DNA from: Emydura subglobosa | Lineage: Eukaryota > Chordata > Testudines > Chelidae | Assembly (NCBI GenBank): GCA_007922225.1 | Contig: ML679961.1 | Location: forward strand, 69,296,890-69,360,889 | Length of the DNA stretch: 64,000 bases | Direction: 5' to 3' | Shown: one piece after another, positions 1 to 64,000 of the stretch | Layout: each line of letters starts with the position of its first letter | How positions within the stretch are numbered: the first letter of the stretch is position 1 | The notes under the pieces: generated by a model | What the model was told of the DNA's origin: nothing | What the model saw: the letters and a program-made list of their open reading frames with translations, nothing else | The model's database searches: none | Made by a program: the position numbers and the translations under genes

Positions 1-1640
1 CTCACCCACCCCATCCTGTAATAGACCCCTAATCTCTGACCGAGTTACTGAAGTTCTCAAATCATGATTTAAAGACTTCAAGTTACAGATAATCCACCAT
101 TTACACTAGTTTAAACTGTGACTCATGCCCCATGCTTCAGAGGAAGGCAAAACCCAACCCCCAGGGTCTCTGCCAATCTGACCTGGGGGAAAATTCCTTC
201 TCAAACCCAAATATGGCAATCAGTTAGACTCTGAGCTTGTGGGCACCCTTCAGGAAGACAACTGGGAAAGAATTCTCTGTAGTAACTCAGAGACCTCCCA
301 AACTAGAGCACCATCACCAGTCATTGGAGATATTTGCTGATAGCAGTCTCAGATCAGCTGCATGCCATTGTAGACAATCTCATCATCTATCCCCTCCATA
401 AACTTATCAAGATCAGTCTTGAAACAAGTTAGGTTTTTTGCCCCCACTGCTTCCTTTGGAAGGCTGCTCCAGAATTTCACTCCTCTGATGGTTAGAAACC
501 TTCATATAATTTCAAGCATAAATTTGTTGATGGCCAGTTTATATTCATTTGTTCTTGTGTCCACATAGGCACTTAACTTAAATAACTCCTCTGCTTCCCT
601 GGTATTTATCCCTCTGATGTATTTATAGACAGCAATCATATCTCCCCTCAGCCTTCTTTTGGTTAGGCTAAACAAGCCAAGCTCTTTAAGTTTCCTGTCA
701 TAAGGTAGGTTTTCCATTCCTCGGATCATGCTAGTAGCCCTTCTCCGAACCTGTTCCAGTTGGAATTCATCTTTCTTAAACATGGGAGACCAGAATTGCA
801 TGCAGTATTCCAGATGAGAACTCACTAGCCTTGTATAATGGTACTAACACTTCCCTGTCTCTAATGGAAATACCTCATCTGATGCATCCTAGGACTGCAT
901 TAGCTTTTTTCATGGTCTCATCACATTGGTGGCTCATAGTCATTCTGTGATCAACCAATACACCCAGGTCTTTCTCCTCCTTTGTCATTTCCAACTGATA
1001 TGTCCCCAGGTTGTAGCAAAAATTCTTGTTGTTAGCCCCTAAATGCATGACTTTGCACTCTGCACTATTAAATTTAATCCCATTCCTATTACTCCAGTTT
1101 ACAAGGTCATACAGATCTTCTTGTATGATATTCTGATCCTCCTTCATATTGGCAATACCTCCCAACCTTGTGCCATCTGCAAATTTTATTAGCACACTCC
1201 CATTTTTTGTGCAAAGGTCCATAATAAAAATGTTAAATAAGATTGGTCCCAAGACTGATCTCTGAGGCACTCCACTAGTAACCTCCCTTCAGCCTAACAG
1301 TTCACAGTTCAGTTTAACCCACTGTAGTTTCCCCTTTAACCAGTTCCTTATCCACCTTTCAATTTTCATATTCATTCCCATCTTCTCCAATTTAACTAAT
1401 AATTTCCCCTGTGGAATTGTATCAAATGCCTTACCAAAATCCAGGTTAGATTTTTGTCTAAAAAATCAGTTATCTTCTCAAAGAAGGAGATCATGTTGGT
1501 TTGGCACAATCTACCTTTTGTAAAATCATGTTGTATTTTATCCCAATTACCATTAACCTCTATATCCTTAACTACTTTCTCTTTCAAAATTTGTACATCT
1601 GCAGAGCAGTTCAAAAACGTTATCTAATTCATGTTCTACT
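1..1640 (-). mobile_element. CR1-type LINE, truncated and mutated (ORF2 3' part plus 3' UTR)
   Basis: Minus-strand pieces of a CR1 reverse transcriptase follow each other: 1614-1396 (template-binding region containing DFTKGRLCQTN), 1270-875 (palm, with PQRSVLGPILFNIFIMDL), then 825-502 (C-terminal region with RRLRGDMIAVYKYIRG), and coding similarity continues to a stop near 351. The 3' UTR runs off the left edge of the window. The catalytic FADD motif reads FADG and frames are shifted between pieces, so the copy is dead. The first reverse-transcriptase motifs, the endonuclease and ORF1 are missing, the usual 5' truncation of CR1. Family assignment rests on recall of CR1 protein motifs. Confidence 0.9.
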
Positions 1641-3912
1641 TAGTTGTCATTCTTATAAATATAACCTTGAGAAGGTGGCACTTTTGGATATGCTACCATG
1701 TATAGGACAGCAGGGGTCCTCGGACTTTTTCAGTGTGTGGGGCTACATTTTAATACAATCATCTTGTGGACAACCTCTCGTCCTTCTCATCCTATTATTC
1801 CCATCACCTGTTCTCCACCCCCATTTCCCATTCATGATCAGAGTAGATAACACTTCTATTGTCACTAAAGCAATTGTTTACATGGAAAAGTAGTGTTAGG
1901 AAAGTTGTTAACTACTGTTTATCTTCCATTTAGAAGAGTAGGTCCACACTGTCTGCATTTGCTCTTCATTTCACCTTCTCCTCCTCACATCCATTTCTTC
2001 TTTCTCTCTTCCTGGTCCTCTGCATATGCTTCTCTGCTACCTGGTCCCCTTCTCTTCCTGCAGGCTTCCCTGCCACTTAATTCCTTTCTCCCTTGGTTAT
2101 GCTGACTCACTGCCTGTTCCCTTCTCCCTTGGACACATATTTCCTGCTCACAACTGGCAGCTCCAGTCCTTGCCAGTGGCTCCTAATTCTCCCTCCTCCT
2201 CCTCTTCTATGTAGTAGTTCCCTAGTGGAAGCGGATAGTTTGATTCCTCCTTATTTCCAGCTTCCTTGCAATGAAGAGCCTGGATGCCCAGGCTGGCATA
2301 CAAGCAGATGGAAACAAGGATGATCTAGCACCAATAACAAGATAGCTCTTCATAAAACACCAGCAAGTGCTCCACAGAGCACCAATAGTTTCAGTGATCA
2401 GAACTTGGGAACTTCTGTCATAACATCAGCATTTTCTGATCCAGCCTGCCTCTTAATTCCAGAAAATATTGTTTTGGGGACTGGAAGTATGATGACACTA
2501 ATTGAGTTTGTAAAAGTTAGTGGGTAATAATTAAGCAAGGCCTTCAAACAGTCCTATCCATATTTCTTAGTATGAGTTACATCTTTTTAATAAAAAAGTT
2601 GTCTCCCATTTCCATAAATATAAAGAGAATACTAATGCATAGTTAGTATACATTTCTTTTTCATGAGGTATAGACACTATGTAACTAAGGAGTCACAGAA
2701 TGAAGCCAATTATATAGTGTAGGCAACTATGAATAGAGTAGAAACCTCTTATGCTGATTTAAAAAAAAAAAAAACTTCACTGCTGACCAAATCTTACTCA
2801 ATTTACTCATGAAATAGTCCAATTGACTATTATTGACTCATTGAAATAGTCCAATTGACTCATATGAATCAGGTGAGCAGGATTTAGGCCTATAACTGGA
2901 AGTGGAGTTTTCACTTTGCAATGTATTGAAATAATTGGAAACTTTCATTCTGTTTATTATAGTACACCCAAATTAACGATAAGTGGATCTAATAGAATCA
3001 AATCTGAGTGCCTTACAACATATTGGAAGAAACAGGTTTCTTAGTTCCTTTCCACCCTCTAGTCGGCAGCAATTTGTTTTTTGTTGGGAAAGCTAGATGG
3101 AAGAGGTTAATAAATGTGTTAACATTACCTATACATCTTTTTCAGTTGCAAAACATGGATGTGTTTACATTACTAATATTAATTATTATTTCTGAATACC
3201 CAAAAACATTCTTGGGCAACCTTAACTGTGGCATTTCCTAACTTCTTCGTGATTAACTTTGCAATCTTAATAACATTCTTACAATATAGGCTTTTAAAGG
3301 CTATAGTAAAAATAAATGATAAATGAAATTATATGAGTGTAGTCATACTTATATATGCACATATAATATGACAATGCCAGTATTATTTTATAGTGCATTT
3401 CTAGTATGACACATGACTAAGTAAAAAGGCACATTCTTACTAAATAGATTTACTCCCTATATGTATTTATTTATATCAGCTTTTCTCTGACTGCTCTGAT
3501 TTTACTTTGCTTCTCTCCAGTCTGTCCAAAATGCAACTACTAAAATCATCTTTTTCACCCATATATCAAATCATACCACGCCTCTCTTTGAATCCTTCCA
3601 CTGGACTGACATCCCACTCCCGTCCTGTTCGTACTGGATTATATTTAAACGTCAAGGACCTGCACAGTAGTGTCCCATTCTACATCTTAGATTTTGTTTA
3701 TCATGTTTCCCCTAACCTCTGTCATTTCATCAGTGATGCTAGTGATATTGCACCTTTGGTTTCCTCCTGTTTCCTCCCATCTTCTGTGCTGATTCTTATC
3801 AATGGAATGACCTTTCAATCCCAGATAACAACGTGATGGATGATGTATTAAAGCGTAAATTTGACATAGTTCTTCCATGATGCTTTCATACACTAAACTG
3901 CATCAAAAACAA
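1641..3912. other. AT-rich non-coding DNA, no gene seen
   Basis: Short open frames occur here but none resembles a known protein. A pyrimidine-rich stretch at about 1930-2215 and an A-run at about 2761-2774 are the only compositional features. No splice-flanked coding exon was recognised. Confidence 0.6.
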
Positions 3913-4135
3913 CGAGAGTTCTGTGGCACTTTAAAGACTAACAAATTTAATTTCAGCAGGCATAGCTTTCGTGAGCCTCACTCACTTCCTCAGATGCAGT
4001 AGGTAGAAATGATACAGCAAATAGGTAACATTATGATGCCTCCTATCATTTCTACCTACTGCATCTGCACGAAAGCTTATGCCTGCTGAAATTAAATTTG
4101 TTAGTTTTTAAAGTGCCATAGAACTCTCATTGGTT
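3913..4135. repeat. Fold-back interspersed repeat (inverted arms of about 62 bp)
   Basis: The arm at about 3913-3976 (containing ttctgtggcactttaaagac) is the near-perfect reverse complement of the arm at about 4064-4135. The spacer is about 90 bp. The downstream tail (about 4136-4180, containing cagactaacatggctacc) matches a common reptile repeat known to me. This looks like two head-to-head copies or a palindromic mobile element; no duplicated target site was confirmed. Confidence 0.8.
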
Positions 4136-4239
4136 TTGCTGTATACAGACTAACATGGCTACCCCTCTGGAACTCTTCTAAAATGCATCAGCTTTGTTCT
4201 CACCCAAATATTATATAAGAGGAGGAAAGATATAGAGAC

Positions 4240-4440
4240 TGAGATAAAATTAATAGCCCAGGTTTTCAAAACTGGGTGCCTAAAGTTAGGCTCTGAAGAC
4301 CATAATTAGGCACTTAAATACAAGTGGCCTGATTTTTAGGTGCTCAGTACATTTGAAAATCAGGCCAGTTAGTTAGGCACCCAGTTGTAGAACTTAGGAG
4401 CCTTACTTTAAGCATAAATTTTGGAAACTCTGGTCAGCAT
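4240..4440. repeat. Reptile-type palindromic repeat
   Basis: Short inverted segments around gggtgcctaa and ttaggcaccc (about 4275 and 4374), together with ctgatttttaggtgctcag and gaaaatcaggcc, recur in reverse orientation. The sequence resembles an interspersed repeat common in turtle and bird DNA. The family is not assigned. Confidence 0.5.
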
Positions 4441-4519
4441 TTATATTTAAATAATTAAAAATACTAAGTTATCACCATCCTCTGGATTTTCCAGTACATC
4501 TTGTTTGTCTACCTTTCTT

Positions 4520-4600
4520 TTAAATTGTAAGCTCCCCAAGGCAGGGCTTGTGTTTTTATTTGCATTTTGTATAGTGCCAAGCATATTTTTAACAAATGGA
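4520..4600 (-). repeat. Interspersed repeat fragment (reptile SINE/L2-like 3' segment)
   Basis: The segment around gtaagctccccaaggcagggc and gtatagtgccaagcat is, on the opposite strand, the same family as the fragments at 9545-9600, 24830-24890 and 26035-26110, which read gtgctgtacaaacacagaac. Repeat class is from memory; shared sequence among four places in this window is direct. Confidence 0.5.
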
Positions 4601-5569
4601 ATAATAATAGAATGTGCTGAACTGTCTGTTGGTGTTGTCCTTTCCTGTTTATGTATTTGATTGTTTGAAAATGGGGTCATTTTCCCATGTGTGTTGTTTA
4701 CTTATTGATATGTCTATTTCTGTAGTTTGTTTGTTGAGATGGTTGTCTGTCTGTGTACAGAATCTGATTGTTAATGACATGTGTCTTTGATTTACTGATG
4801 TGGCCTTCTGCTTGTTTATGTAGCTTATAATGTGCTGATGTGATCTGGTATAAAAGTTGTCATTTTTACTTTTGTGAACTCTTAAAAATTCATTAAATAA
4901 TTTTATTTGCAATCATTGCATTTCTGTATTGCTCTCTCTCACCCTGCTGAGCTTTTTAAATGTAGAGGAGAGGGACCAAATCAGTCTATCTATGGGATCT
5001 GGAAGAACGCTATTTACAGAAGATGGGATGTCCCATGATCACCAATAGCCTCCCTACTTCCTGTAGCAACATGTACTGTGATAACTAGTGCTACAAAATT
5101 AGTCTGAATTAGGTGACATTTTGTTGTTTAATAAACACAAAAATTGGGTGTTGGATGCCCCCTTTTTTCTATAAATGTAGCGGCAATTGTTCCTAGGGTT
5201 TATTTCATATCTCAGATATAAAAAATGAATAGTTATTCATTGAAATGTTTCAAATCTTAGCAAATAGGCTATATTCAATTGTAATTTTAAATGGTGTGTG
5301 GGGTTGTATGCAGGCTTATCCAGCATAGCCCACCACCTAGGTGTCCTAGACACTGTCTCCCTTGTGATTGCTCAGATCTTCCTAAAAATATCATCTTGAT
5401 TCCTAAAGACAGATGGCACTGCCTAGATCTTGTTAGTCCTTTGCTATTTGTTGGAAGGGATTAGAACCACCATACTATTTAATAGTGTGTGTATTTCCAT
5501 ATGTATTAAGGATTATTTTATATAGAGAAAGATGTTTCCTAGAGACCTAGAAGTTATAGACTTGATACA
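4601..5569. other. AT-rich non-coding DNA, no gene seen
   Basis: Contains a run of TG-rich degenerate sequence (about 4620-4850) and no coding or structural element that I can recognise. Confidence 0.5.
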
Positions 5570-5665
5570 GAATTTCTGGGTAAGATTCTATGACTTGTGT
5601 CATGCAGGAGGGCAGAGTAGATTATCATAATGGTCCCTTCTGGCCTTAAAATCTAATATTCAGTT
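5570..5665 (+). mobile_element. CR1 3' tail fragment
   Basis: The segment around gattatcataatggtccct and tctggccttaaaatctaat is the terminal 3' UTR signature of turtle CR1 LINEs as I know it. It is one of the pieces behind the chelonian assignment. Confidence 0.65.
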
Positions 5666-6286
5666 AGTACAAATTATCTTAGAATATTCAGCCAATTTCA
5701 TTGTTTCATTGACTAAGTAAATGGCATCTACTATAATAGAACTACTAACAGATTGAGAGAGGGGCTTCTGAGAGGCCTTCTCAGAAAAATCTGCAAGACA
5801 AGGTTCTTGGGTTAGAAACCTTGTGGAATTTTCTTAAAGTCATTGCTTTAAGTTTGAGATATCCCTCTGGTAGAAAAGGCCCACATACCCATGAATCTGC
5901 CCAGCTACTGTGAATCCACAAGAAGCACACACACATTATTCCATTGGGGTTGCACTGGTAGGGCTTCCTCCACCTGTCACTATCCCTGCAAGGGACTTAA
6001 GGGGAAGGACAAACCAAAGTTAGCTCAGTCTCAGGGTGCCTTACCTTTTCAGCAGGTATACTATACTGCTAGTTGCCAGGGAGTACCCCCCCCGACTCCA
6101 CTCTGATCCAATCAAGCCTTTCTAGTTACACATAGATCCTCAGAAACACAAGGATATAATAGTGCAGTGGAGGTGGATGATCCACCCTCTGACTGTGAAG
6201 GGGCAGATTTGTATGCAGAGGCAAACGTCCCTTTGCATGAATCCTGGTGAGATAATCTCACACACAAAATACAGAGATGGAAAAGT
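5666..6286. other. Non-coding DNA, no gene seen
   Basis: Short open frames on both strands (for example 5891-6106) have no recognisable product. No repeat was recognised. Confidence 0.5.
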
Positions 6287-6552
6287 CTAAAGGTTCCCAA
6301 TTTTTTTCTCTTGTGAATGCTTCCCTTTCCCAGTCATGGTTATGTGGACCATGTCCCCTCCCGTTCATAATCATGTAACATCCCTGTCCGTTGACATAGA
6401 AAAATGATATTAGGTAAGTATTTAATGTATTTCTAGCTTCTTTTAATGCAGGTTAGCTACCGGAAACCAGGAGGAAAGTGCCACATGATCATCCAGCTCT
6501 CAATGGACTAAAAGGTAATTCTCCATGTTCCACAGTTTGGGAACCTCTATTC
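6287..6552. mobile_element. Non-autonomous hAT-like DNA transposon (candidate)
   Basis: The segment begins aaaggttcccaa and ends tttgggaacctc, an inverted terminal pair typical of short hAT-derived elements in reptiles. It is about 265 bp, with no transposase. A clear 8-bp target duplication could not be seen, so the exact ends are uncertain. Confidence 0.55.
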
Positions 6553-8019
6553 TACTTCATTGTCAACTCATTTAATGAGGTTTGTTGCAAGATTGCTCTC
6601 TATGGTATACTAAACAGTTTTCTCCAATCTTTCTTTAAATGTCCCAAGCATTAGCACTATCCCATTATTACCTGGGATGAGGGAGGGAAGGAGGTGGAGA
6701 GTGCCAGTGGCATGAGATTATGTAATATTTATTATATTTTAAAAGTAAATGTTTATAAATTGATTTTCAGAGATGCTTCCGTATTAATGTTTCATCTTCA
6801 TAATGTGGACATTGCCTTCCACTCCTCTTGGTTTCAGCCAAACTGATAGGAAAACACTTAAATATGAAAAGCAATGTCATTTGGAGAAGTTCATATATGC
6901 TTTGATCCAAACCTCATTGACATCAAAGATAGTCTTTCCACTGACTTCTGTGGGCTTTGGATCAGGCCCATATATTGCAGCACTTTTAGGAAATATACTT
7001 GGAAAGGAATTTGACTGATTACATTACATCTTTGACATTTACCAGAGAAAGTGTAATATTTGTATGGATTGAAATTTGAATTTTAATGAATAGCATCACC
7101 ACTTTACTTTGGGCACAGGGGATAACTTCTCTTGTACACTAATTGAGAAAATAGCTACAAAGTGTTCTTTTAAATTTTCAGATACTTTCTGGGGTGGTTC
7201 TGCTGCCACTGTGAAGGAGACACACCAGGTATATATATGTGGACACGACATTCCATAATAATCAGTGTGTGTAAAGCCTTATCTGGATACCAGAGGGTAT
7301 AATCAGCTCTGACTACATGTATAAAGCCACCATAAGTACTCCTGGGAATTATGCTCAGACATCCATAGAAGACTCTACTATTGATAGTTTTATTTACATA
7401 TCTAATAATGAGGTGGATGAGATCATTTTAATTTTTAATTCACAGATTTAAAAACAGGAATGACATAATTACAAATTCTTAAAACAACCAGTTACATTTC
7501 TGATAATCAGTATGTGCGGACACTATGGTAGTATAGGGTCTCCTCATACACACTATTAGGAGATGAAAGTCAATACCACACAATATTTATGTTCTCCCTA
7601 TGGGTAATTTTCAAATACAAGTAAATGTTCTTTGGTGAATTTTGTCCAATTTCATTAATATACAAGGATAAACTTCTTAGTAGAACTCATCCATTTCTAC
7701 CCAATACAACTGATTCAAACTGCATATAACAACTCAATAGGGTAAACCCACTAACCAAGTTTTTCACCATCACTAAGTTTCTTTTACCTTACATTTTATC
7801 TATTTTTGTGGTGTCCTTTTCTAAGCAGAACCAAACATGAGTCGAAATGAGCCCAAGACTAACTATTTTTAGACTACATTGGCACCTTTTTGCCAAAGTC
7901 TTCCCACAATAACTGAAGGTAGAAATTAAGTATACACATTAACTAAAGACAGTTCCCTGATCTGCAGGGTCTGAACACTTTCAACTTGCACTGATATCAG
8001 TGCAAGTCATTCGGTGTTA
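6553..8019. other. AT-rich non-coding DNA, no gene seen
   Basis: Nothing recognisable as a gene, RNA or transposon. The open frame at 6803-7018 has no family resemblance. Confidence 0.5.
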
Positions 8020-8278
8020 GGTGTCTATGCTACAGCTGTGCTGCTGTAGTGCCATCATATAGGCACCTGCAACAGTGATGGAAGGGGGTTTTCTGTTCCT
8101 GTAGTTAATCCATTCCTTTGGAGAGGCGGTAGGTAGGCTGACAGAATTCTTCCGTCAACCTAGCCGTGTCTACACTGGGGCTTACATCAGCTTAATTATG
8201 TCTCTTGGTGGTATGAATTCTTCACATCCTGAGCAAAATACCTAGGTTGACCTAAGGTTTAGGTGTAGACCAGGCCTA
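8020..8278. mobile_element. Non-autonomous DNA transposon fragment (gtctacact family)
   Basis: Contains tgtctacactggggctta and, near its right end, ggtgtagaccaggcct. These are hallmarks of a turtle MITE family with gtctacac-type termini; 16468-16894 is a better-preserved relative. The left end is degraded. Confidence 0.5.
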
Positions 8279-8645
8279 ACTGCCTTATGCCCCTTTAAAA
8301 GTCCCAGCCCAGGTAAAGTAAGTTGAGATAACTGAACTTGAGAAGTTAAGAGCAGGCTCCAATACAGTCAACCTATCTGAATGTTAAGTGCTGTATTTGG
8401 TTGTTATAGATAGCATAAGCTAAAGAGAGAAGTGTATAAAGTAAAATAAAAATATTTCTTTAAAATGGACAGAGTTAGTAAAAATTACACAGTTAATATG
8501 TTCCTGTCCCAATAAAATAATCCAGATCATATGCTGCAATTGCTATCAAGACTTTCATGGCAGTCACAAGCATTTGGCTTCACCTGTTGATTCTCAAGAC
8601 ATCCAAGCAATGCCAATAGCCACTGTAAAAACACAGCTCGGTATG

Positions 8646-8925
8646 TACTATGTCTAGTAATGCCAACCCTAAGCATTCAAAAATCATGTCAAAACCCCCA
8701 AAATCACAAGGTTTTTAAAATATTGGGAGGTCTTTTTATTTGCCTCCTGTTTGAGGCTTTAGGTTGTTTTCAAGCTTGTATCCACAACCCCCCAGACTAG
8801 AAACTTACTTAAAGAAATAAATAAAAGTTGATATTCTCTTAGATTCATATGACTTGAGAAGCAAGGGCTTTAAGAAATGTCACGAGACTCAAGATTAAAT
8901 CATGAGTTGGCAACACCAGAAACTG
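8646..8925. repeat. Interspersed repeat with tgccaac / gttggca ends
   Basis: Opens with taatgccaaccc and closes with gagttggcaacacc, an inverted pair about 280 bp apart. The copy at 48515-48790 shares the tattgccaacc start and similar internal sequence. The family is known to me from amniotes but I cannot name it with certainty. Confidence 0.5.
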
Positions 8926-10140
8926 ACTGAAAAGCATGGAAAATTAGCAGTTAATTAAATAAACAATACTATGGCAGCCCAATTTTTAGACAATTCTGAT
9001 AGGAATTCTTCTGGTAAATCCCCACTCACTTTGAACACATAAGAATTCACCAGATGATAACATTGTATATTACTACCCAATTACAATGAGTCCCTTAGTT
9101 ACTCATCATGACTGCTTTATGGATTTAGTTTCACAACATAATGAGTTCATCCTGACTTCCTGAAACATCTTTAGAGATTATACACACTTACTTTTCATCA
9201 CAATTTGTGACAATGTTAAAGAAATAAGACAGCATGACCACTTCTTAAAAAATAAAACCACTTTTGAATTACACAAATAATTGACTTTCTGTAAACATTT
9301 CTGAGAATCCTGCAGTGTTTAGCAAATGAACAATCCCACTGATTCAGCAACGATGACTCAAATGGGTAAGATAAGGCCCAAATGTTTTTGAGAAACATAT
9401 GATACTTTTACAAGCCACAGATACATGTGGGAAGGATATGTGTTATCTATGTTTATCAGTATTATATATTACAGGCATAAAGACTAATACATTACAATCA
9501 TATTATTATTTATATTCCTGTGGCACATAAGAAACCTAGTCATGGATCTGTGCCCTATTGTGCTAGGTGCTGTACAAACACAGAACAAAAATATGTTCCT
9601 TGTCTCTCTTTTCATATTTATTTTAAATTATATACATTAAAACACTTTGGATATATAAACAGTATTACATTTCTTTATATTTTGATTATATTGCTATTTA
9701 AAAAACACCAAATACCCTCATTTGTCTCTCATATATAACTCTTATTGCAACATTAGTAGAGCTAACTTAGCCTGTTTTGATTCCTCCTGAAATTTTAACT
9801 TTCCACTATTTTTGAAAATCAGTAGTTTATAGATTGCTGCTGTTTTCTGTTACTCAGTACAACATGAAACCAAATGGCATCATCCAGAACTATAGAATGG
9901 AAAACAAACAAATAAATAAACTTAGAAAAATAAAAACAAGTGCATTAAGGGGAAAGAGAAGAGCAGCAGTGAAGGTAAGAAGATGAAATCCTCCCTGCAT
10001 CCAAAGTAAATGTGTGTACTAATTCTAAAAACAATATGGCAAAGAACTGGCAGTTTGTTGTGGATAGAGGAAGGTTGCTCCTGGGAGGTTATAATTTGCT
10101 TTGGGAATAAGGATGTATGAATTTGTCCTCTCTTCCTCCT
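8926..10140. other. AT-rich non-coding DNA with one repeat fragment
   Basis: A fragment at about 9545-9600 (ctaggtgctgtacaaacaca) belongs to the interspersed family also seen at 4520-4600 and 26035-26110. The rest shows no gene. Confidence 0.5.
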
Positions 10141-10700
10141 GCCGTGGTGCATTACCAAACAGCCCCTTGAATCGGGATGAATTGATAGGGAAACTTGTGT
10201 TTCTCCTCTTCTTTTTCCCTGATACATCAGCTTCCTGTGCAGAGCCCTTTGCACTGGGGATGATTATTCTTGTTTCTTCTACTGCCCTGTTGCATCAACT
10301 TCCTGTGCAAAGCCCCATGCATTGGGGTAATGATTCTTGTGTTTTTTCCTGTTGCCCTGATGTATCAGTTTCCTATACAAAATCCTTTACATTAGGATGA
10401 AGATGCTTGTGTTGCTGCTGCCTTAGTGCATCAACTGCCTGTGTAAAGCCCCTTGCATTGGGGTGAGTATTTATGTTTCTCCTCCTGCCATGTTGCATCA
10501 ACTTCCTGTGCAGAATCTCTTGCATTGGGGGTGAGGATGCTTGTGCTTCTGCTAGTGCCCTGGTGCATCAGCTTCCTGTGCAGAATCCTTTGCATTGGGT
10601 GAGGATGCTGATGTTTCTCCCCTTGTCTTGGTGCATCGGCTTTCTTGCGCAGAGCCCCTTGCTTGCATTGGGATGAGGATGCTTGTGCTGCTCTCCTACC
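10141..10700 (+). repeat. Minisatellite, about 70-bp unit, eight diverged copies
   Basis: Units of about 67-80 bp recur, each with a core like gtgcatcaacttcctgtgca followed by ttgcattgggrtgaggatgc and a pyrimidine-rich link. Cores start near 10148, 10225, 10294, 10362, 10428, 10495, 10563 and 10631. Copies differ by several bases. Because unit length is often near a multiple of three, several frames stay open with repeated LHQLPVQ-type peptides, but I do not regard these as coding. The array directly abuts the CpG island. Confidence 0.9.
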
Positions 10701-11900
10701 GCTGCCTGCCCCGGTGCATGCTCCCTTTCTCCCTCCCCCCCGCGCTGCTGCTCCACTAGAGTTTGCTGCCCTACTTCACTCTACTTTAGTTTCACTCACT
10801 TTACATCCGGGTTTTTTCCCTAGGCAATGGGAGCCGTAGTACAGCCCGTTCCTTAGGCAAAGGGAAATAAATTCGCCGCACCAACACGTCAAGTAGTCCC
10901 CTCAGGAGGAGCCAGCGAACCCTCCCTCCCCCTCCAGCGGAGGCCGGCGACCCCTCCTTCCTTATGCTCAGGGACGCGGCATGGGGTTTCAGGGAGGGGG
11001 AACCCGCCTCGCCCCCAATCTCTGTTTCCTCCCCAGTCTCCTCCTCCTCCCCTTCCCCGCTTCAGAGCCGGAGTAGTTGTGAGAGAGCGTGTCGGGCGCG
11101 CGCAGCGGCAGCTCGGGAGCGCGCCCCAGGCAGGCAGGGAGGCCGGCGGCGGAGCGATCCCGGCGAGAGGGTGCTGCGGCCGGGCCGGGTGAATGGGATT
11201 GAAGAAGAGTTCAGCTTCTCGGCTTGTTTTTGTGTCACAGTTTCTCTTCTCCTGCGCCTCTTCTGCTTCGTTCCTTTCTTCCCGTCCGCCCCCTGCTCCC
11301 CCCGGCAGGAGGAGCCCCCCGGGGAGAGGGGGAAGGAAAAGGACCTCCCAGAGGAGAGAGAGAAGAGGAGGAGGAGAAGGGAGCAACCTACCATCTTCCA
11401 CTCCCAGCTTAGATTAAAGAAAGTGAGAGGAGGAGAGAGAGGAGCCCAGAAGAGGGGGACAGGGAGGCCCAGAGGAGCCGCAGCACCTTCCCCCTATGAA
11501 GAAGAGCCCTCCCCCTCAGAGAGAGGTCCTGCCAGGGGGACCCCAGCCAGCCACCAGCAGCACCACCACCAGCAGGGTGTAGTATCCCACCTTTTGGATT
11601 CGCCTCCTCCTCCCCCCTATTCTCTCCTTCTGCTTTTTTCTCTGAGTAGCTCTATCCCTCCCCCGTGCTTTTCTGTCTGTGGCTCAGGGAGTTGGTTGGG
11701 GGAGGGTGGAGGAGGATAGCTGGGGTGTGGGGGGAGGAGCAGTCTCCATAGGACTCTTCAGCCAACTTGGAGCTAAGGAGCAACAACTTCAGTGTTGTAA
11801 CCCCCGCCCCCCCCCAACCCGACCCCCAAGGGGGTAAAGCCCTAGGGGGCCGTGTCCTTTCTCCCGCCCCTGCATGCACTGAAGTAAGTTTCTGAGGAGG
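10701..11900 (+). promoter_or_regulatory. CpG island / promoter of an unidentified host gene
   Basis: The stretch is strongly GC-rich with many CG dinucleotides (densest about 11060-11190: gcgtgtcgggcgcgcgcagc), while everything on either side is AT-rich. No TATA box is evident, typical of CpG-island promoters. The strand is inferred from the strong donor at 11884. I cannot identify the gene. Confidence 0.8.
11050..11883 (+). other. Putative non-coding first exon, ends at splice donor 11884
   Basis: The GC-rich, purine-rich transcript-like stretch ends at GAA followed by gtaagt (donor GT at 11884-11885), a strong consensus splice donor, after which composition turns AT-rich. A long frame through it (10964-11719) is made of Ser/Pro/Arg/Gly-rich low-complexity residues and is probably not translated. 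The start is only approximate because no transcription start can be read from sequence. The next exon was not found in the window, which implies a first intron over 52 kb or a gene that runs elsewhere. Confidence 0.55.
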
Positions 11901-14900
11901 GGGAGAGAGATGGAGGTGGGTGACACATTGGGGCTGTGGTGAGGAGCAGGGGGAAGGAGATGACACATTGCACTGTGGATGGGGTGGAGGAGGGAGGTTT
12001 ATCCCCTCCTCTGCTGGTTTCCTTCAGAATGATTATTTCCAGGCCCTTTGCTGTTGGTTTGATTCCCCCCCCCTGTGATGCTGATAGGGAAGTTTTACTA
12101 TTGTCTTTGAAACGATGCTGCTTTGATGATTGAGAATTTGTAGTAAAGCTGCTACTGCAGTTTTTTTATTTTTGTTTTTTGTTTTGCTTTAATTTGCCTT
12201 TATGACCAGAGCAGCACTGGGAAAATTCCGTTTCTTCTGCAACTTGTAATTCAGAAGTATCTCTTGCCCCCCTTATTCTGAGGCTGCCCTTCTTGCACAG
12301 GTACACGGTTCAGTGGAAGGACACCTCTGGGATTTCACACTCCTACTTTGGCACATATTTGTGGTGATTAGAGATGTGTACCTTTTCTCTTCCATTTCTC
12401 TCTGTGTGTGTGTGTGTGTGTGTGTAGGAGGAATGGGGCTGTGTGTGGGACTCTGCCATTTGGTCTAGACCCGTTGTGCACGCTCCTCTCATCACTTCTT
12501 TCTCTGTTTGCTTTTTTATTATTCTGAGTTTCGCTGTTGATAGGATTTCTTTCTCTCTGACTGCATTTGCAGCATGATGGGTGCTTGCAGGTCTGCACTG
12601 TTAGGTTTTAGATTAATTTATATTGGATCATCACATGGAGTCCTTCATTCAACTTCTACTCACTTGAGTGTCACAAAATGAGTAGTATGCTCTGGTTAGG
12701 GTACAAATGTGCTTCAGCAGAGTAATTTCCAAGTTCTGATTTTGATGGGACGAGATTGCTAGTGGAGAGGAGGTTTTTTGTTTTCTTTGGTTTACAAATG
12801 TCATCGCAATTCAGTCACATGTTAGAATATTCTTTGTTTAGATATCAAAGTAGGGTATCCAATATGTCCCCACTTTTTATTGTAAATAATCGTGATCCCC
12901 TGCAAGTTTTATAAATTTATAATTGTAGATGTGAGGTTCTTGATGTTTGTTTGGACCAAGCACTGAACTTGACAATGAACTTTTGTTCGTTTTTTTTTTT
13001 TTTTTTTTTTTTTATCACAGTAGTGGATGGATTAAAAAAACTTCCTATTGGGAACAATAATTGGCATGTTGTGTATAGTAGGTCTGAAAAGGGAAACATC
13101 TGAGATGGACCACTTGTGCTCAGGAATGTTAACATTTTAATAATTAGAGACTGACAGCTACATTTGCACTCAGGTTAATTTGGAGGCATGCAAGAGTTTT
13201 CTCAGTCTAAGTTCATTATAGGAAAGAATGAATTTATCACATTAAACATATTTGCTTGGTTTCAGAAGGAAGACTAAAAGGCAGTTACCCCATATGCTTA
13301 TGTTAATGGGGCACTTTTACAAATATCTTAGAATTTTAATTATCAAATGTGCTTTCCTCTATTTATAATGTTGGACATCCTTGGTTTGCTTTTTGCATTT
13401 CACTCAACTTTGGCAATGAAAATAACTGGTTAGTTTCACTTTCTATTGGATCAGTTTCATCTTTGTGATTTCTTCCTTTGCTTACCCAAAGCTGGCGCTG
13501 TTTGGATTTGCTATGTTGTAGGGGAATGTTTAATTTTAATGACAAATAAGTTTATTTTAATATTTAATGTGAAGAAAAATGGTAATAGGTTTTATTGAAG
13601 TTTAATAAAAAAAACTTAAAAACAATCTAAGTTTTGTGCCTTAACCTACTTGCCAGTGTTCCTGTAAAGATATAATGTAAAAAACAAACACTTCCCCCAC
13701 AAAATCTAACCTATAAACTTTTGAAAGATTTTAGGTAAAACATATGAATGGTCCTGAGTTCATAATCATGTTCAACAGTAATTTACAATTTTAAATACAA
13801 AGTAGTATTCAATAAAGGACAGTTTTTAAGAGCAAAGCCCCAAACCAACCAAACAAAAACCTCACCCACAGCACAACTACAGTTTATAAACCTATACTAG
13901 TTAAAGTAGTTACTCACCCACATTTTAGTATAAACATCATTTTAAAAAAAAATATGGGAAACTCTTGATTTCTGAATGGAATTACCAGTTTTCCTAGAGT
14001 AAAGAATTTAGTATTTTAGTAAACATGATGGTTTTAAAAATGTATTTTTCCATGGAATTGTTTTTCACTGTAAACTTGCAGCTTTATTGAGATGGAGAAA
14101 TTGTGTGAGTATGAGGTTATACTTTCTAGAAGTTTGAGCAACTGACAGCGGGGATGTTAAGCAGTCCCTTTACATGATTGGAAAATTAAAGCTATCCTCT
14201 CCTTTGTAGACTGTCACCTCTGAGGTTCTCTTTTTGTACAAGCAAATTTTTGTCAGGTATTGTCCAGCAGGAGGTGCTTGTGCAGCGAATGCCCATCAGC
14301 AGCTGGAAGTCAGCTATATTATACCTGTAACATGCTTGAGCTCTACTGATCTGGGCAATGAAAGATCTGATATTGTTCCCACATTTGGGTTTCAGTTAAG
14401 TAACAAGCCTGGCGTACTGATACATAATTAAAAGGAGCCTCTCACAAGGTATTTTCATAATTTAAAAAGTATTTTTACTATTGTCTATTGGACAACTGGA
14501 AGGTTAATATTTGAAGTCATTTTTGTTTTCTTTTCCTTGTCCATGTAGGGTTATTTATGCATCCTGGTCTGGGCTACTCTTGCCAGTTTGTTTTTATAAG
14601 GGTGCAAAAGCCTGTGGGGTTGCTGGCATTTACTTTCTTCCCTTTTGGAAGTGAAAATATAGAAACATTACCTTTTTTGGGAAGAAGTTGTAGGAAGTCA
14701 TGGATTTTACAGGTGTGGGTTTTTTGTTTTAAAGAAATATTTATATGTTAAGTTTTGGCCATCCAACTTTGACAGTAAGTCAGAGTTTTAATGTAGGATT
14801 TTAAAAGTGTATTCCCCCTCCTTAGTGCTGAACTTGCATTTCTATTCATAGTACAGGGTCTGAGTATTTCTTATCCTGCCTATATTCCTATTTTGCGGGT

Positions 14901-15312
14901 GATATACTTAGAAGATTTGAAAATGTAAATAGAAATTGTAAACTTTTTTGTATGTTGTTGAATTGGTTGGATATGCACAAAGCAGATCAGTTTCTTGTTT
15001 TAGAAATATACAGTTTGTTTTAACTGGGCCTTTGAAGGCTTTGTAATTCTGTATGCTGTAGGAAAGTTCTAATAGTGAAGATATGTCGTCTTTGCGATTG
15101 TTCATGCAGTTTGTTTTATAATGGAGGTAACCGTCCTTAAATATGAAAATATTGGAGTTATTTAACAGTTCTAGAGTATTCAGTGTACTTTGTGCTCTGG
15201 AGAACTTCTACAATTAAATGATATAATTTTAATTTGTTTACTACTGGGATTTCTGGTTGAATCTAATATAAATCTTAAAATTTACAGGGACTTCATAGGA
15301 TATCTTATTTGG
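11901..15312. other. AT-rich intron-like DNA
   Basis: Contains a (TG)n run at about 12402-12425 and a poly-T run at about 12991-13013. No coding exon recognised. Confidence 0.5.
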
Positions 15313-15877
15313 TACAGCAGAACCTCAGAATTACGAACACATCAGGAATGGAGGTTATTTGTAACTCTGGGTATGTCTACATTGACGGCGGCACTGTCAG
15401 TGCCTCGGGATCGATTGAGCTGCAGTGGAGACCCGCTCAATCGATCTGGAAGTTGATGGCGTTAATCCACCCCTGCAAAAAGAGTAATGCTGCGTTGACC
15501 GGAGGGCATTTCCAGTCGATGCAGCATAGTGGGGACACTGCAGTAAGTAGAAGTTAGGAAGTCAACAGGAGATACGCAAGCTGCTCTATGTAGCTTGTGT
15601 ATCTCCCATCAACTTCCACTGAAATTTGCCGTCTAAAATGTTCATAACTCTGAACAAAATGTTATGGTGGTTCTTTCAAAGCTTACAGCTGAACATTGAC
15701 TTAATACAGCTTTGAAACACTACTATGCAGAAGAAAAATGCTGCTTTCCCTACTGTGCTGTATTTGCTTCCCCGCCCCCTGCTGCTGCCTTATTGTGTAC
15801 TTCTGGTTCCAAATGAGGTGTGTGGTTAACTGCTCAGTTCATAACTCTGGTGTTCGTAACTGTGAGGTTCTACTGTA
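15313..15877. mobile_element. Non-autonomous Tc1/mariner-pogo-like element, carrying a nested insertion
   Basis: The ends tacagcagaacctcag and ctgtgaggttctactgta form an inverted pair of about 28 bp that begins and ends with TA, as expected for the Tc1/mariner/pogo superfamily, which duplicates TA. The two halves share the phrase ttacgaacac / gtgttcgtaac. Between them, about 15371-15630 belongs to another repeat. There is no transposase. Confidence 0.75.
15371..15630. mobile_element. Nested MITE fragment (gtctaca family)
   Basis: Starts gggtatgtctacattgacgg and contains two self-complementary pieces (tcgggatcgattgagc with gctcaatcgatc, and gagatacgcaagc with gcttgtgtatctc). It interrupts the mariner/pogo-like element, so it inserted later. 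The right end is unclear. Confidence 0.6.
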
Positions 15878-16467
15878 TATTTTAAACACCTTGTGCATAT
15901 TAGATAAACTGCCTCTGTGCTCTGCCATTCTGTGCACCTCCATGCATATGTCTGTAATTAGTTGATATCTTTTTAAACTCTCTACATCTTGGTATGGCCA
16001 CAGACTCTGGAGGAAAGCATCTTTACAGAATTTAAGAAGCTGACATCATCTTTAACTATTTCCACCATGACTTCAGTATTGGGGCAAATGGAGTATAATG
16101 CTGTAAGGCTATATAAGTTTTAAGGTGTCTGAACCCACATTGTCCAAGTACTGTGGATAGTAAGAGGCTAACTTGGTTTTAAACTTTTCCATGCTAGGCA
16201 TGAGGGTACTGTGGGTTTTACCATGCCAACCTTTACTTGTAGAAACAGTCTAGCTGAAATCAATGGAGCATATCTAGTCTCCTTCTCTGTGGGTATGGAG
16301 TCACCCAAATGAGGGAACTGGTGCAGTTCCACTATGCGGAGGGGCATTCTGTGGGCCTGACCACGCAGGAGGAGAGGCTCTGGTGTGCCGTATAAGAGGA
16401 AAAGTGCAAGAAGATCCATTATTATATGCACCTTGTTCTCCCCTGTCCCCCGCATGGGGCAATGTAA
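15878..16467. other. Non-coding DNA, no gene seen
   Basis: Open frames here (such as 16168-16503 on the minus strand) have no recognisable relatives. Confidence 0.5.
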
Positions 16468-16894
16468 GGCCATGTCTACACTAGTGAGCTTAAAGGAGCA
16501 CAACTGTACCGATGCAGCTGCATCGCTGTAAGATTACTTGTGTAGCCAATCTATGCTGATGGGCGAGAGCTCTCCCATCGACATAATAGCTACCATTGCT
16601 CGTTGAAGTGCTTCTCCCGCCGACATAGAGCTGTGCACACTACCAGTTATGCCCCAGCTGAAGATTGCTCTTCCCTCCTTTCCCCTGCACCTGCAGGGTA
16701 TCACTTCCCTTCCACCTCCATGGCCCCAGGGCTGGAGGAGTTTTGTGCCCTGACAATCATGGGGGGGTTGGGGGGGGGAGAAGGGGCTGTGCCTTTGCTT
16801 GCCCCTCCTGTGCATGCCCCTGCTCAGGAGTATGGTTTTTCACAACCTTGAGTGACATAAGTTTGCCAGCGCAAGTGGCAGTGTAGATGTGGCC
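16468..16894. mobile_element. Non-autonomous DNA transposon with ggccatgtctacact termini
   Basis: The left end ggccatgtctacact (16468-16482) is mirrored by agtgtagatgtggcc (16880-16894), a 15-bp terminal inverted repeat with one or two mismatches. The interior has the Cys-free, palindromic gagctctcccatcgacata type sequence that I recognise from a turtle MITE, plus an unrelated GC-rich insert at about 16650-16830. No convincing target duplication is visible. Superfamily (hAT-like) is tentative. Confidence 0.75.
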
Positions 16895-18386
16895 TCAGAA
16901 TCTGCTGAGGCTAGGTCAACCACTCTGAGGTCTGGAAGGAAGATTTCTGCTTCTGCACATGTACCTATTGCCCCACCCAGTTACTTGTGCCAGAAACTAG
17001 ACTCAGGATTTGTGCTAATGTGTTCTACTTTGTGTTCTACAAAAGCTTGTAGGATCAAACCATATATTAGTAAGGTGGAAGAAGTGTGGTACAGGTCCAT
17101 ATATTGGGAAGGTGGAACCAGTGTGGTACAGGCAAGATGTCTGTGTCATGTCTTTGTTAATAGTCTTTGTACATGCCCTACATGTTATAGGTGGTGGTGA
17201 ATAGACTAATTTGTCAAGTTTGATCCAATGTCGAGGAGGTGTTTGCCTCATATATCAATTATGAAGGTAAAGACTGTGCCTGTAGAAAGTGGCCTAATTT
17301 TAGATTGAGGATATTTTGAATACTTTTACATTTCTTTATTTTCCCAGTCTTTTTATTTTGTCAAGTTATAGGGACTTGACCAATTTAAAAGTCTCTTCTA
17401 TATGATTCTTTTTACCTACTGTTGTTACTTGTAATAGATTATATCTATTTTGTTAATTATTTGTTTTTTTTTCCTTTGTACATTTTACAACGCATTTCAT
17501 TTCACCTTTTGTCTATGTGGGTTTTTGACAGCAACAATGGAGAGAAAAAAATCTTAAAATAGTAGAATATGGTTGTACTACAATAACAATTGGCAAGGAG
17601 TCTTGGGCAGATGTGGGAACTGAAACAACTACTAATTTATTTGTTTTTAAAACTGACTACAATATGAGTTGACCTTGTCTTCTTAACTCTCTAGAATTTC
17701 ATGGCTTTCAAATTACATTTTAAAACTATATATAAAGCTCTTTTAGGCCCCCTTCACTCCCTCTCTTAAATTTGTCATACTTAAATCCTTAACAAAATTT
17801 TAGTCTTGAAATGTCTACAAGTTTTTAAAGAACTTTATTAAGAAATGGTTCTGTGACACATGGTTATTTTAGACTTCAAAAGAAAGGATGTATTGGTCTC
17901 TACATTTAAGTATTAATCAATGCAAACCAGTACAGGGTCCCTTGCAGAGTTTATAATCACCATAGGAGTCACCAAGTAATCTCTGCCTAGGAGCTCCACA
18001 CCCTGATAGCTTGACCTATTCCAGACCCTCTCTGCCTTCAGACTCTTTCTCATATGCTATTGCAAACACCCACTCTTGCGTCAGAGATAATATGTGGGGG
18101 CAGTGTTTCTTAAAAAACTGGATCATGTAATTTAAAAATTAACCACACTCTCTCAAACTCTTACGTAGATGCTCTTTAAAAAAAAAATCAGATGGTGTGT
18201 CAGGAGTGTAGTTCTGTTTGTGAGTTTTATTACTGGCATATATTTTATTTTAAATTATTTCTTAAAATAGCGTGTATTTTTTTTGTTGAGTAATTTTACA
18301 TTTCCATGCTACTGTGCTTTAGAGATAAAAGGCCACATTACCAAGTTCATTCACTATAAAAATGGCATTGAGTATGCCTTAAATGA
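16895..18386. other. AT-rich non-coding DNA, no gene seen
   Basis: No gene, RNA or recognised repeat; T-rich stretches at about 17460-17475. Confidence 0.5.
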
Positions 18387-18485
18387 AGGACAAGGTGGGT
18401 GAGGTAATATCTTTTATTGCACCAACTTCTTATGGTGAGAAAGACAAGCTTTCAAGCTTACACAGAGCTCTTCTTAAACAATTCT
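18387..18485 (+). repeat. Interspersed repeat fragment (reptile family)
   Basis: The phrase gacaaggtgggtgaggtaat, followed by agacaagctttcaagcttac, matches a very abundant turtle/crocodile interspersed repeat that I know but cannot name with certainty. Confidence 0.6.
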
Positions 18486-20581
18486 TCTCATTGTATAATT
18501 AGGAATGTGCTCTGAAAACTTTAGGTGATGTCACATATTTTTTCATGGGGGAACATCAGATGAATGCATGGTTGAAACAGAGTGAGGAAGAGGATAGGGT
18601 CTAACAGGTTGGAGCCTAGTACTATGATGAGCTAATCTTTGGACTCTGTAGGGCTGTGAAAAGAGAACTCAAACACAAGAGCCAAAAGATGGGTTTTGTT
18701 TTATTGTTTTGGCTGCATGCAGAATACAAACTCTCAGTACTTGAAAAGAAGAAGGAACAGCAGAAAGGAATTGATTTTTGTCACACACACCCCCCCCCAC
18801 ACACTGGGGATTCAAGTATTGTTAACCATGTGCAGCTCTAAATAGTGTAAATGCAAGCAAAATAGTAGTTGATCTCTTCAGTCAATTAGCTATCAGAGCT
18901 TTAAACTCTTTTAGCCAAAACTTCCAAGTAATCACAATAATTATTTTCTGATAAACTGGCTGATAGTAACCATGGCAACAGCTGTCTTTGGCCTTATGGA
19001 CAGTATTATTGCTGTATTGATGAAGCCTTTAGATGCTTTTGTAGCCTGTCGCCTATGTGGTGAAGTGCAGTAGAATATCTTTTAGGTGACTTCAGCAGCA
19101 TTGCCAGTTGCTTTGTTGTAATGTGCCATTGCCTGTCTCTCTTGTATTCTACAATCTCTTGGACCTTTCTCTGTTGCATATTTGTGGAGGTGCTGATGAT
19201 GCCTGGCTATCTGGAAATGCAAGAACTGTGCTGTGCCTCTTAGTACAGACTGTACTTGCATTTTTCACTGGTCTTTCAGGGGGGAAAAATAAATAAATAT
19301 CTTAATTCAGAGTTCTAAATAATGACTTCTGGGTTTGGAACACAGTATGATTTTCCTTCCTTGATGAAGTCTTCTTAGAACAGGTTGGTAGGGGGTGCTG
19401 CCCTTCCCTCTATTGAACTGGAGTACGGTGTATGTTTTCAGAGGCCTATACTGAAATACAGCCATTTAATTTTCAGCTAAGCTCAACTCCCTTTTAAGAG
19501 AGAGGAAAAGCTGCTGCTTCAGTGCATTTTGATGATGAAGGAAAAGAGTAATGTATTTCTAAAGAATAAGTACTGGGCAAGGGAAATACAACCCTCACAA
19601 AAATACTTTTCCCAATGAAAATCAAAAGTGTTATTTGACAACCTACTTTAATGTTAATGAATGTAACAGTCCCGATTAAAAACTCGAGTTTTTTTAAAAG
19701 TATGCAATTTCTATATATTTTATATATAGAATTTCTATATATTTTAATCTAGCTAGACTATTGCTGCTTTTTTTTTTTTTTTTTTTGAGTTATTGGTGAG
19801 TTTAGTGTTTCTGTTGTTCTGTGTTAATCTTAAATTTGATAAATATAATGAGCTAATGTTAACTTTGGACCTAATGTACTTTTGGGATCTCTGTATGGTA
19901 TGTATATATGATATTGTACAATGAGATGGTCAAAATGTGGCCCATGGAGACGTGTATTATAGACTACATCTGACCTCATCTTTAATAAGAATGTGGCTTA
20001 TCATGGAGATTACAGGCCCCAGTATGCAAAGCTTTATTTTTATTTGAGTAGCCTGCTTAGATAAAGATGGACCATTGTGTGCTAGGTTCTGTAGTTTTTA
20101 TGAGCCAAACTTTCATGTTCATGATGATGGCTTGTGAACACTGCTATACTTTATGTAAACTAGATGTGATTCTCAGGCTGCCAGCAAGTTGCTTAAGTGG
20201 CCCTTAGTTGGGCAGTTTGGAAATCCTTGATGTTCATATTATGCAGTAGAAATATTCTTTATTTACAAGTTCCTTGTAACTTGTAGTTGAGTACTGTGTT
20301 TAGAGAATAGTAGCTGTTGGAAGATTTCTTTCTGCATGTTCAAGAATTATGTAATTAATTGCACTAATATACTACTTGATTTGTGATTGTAAAGGGTACT
20401 AATGATTGTTTTTGAGAGTTGTTTTTTTTTTACATGTCTCAGAGTAATCATGTTATAGATGGGTAACATTTGGCACAACAAGCCTTCACTCATCTGCTCC
20501 CAGTACTGTTTTCTTCTTCTAAATTAAAGCATTGTAGCTGTGTGGCTCGTACTGCTCTATAGTTAAAGGTGAATTGAAAGG
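18486..20581. other. AT-rich non-coding DNA, no gene seen
   Basis: Includes a C-run near 18789 and a poly-T at about 19770-19786. No gene recognised. Confidence 0.5.
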
Positions 20582-20762
20582 CTTTTTACCTGCCAAGATC
20601 TGACTTCAATGTTCTGTGTTTATTGAGGTCCGGTGATACCGTAACTAACCTCTAAAACAGAGCAGGGAAGTGCTTTCCTTTCACTGCTTTAGGGGTTAGT
20701 GATGTCATTAGCTGTTACCAGGGAAACACAGAACCCTGAATTCAGGTTTTGGCAGGTAAGAG
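20582..20762. mobile_element. Short palindromic element (MITE-like)
   Basis: The left end, tttttacctgccaagatctg followed by acttcaatgttctgtg, is the reverse complement, with a few mismatches, of the right end cacagaaccctgaattcagg plus ttttggcaggtaag. Arms are about 36 bp and the whole is about 180 bp. No family known to me, no target duplication seen. Confidence 0.65.
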
Positions 20763-22150
20763 GATTACGTTAAGTTCAGATATTTTGATTTTTGAGTGTA
20801 TTTGAGCATTGCTCATCAACCCCTAATACAGTGAGAGTTCCCACTGAAGTCAGTGGAAATCCTGCCTGAGTAAGGACTGCAGAATCATTTAATTTATTTT
20901 AGCTCTCTTACAAATACATTGGGCCAATTTAATTCCTTGAATACCTTCTTAGGCTTAAGTGGAGTTAAACCAGAGATGAATTTGGTTCATGCAAGAGCAA
21001 AAAATCTGAAATCAATGGTTGAAGAAATAAATTTAAGTATTTAAGGTTCCAATCCTGCAAAATCTTATATATGTACTTGACTTAAACATGTGAGTATCCT
21101 GTTGAAATCAGTAAGAATATTTGCACGCTTAAACTTCAGCATGTGTAAGTGTTTGCTGGAAAAGGGCTTTAGATGTATAATCTTGGAATGTGGCTTCTGG
21201 GCGTATACAGTAATTAGCTTGCATACAGGTCCTTTTCGTAAAATTCTTTTCTCTAATTCACTAAGCAAATCTAGTTGTCTGTAAACTGTGCTTATACCTG
21301 TGCAGAATGTTAGAGCTCTGCTATAAAGAACTGAGAGGGAATTTTATCCAGAGTACACATTATTTGAATGCATATTTTCATAAAGACTATCCAAATAGTA
21401 GCGCTCTCGTCTACCCATTATATGTATTTTAAAATATTCTAAATATTTTAGATGGTTATAGCGCCTTTTGAGGCATGACGTTTATTTTTTTTTTCAGGGC
21501 TGGTGTATTGTATATATTAAGCACTTTATTTCTGATGGTTGTCTTTAAAACCCACCTACAAAAAAGGAAATTAATATAGAAATTTGTTTAAATAATGCCT
21601 TGTATACATTAGGTATATGTAATGAGTTTGCAATTAGTTAGTCATAGCCATACACCCTCAATTTAACATTTGGAGTAATTGTCCAACATCTCTGTGAGTT
21701 GATTGGCTACAACTGTATTTCAGTATAACTACTATTCATAAGGTGCTTTTATCTTAAGCAAGTGCTCCAATGGGCTTTTTCTGTTAAAATTCTACACCAG
21801 CAACCAGGCATCCATGAACAACCCCTGTAACAACAACCCACCTTGCAGGGCAAAAACATTTCAAGTTTCAAGCTATGGCAAAATTGTTATATAAACAATG
21901 CTGAGAAATATTTGAAGCAGGGGGAGGAGTTGTCTTTTTTTATTTGAGTTTGACGCTAATTGAGAGCTTATAAAACATGCCAATTAGCAGCCCTTGAAAC
22001 TGAAATTTTAAGCTCTGATCCTGCTATGAGCTCCCTTGCCCTCAAGAAGAGTCCTAGTGAAGTCAATAGGGCTCTCTGAACACAAGGGTCTACCCACATA
22101 GAATTCACTGCAGGACTAGAGCTCTAGTGACCCAAAGGACAAGTACTGCA
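20763..22150. other. Non-coding DNA with old reptile repeat fragments
   Basis: Pieces around 20830-20885, 21045-21175 and 22010-22090 carry phrases such as ccaatcctgcaaa and gaagtcaatagg, typical of an old amniote repeat with self-complementary halves; 47985-48110 holds a further piece. No gene. Confidence 0.45.
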
Positions 22151-22154
22151 GCAT

Positions 22155-22300
22155 GGACAGAAGTAGTTCATTACCAGTACCTCATTGTGTCTTAGTTTCC
22201 CTTTCTGTAAAACTAACATATGATACTAACTGTCTTTGTAAAGCACTTTTGGGATCTACTGATGAAAAGCACTATATAAGAGCTAGGTAATATTATTAAA
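22155..22300 (+). repeat. MIR-like CORE-SINE fragment
   Basis: Contains tcttagtttccctttctgta followed by gtaaagcacttttgggatct and agcactatataagagctag, the 3' part of a reptile MIR-like SINE. Related fragments lie at 49395-49590 (plus) and 24590-24720 and 32975-33120 (minus). Confidence 0.7.
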
Positions 22301-24589
22301 GGCTTTTGCTTTAATTGACCAAAGCAAAGAAGTAGTCAGACATTATTCCCCTTCGTGCCCAAGCTATAGCATTGATATAGTCTCTACCCTCTCTTGCTGG
22401 TACAACAGAATGGTTTAAATACAAATGTCCAACCTTAACTTTGAATAAACTATCAGTTTATAACAGCACTGTAAATATATCTTTCTGTAACTTGGAAAAA
22501 AGGGACATTGAGGTCTCAGGGGATTGGTAATGAGAGATCAAGCTTTTTCCTGGCTTGAATCCATCTTAAGTCAATAATAAACAAAATTGCATACAATTTC
22601 ACAACTGTTGGTCTCTGTGAATTGAGATGGTGATCCCAATCCTGTTCCTAGTAAACATCTCTTTTGTCTTACAAATCCACCGTCATATTTGGTATTAATT
22701 GGCCCTCTTGTTGGGAATTTCATCAGAGAGATCAAAAATTGAAAGGATCTGGCAAACAGAACTTCCCCTTTATCCCACAGAGAGGATGTCTCTAGGTTAA
22801 CTAGTAACTTCAGTGTGCTACGTAAGGGGCAACTTTCTCATTTTTAAAAAAAAATGGAGGTTCATGTGGTCCCTTGAATCAGAGAAGGGATGAAAATCTG
22901 TCAGATCTCTGCTTATGGTCATAGAAAATGTTGGATAGGTAGCACTTCATTGTCCGTCTTCACCCAGTCCTGGCAGAAGTCACTCCTCGGGGATCCATAT
23001 CTGTGGGTACGGAAGGGCTTGACCACGGGGATAGGAGAGGTTAGGGATGGAAGATGGGTGTTCTCCATACACTATGCTGTCTTTCCCTCACCTCTCTAAC
23101 AAGGTTAGCTATTAAATTAAAAAAATTAACGCTGACACTACCTTCATTAACTTTTGTGCATTGCCTCCTCACTGTTGCCCCTTCCTGTCTTGCTGGGCTT
23201 CCAGAAACAGTGGACAGTAAGAACCATGTTGCTTTTTTAGAAGACTAAAACCTTATTATATTGGTGGAGAGACGGAAGCTTAACTTTGCTCTCTTTGTGG
23301 GGACCTTTCATAGCTCCCTATGTTACTTTTTTTTCTGACATGTAATGATCTGTCTGAATTGTGAGGAGTTGAGATTCTCCCAGTATAAACAATATCAGGG
23401 AGGAATCTTGAACTGTATGGAGTGAAAGATGCAAAGAGAGAGAGATTAAAGGAAGGAATGAAATATTTCAGTGGTTTTTTTGTGCATATTGTTTATAAAC
23501 ATCATTTCAGAAGTGGAATAGGGTGATTTAAAACCTTTTTTGGTATCTTTTTCTTCTTTCACATAAAATGTGGAATTTTCCTGCTTCCTGCAACTTTGTT
23601 GGTAGCACAGACCTTGAAAATTTGTGTCAGTCAATCTGTACAAAGGAATTATAATAGCCATTCAGAACAGAGATCTGCATGATAATTTTATTGTTGGTAA
23701 ATGACCATTCAGTGATTTCAAATAAAATACCTATAATAATCAAAGAGCAGAGAATTGCACAAAGGAAAAGAAGCATCTCTCACACTTCTTGTGCTATATG
23801 AATAACAAACAATAAAAATGTCCATTTCTACCTCAGTAGTACAGCAGTCTTGCACACGGGCTGTGAATTCAATTTCATTTCACTGTACACAAACTAAAAC
23901 TGTACACTTATCCAATTTTTATAATCTGATTAGAATAAGTGTTCCTATTATATATTTTATAACATTATAGTTTGCAAATCTCTCTGCTCATATTGGCTAA
24001 AAATGGCCATCAGAAAAAAGGATTTGTATTAATAACCGTACAGTTATTTCAATGCCTCATTCTGGCTAGTTACTGCTCTCATAACTCTGTCTGCATGTCC
24101 ACAATAAATGTGGCCACTCTAGCTTCTGATGCCTTCCCCTTCTAATCCCAAATACGACATTAAACAGATGAATTACTTGTATGGAGGGAGGCGAGAGCTA
24201 ACCCTTCCTTAAGGTCCAAAGAGGAATAGTAGTAGGGAGATAATGGGAGATCTGGGACTGATTAGATGATAGAGTGCAGAAGGAAGGCCCAAACTGAGGT
24301 GAGTAGGTATGCTTGGAGGTATATGGTCTGGAAATTTTGAGAGCAATAGGTAGTCAGAGAATAGGAGTCAGAGAGAGAAGACAGAGAGCACTACAGCAAT
24401 ACAGTATAATAAAGCTTTAGGATGTTCCTTGTTGGCTAATAACATATCCTGGATTGCTAATAATACCATATATATTCAAAATATTTTACAAAGTTTGACA
24501 GCTGCTGTAAATAGGCTTAGCTCCATTCAGATCAATGGAGTTATTCTGATTCTCACCATTTGAGAATCTGGCCCATTCTTTTATTCTGT
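22301..24589. other. AT-rich non-coding DNA, no gene seen
   Basis: No gene or recognised element. An A-run occurs near 22848. Confidence 0.5.
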
Positions 24590-24720
24590 GAGGAAAGTAG
24601 ACAGCTAGGTATTATTTTCCCTGTGTTATAGATTAGGGGGCTGAGATGGAAAGAAAATGACTTGCTTAAGATAACAGTAAATTACTTGCAGACCTGGAGC
24701 TAGAACTCTGCCCTCCATGA
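24590..24720 (-). repeat. MIR-like SINE fragment
   Basis: On the minus strand this shows the MIR-type order, including the reverse complement of gacttgcttaagataacagt. Diverged and incomplete. Confidence 0.55.
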
Positions 24721-26024
24721 TTTTTTTTTACTAATTCAGTAGAATTCTGCCTCCTTTGGTCGCCTTGAATAAGGTTACCTTATGAACAGGAACACCCTCA
24801 AGTTATTATGTAGTTGCTGAGCATCAGTAGCATGCTTTGTACTATACAAATAAACAACCCCTGCCCCAGTGGAGTTTACAGTTTTATAAGATGCAGACTG
24901 TGCAGTTCAGACATCCAAATATATTGGATGGTTGGTCATTTTTTAAATCCTCAGATTTTTTTTAATCTAATTTATTTTTGTTGGGTTAGCAGTGGAACAA
25001 CATGGGGGGAGGGGATGTTCTTTTAACCAGGAATTTGAATGAGGAAAGGGAGGTTGTTTGGTGCACAAAGAGAGGAAATGAGTACTAAATGTAGGATGTG
25101 ACACTGAAGAACCATATAACATTCAAGTTACGTAGATTATAGGGAAGCACCAGCCCCATTATAGTTAAGGTTGATAAGCATTCAAGTTTGGAAATGTAGA
25201 AATTAAGATTGTGCATGCAATCTTAACTGCTCTCTTGCATGTGTGCATTATGATACAATCTTTCATTGCATGATCAGGTACTGTTTCTTATATAAGGAGA
25301 ATAACATAGCTACACTTGAACAACCAACACAGCTTTCCTTGGATTTAGTTCAGAAAAAGTCACAGTTAGATGGACTGTGTCAGTAAGTCTTCAATATTAT
25401 TCTCTGTTTTATCCACTATGTAGTCTGAAGTATAGTTTACTATATACTTTTCACAGTATTCAATTACATGAGTACATATTATCTGTGCAAACAAACAAGG
25501 GGGCTGAGTTTTTTAACTTTATTTTTATTGTTTAAGGGGGCAGAATTAAGGTTAAGGTTTTTCACTTTCTAACTTCCACTTTCTAACTTTCACAGCATAT
25601 CTAACAAGATGAGCACCAAATGAGGCAGTGTGGAGTAAGTGTCCTGCTGTTTATGATACACTCAGTAAAGTTAACCTTGTTCTATGCCATGTAAAAAGCT
25701 GCATTATGAGAACTGTGTTTGTAAAGTGAAGTGTTCAGAAGTCAAGAAATGGCAAAACTATAATTCCAAGTACTATCTTGACGCTTTTCCCTTGTGAGTA
25801 TGCATTACGATCTTTAATTACATGATCATATACTATTAGTTCTCATCTTGTTCATTGTGCTGGTTGGATGATGTGCAGTTATTGAAGTGGGGATAAATGT
25901 ATTTTTAAATAACTTGTTAAAGCAAAAGTGAAGATGAAAGATGAACAGAGTCAACTAAAAATGAAAAATGTATTTTTGGACATTACATTATTATTTGTGT
26001 CCACAAACATTATAGTAATGCTAG
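24721..26024. other. AT-rich non-coding DNA
   Basis: A short piece at about 24830-24890 (actatacaaataaacaaccc) belongs to the interspersed family of 26035-26110. Otherwise nothing recognised. Confidence 0.45.
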
Positions 26025-26115
26025 TCATAGATCAGGACCACCTGGTGCTGGGCTCTGTACAAACACAGAACAAAAAGATGGTCCATACCCCAAAGACATT
26101 AGATTGATAAGGAAA
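26025..26115 (+). repeat. Interspersed repeat fragment
   Basis: The phrase gggctctgtacaaacacaga followed by aaaaagatggtccatacccc is a widespread reptile/bird repeat segment; three other copies are in this window. Confidence 0.6.
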
Positions 26116-26689
26116 CAGTACCACAATACATTGACTTCCATCATAAAATAATGTAATATTTTAATTATGACCTTAGTATTATCAGCAAATATTCAGTTGA
26201 GGTGTACAGGTTAAAATGTGCAGTGTGTTATGTGATTATAGGGCTAGCATAAAGTTGTAATTAAGGCTTTGTATTATACTGTGAGGGGAAATTAGTTTGT
26301 GTTGTATAGAATTTCTCTATCTGTTGGAGGCAGTTGAAAGTTCCCTGTGATGATGAGTCTGTTACTCTAAATGGAAATAGTTTGCATAAGCATTATGGTG
26401 AAGAGCTATCCCATAATTTTTATGCCCTTTTTAGGGTTTGTGCTAGAGAGTATGGCAGGATGATGTTACACTTGAAGTTTAATCCCTTTTAAAACTGAGA
26501 TTTTGTTTACAGAATATAATATATGGAAATCAGTTACATAGTGTTTAGTAAGTCCATTTGAGAAATACAACATGGCAGTTGCCTATGTGCCTGTATGGGA
26601 TGATGTCGATACATACATAGTATACCTGTTATATAGTTAGGGTTTCAGAGTTTGTGGTTTTGCCACTTTGCCTGACACTTACTTGGCAT

Positions 26690-27190
26690 ACAAGTTTTTG
26701 AGAAAATTTTCTTTTATGGTGGGCATGATACAGATTTATAGAACAATGAATGGTACAAAGAAGGGAAATCAGCTACACTTACTTCATCCTTCCTCATGGT
26801 ACAAGAACAAAGGGACATTCATTGAGATTGAAAGGCAACAAATTTAAAACTAGTAAAAGAAAATAATTTAATACTATCAGTAATTAATCTGTGGAACTCA
26901 CTGCCACAGTATTATTGAGGCAAGGAACTTAGTAAGATTCAAGCAAGGATTAGATCACATGAATAACAAGAATATCCTCAATTATATAGGATAAACATTT
27001 TAAGGGATGTAAACTCTTATGCTTCATGACATAAGGCCACCAATATCTTGGGTCAGAAGAAATTATAACTGTGGGCATGTTTGTGAATAATTTTCTTGCA
27101 GGGGAAGGTTTATGCTTTTTAAAGAATTTTATGTTTGCCCCTATTAGACAGGAGATACTGAATCAGATGGACCAACTAGTTAAATCTTGT
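26690..27190 (+). mobile_element. CR1 LINE 3' end fragment
   Basis: Reads through the CR1 C-terminal coding remnant (phrases equivalent to ctgtggaactcactgccaca and aacaagaatatcctcaatta) and into the 3' UTR, ending near gatactgaatcagatggacc. It is 5'-truncated and too diverged to be coding. The opposite-strand fragment at 34430-34705 is the tail of the same CR1 group. Confidence 0.75.
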
Positions 27191-27539
27191 GTGGCAGTTT
27201 CATTGTCCCTGGAATTGTAATAGATCTGTTGAAATAGTTATATTTGCAGTTTCTTCACAGATAGGGAGAATACCAATGACAATGCATTAGTGATACATTG
27301 CGTCATACGAATATGAGTTTATGGGTTATAAACTGTTGATACCTGAATTGCATTTCAGTTAGGTTTTGTATATGTTACATATATCTATACAGCTTCAAGT
27401 TAGCACTTTTCCTGAATGTCTTTTTCAAGAGATGGGAACTTGCACAAATAGTATAAATTCATTCTGTATTACTGTAATCAGTATAACAGTACTATGTTTC
27501 TTCTTCTAATGACCTCTTTATATTCCCACTTATAGGATT
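27191..27539. other. AT-rich non-coding DNA, no gene seen
   Basis: Nothing recognised. Confidence 0.5.
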
Positions 27540-29600
27540 GATGGTTCCTGGCATTGAGCTGGGGAATATTCTTGATAAGTGTCCATTGGGGTCTTCTCTC
27601 CCTCTCCTATTGCAGAGGATTCAGTGGATATAAAAGGGGCCTCAGCTGTCCTTCAGTTCCTTCTTAACTGCCAAATGCAGCAAGCTCATATTGCATGCAG
27701 TATCCTTGATGCTTACTTTGCTGGTCTTTCCTTTTCTTTTGCCCTTTCACAGCTGTTTAATTCTAGTTTTAAGTTTTTAATATAAAAGAACAAAATAAAA
27801 ATGGTACCTATTGGGTATAGGTATTTTCCGGACCTGCATGGAGTGAGAAGGCTGCTTCATACCCTCCTATTAATCCACTGGGCCTGAGGAGCATCCCTCA
27901 TTAAGTCTGTCAATATGTAAGTCCAGTGTCTATGGAGATCTTCTAGTCCAAGTGTCTCTGTGCTGTGCTTAAGCAGTGATTAGGTCCCCAATTTTAACCA
28001 GTTGACTGAGACCAGTGCTGAAGTTATGATACAGTTCACATGAAACTGAGGTCTCCAGATCCCTCCAGGTTGACTTTATTTAGTACCAGTGTCCTGATGC
28101 TGTCGATTGTAGTGAACCAGAAATGGTTTGTCCACTTGAAGTGGCTCTAAGATCCCCAGAGCCAGCTAGGTTTACAGAGTCCAGTGCCTAAGTTATAGTA
28201 CCATGGACTCTCTACCACTTCATGAAAAGGTTCTTGGCCATTTAATGTCCACAGAGCATTCTGGGTCACCTTCATCTGGTGGCAGGCATCTGATACATTA
28301 GACTCTGGTGGATCAGTGTACATTGTAAGTGTCACTAAGATCCCTGATTCTACCAGTGCTGAAAATATGCCACCAGTGACTTTGGTAAATCCCTAGTTGA
28401 AGTGGTTCTGTACCCAACTCACATGACAGTAGGATCCTTGGGTCTACTTGTTTAAAGTAGTTCAGAGCCAAACATCCAGCACTGTTATCTTGGATAAACC
28501 ATTTTTCAATGTGATTTGGTGCCCATTATCTGAAATACTCAGGTCATTGGGTTTATTCAGGTCAGCTGGGTCCAGCGCCAACACTAGTAACTGTCCCTGA
28601 AGTGCCACTTACTAAAGGTGTGCGAAATCCTACGTCACTGGTTCTCAACCTTCGTCCAAGGGCCACTTGTGGCCCAATCAGCACACAGCTGCGGCCCATG
28701 TGATATCCTCAGTGCCATACAGGTGGTGTGTATATATGTGTTATGTGGGCCGCATCCACACAATAGAGAGAGCTGCATATGTGGCCCACAATGACAAATA
28801 GGTTGAGAACATCTGCCCTATGTAAATGTCAAGGTGCTGAAGGACTTGCACCCTTGATTTGTCTCTATCAACTCTATGCTTAGCAGTCCAATGCTGAGAA
28901 TCCAGCACTGTAGTTTCAGAAGAATTGCATCCCTGGAGGTTCTGTGTCTAGTATAAGTGGCTTATCGGTCCCCAGACCTATCTAGGTTGACTGAGTCTGG
29001 TGCTGAGCACCTGTCATCACTGACCATTGGTTTTTATAGATGGCACCATAGTCCCCTGAGTCAGCACTCTTAAATCGGAGTCCCCTGTCCTGGAATCTTT
29101 ACAGTGTGAGACATTTAGTTTCACGTACACACTAATGTCTACCAAGATTTCTTCCAGGCCCTTCAGAGATAGTTGAATGAGCCGCTAGGCATTCCTTTTG
29201 TTGGAGTCTCTCCAGATGAAATCAGTAGAACTGTTCATGTTTTCAGTCAGGAGTTCTGAGTAGAACCTGGAATGGCCTGTGTTGGCTCTGAAATCTTTCA
29301 ACTAGGTTCCCTAGCCAAAGTGTCCTTGAGCTCTGAGACATCTTGGCACTGAAACCTTGGAAACTGTTCCCTGACCCAGGTTGACGTGGCTTCAGTATCT
29401 ACTGGGTCTGCACTATGTAGTGGCTCTAAAAACGACAAAAGAATTCTCATCTGGTGCTGATACCTTGATTTTTTTTTTAACCATCAAATACCATTGCTGC
29501 CTAGAGACACCTAGGTTCCAAACACCAATGTTAGTGGGTTTTTTTTTCTGAAGATGGACTGTAAAGTGCTTTCCTAGAGTCTGCTTCTTTATCAATAACT
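27540..29600 (+). mobile_element. Degraded DIRS-like retroelement 5' region (tentative)
   Basis: The start (about 27580-27860: tcagttccttcttaactgcc, then ttaatataaaagaacaaaat and gacctgcatggagtgagaag) follows the order that I know from the 5' end of turtle DIRS-like elements. Downstream to about 29.6 kb come many diverged phrases like ccagtgctgaagttatgata that fit a decayed gag-type region, with no open frame. A younger hAT-like element sits inside (28636-28815). Assignment is from memory. Confidence 0.45.
28636..28815. mobile_element. Non-autonomous hAT element with 8-bp target duplication
   Basis: Ends cactggttctcaacctt and aggttgagaacatctg are inverted repeats. The flanking octamers tcctacgt (28628-28635) and ccctatgt (28816-28823) match at six of eight positions, consistent with an aged hAT target duplication. 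The interior (ggccacttgtggcccaatca) has no coding capacity. Confidence 0.85.
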
Positions 29601-29924
29601 GATATAGATTTGGTGAACCAATATGCTTTTCCTATTTATGTGCAATTAACTGAACAGAGATGTCCCCTTAGTTTTTGGGAACAACACTTTTTTGTTTTAA
29701 AAAAAATTAGTTTTGGCAGCCACTCCTTGGACCACTCTGCCTTGCAATTGAAGGTCTCAGTTTAGACGGGATTAAACCTTCTGGTGTCACATCTTCAATG
29801 CTTCAGTTTGGGAACCAGTTCTGCTCAAGTGCTTGGAAGAGCTTGGACTTGTATCCTCCATTTGGGGTTATCAGACTCTCTGTTTCGGGTGCAGATGCCT
29901 TGGATGTTTTTGATGATTTTAGCT
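29601..29924. other. Non-coding DNA, no gene seen
   Basis: Two short overlapping frames at 29784-30058 run into the adjacent transposon and are not considered genes. Confidence 0.5.
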
Positions 29925-30279
29925 CAGTGGCTCTTTCCAGATTATTGCACCCCTTTCAGGAGTTTGATTTGTCTTGCATACCCCAAGTTTCACCTAACAG
30001 CACACTATTACTGAAAAATTGCTTACTTTCTCATTTTTACCATATAATTATAAAATAAATCAACTGGAATATAATTATTATACTTACACTGAAATGTATA
30101 GCATATAGAGCAGTAGAAAGAAGTCATTGTCTGTAAGAAATTTTAGTTTGTACTGACTTCGCTAGTGCTTTTTATGTAGCCTGATGTAAAACTAGGCAAA
30201 TATCTAGATGAATTGATGTACTCCCTGGAAAACCTCTGCGTACCCCCAGGAGTACGTGTACCCCTAGTGAAAACCACTG
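29925..30279. mobile_element. Non-autonomous hAT element with perfect 8-bp target duplication
   Basis: The element runs from cagtggctctttccag to gtgaaaaccactg, a CAGTGG-type hAT terminus pair, and is flanked by identical octamers ttttagct at 29917-29924 and 30280-30287. Its interior (aaaaattgcttactttctca, cttcgctagtgctttttatg) matches a turtle hAT family that I recognise. 355 bp, no transposase. Confidence 0.95.
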
Positions 30280-31620
30280 TTTTAGCTGAACCTGATCACT
30301 CAGATAGTGACAGTGCCCAGTGTGAAAGCACTTAATTTGGAATTCTGAACCAAGACTGACACCAACAACTCCAAGAAATTAGTGCTCTGTGGTGCTATTC
30401 ATCGGCCACCATAGCACATAAAATTAATACCTATAAGGTGATACACGCATTATATATTGCCTTTTTAAAGTGACAAACTCCATATGTTAGTCCAACTATC
30501 TGTAAACATCCATGAGCTTCTTTCTTTTAAGCAGCAAACTTAACCTCCCCCCAAAAAAACAAACAAACAAAAAACAAAAACAAAACCCCTTAAAAAATCC
30601 ACCCTACTATCCTGACCTCATCTTTCTTGGACCTCAGGGTGTTCAGGGCTATATCTAGTAGACTGGTCCGCAGATGGATTCCATACCAGAGCAGCTGGCT
30701 GACACCTTCTGCAGGCTATGCTTTTTTGGCAGTCTAATGGATCCTATTGAATAGGAGGTGCTTTTGACTAAACAAACCTCTTTTAATGTTGCAATATATT
30801 ACACTTTATACATTTAAGAAATGTTACAGATCCTGCCAGGCTTTGTGGATTGTGAGTTCAGCTTCCACCTTCACATGCTCAGAGCAAAAGTCTTCACTCA
30901 CCTTAAAATAACCTAGTTTATGGAAAGGTTGCATCCCAGTGGGATGCTTGAGGTTAATTGCTTTGCCTTAATGGTTGCTTCAAAGGAAACAGTATTTCTT
31001 CTTAGTAATACACTTGGCTGTGCTGTGGACACCATGCATTTAGCTGCCCTGGGGACATTCATTCCATTTTACTTGGGGTTAGGAGTCTTGTGTCACAACC
31101 CTTGGGACCAGTAGACTGCTGTTTGTCAGAGTATCCTTTATACCATACACCTAGGAAGATGGCATTCCCCATAGCCATTGCTACAGACCATAGACATAGT
31201 GAGATACAGGCCAAATGGCCAGTTCTCTATAAGCTGTAGTTCATATGGGAAATGTGATTTGGTCGATGACCTCTTCCCTCTTTCTAGTCTTAAGTCATCT
31301 CCTTTTCCATTCTGTACAGAAAGTTATCCTGTCTCTATTTCCCCAAGTCTCTTTTACACCCTTGTTATGACTTGGTAGATGTTGATTTACTTGCAGATAT
31401 CGAAAGGTGTTCAGCTAATTTGAAGGTAGCAGCCATTGCATGCTGCCTAATTGTCTTTCTCATAGAATTTGTATAGGTGTTACTTGAAGCTCTGTGTGCT
31501 TGAAGTAACAATTCATCCCTCACTGAAGTCAGCTCTGGGTGAGTGAAATTGTGATCACTTCTAATGCTGTCTGGATGACAGGTAAAGAGCTGATTCTCGT
31601 CTGGTAGTTTTGCAGTCCTT
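30280..31620. other. Non-coding DNA, no gene seen
   Basis: Short low-complexity run aaaaaacaaacaaacaaaaa near 30555. No gene recognised. Confidence 0.5.
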
Positions 31621-31965
31621 GTTTGTCTAGAACTCCTCAGCCCACCTTTTTATGGGGTTGTACTGCTCACTCCACTCCTACAAGTGAGAATATGCAGAGG
31701 CCATACAAAGGAGAGAGGTTACTTACTATTAACTGTTGTTCAAGAGTGTTGACTCTGCATATTCATATTCCCTGCCCACTTTCCCCCTCTGGTCAAGACT
31801 CTCAGATTTAGGGAAGTCGTTGAAGGGTGGTTGAGGAGGGGCGAGTAGCCCAAACAGACACTGATGTCTAAAAGATTACTCAGGTCAAGGCCAGGAGGCA
31901 CCAATCCCGAATATGCAGAGATGACACTTCTGAAGAACAAGTTTACTGATAAGTAACCTCTCCCT
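31620..31965 (-). mobile_element. DIRS-like terminal repeat fragment (turtle family)
   Basis: Contains two inversely related segments: gaatatgcagaggccataca with gaggttacttactattaact near the left, and ccgaatatgcagagatgaca, ctgaagaacaagtttactga and taagtaacctctcc at the right. This atatgcag / gaagaac / gtaagtaacc grammar is a hallmark of abundant turtle terminal repeats. Strand and class are tentative. Confidence 0.5.
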
Positions 31966-34304
31966 ATGGTTGAGGTGGCACTTTCATTATAAACACCTCA
32001 TTTTTGGGTGCTTATAATTTTTAGAAAAAATTATATCTCTGGGTTGCAATTACTGAAAGGATGAATCACCCAGCAAGTAACAGGTTTATCTGGTTCAGGA
32101 GGGTGTACTTTACACCTCCCGGCACTGACTTATCTGAATTTGGCTCTGTATGGACTGCTACCGTCAAGAGGTCAGACCTGTTAGGGCATCATTCCATTTA
32201 AGCATTCTTGCACTGTGCAGTACACAGGATATTTTGAACTTTTAACATCTTTCCTCTTGTGGCACTTCCTCGCTCCACAAAAAAAGCAAGTAGGGAGAGT
32301 ATATAGTCCAGAAAACTCAAAATTATCGTTCTCATAGCAATCATAATCCAGTCCATCTATGTATATATATTTTGATGTAAAATTTCACAGCATATAGTAT
32401 AGATTTTTACATATCAGTGGTTCAGGGTTATTTAGAATTTCCTGACTTTTGTGCATTTAATAATCTGAACTATGATTATGTGTTAAAATATATATTAACA
32501 AAACTAGTTCTTTGATCAGTATATGTACTTAAGTTTGTATGAATGCATATTTTTAATGTTTGGCAAATTGTGATTATTTTTTTCCTGTATATTAGTATTA
32601 ATCTCTTGTGGAATTTGAACCATTTCTCACGTACTGTGTAACTGCAGTAGGAACCTGTTAACTGCCAAAAGTTTTCAATTAATAAAAATTGCACTCATAC
32701 AAAGGGTTTGTATTAGAACTTTCAATCTAACTTCGTTAGGATCGGACTGATATTTCAGACATGCTTGAGAGTGGCAGTCTGAAGTTACTTTTATTTTATC
32801 TTTAGAGTCTGATAAGCCAAAGTTGTTTGTTTTTGTTTTTTCTTTTAAATCCTCTGGGAGCCCTCTGCCCTGAGCTGGATAGACTGTTTCATGGATTAAA
32901 GAAATACTTTTATTCAAACATCTTAAAGAACTTGCAAACATGTATTGAATTAATCCATGCAGAAGCTCCCTAAATTTAAGGAAGTAGTATTATTTCCATT
33001 TTATTGTTGGAGAAAATGAGGCACTTAAGTGATTTCTGCCCAATACAGTGAGTTAATCTCAAACTGGTGATATCCAGGACTCTTGACTCCAAGGTCTTGT
33101 TGTCTAACTACTAACTAGACAATGTTTCCTTACTTTTAGGAATGGGTAAGTTTCAACACCTTGCCTGTCTGCAAGGTTGGTGCTTGTAGAAGAGCAAAGG
33201 ATTGGCATAATATGCATATATTCTAGTGCCACTACCACCACAAAACCAACACCTGCTGTTTCATTTGAGATCCTGGGATTTTAATTGTTTCATCCCTTTC
33301 TAATTTTTTCAACTCTCTACTGATATTAAAAATTGCACATTTTATTATAGGTTAATGTTGGGGGCTGCTAACCATGATAGCGTTCTTTTTTAAAAATAAG
33401 GATGGCTATCCTCAGAAATCACTTCTAGTGCTATTAATGTCCTTTTGTTCTAGAACTATATGTAACTAAGACAATCACATCTGTAGATTTCAGACTTGAT
33501 TCACCCTTGCTAGTGCAAGGATGCATATATCTCTTGAGCTGGGAGAGGCTGCTGTGTGGTAGATGGTGGTCTTTTCCCTCCACCTCCCTCTTAGCTAGGG
33601 CAGGCAGATCTTGGAAGGCCAGGGATTGGAATAGGTCTTAGAATTCACTTTCTGAAAACAGGTGTTTTCTAGAAATGAGAAGAGGGAAGCGGCTGCTCAA
33701 CTCTTTAGCAAATGTAAATTCAAGAAAAGGACCATATTTAATGAAGAAGGGGCAGTAGGAGTTCAAAGGAGAAAGCCAGCAATCCATAACGATAGATGGG
33801 GGACTTCCCAATGTATATATAAGATTTTATATATTTGACAGTATTTTCCCAGGCTTCAAATGCCACTTGTCGTAGATTATGAGTTCTTTGTGGCTTCTGT
33901 CTTTGAACATGTTTTGTAAGTATTCAGCCTCATGAAGCTTCTGTTCTGATTGGAGCCTGCAGATGCTACCACGATTCAAATGTTTAATAGTAGCTATAAA
34001 AGTGGGTGGTTGTGGCCAGGGAGGTCAAGTTGTGTGCTGATTCAGTGCATTTTCTGGGAAATCTTTAAAGCCACCCTTCCTTAACTCACTAGTGGAAAGT
34101 TGTTCTCTTTGCATACATACTAAAAGCAAGTGGTTATATTTGATATCTTCTGTGTAGTAGTTCTAAGAATGTAATAAAAACTGTTCTCGCCCACACTGTT
34201 TTGGGGTGGAGGGTAGTTCGGTTTTCTTCCCCTTCTTAGCTCAAAGTTTGTCTAGATTTTATTCATTGGATTTTTATGCACATTTAAAAAATATAAACCT
34301 GGAG
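31966..34304. other. AT-rich non-coding DNA, with a MIR-like fragment
   Basis: A minus-strand MIR-like SINE fragment lies at about 32975-33120 (attatttccattttattgtt, then gaaaatgaggcacttaagtg). Otherwise no gene or element recognised. Confidence 0.5.
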
Positions 34305-34307
34305 TGT

Positions 34308-34332
34308 ATGTGTGTGTGTGTGTGTGTGTGTT
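34308..34332. repeat. (TG)n microsatellite
   Basis: About 12 uninterrupted TG units. Confidence 0.9.
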
Positions 34333-34429
34333 TATATAAAGTATAGATGCCTAAAGACTTGAGAGAGAAAGAAGACAACTGCTCCTTTTATCTTCGAAAG
34401 GCATCTAGTCTCCTTTGGCCTGGAGACAT

Positions 34430-34705
34430 GTACATAAGAATGGCCATACTAGGTCAGACCAATGATCCATCTAGCCCAATATCGTGTCTTCCAACAGTGA
34501 TCAATGCCAGATGCTTCAGAGGGAATTAATAGAACAGGGCAATCATCAAGTGATCGATCCCCTGTTGTCCAATCCCAGCATCTGGAGAACACCCAGTGCA
34601 CAGGATTGCATCCCTGACTATCTTGGCTAATAGCCACTGATGGACCTAACCTCCATGAAATTCTAAGGCTTCTCCTAGTCTTTAGCTTTTCATACTGAAA
34701 CAAAG
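34430..34705 (-). mobile_element. CR1 LINE 3' end fragment
   Basis: Read on the plus strand it begins ataagaatggccatactagg, tcagaccaatgatccatcta, the reverse complement of a well-known turtle CR1 3' UTR. The element is therefore on the minus strand with its 3' end near 34430. The frame at 34449-34709 is this repeat and not a gene. Confidence 0.8.
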
Positions 34706-37700
34706 CCACTGGGCAATCTTTTGAGAGTCAGTGTTATAGTGTGTTGTGTACCCTACATACCATTCAGAGCAGAGCTATTAGAATATGTGTATTGGTGCTC
34801 AATCTCATTGCTTCAATTCCTGGGTGACCACAAGAATAAGACCTGTGACTAGGTGGACGAAATGCATACTGGATCACAACAGGTCTTTTGTCTGCCCTGA
34901 AGACAAGAGCTAAAGTTAGTGTATGTTGCTGGTCAGATCAACAATATTAAGCCAGATGAGAGAGCCTTCTGACTGGAGAGAATAAAAGAGAGGAGGCAGG
35001 CTTCAGAACTGGGCTACTCTGATAGAGAGGTCCTAGATCTGATGAGAGGACTTAAGGTTCCTAATTTAAGTTATGGCCTGAGTACCTCAAGAGTAGCCCA
35101 TTGTAGGGCTTTGTCTTATTGATAGTTTAATAAAATCAAACCTCAGGATGGGGGTGAATTTTAATCCTGGATCATGCTTCTGGACTGTGTCTTAAAGCAA
35201 GTAGGGGAAAATTACTTGCTCACAGGGTGCAACAGGAAGCAGCTGTAACAGCAGTCTTCTTGTCCCTCCACCTCCACAGGGCTGCCATGAAAGCAATAAC
35301 ACAGCCTGACAGAATAAGTCTGATTGTATTTAACAAGCAAAAGAGGCAATCATTGGTGGTATAGTAGAGAAGAAAAACAGCCCAAAGGAAAAAATAGGGC
35401 CAAAATGTTGTATAGTAAATTGAGGTGGTTGGCTTTTTTTTTTTTTTTATAATTTCTTTTTAAATGAAGAGACTGAAAGGCTTTAAAAAAAAAAAAAAGC
35501 AGACAAAAAGCTGGTAGGCCTAAATTTAAAGGGAAATCATTAGCAGAGATGGTGTACTGATTTATCTGGAACAGGGTCAAATGCAGAGAGAGTCTACCTG
35601 ACTCACTCAGGCCTACTGGCAGTTGTGTTGGAGGCCTTAGGAATGCAGATAGCTCAGCAAGTATTTTCTCTCAGAGTGACGTACATGGAGTGTGTGCAGT
35701 ATGCATGCTAAATGCAAGTGGTTGAATTGACTTAACTGCAGCAGTTCTGAGAATTAATAAAATTCATTCTCACCCATTCTTTTAAAATTATTTTTTGGAG
35801 AAGGGTGAATTAAATTTAATGACCCTATTTTAGCTGAAAGTTTAAAACTATTGTTTTACCTCATTTTTTTCATTTGATTTTTATGTACATTTAAAAAATA
35901 AAAATCCAGAATCATGTGTTCTTATACAAAGCATTGATGTTCTTAAGTGTTCTATAATAATTTATCTGTCCATAAAACTAAAAATCCATGAACACCTTTG
36001 TGGTGGTGTTTATTTGCTTTGTATAATAATCTATATGCAGAGCATATTGTTGTTGTTTGACAAAGGTGATCTTGTTTTGAGTGGGCCTTTGTGCTCAGGG
36101 GAGATTAGGAATGCCAAATTGACAACATAGTATAAAGAAATAATGGCCAGTGAAATAAAATAAATGTTCAAGTAAGAAGCAAGCCAGATACAAATATGGA
36201 ATGAAAATATCTTTTAGTAAATGTTAGCAGACTATATTGGGAACAGATGTTGCATTAATTCAAGAGTATAGAAAATGTGGCAACTCTATGATGGCAATGG
36301 AGGCGCAACAGTGGTTCTAATCTTTTATTGGCTTCCTAGAACCCAAGACCCAACAGTATCAATGAAAGTTTATTTCCTTTTCAATATCTGTAGGCTTTTA
36401 TAAAAATAAAAAATTGGATTCACACACTTAAACTGCCTCTATCCTTTTTTCTGTAGGATTCACTTCTAGGAGGTGACAGGGTCATTTTAATGTACGTTCA
36501 GATTTTGGCTTATCATGAAATTTTAAAAACAAGGAGACAAGTATTGCTAATTGTTCTGTTTCCTTTGTCATCTGAACACTTCTTCAAGTAGGAAATCATT
36601 TCACATAGACTACTGAATTGCAGGTGACAATAACCTATATTGATCAGTTAGCTAAATCTGTATCAAATAAGAACCAATGTTATAAAAGTGGAGGGCTCTA
36701 TATCTTATTTCCAATGCTTTTATCAATCAAACATCCTTTTTTTCTTTTTTAAAATTATCCTACAAAGATAAATTAAACTCTCTTGTATTATTTTAACTTG
36801 GAAATACTTACAGCAGTAAGCAAAACAAACATGAGATTCAGCTGTTTACTTGAATCCTCAGTTCATATCCTCAAATGCTGTCTGTACATTACGCAGTTTA
36901 ATTTTCAATGCACCTGCTAAAATAAAGAAATAAAATACAAGGAGTCAGATCCTCAGCATGTGTAAAATCATTGTAGCTGTAGTGGTTCAGTGGAGTTACA
37001 CAAGTTTATGCCAGCCAAGGAACTGGCCCAAGTTTCTGTTACAACATGTTAACTTTAAAGGTGACCTGCAAAATGATTTGTGCTATTTTTGCTGCTTTGA
37101 CGTATAAAGAAGGTCTGAGATGGCTTTACTGCCTTTTTTTTTTAACATTAGAAATACATGTTTTCTCTAGTTATTTACAGTACCTTCCAGGAAAAAGGTA
37201 AAGAATTGGTATGCTTATAATATCAGATACCAAGCAAAAGTAACATGGTCAAATAAGAGGGGAAGTGATTTTTATTCTGACTTTAAAATTTTGTGTTTTG
37301 TTTTTAAACTCAAATGCCTGACAAATAGGTGGGAAAAAAAGTTTTTTCAATGATTCAACAACCCATGCACTTAATTTAAACTCTGAAAGCTCCCTCCCCA
37401 CGTTCTCCGTCCACATGTCTGGGATATCAAAAAAACAAATACCTTCTCCCCCCTTCCCCCCCCACCACTTACCAGCAAAACAGGAAGACACAGAGTAGAC
37501 GTTCCTGATTAAAAAAAAAACAACCCCCCCCCCCCCCCCGCCCCCAAACGCACAAGTAAGGAACTATTAAAATGTTCTTATACATCATAAAGGGGCCTGG
37601 AGAAGGAGTAGTCCTAGCTGTTTCACTGGCCAGGGTGGAAAATGTTTTTGATTTCCTTGCCACAAAAATAACTGAATGGTATATAGGTCTGGTAGCCCCT

Positions 37701-38807
37701 GGAAATTGGTGCCCTGGTTGCCTGCCCCTAGAACCAGCCCGAACTAGAGGGCCCAAACCCATTTTTTTCTCACCCTTTCCCCACTTTGTAGGACAACCTT
37801 AAAGGGAGACAGTCTGGTTTGATGAAAGCAAAGAAATTTCTTCAGGTAGAACTTGAATTTACAGAGGCCCAACAGAGAAAGTAATTTTAGTATATTGAGG
37901 CATTTAATATACTTTCCTTTACATTGCTCATTCAGATGTTTCATGAACAAATTGAGAAGAGATTAACAAAAATACTTTTTTCATGTTGAAAGCACATTAT
38001 AGACTTGGAGCTAATTATTTAATGTTTTAAGGTCACTTACCATGAGATTGCTTGCATTATATACTATAGTCACCAGTGGCCTGAACTCTGAACCTGTTTG
38101 TGTTTATTAAATAAAATATACACCTTTAGTGGGAGTAATTTTTTGACCTATCTACATAAGAAAAAGCAGAAATTGTGCAGCTAACCCACATCTATGGATC
38201 ACTGGGAATCTACCCCTTAATGCTTTTGGATCTGGTACGGCAGTGCATGGCACTGCCATTGACCTCCCTGGGAGTCTCATGTGGAGAGATTTCAAGATTT
38301 GGTCAGTTGTGATTTTTTTTTTCTTGCCTTTAATGCACAAAAAGTTTGTTTAGTGGTGTTTTACTATTTAATGCAAAGATGAATTAAAAAATCCCCCAGC
38401 TATGTATTAGTTGAAAAATGCCTCCTGTAATCCTGTCCATTGCATTTGAAGCAGAAAATACATTTAAAACACAGATTTATTCCTTTAACCAGTATTCCAT
38501 CAAATGGTTTTCATTGTGCTTTGTTTCTATGGAAATGGTGTACAGCTAATATTATTTACAAGATGGAAGTAAAATAAGGTGCCTAATGGGACCCCCTACT
38601 GCTATGACAAAGAGACTTAGGAAAAATCCAGGCTCTTGGGATTTTGTACAAGGTTGATGGAAGTCTTCTGTAATGGAAAATCTTTTTGGTTGTAAAAGAC
38701 CAGCATTAACAATAAACAAAGTTTATTTTCACTATAGGTCCCTATGTCGGATAACATTTTAAAATTCATTTTCTTGTTTTGAATTTAATTTTCTACATAT
38801 TGCTTCC
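34706..38807. other. AT-rich non-coding DNA, no gene seen
   Basis: Includes a T-run/A-run pair at about 35436-35498, a poly-C run at about 37524-37539 and another short C-run at 37454-37462. Open frames around 37469-37802 span these homopolymers on both strands and look spurious. Confidence 0.5.
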
Positions 38808-39992
38808 CAGAGTGGAGTGATTTAAATAATTGATTTTAATCATGATTTAAATCAGTAAGCCGGAAACCTTGATTAAAATAAATTATTTCAATCTTGTTTG
38901 GGTTTGTACTTTTTAGTTATTTTCCTAAGGAAAAGTTGACTCTTATTGTCTGGTAACCATTAAAACATGTTGATTTGCAACTAGGTTTAGATTTTACACT
39001 ACATTTGGTTCTTCTTTTTGCTAACTAGGACAATATTCTGTGTCTGTACACATTTATTTAAGCCGTTATGTAGCTTAACCTATTTATTCAGATTAATAAA
39101 TTAGAAAATGGTGAATGACACATTTTTTATTTACTGAGTGATTTTTTTATTTGTGATTTGTGTCAGCTGCAATTGGATGGAAATTGGAATTCAATGAGAA
39201 GTGTGCAAAAACAGCATTTTATTTATTAACTGAATAAAATTACCTTAAATATGCTGGATACATAAGAAGAAAAAGTTTATCAGAACATGTTTTGCATTTA
39301 AAACTAACAGATATATTAAACAAAGGAAATATCAGTAGTTAGTGAATTGTGTTTCTGGTCACCATGCTCTTCAAGATTTAGAACTGGTAGAGCTCATCCT
39401 CTAGTTTTTATCCATAGATTAGAAAAAGAAAACAAGTTTTAGTGCTTTTTCAACCCCTACTTGGTTTCTTTACTTTTGAATGAATTAGTCACTGAACTGA
39501 TCTAGTTGAATAAACTGGAATGAAGAAAATATTCTCTCTGCACCTGCAGTAGGACCAGCTGCCATCAAAAGCTGGCTTAGCATTCAACAAACTCTGGTTC
39601 TTCTTTGAGTGATGGTCCCTATTAGATTCCTCTGAGGGGTTATATGCATGAGTCATGCATAAACCCCTTAGTTGAATATAGATAGGGACCACACATCTCG
39701 AAGAACCTCCAGTTATAGGTAAGTAACCTCCTCTTCCAGGTGCGTAGTCAGTGACTTCTGCCAGTTCAGTGGTTTGATTTTAAAACTTGGGAACAAACAG
39801 GTACAACTTAATTTTTGTTTTATTTAAATGGTTTTAATAGATTAGCTTTAACATATGTTGTCATCACTTCAAACTTAATTTTAATTAGGCTTATGTTTAA
39901 AAGCAAAAATGTATTTAATTTAATTAACATCTGATTTAAAATCAGATTTTATTTTCTCTTTAAAGAAATCATTGATTTTTTTTGCCACTCTC
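38808..39992. mobile_element. Turtle-type DNA transposon copy (gatttaaatca family), interrupted
   Basis: Begins cagagtggagtgatttaaat with tttaatcatgatttaaatca and ends tgatttaaaatcagatttta through tttgccactctc; cagagtgg / ccactctc form short inverted ends about 1.18 kb apart. Mid-sequence phrases match an abundant turtle repeat known to me. A DIRS-like terminal-repeat piece is inserted at about 39594-39740. Confidence 0.6.
39594..39740 (+). mobile_element. DIRS-like terminal repeat fragment, nested
   Basis: Runs from tctggttcttctttgagtga through cacacatctcgaagaacctc to ttataggtaagtaacctcct. This sequence group recurs at 31620-31965. It interrupts the surrounding gatttaaatca-type element. Confidence 0.6.
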
Positions 39993-42900
39993 TTAATTCT
40001 ACAGTATGTCTTAATTGCTCTGCACCAAAATGTTAGTTGGAGTTTAAGAAACATTGTAATCTATTCATAGTTAGTGTCTGCTAAAATTAGGGCCTCAAAA
40101 GTGTTCTCTATTAATCTTTTTCCCTTGCTTATAATTTTCTGAAATACTTATGTATTGTAGTTTGCCCAAAGCTGATTTTTGTTCTGGAAAAATGAGTCAA
40201 AATCTCTTCAGTTATGAATACACAATAAATATACTTTCTCCTGAGTGGGTACCACCACCTTCTTCTGCTGCTGGGCTTTCTGCTTTTGTCCCAGGTTTTG
40301 GAATTAGAGATTCATTTTGTAAATTCACTTGTTTGCCACCTCCCCCTGATGGTGCATTGAGATACTGCAGTCTCAGCTTCTGCCACTGCACTGGGAGGTC
40401 ACAGCTCTTCAAGTATCCTTCTGTTTTAGAGGCAGGATACTGTCTGCTTTTCTTTTTTTTTTTTTTCTTTCAGTCTACCTACAGTTCTGGCAGGGAGATG
40501 GTCTTTAACAAAGCGTATAGGGAAGGCTGGGGTTTTCACCCAGCCACAGCACTTCCTAGCAGTAGTTGTAGCCCGCCTAGCCCTAAAATCAAAGGGGTCT
40601 ACTCGCTCCTGACCTCAGCACCTGCTTTCTCTCCCATACTCACCAGCAGCTGTATTAGTAAGACTACTTGGAGCACTTTGAGTTTTTTTTCAGAGACAGA
40701 ACCTTGCTTTTTTGGGCTTTCCTGCCAACAACCCAGTGAGATGTATCCAGGAGGAAGGAATTTGGTCAGTGTAATGAGGAAAAAACCCCCTGACGTGTGG
40801 GACCCTTCACCAGACTGTTGTAGTTGCAAGCTTTTTCTGCCCTGAGCGGTGAGAGTGTAATGTGGGGCAGCACCAGTGCCCATTCCCTGTTTTGTTATTG
40901 TTTGTAATCATTTTAGGGGTTGTTTGGATTTTTTCCATCCTCCTACTCAGGGAAAGCTCTGAATTCCATCTTGCCTTGTACTCTCAAAAGAAACTCAGAT
41001 CCTGCTATTTTCCACCTTGTGTGGCACTAAAAGTTCAAAGTGCTATGTTTAACTGCCTAGAGGCCCATGTGTGTTCCCCTTCCCCCGACCCATTAGTGGA
41101 GGAGAGAGAACTGTCCTGTAGTACAGTGATTTAGGATACCTTTTCCTGCAGTGCAAAGTAGATTAGCTGATAGATCTTATTAATTTATCCTTAAGGATAG
41201 TACACCAAGCAACTCAGCCCCTCCAAGACACCCTTAAGAAAGTAGTCTTTCCTATACCAAAGTTACTGGAAAATGAAGTGGACTCAGAATGTATTCCAGA
41301 AAGGATAACATCTGTCAGCTAGGCTGCCAAAAGCTCTACCAAATTCAAGTAGCTAAGGCTACCAGATTTGGTCTGGCTTTTCTCCGGGATGGATCCTGAA
41401 AAATTTCTAGTTTCTCAGATCTCTGAGAAACTTGCTGCAACATGTTTTTTGAGACCTGAACATAGACACCGTCTCCAGGAGGGATCTTATTTAGGCACCC
41501 TAGGTGACTCTTTTTGGAGGATCCATAAGGAAAGCATTTAAGGATTCTTTGGACCTGAAAAAGATCATACTTGACCAGCCCACTCCTAGAGTTTACAGGG
41601 GAACTTAATATTCTTTCACTACAGCTTTCAACAGTTCTAAAAGTCCTATTCCTTTGCTCCTCTTACTCCACCAGCACCAGAAACCATTTTCCAGACATCA
41701 GCCAGATTGCCTCTCACCTGGCCTCTCCTGCAGACAGTGAATCTTTGTCAGTTCCAGAAACCTGTCCATACTGAAGAAAAAGTTCCTTAGTCTTCCTTCC
41801 AGACCAGTACCACATCACACACATTGACTCAAAATAATTCAGGAGGACTCCTTGTAGTATGTCAAGTTCTACCCTCCTCAATCCTTTCTGTCATCTCCAC
41901 CATCTCCACCTCCATCAAATTCTTGTTAGCATGGCAAAACACATCTCCTTAGAGGACATGATTTCTGTGCTAGCCAGTTTTCAGGTTTCTATTAAAGATT
42001 CTTCATGGTAGAAAAGAGAACAAGAAATCCCCCCCCCCCCCATCCTAGATTTGTGTAGTGTGCGCGCCATGGGAAATGGCTACCTCTTCACTCCCTACAG
42101 AATTTTCTCTTTCATTGGCGTTAAGTGGGAGTTAACTTCTGCTGATCCTTCTTTCGTTAGTGTAGCTCTCTCTTTTTTGGGGTGGAAATCCCAACAACAT
42201 TTAAGAGCAAGCCTCCGAGTGATCTGCCAGTGATCTGATTAATAGCCGACATGAACCTGTCAGATAGGGGGCACAGATAGGCTCCCTCATTATTCATGGC
42301 AAATGGTTTATTCTGGAAATCTCAACATATCATCCAGTTTTTGGAATTGCAGGCAGTAAAGAGCATGATATTTAGCCTGTTTCCAAAAAATCCTTGAGAA
42401 TTTAAAACAATAGGGGAAAAGCAACAACAAAAAACAGTTATGTATCTGTCGTAATAAGGAAGGAACAAAAAGCAAAATGCTGAAGAATGAAACGAGAGAA
42501 CTCCTGCTGTTCCTCAGAGCAACAGGATCAATCCATGAAAACCACATTCATGCAGGGTACCGGTAACAGCCAGGACAGCTGGATGCAAGAGAATCGAAGT
42601 AAATCCACAGATTTTTCAACCAGGTAATGGAGGAATGGTCTTTCCCTCTTTAACCTATCAGACAATGAAGCTTTGCTCCCAAAGTGTGGACACTTTTCTT
42701 TGACAAGCAGTGCTGCCTTATGTCAGTTCTCCCTTCCAATTGCCAAGATGGTGGCCACATAAGAGCTTATGTAAACTTATCTCAAAAAAATGGGTGCCTG
42801 TTGCTCTGCCAGTATCCACTCTGGACTGATTAATGGAAAAGCTGAACCTGAAAAGTCTTCTCTTAGCATGGAGAGAACTTATTTTTTATCATAAGATGGG

Positions 42901-44219
42901 AGCTGGATGGAGAGAAATTAAATGCTTTCTGCTTTCAATTTGGTTACTTGATTCTGTGTAGGAAAAAATTTTCTTCCTGTATATTGCTCTTTTGTTTTCC
43001 AATTTTATTCTCTAGCTCTTCAGCTATGGCAATATGCTTGAGCTTCAAACATGGGTGCAGTACTTAAAGTGTGCCAGCAGGGGGAGCTGACAAGAAAACA
43101 TACAAAAAACAAACCCTCCCAAACTGCCCCAAAACAACACAAGCGGAATATATACCTCTACAGTGTGAGATGAAGGCAGAAACCCATCAGTACTGGATTG
43201 ATAGGGCAGGAGGAATACAGTTAGAAAAGAAAACTACAGGTAAACAAACTAATTTTCTTTTCCCACTCAGAGAAAAAAGGAAGACTTCAAGGTAATTCAA
43301 ATGGTTATTTAAACTTTGAAACATGGTACTTAGTGGTCAGTGGAGCCGGTCAAAAACAGGAAACTGAATTTTTCCTTGGGGGGAAAAAAAGATAATGTTG
43401 AAATTCAAAAAATTTCAATCAGCTCTAGTTGTAAGAATTTCTTGAAATAAGGAAATCTGGGTTCAATTAGGAGTATAGCTTTTCCAAGTCTGAAAAAACT
43501 GGCTGTATAATAAGCTAAGTTAAATTGAAAACACATCTGAGCATGGTCAGAAGACAATTGTTTTTTTAGACACAAAAGTTCTTCCCCTTTTTGTGGTGAT
43601 AGTGCTCGTTCTCTATGACCAAATAGGCTAGGGATTGCAGTTCTGAAGCTGCTGAAGGAGCAGTTTGTATGAGAGGTGGTTAATGCCTCATTAAAGTGCA
43701 TACAGCAAACTCCTTCCCCAAAACCCAGGGACAGAAGAAAGTCATAATTGACAATAATAGAAAATCTTGTGACTTTATGGTCTTTCAGCAATTTTTGCTT
43801 ATTCTTCAACATTCCTCAAATTCTAAATTTAAGTTTATCACTTTCCTTGACAGTCCTGTATTTGGCACCATGTAAACAGATATGCTACTGCCCTGTTATT
43901 CTGGTTTTGCACCCAAACAGCAAAAGTGTGAACTCTCTCTTCCTCCGCCTACTGTTAGCAAAGTGTGAATTTCAGATCTTAATTAGGGCTATTTATATGC
44001 TAATATTAATAAGCATGAGACATTAAAATTAAATGCAAGGACTACATTAAAACAACAAAGTTGCTCAGTTAATAATTCAGAATCTTACATCAATATGAAT
44101 TTAGCCATGTTGCACAGCTTAGGTATTTTGTGGTATAGCTGTAAAAAGAAGCAGTTGGCTGAGTGAAGTCTAACCCTCAATTCAATGACATTTTTCTGTC
44201 TGTAATGCAATAACTTGAA
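39993..44219. other. Non-coding DNA, no gene supported
   Basis: A 231-codon frame at 40150-40845 is Ser/Pro-rich, is crossed by a poly-T run (about 40450-40463) encoding a Phe string, and matches nothing known to me. I do not call it. A C-run occurs at 42030-42041. The stretch 41160-41830 may be a decayed retroelement, unproven. Confidence 0.5.
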
Positions 44220-46629
44220 TGTCACATCTAATCAATTCCAAAATTTCAGGGAATGTTATAGACATCAACGAACAGAATCCTATTGATCGTTGGTTAAAAT
44301 CAAAAATCAGAAAGAGGGACTTGGGGGACATAGAGAGCCCCTTATATCTGGTTAGCAAAATCGTTCGTTTCAGTTGTGTATGTCATTTGTCTGTAGATCA
44401 AAGAACCAGTTGATAACAGCAGTTAACATCTTCCAGCATAACAGTAACCCCATTTCAACTCTGCCCTTTCTCCCAGGATAATTTTAAAACCATTGACAGC
44501 CTTGAATGACTTATCTCTTAGACACAAAGAAAAGAAATAGGGGCACACAAAGCCACTAAATGTTGGGTAAGAGGAATGAGGGACACGTGGAGTCCCTGAT
44601 GGTGTGGTGGGATGGGGGAATAGTGGACAATGGTATGGGGGCAGGGAGATGTAGGAGGGATGGGGCACAAGCCATTGTCATGTGGCAGAGGGAGAATGGG
44701 GGGACACAGAGCTCCAGGTATAAGTGGAGAGGTTGCAGTGAGTTCCTGAAATAAAGAGGGGAATAGGGAGGTGATGGCACACAGAGAGCTTATGGGGGGG
44801 AATGGAGGAATTCAAGTTGTTGTGTGCAGTGAAGTTGGCCTGCATAGAAGCAATAAAGTGTTCAACCCTCTGGTATAGTTTTAATGAGGAAAAGAAAGAG
44901 AATAAAAAGTAAACAGAATGTTTACTTAAAATTTTTTTAGACTGCCATCAGCTCTTTATTTAAAGTGGTAACTGTTACGTGTTTTTGGTTCTTGTGGATC
45001 ATTGTTCAGACCCAATTGTTTTAATGTGCCAGAAGTGTACTGTTTCATCTCTAGATGTGGGGAAGAAAGTGGAAATATCTAAATATTTGTTTATTTTAAA
45101 GATGGCTTAAGTTGCTAATCATTGATGAATTAAATGAATGCTGTTAACTTTTGCCTTTGAAATGTAAATTATCTTTAGCTCAGTCATATTTTCTGATTTT
45201 GAGAAGTATGCTAGGCCTGTTCTGAGAGGTTTTGGTAGATCTGAAGCAAAGGTGAAAGAAATTATCCTCTAGTTTTAAAATGTATTTACACTGTTTTCTA
45301 TAAGTCAAAAGGAGACTGCCAGTTTTTCTCTGCTACTGAGTGCAATATTGCTGTTGAGATGTAAGGCAAGACTCAACACTGTAAGGTGTGGTAATTTTTA
45401 TATACTTAATTTTGGTCATCCACAGATGCCCGAGATTTTAAATTGTTTGTCTGGAAGTACTCCTTAATTACTCTTGGCTGCCGTACAGTAGGAGTTTCTC
45501 TTTCTCTATATATGTATTTTAAAAACAATAATGTAGAATAATTGTAGCTGTACTATGGGAAGGTTTTTTCCTTTGCACTATGATTCAGCTTTAGGGTTTT
45601 AGCACTTGGCCAATTTGTGTAATGTTACTGCTTTTGTGAAGAGTTCTGATCTAGAATTTTTTTTTTGCATGTCTTGCCATTGTTTGTTTCTAAAATTTTG
45701 AAGATAAATTTTAGTGTTATGTTTAGCGTGGATGAACAGAAGTATTTTTGGGATAAATAACCTTTGGTGTTTTAACAGTGGCCTCCTTTAGAAGCTTAGG
45801 GCCAAATTCCGCATTCCAATGCATGTGTGGTGCTCCTGCTGCAGTCAAAGTTGTGTGTAAACAGGCAAGGATAGAATTGGACTCATAGTCTGAAATCTGT
45901 GTGCTTTGGAAACTCTGTTGGGCTGAGTGTTTTTGTACTGATGTGTACGTGTAACTCACCGAGTAATGTTAATGGGAATCACTTGCCAGCATCAGTGGGG
46001 AAAATAGAAAGAAGTTCTATACATACATCTGACTGAGGCTTACTCTTATTTCATTGCACTAGGATTTACAGATAGATCTCCGTTAATGTTAGTAAGAGTC
46101 ATTTGCACAAATCCCCACACAAAAATAAGAGCAGACCCCTTACCCTGTCATGAGGATAACTGGTTTGATCTTTGTTGTTGCTGATGAGTTTTTTAGCACT
46201 GGTGCTTCTGACTGAGTTATTGAAACGTGAACCCTGTAATCCTGGGATAGTGAATGATTTACAAATTACAATCTAATTTTTTTGTTAAATCTTGTCAAAA
46301 TCTTACATGCCTGGGGCAAGTTTTTTTTTTTTTTTTAAATTGGCAAACCATGTTAAAAATCCATACTTAATCATTTTCATGGCATGTAGTTATTATCATT
46401 ATTTTTGGTACTGCCCACTATGTGTTACGTGCTTTCCGTTTAAGAAACATGCTCTGAGTAGCTGATAATGTGAAGTCAGAAAGGAGGTCAAAAGAAGCCC
46501 CATCTAACATTTTCCCCTTTTACATGTAGGGGCTTCCCTACATAAATTTATAGGTCACTGCTAGCTTTCTCTACAAACAACAAGGTTCACTATAAGTGCA
46601 GCAGAAGTGTGTCTTGAAGACGTTTTTAA
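44220..46629. other. Non-coding DNA, no gene seen
   Basis: A purine-rich, G-rich stretch at about 44560-44820 (ggtgtggtgggatgggggaa) leaves C-rich open frames on the minus strand. The rest is AT-rich with no recognised element. Confidence 0.5.
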
Positions 46630-47120
46630 ATATGAACAAGGTAGGGGACTTAGAGATGATCTCAAGGAGGTTGTAACATGCATGGGGTCAGCATAAAAGA
46701 AGGCATAGAGGAGATTGAGTGAAAATCTGACTAATGGCAGACGAGATTGAGAGCATGAGGTGGGGAACACAAAGTTTGACAATGGATAATAGGTAGGGAG
46801 AGGCAGAGTTATGTAGAGTTTTTAAGGTGGTGACAAGAAGCCTAAACTTGGTGTAATATCATATGGGAAGTCAATAGAAGGATTCAGTAATGTGATCAAA
46901 GATAACTTTAGCGATGGCATTTTATACGAACTGAAGGGGAGTACTGTATGTGTGTGCATGTGTGTTTGTTTGGGAGGCCAGAGAGGAAATGTTGCAGTTA
47001 TCAAAACAGGATATAATGAGGGGATAAATGAGGGAGATGGTTATGGTGAAGAGGAATGGACAGATCTCGGAGATGTTGCAGGGGAAGAACCAATAGGATT
47101 ATTGGTGGCATAGTTTTAGC
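46630..47120. repeat. Interspersed repeat fragment, family unassigned
   Basis: The order gatgatctcaaggaggttgt, gaagtcaatagaaggattca, gaggccagagaggaaatgtt and gcagttatcaaaacagga fits a vertebrate interspersed repeat that I have seen but cannot classify. A short TG-rich run lies at about 46945-46970. Confidence 0.4.
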
Positions 47121-48514
47121 ACAGTTTTCCTGATTAATATGGACAAAAAGGTTTTTTTTTTTTTTTTTTTTTCCCCCTGATATCCATGCTACAGGGCCTG
47201 TCTAATTTTTACTGAGTATATAACTGAGTCCACATACAACATGGTTCACAGATATTTCCTAACATGTTTCAGCTTTGCTCATGAACAGAACTGTAATTGG
47301 TTTTTAACACTGTTACTCTGCTATATAGATGGGATGGCTTTACAGTGGCTATGTAACTGGGTCAGTCAGTCCTACCTGTCAAGTCTGTGCACAAAGACTT
47401 CAAAAGTGCATTGCACCATGGGAGAAACAGTCACAATCCTCTAACTTTTGCATGAACAGCAAAGGCAATATGGGATATCTGCCCAGAATTTTCCCAAATG
47501 CATTGACTTAAAAACAGTTGTGTTGTGAGGTGTGTGGATAGGCCTACACTGTTAAAGCACTACTGTGCTGGGAAAAAGGTTGCTGTATTCACTGAATTGT
47601 GTTATCGTGTGCCTGACTCAGTAAGAGCTAGGACATGATTATGCTTCATGTGGGTCTACTTATAGTGTGAAGAGAGCACTAAATCATCATGTATAGGCAA
47701 AGCCTCTGTCAACACTAGTTTCAAATCCTGTTTAGAAATACCCTGTTTCTAGAGACTGAAAAATATCTGTGATTGGAAGTACTGGGCTAACCATGACTTT
47801 TCCTTTGTATCCCATCCTTCTTTCTAATCGTAGTTTTTTGGTTACAATAAAGTACATTTACATTTTATAACTTAAAGCTTATAATAAGTATCTGATTTTC
47901 ATAACAGAAAACTTTGTTATATAATATATTTAGTATGAAGATTAAAAGTGCTATCTAAAAAGTGCTGTACAAATATTAAATATTTAGGCCCCAGTCCTGC
48001 AAACACTTGTCTGTGTTTAACTTTAAGCAAGTGTGTTGTTTTACTGAAGTCCGTGGAGGCTACTCATGCTTATAATTAATCACAGATAGAAGTGTTTTAG
48101 GATTGGGGCCTTAATTTTTACAACACGCCTGTGAGAGATAAGCAAGTATTCTCATTTTAGAAACTCTGATAGAGAAGTTAAAGTTGACCAGAAAAGGTGG
48201 GCGTATATATGCCTTTTTTGTTTTTATATATAAAGAAAGCCTAAAAAGAGTATGAGTGATGTCTTTTTATTCAGGAAAATAAAATTTTGGGGATTATTCT
48301 TGCTTGTTTGTACATTAGAAATATGTTGTTTCCCCTGTTTTTCCTGGAATATTCTAGGAAATTGTAGGATTATGGTTTTTCAGAAACTGAAAAGTAAAAC
48401 CTGATGGAAAATGAGGGAAATGATTTTTATTAGAACTATTAAAAGCTTTGGTTTTTATTAACAATTGTTTAACTCAAACGAAAGAAATTCTTTGACTTAA
48501 AAACTTCTGTTTAG
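47121..48514. other. AT-rich non-coding DNA
   Basis: Includes a poly-T run at about 47152-47172 and the old palindromic reptile repeat piece at 47985-48110 (cccagtcctgcaaacacttg ... aggattggggcct). Confidence 0.5.
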
Positions 48515-48790
48515 CAGTATTGCCAACCTTAGGTGCTCCACAGTCGAGTCAGGCCTCAAAAACCATGATATTGGCCTAAAAATTTTAAGATTTTTTTTTT
48601 TTTAATTGGAGGTTTATTTTGCCTTTTGGTTTTTGATCTTAGAGGGAGCACTTGAAAACATGACCCAAACATTTCTCTGCAAATGTGAAGCATTTTTTTA
48701 AATGAAAGTGGAGATTCTGACGAACACATGGCTCCAGAAGCCAAGGCTTTCAGAAAAACAGCAAATATTGTGAGACTTGACCTTGTTTGT
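48515..48790. repeat. Interspersed repeat copy related to 8646-8925
   Basis: Starts gtattgccaacc and has phrases similar to the copy at 8646-8925 (gatattggcctaaaa, gtgagacttgacc). The right end is degraded. Confidence 0.45.
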
Positions 48791-49394
48791 TTAGGGATGA
48801 GAGAGCTTGCAGTTTATATCTCTGGATCCTTGAAGGGAAATTTTCAGCAACATGGAAAAGACAGGACTTGATAGTTCTGAAATAAAACATTAGCAAGTAG
48901 ACATTTTCTCCCACTCACTTTAAAAACAATCAAACAAAGTAAAACTCTCAACTTTTCATGCCTTTGTTACAGGAGGAACAGTAGCAACCCATATATTTAG
49001 GTTGCCTGATATTTTTGAGTATATACATTTTTTTTGTTTTGTTTAAAGCACACTGGATTCCTGCTGCAAACCATGGAGGCTTTACATTTGGCAGGGAGAT
49101 AGTCCTGGAATCATAGAAGTACCTTGGACCTACGGAAATCTAGTTAGATAGGGCAAGCGATGAGTTGTTTAAAATTGCCTTTACAGCTGCATGTCATAGA
49201 ATTAATTAAATGTCCCTAGGAAATGACTTGCTATAAACAACTATGTAAAAAAGAATGTTAAGACTGCAATCAAGTACCCAAAAATTAGGAAATGCCAGAA
49301 TTAAGTTTGCCTATAAAAATCTTAAATCTGTTTTCTTTTGCATATATATTATAATAGTCCTTAATTACATTGTTATATGAATTAGAATTAGGAG
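48791..49394. other. Non-coding DNA, no gene seen
   Basis: Nothing recognised. Confidence 0.5.
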
Positions 49395-49590
49395 TCAGTA
49401 TGTCCCAAATCCTAATCTTGGCTCTGCTACTAACTCAGTGTGTGGCCTTGAGCAAGTTACATTGCCTAATTTTTCCTATTCTGTGAAGTAGGGCAGTAAC
49501 ACCTATCTACTACACGGGAGTATTATGAGGATTATTTAGGCAATATCTTTACATAAAGTACTATAAAAATACTAAGTAATTAAAAAAATT
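49395..49590 (+). repeat. MIR-like SINE
   Basis: Shows the MIR-type order on the plus strand: ggctctgctactaactcagt, gtggccttgagcaagttaca, then ctgtgaagtagggcagtaac, gtattatgaggattatttag and aagtactataaaaatactaa. It is the most complete SINE in the window. Confidence 0.7.
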
Positions 49591-50968
49591 AAATTCTAGT
49601 GTCTTAAATTGAGAGCCCAATTACTGAGACACTCAACATTATTGGAGACTTTGCAAATTTTGGCTTTAATCTCTTTGTGCCTCATTTTGAGGTAAACTTC
49701 CTACTACTTCACAGGGTTGCAGAGAAAAAAAAATCAATGTTTTTTAAGATCAGAATTTTCTATGATGCTCATCACCATAGTATCTGTGAGAAAACCAGTA
49801 ATTCTTTATTCACTTCAGGGCTTGGTTAGTGTACAGTAAGTAAGGCCTGGGGCTGCACGAATGATCACGGTAAAAAGAAATATTGAACAGATGCCTCATT
49901 CCCTAGGCGACAGCCATCCTCTGTACTGAACTAGGCAGAGTTCCTGTGGGAAAAATAGTATGTGATCATGTAATTAAATACTGCATCATAATGTATATAT
50001 GCACACAAGGACAAAATTAAGGTTGCATAGGCAGTCTTAATTCTGGCATTTCATAACTCTTGAGTTCTTGACTTTTCAAATCCTAACATTCTTTTAACAC
50101 TTCTTTAATGTAATACATTTAATGAAGAAGTGAAGAGGGCACAAGCCTGTTTTTCACCTCTTTAGGTCATCTTTTAGTGACTTGCTCAAGGCACACACAA
50201 GTCACTTTACGGAGCCTGAATTAGAACTCTGGAATTTGTGTTTTGCCGTCCTTTGAGTTCATAGATGCTCTCAGGCTGGGGATTACAACTCTTTGCCTCC
50301 TTTCCTCTTTCCCTCCCTCTAGCCCAAATGGCTACAGAGAAGTGTGTGGGTTGTAACCATCCTGCCCTTCCCATATTACTATACTGGAAGGGGGTGGGGT
50401 TCTCACTTGATGGAATTGGGGCCCCAATATGGAGGAGGAGCATTACAGCACTGGGACATCCTCTGTCTCTAAAAATGGGTGATTCCTTCTTTAAAACAGA
50501 GAAAAATATGTGTTTTTTTGTACTTCCTACAAATGAATATTAAGACTTGCTCACTCTAAGGTTGTAGTTAGAGGTCTTGTGAAAGCTTCTTTGCTTAGCT
50601 TTCTACAGCCACAGCCTTTTATATCACTCAGACATAGTCACAACTTTAGTATGTTGTTGATGAAAGGAGACCTATTGTGTTTGTGGTGTTAAATGATCTC
50701 ATGTGTGTGCGCTTTAGAGCCAATGAAGGGGCTGCTGATGAAGGAAAAAAATGCAACCAAATGTGGGGTTTAAATGAGAGAGAAATAGTTATAATTTGTG
50801 AATTAAGGCTTATCTTGAAATAGCTGTCAGTGATGTGGATATTTCAAATCTTGTACTGCTTACATCCAAATTACTGTTGTATAGGTTGCTCAGTGGACCC
50901 TTACACAGAAATCAACCCCCCAAAAAAACTTCACTTCACCAACATTTAGAAATTGTTATAACTTTCCT

Positions 50969-50999
<31 letters not shown>

Positions 51000-51584
51000 G
51001 AATTAATCCAAGTGCCATACTAAGGAAAAGATTAGTTCTAAACGCACAATCCAAAAACTCTGACACTAAGAGGATATGCATATTCACTACGCAACAGTAG
51101 GCATTAAATTTCCTGCACAGATTCCTCCCCAGTTCTGTAAATAGATTAGCCAAGTGCAGTCTGTCTCCTGCATTTGCATTGAGTCCCATTGACTTTGGTG
51201 GGAGTGCACATGATCACATGAGTCTTCGCTAATGCATCTAGTTGTAGGATAGAGGCCCAGAGCCTAAGCTCTACAGTGGGATACTATTGATCATGTTGTA
51301 AGATCAGGGACTAAGATGGTTTCTAGTAAAGTAAAAAGACTGTTTTGGATTTTTAGTCTGTGACAAAGTTAGTTGAGCCTAAATACAAATGAGAATGCAC
51401 TTGTAACCATCCTAGTAAATATCTTAGAGCAGAGCTATTTTAATTGAAGTATGTATGGGGTCAGGCCCTAATCATGCTTGGACCCAAGCTTTGCTATAAT
51501 TTATTGTCTCATAGACGTTTAAGAAACAATGATGGTCAGTGGTACAAGGGGCCTATCATCAATCAAACGTTATCCCTGTCCACC
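49591..51584. other. AT-rich host DNA flanking the viral element
   Basis: No gene or element recognised. Contains a poly-A run at 50979-50999. Composition changes abruptly to GC-rich at about 51585. Confidence 0.5.
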
Positions 51585-52200
51585 TGTTACTGGAAGTCCC
51601 GCCCCATCCGCCCACCCGTCACCAGAAGTCCCGCCCCATCCTGTCACCTGACTTCCGGCCTGACCTGGGAGCCCCCACCCCTTGACCCTTAGGCCCAGTC
51701 CCCTCACCCTTAAGCCCCGCCCCTGTCACTGGAAGTCCTGCCCAACCAGTCACCTGACATCCGGTCCCACCCCAGGTTATGCCTTCTGGGTCAAGATGGG
51801 CACCTGACCGGAAGCAGGTGGTGTGACCCCTCCAAGAATGCCTCCTGCCCGCTCCCCACCAATGGGAGACTTTCGCCCCCTGAGACCGCCCCGAGAGCGG
51901 GATTGGACCCCAGATGGCCACTTGACCAGAAGGAGTGGTGTGATCCCTCTGCCAATCGGTGTACTTTTCACGCTGAGAGCGGGATTGGCCCAGATAGGGC
52001 ACGGGGAGGAACGGGGCGCCCCCTCTGCCAATTGCAGCGGGCTTAGGCTGTCCCAGAAGGATGCACCAATCAAAGATGGGGTGGAATCTCTGGGGCTCGA
52101 CTGTTGGTTGCCGCCCCCGGAACTCTCGGGGCCTTTAAAGCGTCTCGTTTTTGAGACCGCGTGGTTCACAGCTCGTGGAAAAACGCCGAGAGGAGAACAT
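51585..52200 (+). promoter_or_regulatory. GC-rich promoter-like block at the left end of the viral element
   Basis: About 600 bp of GC-rich sequence holds six CCAAT boxes: forward at 51859, 51952, 52028 and 52066, and reverse (ATTGG) at 51902 and 51984. Its left part has diverged repeats of an agaagtcccgcccc-type motif (about 51590-51745) with ETS-like and GC-box-like sites. A TATA-like tttaaag at 52133-52139 lies about 60 bp before the first ATG. It probably drives the downstream plus-strand genes and may include the left terminal repeat. Host factor binding is inference from motif consensus only. Confidence 0.65.
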
Positions 52201-52261
52201 GGACACCTTCACCCCTCCCTTGAGGCCTTTGGAAGTTGTTTTGGCTCCTGGGGGTCTTTAA
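52199..52261 (+). CDS. Short upstream reading frame, 20 codons
   Basis: ATG 52199 sits in a good initiation context (aacatgg) and is the first ATG after the TATA-like site. Its frame stops at 52259-52261, 70 bp before the accessory gene start. It could be a regulatory upstream frame or chance. No similarity is known. Confidence 0.3.
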   Translation: MDTFTPPLRPLEVVLAPGGL

Positions 52262-52331
52262 CTGCCTGTGGAGAAAACGCTGCACCAGCGACAGTTCTGA
52301 GGACAGCCCTTTGGCTCAGCTTTTGTTCAAC

Positions 52332-52739
52332 ATGCCAGAACCCAAAACCTGAGCGACCGTGAGCCAGCCCGATGAGCCTGACTGCCTCACGTTGTTCATC
52401 CCTACAGAGCCATCGGCGGGGCAGACTGAAGGAAAAGACGCGGCACAGGTAAAGAAACGAGCATGGGTGGGGAGTCTGAGGGGATTAGTAACCGATCCGG
52501 GTTGTGTAGATCTAAAAACAAAAACTAAAGCCAAGCAGTAGAGACTTACAGCTATTTCTTTTCTGAAAATCTCTTGACAGGTCAACGATGCCTTTCTACG
52601 GGCCTTTGAGAACCTACAAATCGGTAGCCCTGTGAGAGTAAATCAATCATGCGTCAGCTGTTTTTGCTTGTGTGTGAAACACCTATCTGAGAGGGAAACA
52701 GCAAAATGGAAGAATGAACCAGCTCACGGGATGCTGTAA
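52332..52739 (+). pseudogene. Two-exon accessory gene of the viral element, one nonsense codon
   Basis: Exon 1 runs from ATG 52332 to 52448 and ends CACAG before gtaaag. The intron, 52449-52580, ends ctcttgacag. Exon 2 continues in the same phase from 52581 for 52 codons to TAA 52737-52739, and AATAAA follows at 52764-52769. Phase, splice sites and poly(A) signal all agree, so this looks like a genuine compact gene of about 90 residues. Exon 1 carries an in-frame TGA at 52350-52352 (a change from CGA by CpG decay would explain it). Exon 2 has a cysteine cluster, CVSCFCLCV. I do not recognise the family; its position beside the promoter block suggests an early accessory function. Confidence 0.6.
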
Positions 52740-52763
52740 AAGGGCGTGTTAAACCAGGCGGTT

Positions 52764-52769
52764 AATAAA
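52764..52769 (+). terminator. Poly(A) signal of the accessory gene
   Basis: AATAAA lies 24 bp after the exon 2 stop and before the integrase, giving the first gene its own 3' end. Confidence 0.6.
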
Positions 52770-52868
52770 AATAGTTTAAATTTGTCAGCATGACCATGTT
52801 CCTCCATACTTGTGTTAGAAAACAGGTATTACAAGTGACAGCCATGTTAACGCAGGCGGCTCTTTTAA

Positions 52869-53928
52869 AAAAAAATATATTACACCCCTGGGGAAATTGG
52901 GAGCTTCGGAGGGGTGAACTCTCTTTTTCAAGCGCCTGAAAAGTATAGTGAAACTTTGAACAGGGGAGCAGTAACAGCCTGGCTGTTGAACCAGGACACT
53001 TACACTTTACACAAACCATCTCGAATACGTTTTAAAAGAACAAGATAGTTGTTTCAGATGTGGACACACAATGGCAAGCAGATTTGGTGGATATGCAAAG
53101 GTTCGCCAAATACAACAGCGGTTTTAAGTACATCTTAACAGTGATAGACATTCTATCCAATTATGCCTGGGTCTTAGGCCTCAAAAACAAGATGGGCGGC
53201 GAAGTAGCTGAGGCCTTTAAAGGTATTTTCAGCGAAGATCGCGTGCCTCAGAAATTACAAACCGATCAGGGAAAAGAATTTTTAAATAAACCTTTAAGCA
53301 GGTTGTTAAAGCGGCACGGTGTTTGCCATTTTGTTACTAATAACGAAGTCAAAGCAGCGGTTGTGGAGCGATTTAACAGAACTTTAAAATCTAGGATGTG
53401 GAGAAATTTTACCTCCTGCAATACCTTTTGCTACATCGACACGTTACCTGAGTTTATAAAGAGTTACAATCGGAGCTTTCACAGAGCCATACGCACCAGA
53501 CCCGTCGATGTTAACCCCTCAAATTCTCTGAAGGTGTGGAAAACGGTATACAGAGACGGTTTAGAATGAAAACCGGTTGTTGTCCCTTTTAGAAAAGGCG
53601 ACTACGTGAGAGTATCTAAAACCAAAGGAGCTTTTGAAAAAGGTTATGAACAAAGTTTATCAATGAGATATTCATATTGGATGAAACCTTAATTAAGGGA
53701 CAGAGACCTGTATACTGATTAAAAAATTACGTGGGCAAGACAGTTGCTGGATTTTTTTTTTTACCCTGAAGAATTAGAAAAAAGTGAACCCCAAATGGGA
53801 CAAGGTTTACAGGATTGAAAAAGTTCTAGCGGGAAAAGGGAGAAAAAAAGCAGCTGTTGGTGAAATGGTTGGAGTGGCCCGAGAAGTTTAACAGCTGGGT
53901 GGAAGCTTCTCAACTCTGCGACGTTTAG
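52869..53928 (+). pseudogene. Retroviral-type (DDE) integrase with chromodomain, Polinton/adintovirus lineage
   Basis: This enzyme would join the viral DNA ends to host DNA. The N-terminal part is readable at 52869-53045 (TPGEIGSFGGVN, NQDTYTLHKPSR), ending at TAG 53046. The catalytic core is in another frame, 53042-53566: Asp in WQADLVDM (53081), Asp in LQTDQGKEF (53264) and Glu in VVERFNRTLK (53366), 33 residues between the last two. A TGA at 53567-53569 interrupts it, but the same frame continues with an SH3-like stretch (GDYVRVSKTKGAFEKGY) to TAA 53690. After further shifts, 53810-53928 shows a chromodomain signature (VKWLEWPEKFNSWVEA). At least three frameshifts and one nonsense codon make it a pseudogene. 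The core frame lacks an ATG of its own. Confidence 0.93.
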
Positions 53929-53972
53929 ACGCAGAAGAAAACGATTACTCCTGTAAAGAGAGGGGAAAGAAA

Positions 53973-54712
53973 ATGAGCGATGGGGGCTTTTACGTCACTT
54001 CGCTCAGCAACACCAGCTTTGGGGGTTTTCCCCAAAACACCAACTCGAACTTTACCGTGCAGCTAATTAAACCCTTGGATCTCCCAGATGCCTGGGAGGT
54101 CGGTTAGTGGAAATACAGTACACGCACAGCTGGAACAACATCAACGAAGATACCCTTTTCAAAATCACCTTTGTAGATAAGAAATGGAGTTTCGTCCTAC
54201 GACGAGGTTATTACTCGTCCATGCCCAAATTACTGGATCATATGAACAGCACCATGGCTCGTCACACCGGGACACCTGAGGTGGTCATGAACTATGATCC
54301 CGTGGGTACAAAAGTTAGACTTAAGACTGCTGATGTTGCTTATATGTTTTCTTCGGTCGGAAAGCTGGCTAATACTCTGGGTTTGTACCCCAAGAACAGC
54401 GTCCATAAAATCCCCTTCTCAGCAGACATCACAGGGGGTTTCAACTCTTTGTATCTGTACATGGACATCGAGGAACATCAGTTTGTGTGGGACTTTTCTG
54501 TTCCCCTGTTACACTGCATTCCCATTCGAGGAACGAATAACGAGTTTATCACCATCACCTACGATAAACCGCATTATGTCCCTGTCAGTAAACACCACCT
54601 CAACACCATCACCATTGAAATAAAGACAGACCAGAACAGACATGTCTCAATTCGCTCCGGCAAGGTGATCGTCAAGCTGCACCTGTGCTCCCAGAGAGAG
54701 GGAGGCTTCTAA
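53973..54712 (+). pseudogene. Candidate minor capsid (penton-type) protein, one frameshift
   Basis: About 245 residues. It starts at ATG 53973 (MSDGGFYVTSLSNTSFGGF), reaches a TAG at 54105-54107 through a one-base shift, and continues in another frame from about 54100 to TAA 54710-54712 (IQYTHSWNNINEDTLF ... HHLNTITIEIK). The GGFYVT start and the EIQYxHSWNN segment are conserved in a virion protein that Polintons and adintoviruses encode just upstream of the core and major capsid genes. It ends with beta-rich sequence, fitting a single jelly-roll vertex protein. Penton identity is inference from order and size. The next gene starts 15 bp downstream. Confidence 0.65.
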
Positions 54713-54727
54713 AAAACAAAACAAAAC

Positions 54728-55183
54728 ATGGTGATCCTAAAAAATTACGGTGACCCCACTGTCTACAGCAACTATTACAGAGCCCAGGCTGGATATGTCC
54801 TTCCCGGTTATCACGGGTCCCCTGTGATATATGGTGCTGGAGTGGGCGGAATATTCTGTAGCCTCTTCAGAAAAGCCATACCGCTTTTGAGGAGTGGGCT
54901 AGAGATTATTAAACCCCACGTCAAAACCGGGGGGAGGCAAAACGTGGTAGGCAACGTCTCCCGGGCTGTTTTGGAGAAGGTGAAGAAACCGCCTGCGCAG
55001 GAGGGGTCGGGGCTGATGTACATTAAAAGGAGAAAGAGAAAGAGGAACGTGTCCTACCCACGACGCACGGGTCCCCTGAAGCCCTTTAAAAGAGAGGCTG
55101 TTACGCATGGGGCCAGCCATAAGCGAAAGACCAAGGGAAAGCATAGGAGACGCTCACCACCTGGTAAAAAAGACATATTTTAA
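54728..55183 (+). CDS. Basic virion core-like protein (adenovirus pX/pVI-like arrangement)
   Basis: An uninterrupted 151-codon frame, the only complete structural gene here. Residues about 35-60 form a Gly-rich then amphipathic stretch (GAGVGGIFCSLFRKAIPLL) followed by a helix around 62-85. The last 50 residues are highly basic (KRRKRKRNVSYPRR and later KRKTKGKHRRR), suited to binding packaged DNA. In adintoviruses a small basic protein with a GxGGxF...RKAxPL motif lies between the penton-type and major capsid genes, as here. The ATG is 15 bp after the upstream stop, and the next ATG is 5 bp after its own stop. Function is inferred from family position and composition. Confidence 0.7.
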   Translation: MVILKNYGDPTVYSNYYRAQAGYVLPGYHGSPVIYGAGVGGIFCSLFRKAIPLLRSGLEIIKPHVKTGGRQNVVGNVSRAVLEKVKKPPAQEGSGLMYIKRRKRKRNVSYPRRTGPLKPFKREAVTHGASHKRKTKGKHRRRSPPGKKDIF

Positions 55184-55188
55184 TCAAC

Positions 55189-56456
55189 ATGGCTTTCTTT
55201 CACTGCGGGTCTGAAGAGTGCGCCAAATCTGAGCTAGACTTGTTCCAAATAGCCCCCACCCAGACCAGCATCGAGAAAAGCATCTACATCAAGGTGCCAC
55301 TGCTATTGGCCATTACGGAGGCATCCCATCTCAGCTTCTTTATAGCCGAGAACAGCATAGATTATATGGATTTAAACAACACACTTCTGTACCTCTGTTG
55401 TAAGATCGTAAAGGGAGACGGAATCACCCTTGCCTGCGACGCCGTGGTGGGCCTGGTGAATTACCCCATGGCTTCTATTTTCAGCCAGCTGGATGTCATG
55501 CTGGGAGACCGCTTCATAAGTCAAAGCAATGACTGTTATCCTTACAGGGCCTTTATAGAAGCGATGCTCAATTACAGTGTCGACACCCTCGCCACGCAAT
55601 TTTCTGCTGGCCTATTTTTCAAAGACACGGCACTGGACAGCAAGAATCTAGGGTTTGTCAGGAGGTCAAATCTGACGGACGATAGAGCTGTTGGGCCATC
55701 TGCACAGCGACCTGTTTTTTCAAGAAAAACTTTTGTTGAACGGCGTGCATGTGAAAATTAAACTGACGCGCAGCAAAGATGCCTTCTGCTTAATGGGCAA
55801 TGGAGCCGAAGGCTATAACCTGCGCATCGTCTCAGCGTTCCTTTTTGTGAAGAAAGTACGGTTGGCCCCGGGCATCCGCCTGGGGCACACTGAGGCCCTG
55901 CTCATCGCTAATGCTAAATACCCGGTGGACTGCATGGGAATGGAAGTGATTAGCATCCCTGCAGGCAGCAGGGTCAGTAACCATGAGAACCTATTCTTGG
56001 GACAGCTACCCAAAATGCTTGTTTTGGGTTTTGTGGATAATGATGCCTTCAGTGGAAGTTACGCTAAAAACCCCTTGCACTTTAAACATTATGATATTAA
56101 TTTTGTGGCCTTGTACGTGGGTGGTGAACAGATACCCACCAAGCCTCTGCAATCGGACTTTGAGGCCGGGCGCTGCATGAGGGAGTACATGAATCTGGGA
56201 CAGACAGTAAACACATGAAAGATTGTGCGCTGCTCATCGACCATGTGGAATTTGCACAGGGTTACACATTGTTTGCCTTTGACCTGTCTCCCGACCAGGA
56301 ATGTGCTGACCACTATTCCCTGATTAAAACCGGGAACCTGAGAGCAGAAATACGTTTTGCGAAGGCTTTAACGGCTACCTTCAATATGATTGTGTGTGGG
56401 GTTTTTGACAACGTCATAGAGAAATCAGAGCAGAAATGTTCTTTGACTACATGTGA
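55189..56456 (+). pseudogene. Candidate major capsid protein (hexon-like, F54H12.2-like family), frameshifted
   Basis: Reads from ATG 55189 (HCGSEECAKSELDLFQIAP) to about 55690, then in a second frame to about 56214 (EKLLLNGVHVKIKLTRSKDA, KHYDINFVALYVGGEQIP), then a third to about 56430 (ECADHYSLIKTGNLRAEIRF), and a last shift leads to TGA 56454-56456. Total about 420 residues. The KSELDLF-x(4-5)-TQTSIEKS start and YSLIxTGNLRAEIRFA end are hallmarks of the capsid family annotated in animals as F54H12.2-like and carried by Polintons/adintoviruses, which I take as the major capsid. Three indels break the frame. The protease ATG follows 2 bp after the stop. Confidence 0.8.
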
Positions 56457-56458
56457 AC

Positions 56459-56826
56459 ATGGACACCGTGCAGCTCTTGTGCGTCTTATCAGCAGACCCT
56501 GACACGAAACAGGGTTTCTTAGATGTGTTCCCTAGCGATTGGCTCCCCGACGGCAAGCTGTCTTGGAGACCCCTGGGTTTGGTGGTCAACACGCATCCAC
56601 ACAACCAACTGGGTGAACGCTGGCTGGCCTTGTACCTGAAGAAGCGTGACCACGGAGAGTTTTTTGACTCATACGGACACACACACACACACACACACAC
56701 ACCCACCCCCCAACAGCGTGTTGTTTCCTAGAAGCATTATGAAATTTTTAAACAAAAATGCCACCGATATTGCATTTCACACTAATTACAAGACCCCTGT
56801 TTTGTCGCCTGTGGCTATCACTGCGT

Positions 56827-56862
<36 letters not shown>

Positions 56863-57064
56863 CCACCATATCAAGGGTTTACCTTTTGACCAGATTTTAA
56901 AATTGTATTCTAACAACTTAGTGCAAAACGATCAGATGTTGGTGAATTTTGTAAGAAATATAAAAAGTAAATTCTTGGGCGTGCCTGGTCTTGCTCAAAA
57001 CATGTTTCAACAAGCCCAGACGTGTGTATCTTGTAATGACTTTCATAGCTGTATTTCTCAATAA
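56459..57064 (+). pseudogene. Adenain-like cysteine protease, microsatellite- and homopolymer-disrupted
   Basis: This enzyme would cleave virion precursors. The N-terminal half (56459-56675) is intact: FPSDWLPDGKL, NTHPHNQLGERWLALYL, then GEFFDSYG. The expected catalytic His of the GEHW-type motif is Arg (codon CGC, 56618-56620). An (AC)n run (about 56679-56702) then replaces sequence after FDSYG. Residues SIMKFLNKN continue in another frame, the active-site CGYHC follows in the first frame again (56810-56824), and a poly-T run of about 30 (56829-56858) splits it from the C-terminal helix (LKLYSNNLVQNDQMLVNFV) at about 56872-57064. The TAA (57062) overlaps AATAAA. Clearly inactive. Confidence 0.85.
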
Positions 57065-57065
57065 A
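57060..57065 (+). terminator. Poly(A) signal overlapping the protease stop
   Basis: AATAAA at 57060-57065 contains the protease TAA (57062-57064), closing the plus-strand capsid/protease cluster. Confidence 0.75.
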
Positions 57066-57113
57066 GCGCCCCTGGTGAGGGGTTTAAAAAAAAACAATTG
57101 ATGTCTGGGTTTT

Positions 57114-57154
57114 TTTATTAAATTGTTTAAAGAAAAAAACATACTTTTTTTATT
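57114..57154 (-). terminator. Two poly(A) signals for the minus-strand gene cluster
   Basis: On the minus strand AATAAA occurs at 57154-57149 and 57119-57114, about 40 and 75 bp beyond the last minus-strand stop (57193). With the plus-strand signal at 57060 they define convergent transcription. Confidence 0.7.
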
Positions 57155-57192
57155 TAAAGCAAAAACATTACCATTTTAGAGCATGAAAAACA

Positions 57193-57832
57193 TTACACGC
57201 TGAGCCATTTAGATCTTTTAGCCAGCTTTTGGTTTTTAGGAGGCAAAAAAGGTTTATGATCAACCCTGGCCACGGTCTTCAGGTGCTCCAAAAGACCCCT
57301 GTTGGCCACGTTGCCCATGATGGAAGATGGTGCGTTTAGTTCTGCCATGATGCCTATCAACACGTCCCATCCTTTTGGTTCGTGCTGGGAACGGAGCGTG
57401 TTTGGGTGACGGCCCTGACACACAAGCCCCTTTATTGTCCCTCGAAGATTTATTTTTATCCTGTCCCAGCTTATTTAGCAATATTGTTGCATTTTTCTTA
57501 TAGCACTTACCGACACTATGCCATACTTCCTGAGCAACAGGGTCAAAGGTTTTTGGTGGTTCTAGGAGCGTGTTCTGTTCCTGTTTTGGTAGAAAGAGAC
57601 TTATTTTCCCTTGAGCCACGTTGCGCTGCTTCATGTACATTAGGTACCTCTGAAGCATGGCGATGTATAGTTTAGCCTTTTCATGTTCATCTAAGTCAGT
57701 CCTCTGAAGAACAGACTTCATTGCAGCATCCAGCAAGCGAGTTGCGGTCTTTCTGATATTTTTCTTCGGGGGAGCCCTTAATTGCTTCAACTAGCGGCTG
57801 GGCACCAGGTACGTTTTTTCTGCGTGCTCCAT
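57193..57832 (-). pseudogene. Conserved Polinton/adintovirus protein of unknown function
   Basis: About 210 residues. The likely start is ATG 57832 (MEHAEKTYLVPS), with an in-frame TAG at 57793-57791; the same frame then runs to about 57430 (LDEHEKAKLYIAMLQRYLMY), and a frameshift passes into 57423-57193 (GWDVLIGIMAELNAPSSIMG), ending at TAA. The EKAKLYxxxLQRYL helix and the Pro-x-GW-DVLI... C-terminus are features that I recognise from a protein carried by many Polintons. No enzymatic motif is visible. It is the last gene of the leftward cluster. Confidence 0.65.
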
Positions 57833-57849
57833 TATTGATTAGTCAAAAG

Positions 57850-58162
57850 GTCAGTTGGTAGAGGGGTAGCAAAATGTAACAGAGGTCCGATTAAACCCTC
57901 TGGACTGCTTCACCAGATCCTTTTTTCTTTTAAATGAGACCCTCTTATTACAGAGAGTTTTTATAAATGTGCGTCTCTTTTTCAGCACGTGCCCTTGATT
58001 CTATGTCAAAGGTATGTTTCCTTTTAAAGTATTCAATGCTATTTCTGAGATGGCCGCCACTAAATCGTCAGAAGCCGAACACAGTATAGCCTTCCTTTGC
58101 TGTGGGGATGATTTGCTAAGTAATTTTAAAAGGACCAAGTTTATTTTCATGCAGCTGGACAT
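57850..58162 (-). pseudogene. Small basic Polinton/adintovirus protein, one nonsense codon
   Basis: The first ATG after a TATA box is at 58162. The frame reads LLKLLSKSSPQQRKAIL then ALNTLKGNIPLT and meets TAG at 58003-58001. Beyond it the same frame continues with a Lys/Arg-rich part (KRRTFIKTLCNKRVSFKRKK) to a TGA at about 57852. The PxQRKALL...LKGNxPL pattern followed by a basic tail is typical of a short protein conserved in Polintons; its role is unknown, possibly nucleic-acid binding. The end coordinate is approximate. Confidence 0.65.
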
Positions 58163-58209
58163 GTTTTCGGCCAGCCAGCCTGACTGTTTAAAAAGGACCG
58201 ACCGACAAG

Positions 58210-58883
58210 TCACCTCTTTTTATACCCGGCTGTTGTTCTTTTTAAAGCATAAACCTCCAGCCAGTCTGGAGGGAAAAGACTGGTTCTTGGTCTATAAGCC
58301 TCTGGTGTGGAAGCGTTTAAATACACCACCAGGTAGCCGTAAGATTTTTTTGGTAGCATCCTCAAAAGCTTCTAGAAAGAATTGTGTCTTGCTGGGGTAC
58401 ATTTGCTGGGTGAGCGTGGCGATTTGTAATTTATTCCTGAGGTTTTTTTAACAGAACTGTGTACTTAGCGTTTAGGTCAACCGCGTGACTCTTTTTTCCC
58501 TGACAGAACATGTTCTGAACTATATACATAATGCTCAGGTTCCTGTAATGCGCATACTTGGTAAAGGCTTTCTCAATTTCATCGCTTTCACAAGCAGAGT
58601 TCATCAGATCGTCTATGATAATCATATTTACTTTATTGGTGGGAAACAAATGGTCATCGTCAAAAGAATCGGGCAGCCCCTCTACAAAATTGATGAAGGG
58701 ATATTTACCAAGCAGTTCTTTATACAGAGGCTTCCAACAACTGTAACACCACGTAATGTTCTCACGCGTGACAGACAGCATTTGCTCGGTGTTATCCAAC
58801 ATGTTTTTTATAAAGTAACTTTCCCTACAGTTGCTAGGCCCCACGAGAATTACAGAAAATGGGTGTTTCCACTGCATGTCCAT
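58210..58883 (-). pseudogene. FtsK/HerA-type DNA-packaging ATPase, Walker A lost
   Basis: This motor would pump viral DNA into capsids. ATG 58883 is 4 bp after the polymerase stop, the only good start. Residues 10-25 (SVILVGPSNCRESYFI) hold the Walker A loop, but the expected Gly-Lys pair is Arg-Glu (58826-58821), which should abolish nucleotide binding. Walker B (NMIIIDDLMN, Asp 91-92) is intact and a sensor-like IVQNMF follows. After about 58440 the frame shifts in an A-run, continues (QQMYPSKTQFFLEAFEDAT), shifts again in a second A-run near 58350, and ends FPPDWLEVYALKR to TGA 58212-58210. About 225 residues. Confidence 0.88.
58217..58224 (-). promoter_or_regulatory. TATA box for the small basic gene, inside the ATPase 3' end
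   Basis: Minus-strand gggtataaaaagagg; TATAAAAA occupies 58224-58217, 55 bp upstream of ATG 58162, and overlaps the last codons of the ATPase reading frame (stop 58212-58210). Spacing fits a start site near 58195. Confidence 0.7.
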
Positions 58884-58887
58884 TTTT

Positions 58888-61713
58888 TCAAAAGCTGTAG
58901 GGCAGCGTTTTAAATCCTTCTCTGAGGACCCTCTTGTTGTAAACAACTTTCTGCGTTTTCTTACGCATCTTTGTCTCTATTTGCCATTGGTTTTTGTTCC
59001 TGACGATAGAGGGTTGCTGCACCTCTATTTTTTTTGGAGGTGTTTTCCCCCAGGTCAGCGCTATAGTGCAGGACCAGATCTTTCAAACTGTCAAAGTTGA
59101 TCTTTTCACAGTTTGCTATGTTCAGGGTAAACCCTTTGACTTTCATACAGGCCTTTCCTCCTGACAGTTTGTACTCGTACGTTTTCGGACCGGCTGACAC
59201 AAACTCGGTGATGTGCTGATCTGGAGGGATTTTGCCTGTGAGGTCCCCTAAATAATCCCCCAGAGGGGGATTCCCGTCACCCTCCCTTTGCACAAATATC
59301 ACCGAGTCCGTGTCATGGTACAAGCACCGCTCTTGCAACCTGTCTAGCAGGTTGTACAGTTCCAAACGGGCATAAGTGGTGGTGAAACAGGCAATGAAGA
59401 CATTGGTATTGCCAGAGACCGAGTAGCGGTCTTTTGCGTGCTTCCAAGACACGCACGCTGTTTCATCATCGATAAACCCGCAGGACGAAACCTCGTAATT
59501 GGGGGAAAGGTACCCAAAGAGTTCATCGGGGTCTCTCACGATGCTGGTCTTGGGCAGGTTTGTTCTTTGGCCAAATTTACCCCACAGAGAATTTAAAAAC
59601 AGTTTAGCGATTTGACGCTTAGCAGGGTTCATGGTGATTTTGTGCGGGTGTAAACGCACACCTTCTTTCTGATAAAAATCATTAACGTACTTATTTTGCT
59701 TTTCTTCGTCCGCGCACCAGCTGGGATACCCCGAAGCAGGTGTAATTTTATGTACTCTGAAAAGAGTTTGTCAGATTTTTCTTTGAAATGCCAGATTTCG
59801 TAGATTTTTGCCACCGCGTGCCCGTTCACTACAGCCGCGTTCAGTTCCACCGTGCACCAAGTCCCCAGGAGGGCCCGTTCCTCGTCAGTGTGGGTGCACG
59901 TCTCCCGCTGCTCAGTTTCCGCACAGGTTTGACATAGCTCCCTATCCATTTCTATCACCACCTCCCATTCATGTCCCCAGAGAGTCCTGACTACATATCC
60001 TAATCTTTTCAGATAGTCGATCTTGGGCTGTGTTTTGTAATAAAGAAGCCCGAAAGTTGTCCCCATCATAGGGTTCAGGGCTTTTTCACGGTAACAGATG
60101 ACGCAGCCGTGAAAAAAACACCCGTTAAACTCAAAGGCCGTGCGTACCCCATCAACGATGGTGTAACCGTCTAGAAAGTAGGGGCCTACCTGTAACTCCC
60201 TGCCCCGTAACGCGTGACGTATCTCCATATTTTCTTTGTGAGCAGTATACAGCAGCCACTGAATAGATGGGGTCAAATATCTCTTTTTCTGCCGGTGATA
60301 GTTGTCGGGAGGGAGAAGGGCTACCATGTTAGACTCTAAAAACATAAATCTGGACATGGCCATGCAGACGGATGCCAGAGTTATGTACTGGAAAAGATCT
60401 ACACACGGTTTCATCTCCACGAATGTGCTAGAGCCTCTCTCTACCACATCTGACTTGGCCGTCATTTTCATGATCTCTTCTCTGTACAGCATACAGGTCT
60501 GTCTCAAAATTTTGACATCCTGCTTACGGTAATACGCAAGCTCTTTCTGCAAGTCAAACATATCGTTTTGGTAGTCCTGGTACTAGTTGAGAGAGTCTGC
60601 TTTCTTCTGGGGCATCATGCTGTCGATGCTGTAGTGCTCCACCCCGGGCACAGGTCCCACATAATTTTGGTTTTCTAAAGTGTTAAAAAAGTGTGGGAAG
60701 TACCCTTTGCTGCCTTCAAAACCCATAGCCTGGGGGAGCTTGCTAAGCTTCATGGGCAGGAAGTTTAAAGAATCTATAAAATGGATGCCCAGAGTCTTAA
60801 ATTCCACGCACAACAGTTTACTGCCCTGAGCTATCAACTCTACGCCCATCTTTTCCTTCAGTAACTCCCTGATGGCAAAGTAAGCGTCGTAACCTTGGGA
60901 ATTGTGCGCTATGAACATGTAGCCCCGAAACTTTTTGCTGATAAAGGTTTGGACAAAATTAGAAAGGTACTCGCCACCCTTGAATTCCCAAGATTTTTCT
61001 GGCTTTACGGACATAGCGAAAATGTAATTGGTCACGTGCAACCCCGTCTCCTGCGTGCACTCAAAATTGTAAAAAATATATTTTTCTGACTTTTCAGGCC
61101 TTCTAATGCTGTCCATAAAACACAAGTGACCATCTACACCACCGATGGTAAAACCGTGACACTGCATACAGCGCTGCCCTTCGCACTTACGCCCTTTGTC
61201 CACGTAAGATTGACACTTATCGCACAAAGTTTTAGACAGGCATTCAACTTGGTTTTTTGATGCAGCTTCTGCATGACCATCAAAACACTCTTGAAACCGA
61301 CAATACAATCTGCAGCTAGGACATCTCAATGAACACGTCAATGAACACGTCATGCTCAAGCAGAGGCGGCAATGGTATCCGCAAGAGTGGTCGTGACTGA
61401 ACACCATGTGGCAAAACTCAGTAATTTTTTGCCCCAAACAACCTTTTCACATCCAAAACCCCATAGTAATGTTCATCATGCTGCAGGATGAAAAATGTTT
61501 CGGGGTATACCGGACCCACCATTTAAAAAAAAAAACAAAAACCCACCTCCCTTTCGTCTTGTAAAGTACCACCTGTATGTTGACATGCAAATGCTGTTCA
61601 CGTGCCGCCATGTCACTGAGCATAACCTTTCTTTGGTCTGACCAACCGAGTTTTTCATGCAACTTTCTCGCCCCATCTAACAATTCTGCATCTGTAGGTT
61701 TGCAGTTGGACAT
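58888..61713 (-). pseudogene. PolB: Family B DNA polymerase (protein-primed type), heavily damaged
   Basis: The replicative polymerase. From ATG 61713 the order is: N-terminal part (HEKLGWSDQRKVMLSDMA); Cys/His-rich finger region (about 61415-61120); exonuclease motif I as YNFECTQ (Asp replaced by Asn, 61068-61066); motif II HNSQGYDAYF; then an in-frame TAG at 60585-60583; an insert with FEFNGCFFHGC; motif B NSLWGKFGQR (59593-59564); motif C YHDTDS (59320-59303); and a final frame ending VVYNKRVLREGF to TGA 58890-58888. Motif A (DxxSLYP) is absent: at about 59945 sequence jumps from the WGHEWE region to the CAETEQ region, implying a deletion of over 100 residues. Frameshifts lie at about 61530, 61435, 59690-59640 and 59030. 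A poly-T stretch was also inserted near 61535. Confidence 0.93.
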
Positions 61714-62321
61714 GACGGCCAACAATTAAAACATATCACCGTGTTCTCAACTACTGCTTAGCTTAGCTCAAGGCCTGCCTAACAAACAACAATTCAAGTG
61801 TTAAAAACACACCACCTTTAGCACAAAATAAAAAAATCCCCCCAGAGTCATTTAAAACACCCTTATCTCTAGCCCAACAGCAACTCAAACTTTAAAAAAA
61901 ATTAAAACACGCCATCAAAATACTTTTCAAGAAACACACTGCTTAACTTAGCTCAAAGCCTGCCTCACAAACAACAATTCAGGCATTAAAAACACACCAC
62001 CTTTTGCACAAAATGAAAAAAATCTCCACAGTCAATTTAAACACACAAAATAAACCCTGGTCTCACCAAATTTTTAAAAAAAACATTTTAAAACACAAAT
62101 TCAAAAACCAATTGCAAATATTTATCTTCCACCACATGGTAAAAGCAAGCTGGCACATGTGTAGCTGCACCTTTTGAATGGAAGAACAAGCATAATTTGA
62201 GTTAGTATGATACCACAAATGCATCAAACCCTCCACCCTGCAACCTATTTAATACCCAGGTTTTAAAAAAATTTAAACAGCATTAAACCCAACTATATAG
62301 TTTAAAAAATAGGGGTTTTAC
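61692..62321 (-). other. Putative leader intron of the polymerase transcript, with direct repeats
   Basis: Bounded on the minus strand by caag / gtaaaa (donor GT 62321-62320) and cctacag (AG 61693-61692). Joining at these sites would keep the polymerase frame (phase 1 on both sides). The acceptor has a weak pyrimidine tract, and a stronger one (ttgtttgttag, near 61777) is not phase-compatible, so the true acceptor is uncertain. The intron is A/C-rich on the plus strand and carries the 185-bp-period repeat. Confidence 0.45.
61753..62046. repeat. Direct repeat, about 105-bp copies at 185-bp spacing
   Basis: Copies at 61753-61860 and 61938-62046 share actgcttarcttagctcaa, gcctgcc, caaacaacaattca, attaaaaacacaccacctt and gcacaaaat, differing at about a dozen positions. 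They lie between the polymerase and its putative promoter. A replication or regulatory role is possible but unproven. Confidence 0.85.
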
Positions 62322-62376
62322 CTTGCCCTTGTGAAAGGCTGCTTGAAGATGCTGTTTCCATGATCAATAGATCACA
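62322..62376 (-). other. Putative short first coding exon of the polymerase transcript
   Basis: On the minus strand tctctttattgcag (acceptor, intron end 62377) precedes 55 bp holding ATG 62361 and 13 Ser/Gln-rich codons (METASSSSLSQGQ), followed by a caag/gtaaaa donor at 62321. A TATA box lies 184 bp upstream. These signals suggest a spliced leader, which I infer from sequence alone. Confidence 0.45.
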
Positions 62377-62544
62377 CTGCAATAAAGAGACGTATCATCC
62401 TTAGTAAAGATAGCATGAACAAAAGAGTAACATTATATAATATATACATTTTTCAGAGTTAAGAATAAGCAACATGCCTAGTTCAGCAGCAGCAGTTCAA
62501 ATAGTGTCTGTTAGGAGAAAGAACAGTCTCCAAAAAAGCTGAGG

Positions 62545-62552
62545 TTTTTATA
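62545..62552 (-). promoter_or_regulatory. TATA box, leftward (polymerase) promoter
   Basis: Minus-strand gaatggtataaaaacctcag; TATAAAAA at 62552-62545. It is the best core-promoter match between the polymerase start and the right edge and is oriented towards the minus-strand cluster. Confidence 0.6.
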
Positions 62553-63706
62553 CCATTCTGAGTCTTTCAAAGTCCAGTTAGCAAGTTGATTTAATCACTA
62601 CACCTCTTTAATTAATGGATACCCCACCCCAAATGTTCCCTTCTGTAACATGCACAACTGGTTTTTGAGACCTGTACAACTGGGGTACTTTTTTTTTTTT
62701 TTTTAATTTTTAAATTAAATTAAATTTTTTTTTCCTATTTGAATGAAACTGTAGGGCTTTCTTATAGTATTAAACAGTAATCGCCATACATAACAGTCCT
62801 TAATGTTACTTTGTAAAGCAGCCCCCCCCCCGCAGGACCTTGCAGATATCAATGAATGGCTTGGGTTGTTTTTTTTCTTTAATGATTAAAAGTTTTGAAA
62901 TAAAAATGGGTGTACCACAGCCATAGTAAGCACCCATAGCTTTTAAATGTTTGATTGTTCTTACAATATTTTTTAAATAAAAAAAATATGCTGAAACCTT
63001 AAAATATTTTAAAATAAAATGGATGTACCACAACCACAGTGTACACTCTACAAATAACATTGATTGTTATTACAACAAATGCTTTTTTAAAAATATGCAA
63101 GGTATGGTGGAGGCTTCGATTTTTTTATTTTGGTTGTTGTTAATATAGTATTTTAAACCTGTCATGACTTTGAGTTGCTAGAAGAAAAAATGACCCACCA
63201 GTTCCTTAGGCTTTATTTTTTAAACTGTCCAATTGTGTTCTACAAACCCCCAAGGTAATATTTAAACTATCCAATAACATTCAGCCACCTCCCTTACTGT
63301 GAGTGAGGCCCAGCAGACCTAATTACCTGATCACTAACTAACCCTGGTGGAAACAAAGGTTGGCTTCTTGGAATTCAGTGGGGTGGAGTGATGAGTCAGA
63401 GCCATTGTACTCAGACACATGGCTCAAACATTTCTGTTTTGTACAGATTTTTTTTCCTTTTACTTTAAACACTTTTTTTGCCCCTCCCCCCCCCCCCCCC
63501 AGGTTTCTACTACACACATTTCAGCTTTTTGCTGTAAATACACAAAGACACACTATCTGGGTTCTCACAAAAACGTTTTTTATTTAAAAGACATGCAGCC
63601 ATCTTGAAACATTTATCATTATTTTATTTATATATATATATAATGTAAGGCCCACACAGACCATCTTACAGAAACACAGATAGTCACAAAGCCCCTTTTC
63701 AATACT
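62553..63706. other. AT-rich viral or flanking DNA with a second direct repeat
   Basis: Holds homopolymers (poly-T about 62690-62704, poly-C 62821-62832 and 63483-63500), a short (TA)n at about 63630-63642, and two related segments of about 75 bp at 62899-62975 and 63013-63085 that share gtaccacaaccacag-like and gattgttnttacaa phrases. Frames that cross these homopolymers are not credible genes. Whether this is viral or host DNA cannot be decided. Confidence 0.5.
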
Positions 63707-63712
63707 TTTATT
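63707..63712 (-). terminator. Poly(A) signal of the right-edge gene
   Basis: Minus-strand AATAAA at 63712-63707 lies 5 bp beyond the stop TAG at 63720-63718. Confidence 0.6.
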
Positions 63713-63717
63713 TACAG

Positions 63718-64000
63718 CTAACACACCTGATATCGCATGTAGGGCCCCTTGCCATTCTCTAACTTAATCCTTTTGAATTTCTTATGAATAGTGTGCTTCC
63801 TAAGTAGGACTCTGTAACTTTTTGTGCGGACCAGACGATCCATATAACACTCTAAACAGCCATCCTCTGGTTTGGTCATTTTCTTTAAAACACTGCCGGG
63901 GTCTTGACCGAATTGCACAGCCTTTACCAAGGTCAACCCTTGTGCTAAATGTTTTTGAGGTAAGCAGAGACATTGCATAACATAACTTATGCCAATGACA
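63718..64000 (-). CDS. Unidentified reading frame, 3' part, continues past the window
   Basis: An uninterrupted minus-strand frame runs from the window edge to TAG 63720-63718; the first ATG inside is at 63978 (86 codons) but the frame is open further upstream. The C-terminus is basic (KHTIHKKFKRIKLENGKG) and there is a Cys pair (DGCLECY). The normal-looking amino-acid composition and the poly(A) signal right after the stop argue for a real gene, perhaps another viral one in the same leftward orientation. I do not recognise the family. Confidence 0.5.
   Translation of the reverse strand, partial: VIGISYVMQCLCLPQKHLAQGLTLVKAVQFGQDPGSVLKKMTKPEDGCLECYMDRLVRTKSYRVLLRKHTIHKKFKRIKLENGKGPYMRYQVC

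Follow-up and report, generated by a model that had tools for sequence, protein, structure and literature searches.

Very probable remains of a decayed Maverick/Polinton (adintovirus) element in a 64-kb stretch of DNA

Mavericks of vertebrates are built of two convergent modules, PolB-ATP-PM-PZ and INT-mcp-PW-Mcp-PRO (PMC8097293). The intact elements published from vertebrates have a mean length of 16.9 kb, the great majority of the copies on record are degraded, and turtles are among the hosts, with 101 copies in Terrapene carolina, one of them intact (PMC8097293). Adintoviruses are defined by a PolB with an OTU-like domain, a hexon and an rve integrase with a chromodomain (PMC11071296). Besides, a tortoise has yielded adintovirus reads and RT-PCR products (PMC10812802), and mammalian fossils have been sought using the box turtle polymerase as a probe (PMC9683012). 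In the NCBI taxonomy, the box turtle virus is Betadintovirus terrapene, of the Eupolintoviridae, and Adintoviridae is a synonym of that family. Here we describe a locus at approximately 51.58-61.7 kb of a 64,000-nt stretch of DNA (the window), which very probably holds the remains of a Maverick/Polinton (adintovirus, Eupolintoviridae) that integrated into a vertebrate germ line and later decayed.

Two convergent gene clusters

Reading the region from 50 to 64 kb from stop to stop in all frames, we found two closely packed gene clusters converging on each other at about 51.58-61.7 kb, with long frames crowding the part between about 53.0 and 61.7 kb. According to the open reading frame list, these frames sit where an earlier note on this DNA had placed them. 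The features of the locus are as follows:

51585..52150, no strand: GC-rich segment with short imperfect repeats of 24-32 nt units (GC windows; repeats D1-D4)
52190..53030, plus: left accessory region, no gene recognised (CpG observed/expected 0.60-0.77; three-frame reading)
53036..53569, plus: integrase core (rve), frame closing at a stop (Pfam rve 2.2e-11 on 53036-53566; PDB integrases)
53570..53928, plus: C-terminal part of the integrase, split over several frames, with a chromodomain remnant inside (Pfam Chromo; frame pieces)
53973..54712, plus: gene at the penton/minor-capsid position, one frame change near 54071-54107 (open reading frames; position as in PMC8097293)
54728..55183, plus: basic gene at the PW position, single open frame (open reading frame)
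55189..56456, plus: gene at the major-capsid position, split over at least three frames (open reading frames; end set at the stop 56454-56456)
56459..57064, plus: gene at the adenain-like-protease position, broken (frame pieces and position)
57193..57790, minus: gene at the PZ position, probably one frame change (open reading frames; position as in PMC8097293)
57800..58430, minus: region at the PM position, flanked by ATPase and PZ, in which all frames are short (frame pieces; position as in PMC8097293)
58431..58883, minus: gene at the packaging-ATPase position, open frame (open reading frame; motifs read by eye)
58888..61725, minus: type B DNA polymerase of the protein-primed type (DNA_pol_B_2 on three of five pieces; outer ends set by eye)
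61731..63700, no strand: AT-rich, CpG-poor segment (CpG observed/expected 0.124, host-like low; direct repeats)
63718..64000, minus: possible accessory open reading frame cut by the window end (AATAAA at 63707, just past its stop)

The 8,695-nt core contains nine stop-to-stop frames that are 170 codons or longer. Among 200 dinucleotide shuffles of the same core, none had more than two and the average was 0.195; in the first 51.5 kb of the window there are three such frames (282, 236 and 174 codons). Genes on the plus strand follow the order integrase, penton position, basic gene, capsid position and protease position, and those on the minus strand the order polymerase, ATPase position, PM region and PZ position. 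The clusters converge at about 57.06-57.19 kb. Between 56901 and 57300, AATAAA occurs at 57060 on the plus strand and at 57114 and 57149 on the minus strand; since this stretch is AT-rich, single words of this kind carry little meaning. The gene order is the one described for vertebrate Mavericks in PMC8097293, with several genes here being named by position.

Gaps of 2 to 15 bp between genes had been claimed earlier, and our reading agrees. On the plus strand we read 15 nt (54713-54727) and 5 nt (55184-55188), as well as 2 nt between capsid and protease (56457-56458) provided that the capsid gene stops at 56454-56456, which is a choice made by eye. On the minus strand, polymerase and ATPase are separated by 4 nt (58884-58887) if the frame 58888-59082 ends the polymerase, again a by-eye choice.

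Recognisable and putative genes

The integrase core (53036-53566) also matched PDB integrases, with 2.2e-05 at best. Besides, it matched phage transposase families with values up to 5.2e-11 and the NCBIfam model of the bacterial transposase IS481 with 2.7e-15, under the cut-off of that model. Because bacterial IS481 transposase models match as well, the core alone is not lineage-specific. Downstream, in a frame different from that of the core, a chromodomain remnant lies at 53830-53925 on the plus strand (Pfam Chromo 9.6e-6). The piece is 32 residues long and scores 25.9 bits where the cut-off is 25.1; its matches to PDB chromodomain proteins were 0.004 or weaker.

Regarding the polymerase, three minus-strand pieces matched Pfam DNA_pol_B_2: 58964-59770 (3.4e-10), 59632-60582 (1.7e-7) and 60586-61446 (1.9e-8). 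The other two, 61450-61725 and 58891-59082, gave no significant Pfam match, and an OTU domain was not found by Pfam on the two N-terminal pieces, 60586-61446 and 61450-61725. The piece 58964-59770 matched the phage DNA polymerase family phrog_1907 with 4.3e-22 and reached 0.29 at best against PDB. By tblastn it retrieved seven records from phages or archaeal viruses (26-34% identity, best 3e-6), one of which is annotated as a protein-primed DNA polymerase B.

The earlier note had stated that the sequence directly shows the motifs of an integrase with chromodomain, a penton-type protein, a basic core protein, a major capsid protein, an adenain-like protease, a packaging ATPase and a PolB. Pfam bears this out for integrase, chromodomain and PolB. 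For the remaining proteins, no library match reached significance where pieces were tried. In particular, nothing significant was obtained for the penton position in the libraries tried (Pfam, PHROG and NCBIfam among them), for the basic gene 54728-55183, for the capsid position or for the PZ position in the libraries tried, or for three pieces of the protease position in Pfam. The ATPase piece, whose P-loop as read by eye deviates from the Walker A consensus, had no significant library match, with weak values of 0.12 in PDB and 0.019 in PHROG. AlphaFold models of one capsid and one penton piece had pLDDT values of 32 and 35 and were unusable. Hence, the names capsid, penton, basic, protease, PZ and ATPase are putative, resting on position and on motifs that we recognised by eye as those of such proteins.

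Taken with the published two-module convergent order, the rve integrase with its chromodomain and the PolB with protein-primed relatives are the reasons for assigning the locus to the Polinton/Maverick-adintovirus lineage, as the earlier note had done. An active element of this kind would replicate its own DNA with the protein-primed polymerase, and its ATPase would package that DNA into a capsid matured by the adenain-like protease. The rve integrase would then insert the element, perhaps guided to chromatin by the chromodomain, and after germ-line integration in a vertebrate the element would have decayed.

Decay, ends and flanks

Pseudogenisation had also been claimed, and six of the eight gene positions (integrase, penton, capsid, protease, PZ and polymerase) do appear interrupted by frame changes or stops. 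These interruptions were called by eye where frames overlap, with no reference sequence to compare; the exception is the polymerase stop at 60583-60585, which has Pfam DNA_pol_B_2 matches on either side. Apart from this stop, which is in frame, the polymerase has one or two frame changes and perhaps a second stop. The protease position holds a CA microsatellite (56677-56706) and a run of 30 T (56829-56858). Two frames are still open, that of the basic gene (54728-55183) and that of the ATPase; that both were kept as domesticated host genes while the provirus decayed around them seems to us very improbable.

Observed/expected CpG is 0.653 over 51585-61730, versus 0.162 over the host flank 1-51500. 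Methylated vertebrate DNA loses CpG over time, so the high CpG of the element relative to the flank would agree with an insertion that is fairly recent, depending on the original CpG content of the virus.

On the left side, GC climbs from 0.36 to 0.56 near 51.5 kb within about 150 nt, and is 0.56-0.64 in 51585..52150 versus 0.30-0.43 leftward (200-nt windows in both cases). CpG observed/expected in the windows from 51500 to 51950 was 0.50, 0.21, 0.47 and 0.72, a less even rise than that of GC. The left limit at 51585 is this GC change and is a candidate boundary only; the segment 51585..52150 is possibly a left terminal region or a promoter/accessory region. The end motifs AGTAGT and AGAGAG were absent near 51.5 kb. 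Within 52130-52600 we noticed by eye a possible spliced accessory gene, with a TATA-like word followed by an ATG at 52199, a donor-like site near 52448 and an acceptor-like site near 52580.

On the right side, the segment 61731-63700 may belong to the host or be accessory DNA of the virus; an insertion or a truncated end would also be conceivable. Direct repeats of 84 nt, 185 nt apart and 90% identical, lie at 61753-62021. The hexamer ACTACT at 61750, the published right-end motif, located where CpG drops, was considered as the element end and rejected as a chance occurrence. With equal base use, any 6-mer should turn up about three times in 12.6 kb; moreover, the partner word AGTAGT is missing, and the hexamer is not linked to the left side by any inverted repeat. 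The length of the open reading frame 63718-64000 is unremarkable, as 99 of 500 shuffles reach 93 codons.

No terminal pair was present among the 25 longest of the 72 inverted pairs in 50500-64000, and the comparison of the left side (51400-53000) with the right side (61400-64000) yielded no inverted repeat, with a best minus-strand E of 1.8. The earlier description of a nearly complete gene set fits the core genes by position, and both ends are putative. Since the mean length of published intact elements is 16.9 kb (PMC8097293), the right end may lie past 64000.

Elsewhere in the window, a reverse-transcriptase remnant lies at 505-1288 on the minus strand, in which 878-1288 matched RVT_1 with 1.8e-5, under the Pfam cut-off, and 505-843 had no RVT match; by eye it looks CR1-like. 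This remnant and the low CpG would fit an amniote, and the probable turtle of the earlier note is a putative host only. The Pfam search of the flank covered three frames, and RVT_1 was its only match. The region 10200-12000 is GC-rich (GC 0.56 in 10001-12000), with a 70-nt tandem repeat at 10217-10687, and is possibly a host promoter CpG island. Its GC-rich stretch at 10.9-11.7 kb carries two of the three long flank frames, with long frames on both strands. Neither Rfam at the gathering threshold nor a tRNA scan gave any match in the window.

Alternative explanations and comparison with known elements

One could argue that the locus derives from another Polinton-related group, such as a Polinton-like virus or a virophage integrated in the host, since rve integrases or PolB occur in some of these groups too. 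The convergent two-module order that includes PolB, an ATPase position and an integrase with chromodomain is, however, that of vertebrate Mavericks and adintoviruses, and we regard such an origin as highly unlikely. Slightly less credible still is a contaminant or misassembled viral sequence attached to host DNA: the climb in GC within about 150 nt near 51.5 kb, along with that in CpG between 51.5 and 52.0 kb, could be read as a junction of this sort, but the interrupted positions, the microsatellite and T run at the protease position and the complete lack of N letters in the window point to a decayed germ-line insertion.

Looking for close relatives, we scanned viral_contigs with protein pieces (the ATPase, two polymerase, two capsid and the integrase pieces) and found none; because they depend on exact words of 8 residues, such scans may overlook distant relatives. 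Two entries obtained from DNA motif scans, L001 and L002, were discarded as relatives, their tblastn matches with 14 window pieces being at chance level (best E 0.032).

We conclude that the Maverick/Polinton element described here is a further copy of a known kind, because such elements are already published in turtles (PMC8097293). It would be one more fossil of a virus lineage documented across vertebrates and by itself raises no new question, and the locus could serve for orthology dating, given an identified host and its relatives.

Compared with the vertebrate Mavericks of Barreat and Katzourakis 2021 (PMC8097293), which have terminal inverted repeats, a 6-bp target duplication and 6-nt end motifs, our element showed no repeat pair in the comparisons made inside the window and no end motif near 51.5 kb; it has the same two convergent modules. 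The named reference of the adintovirus Beta clade is the Terrapene box turtle adintovirus (BK010890.1, PMC10812802), and our element may belong to the same beta lineage. Unlike this reference, our element has decayed, and the end of the window may truncate it. By the published description, the two are alike in the adintovirus-defining combination of a PolB and an rve integrase with chromodomain.
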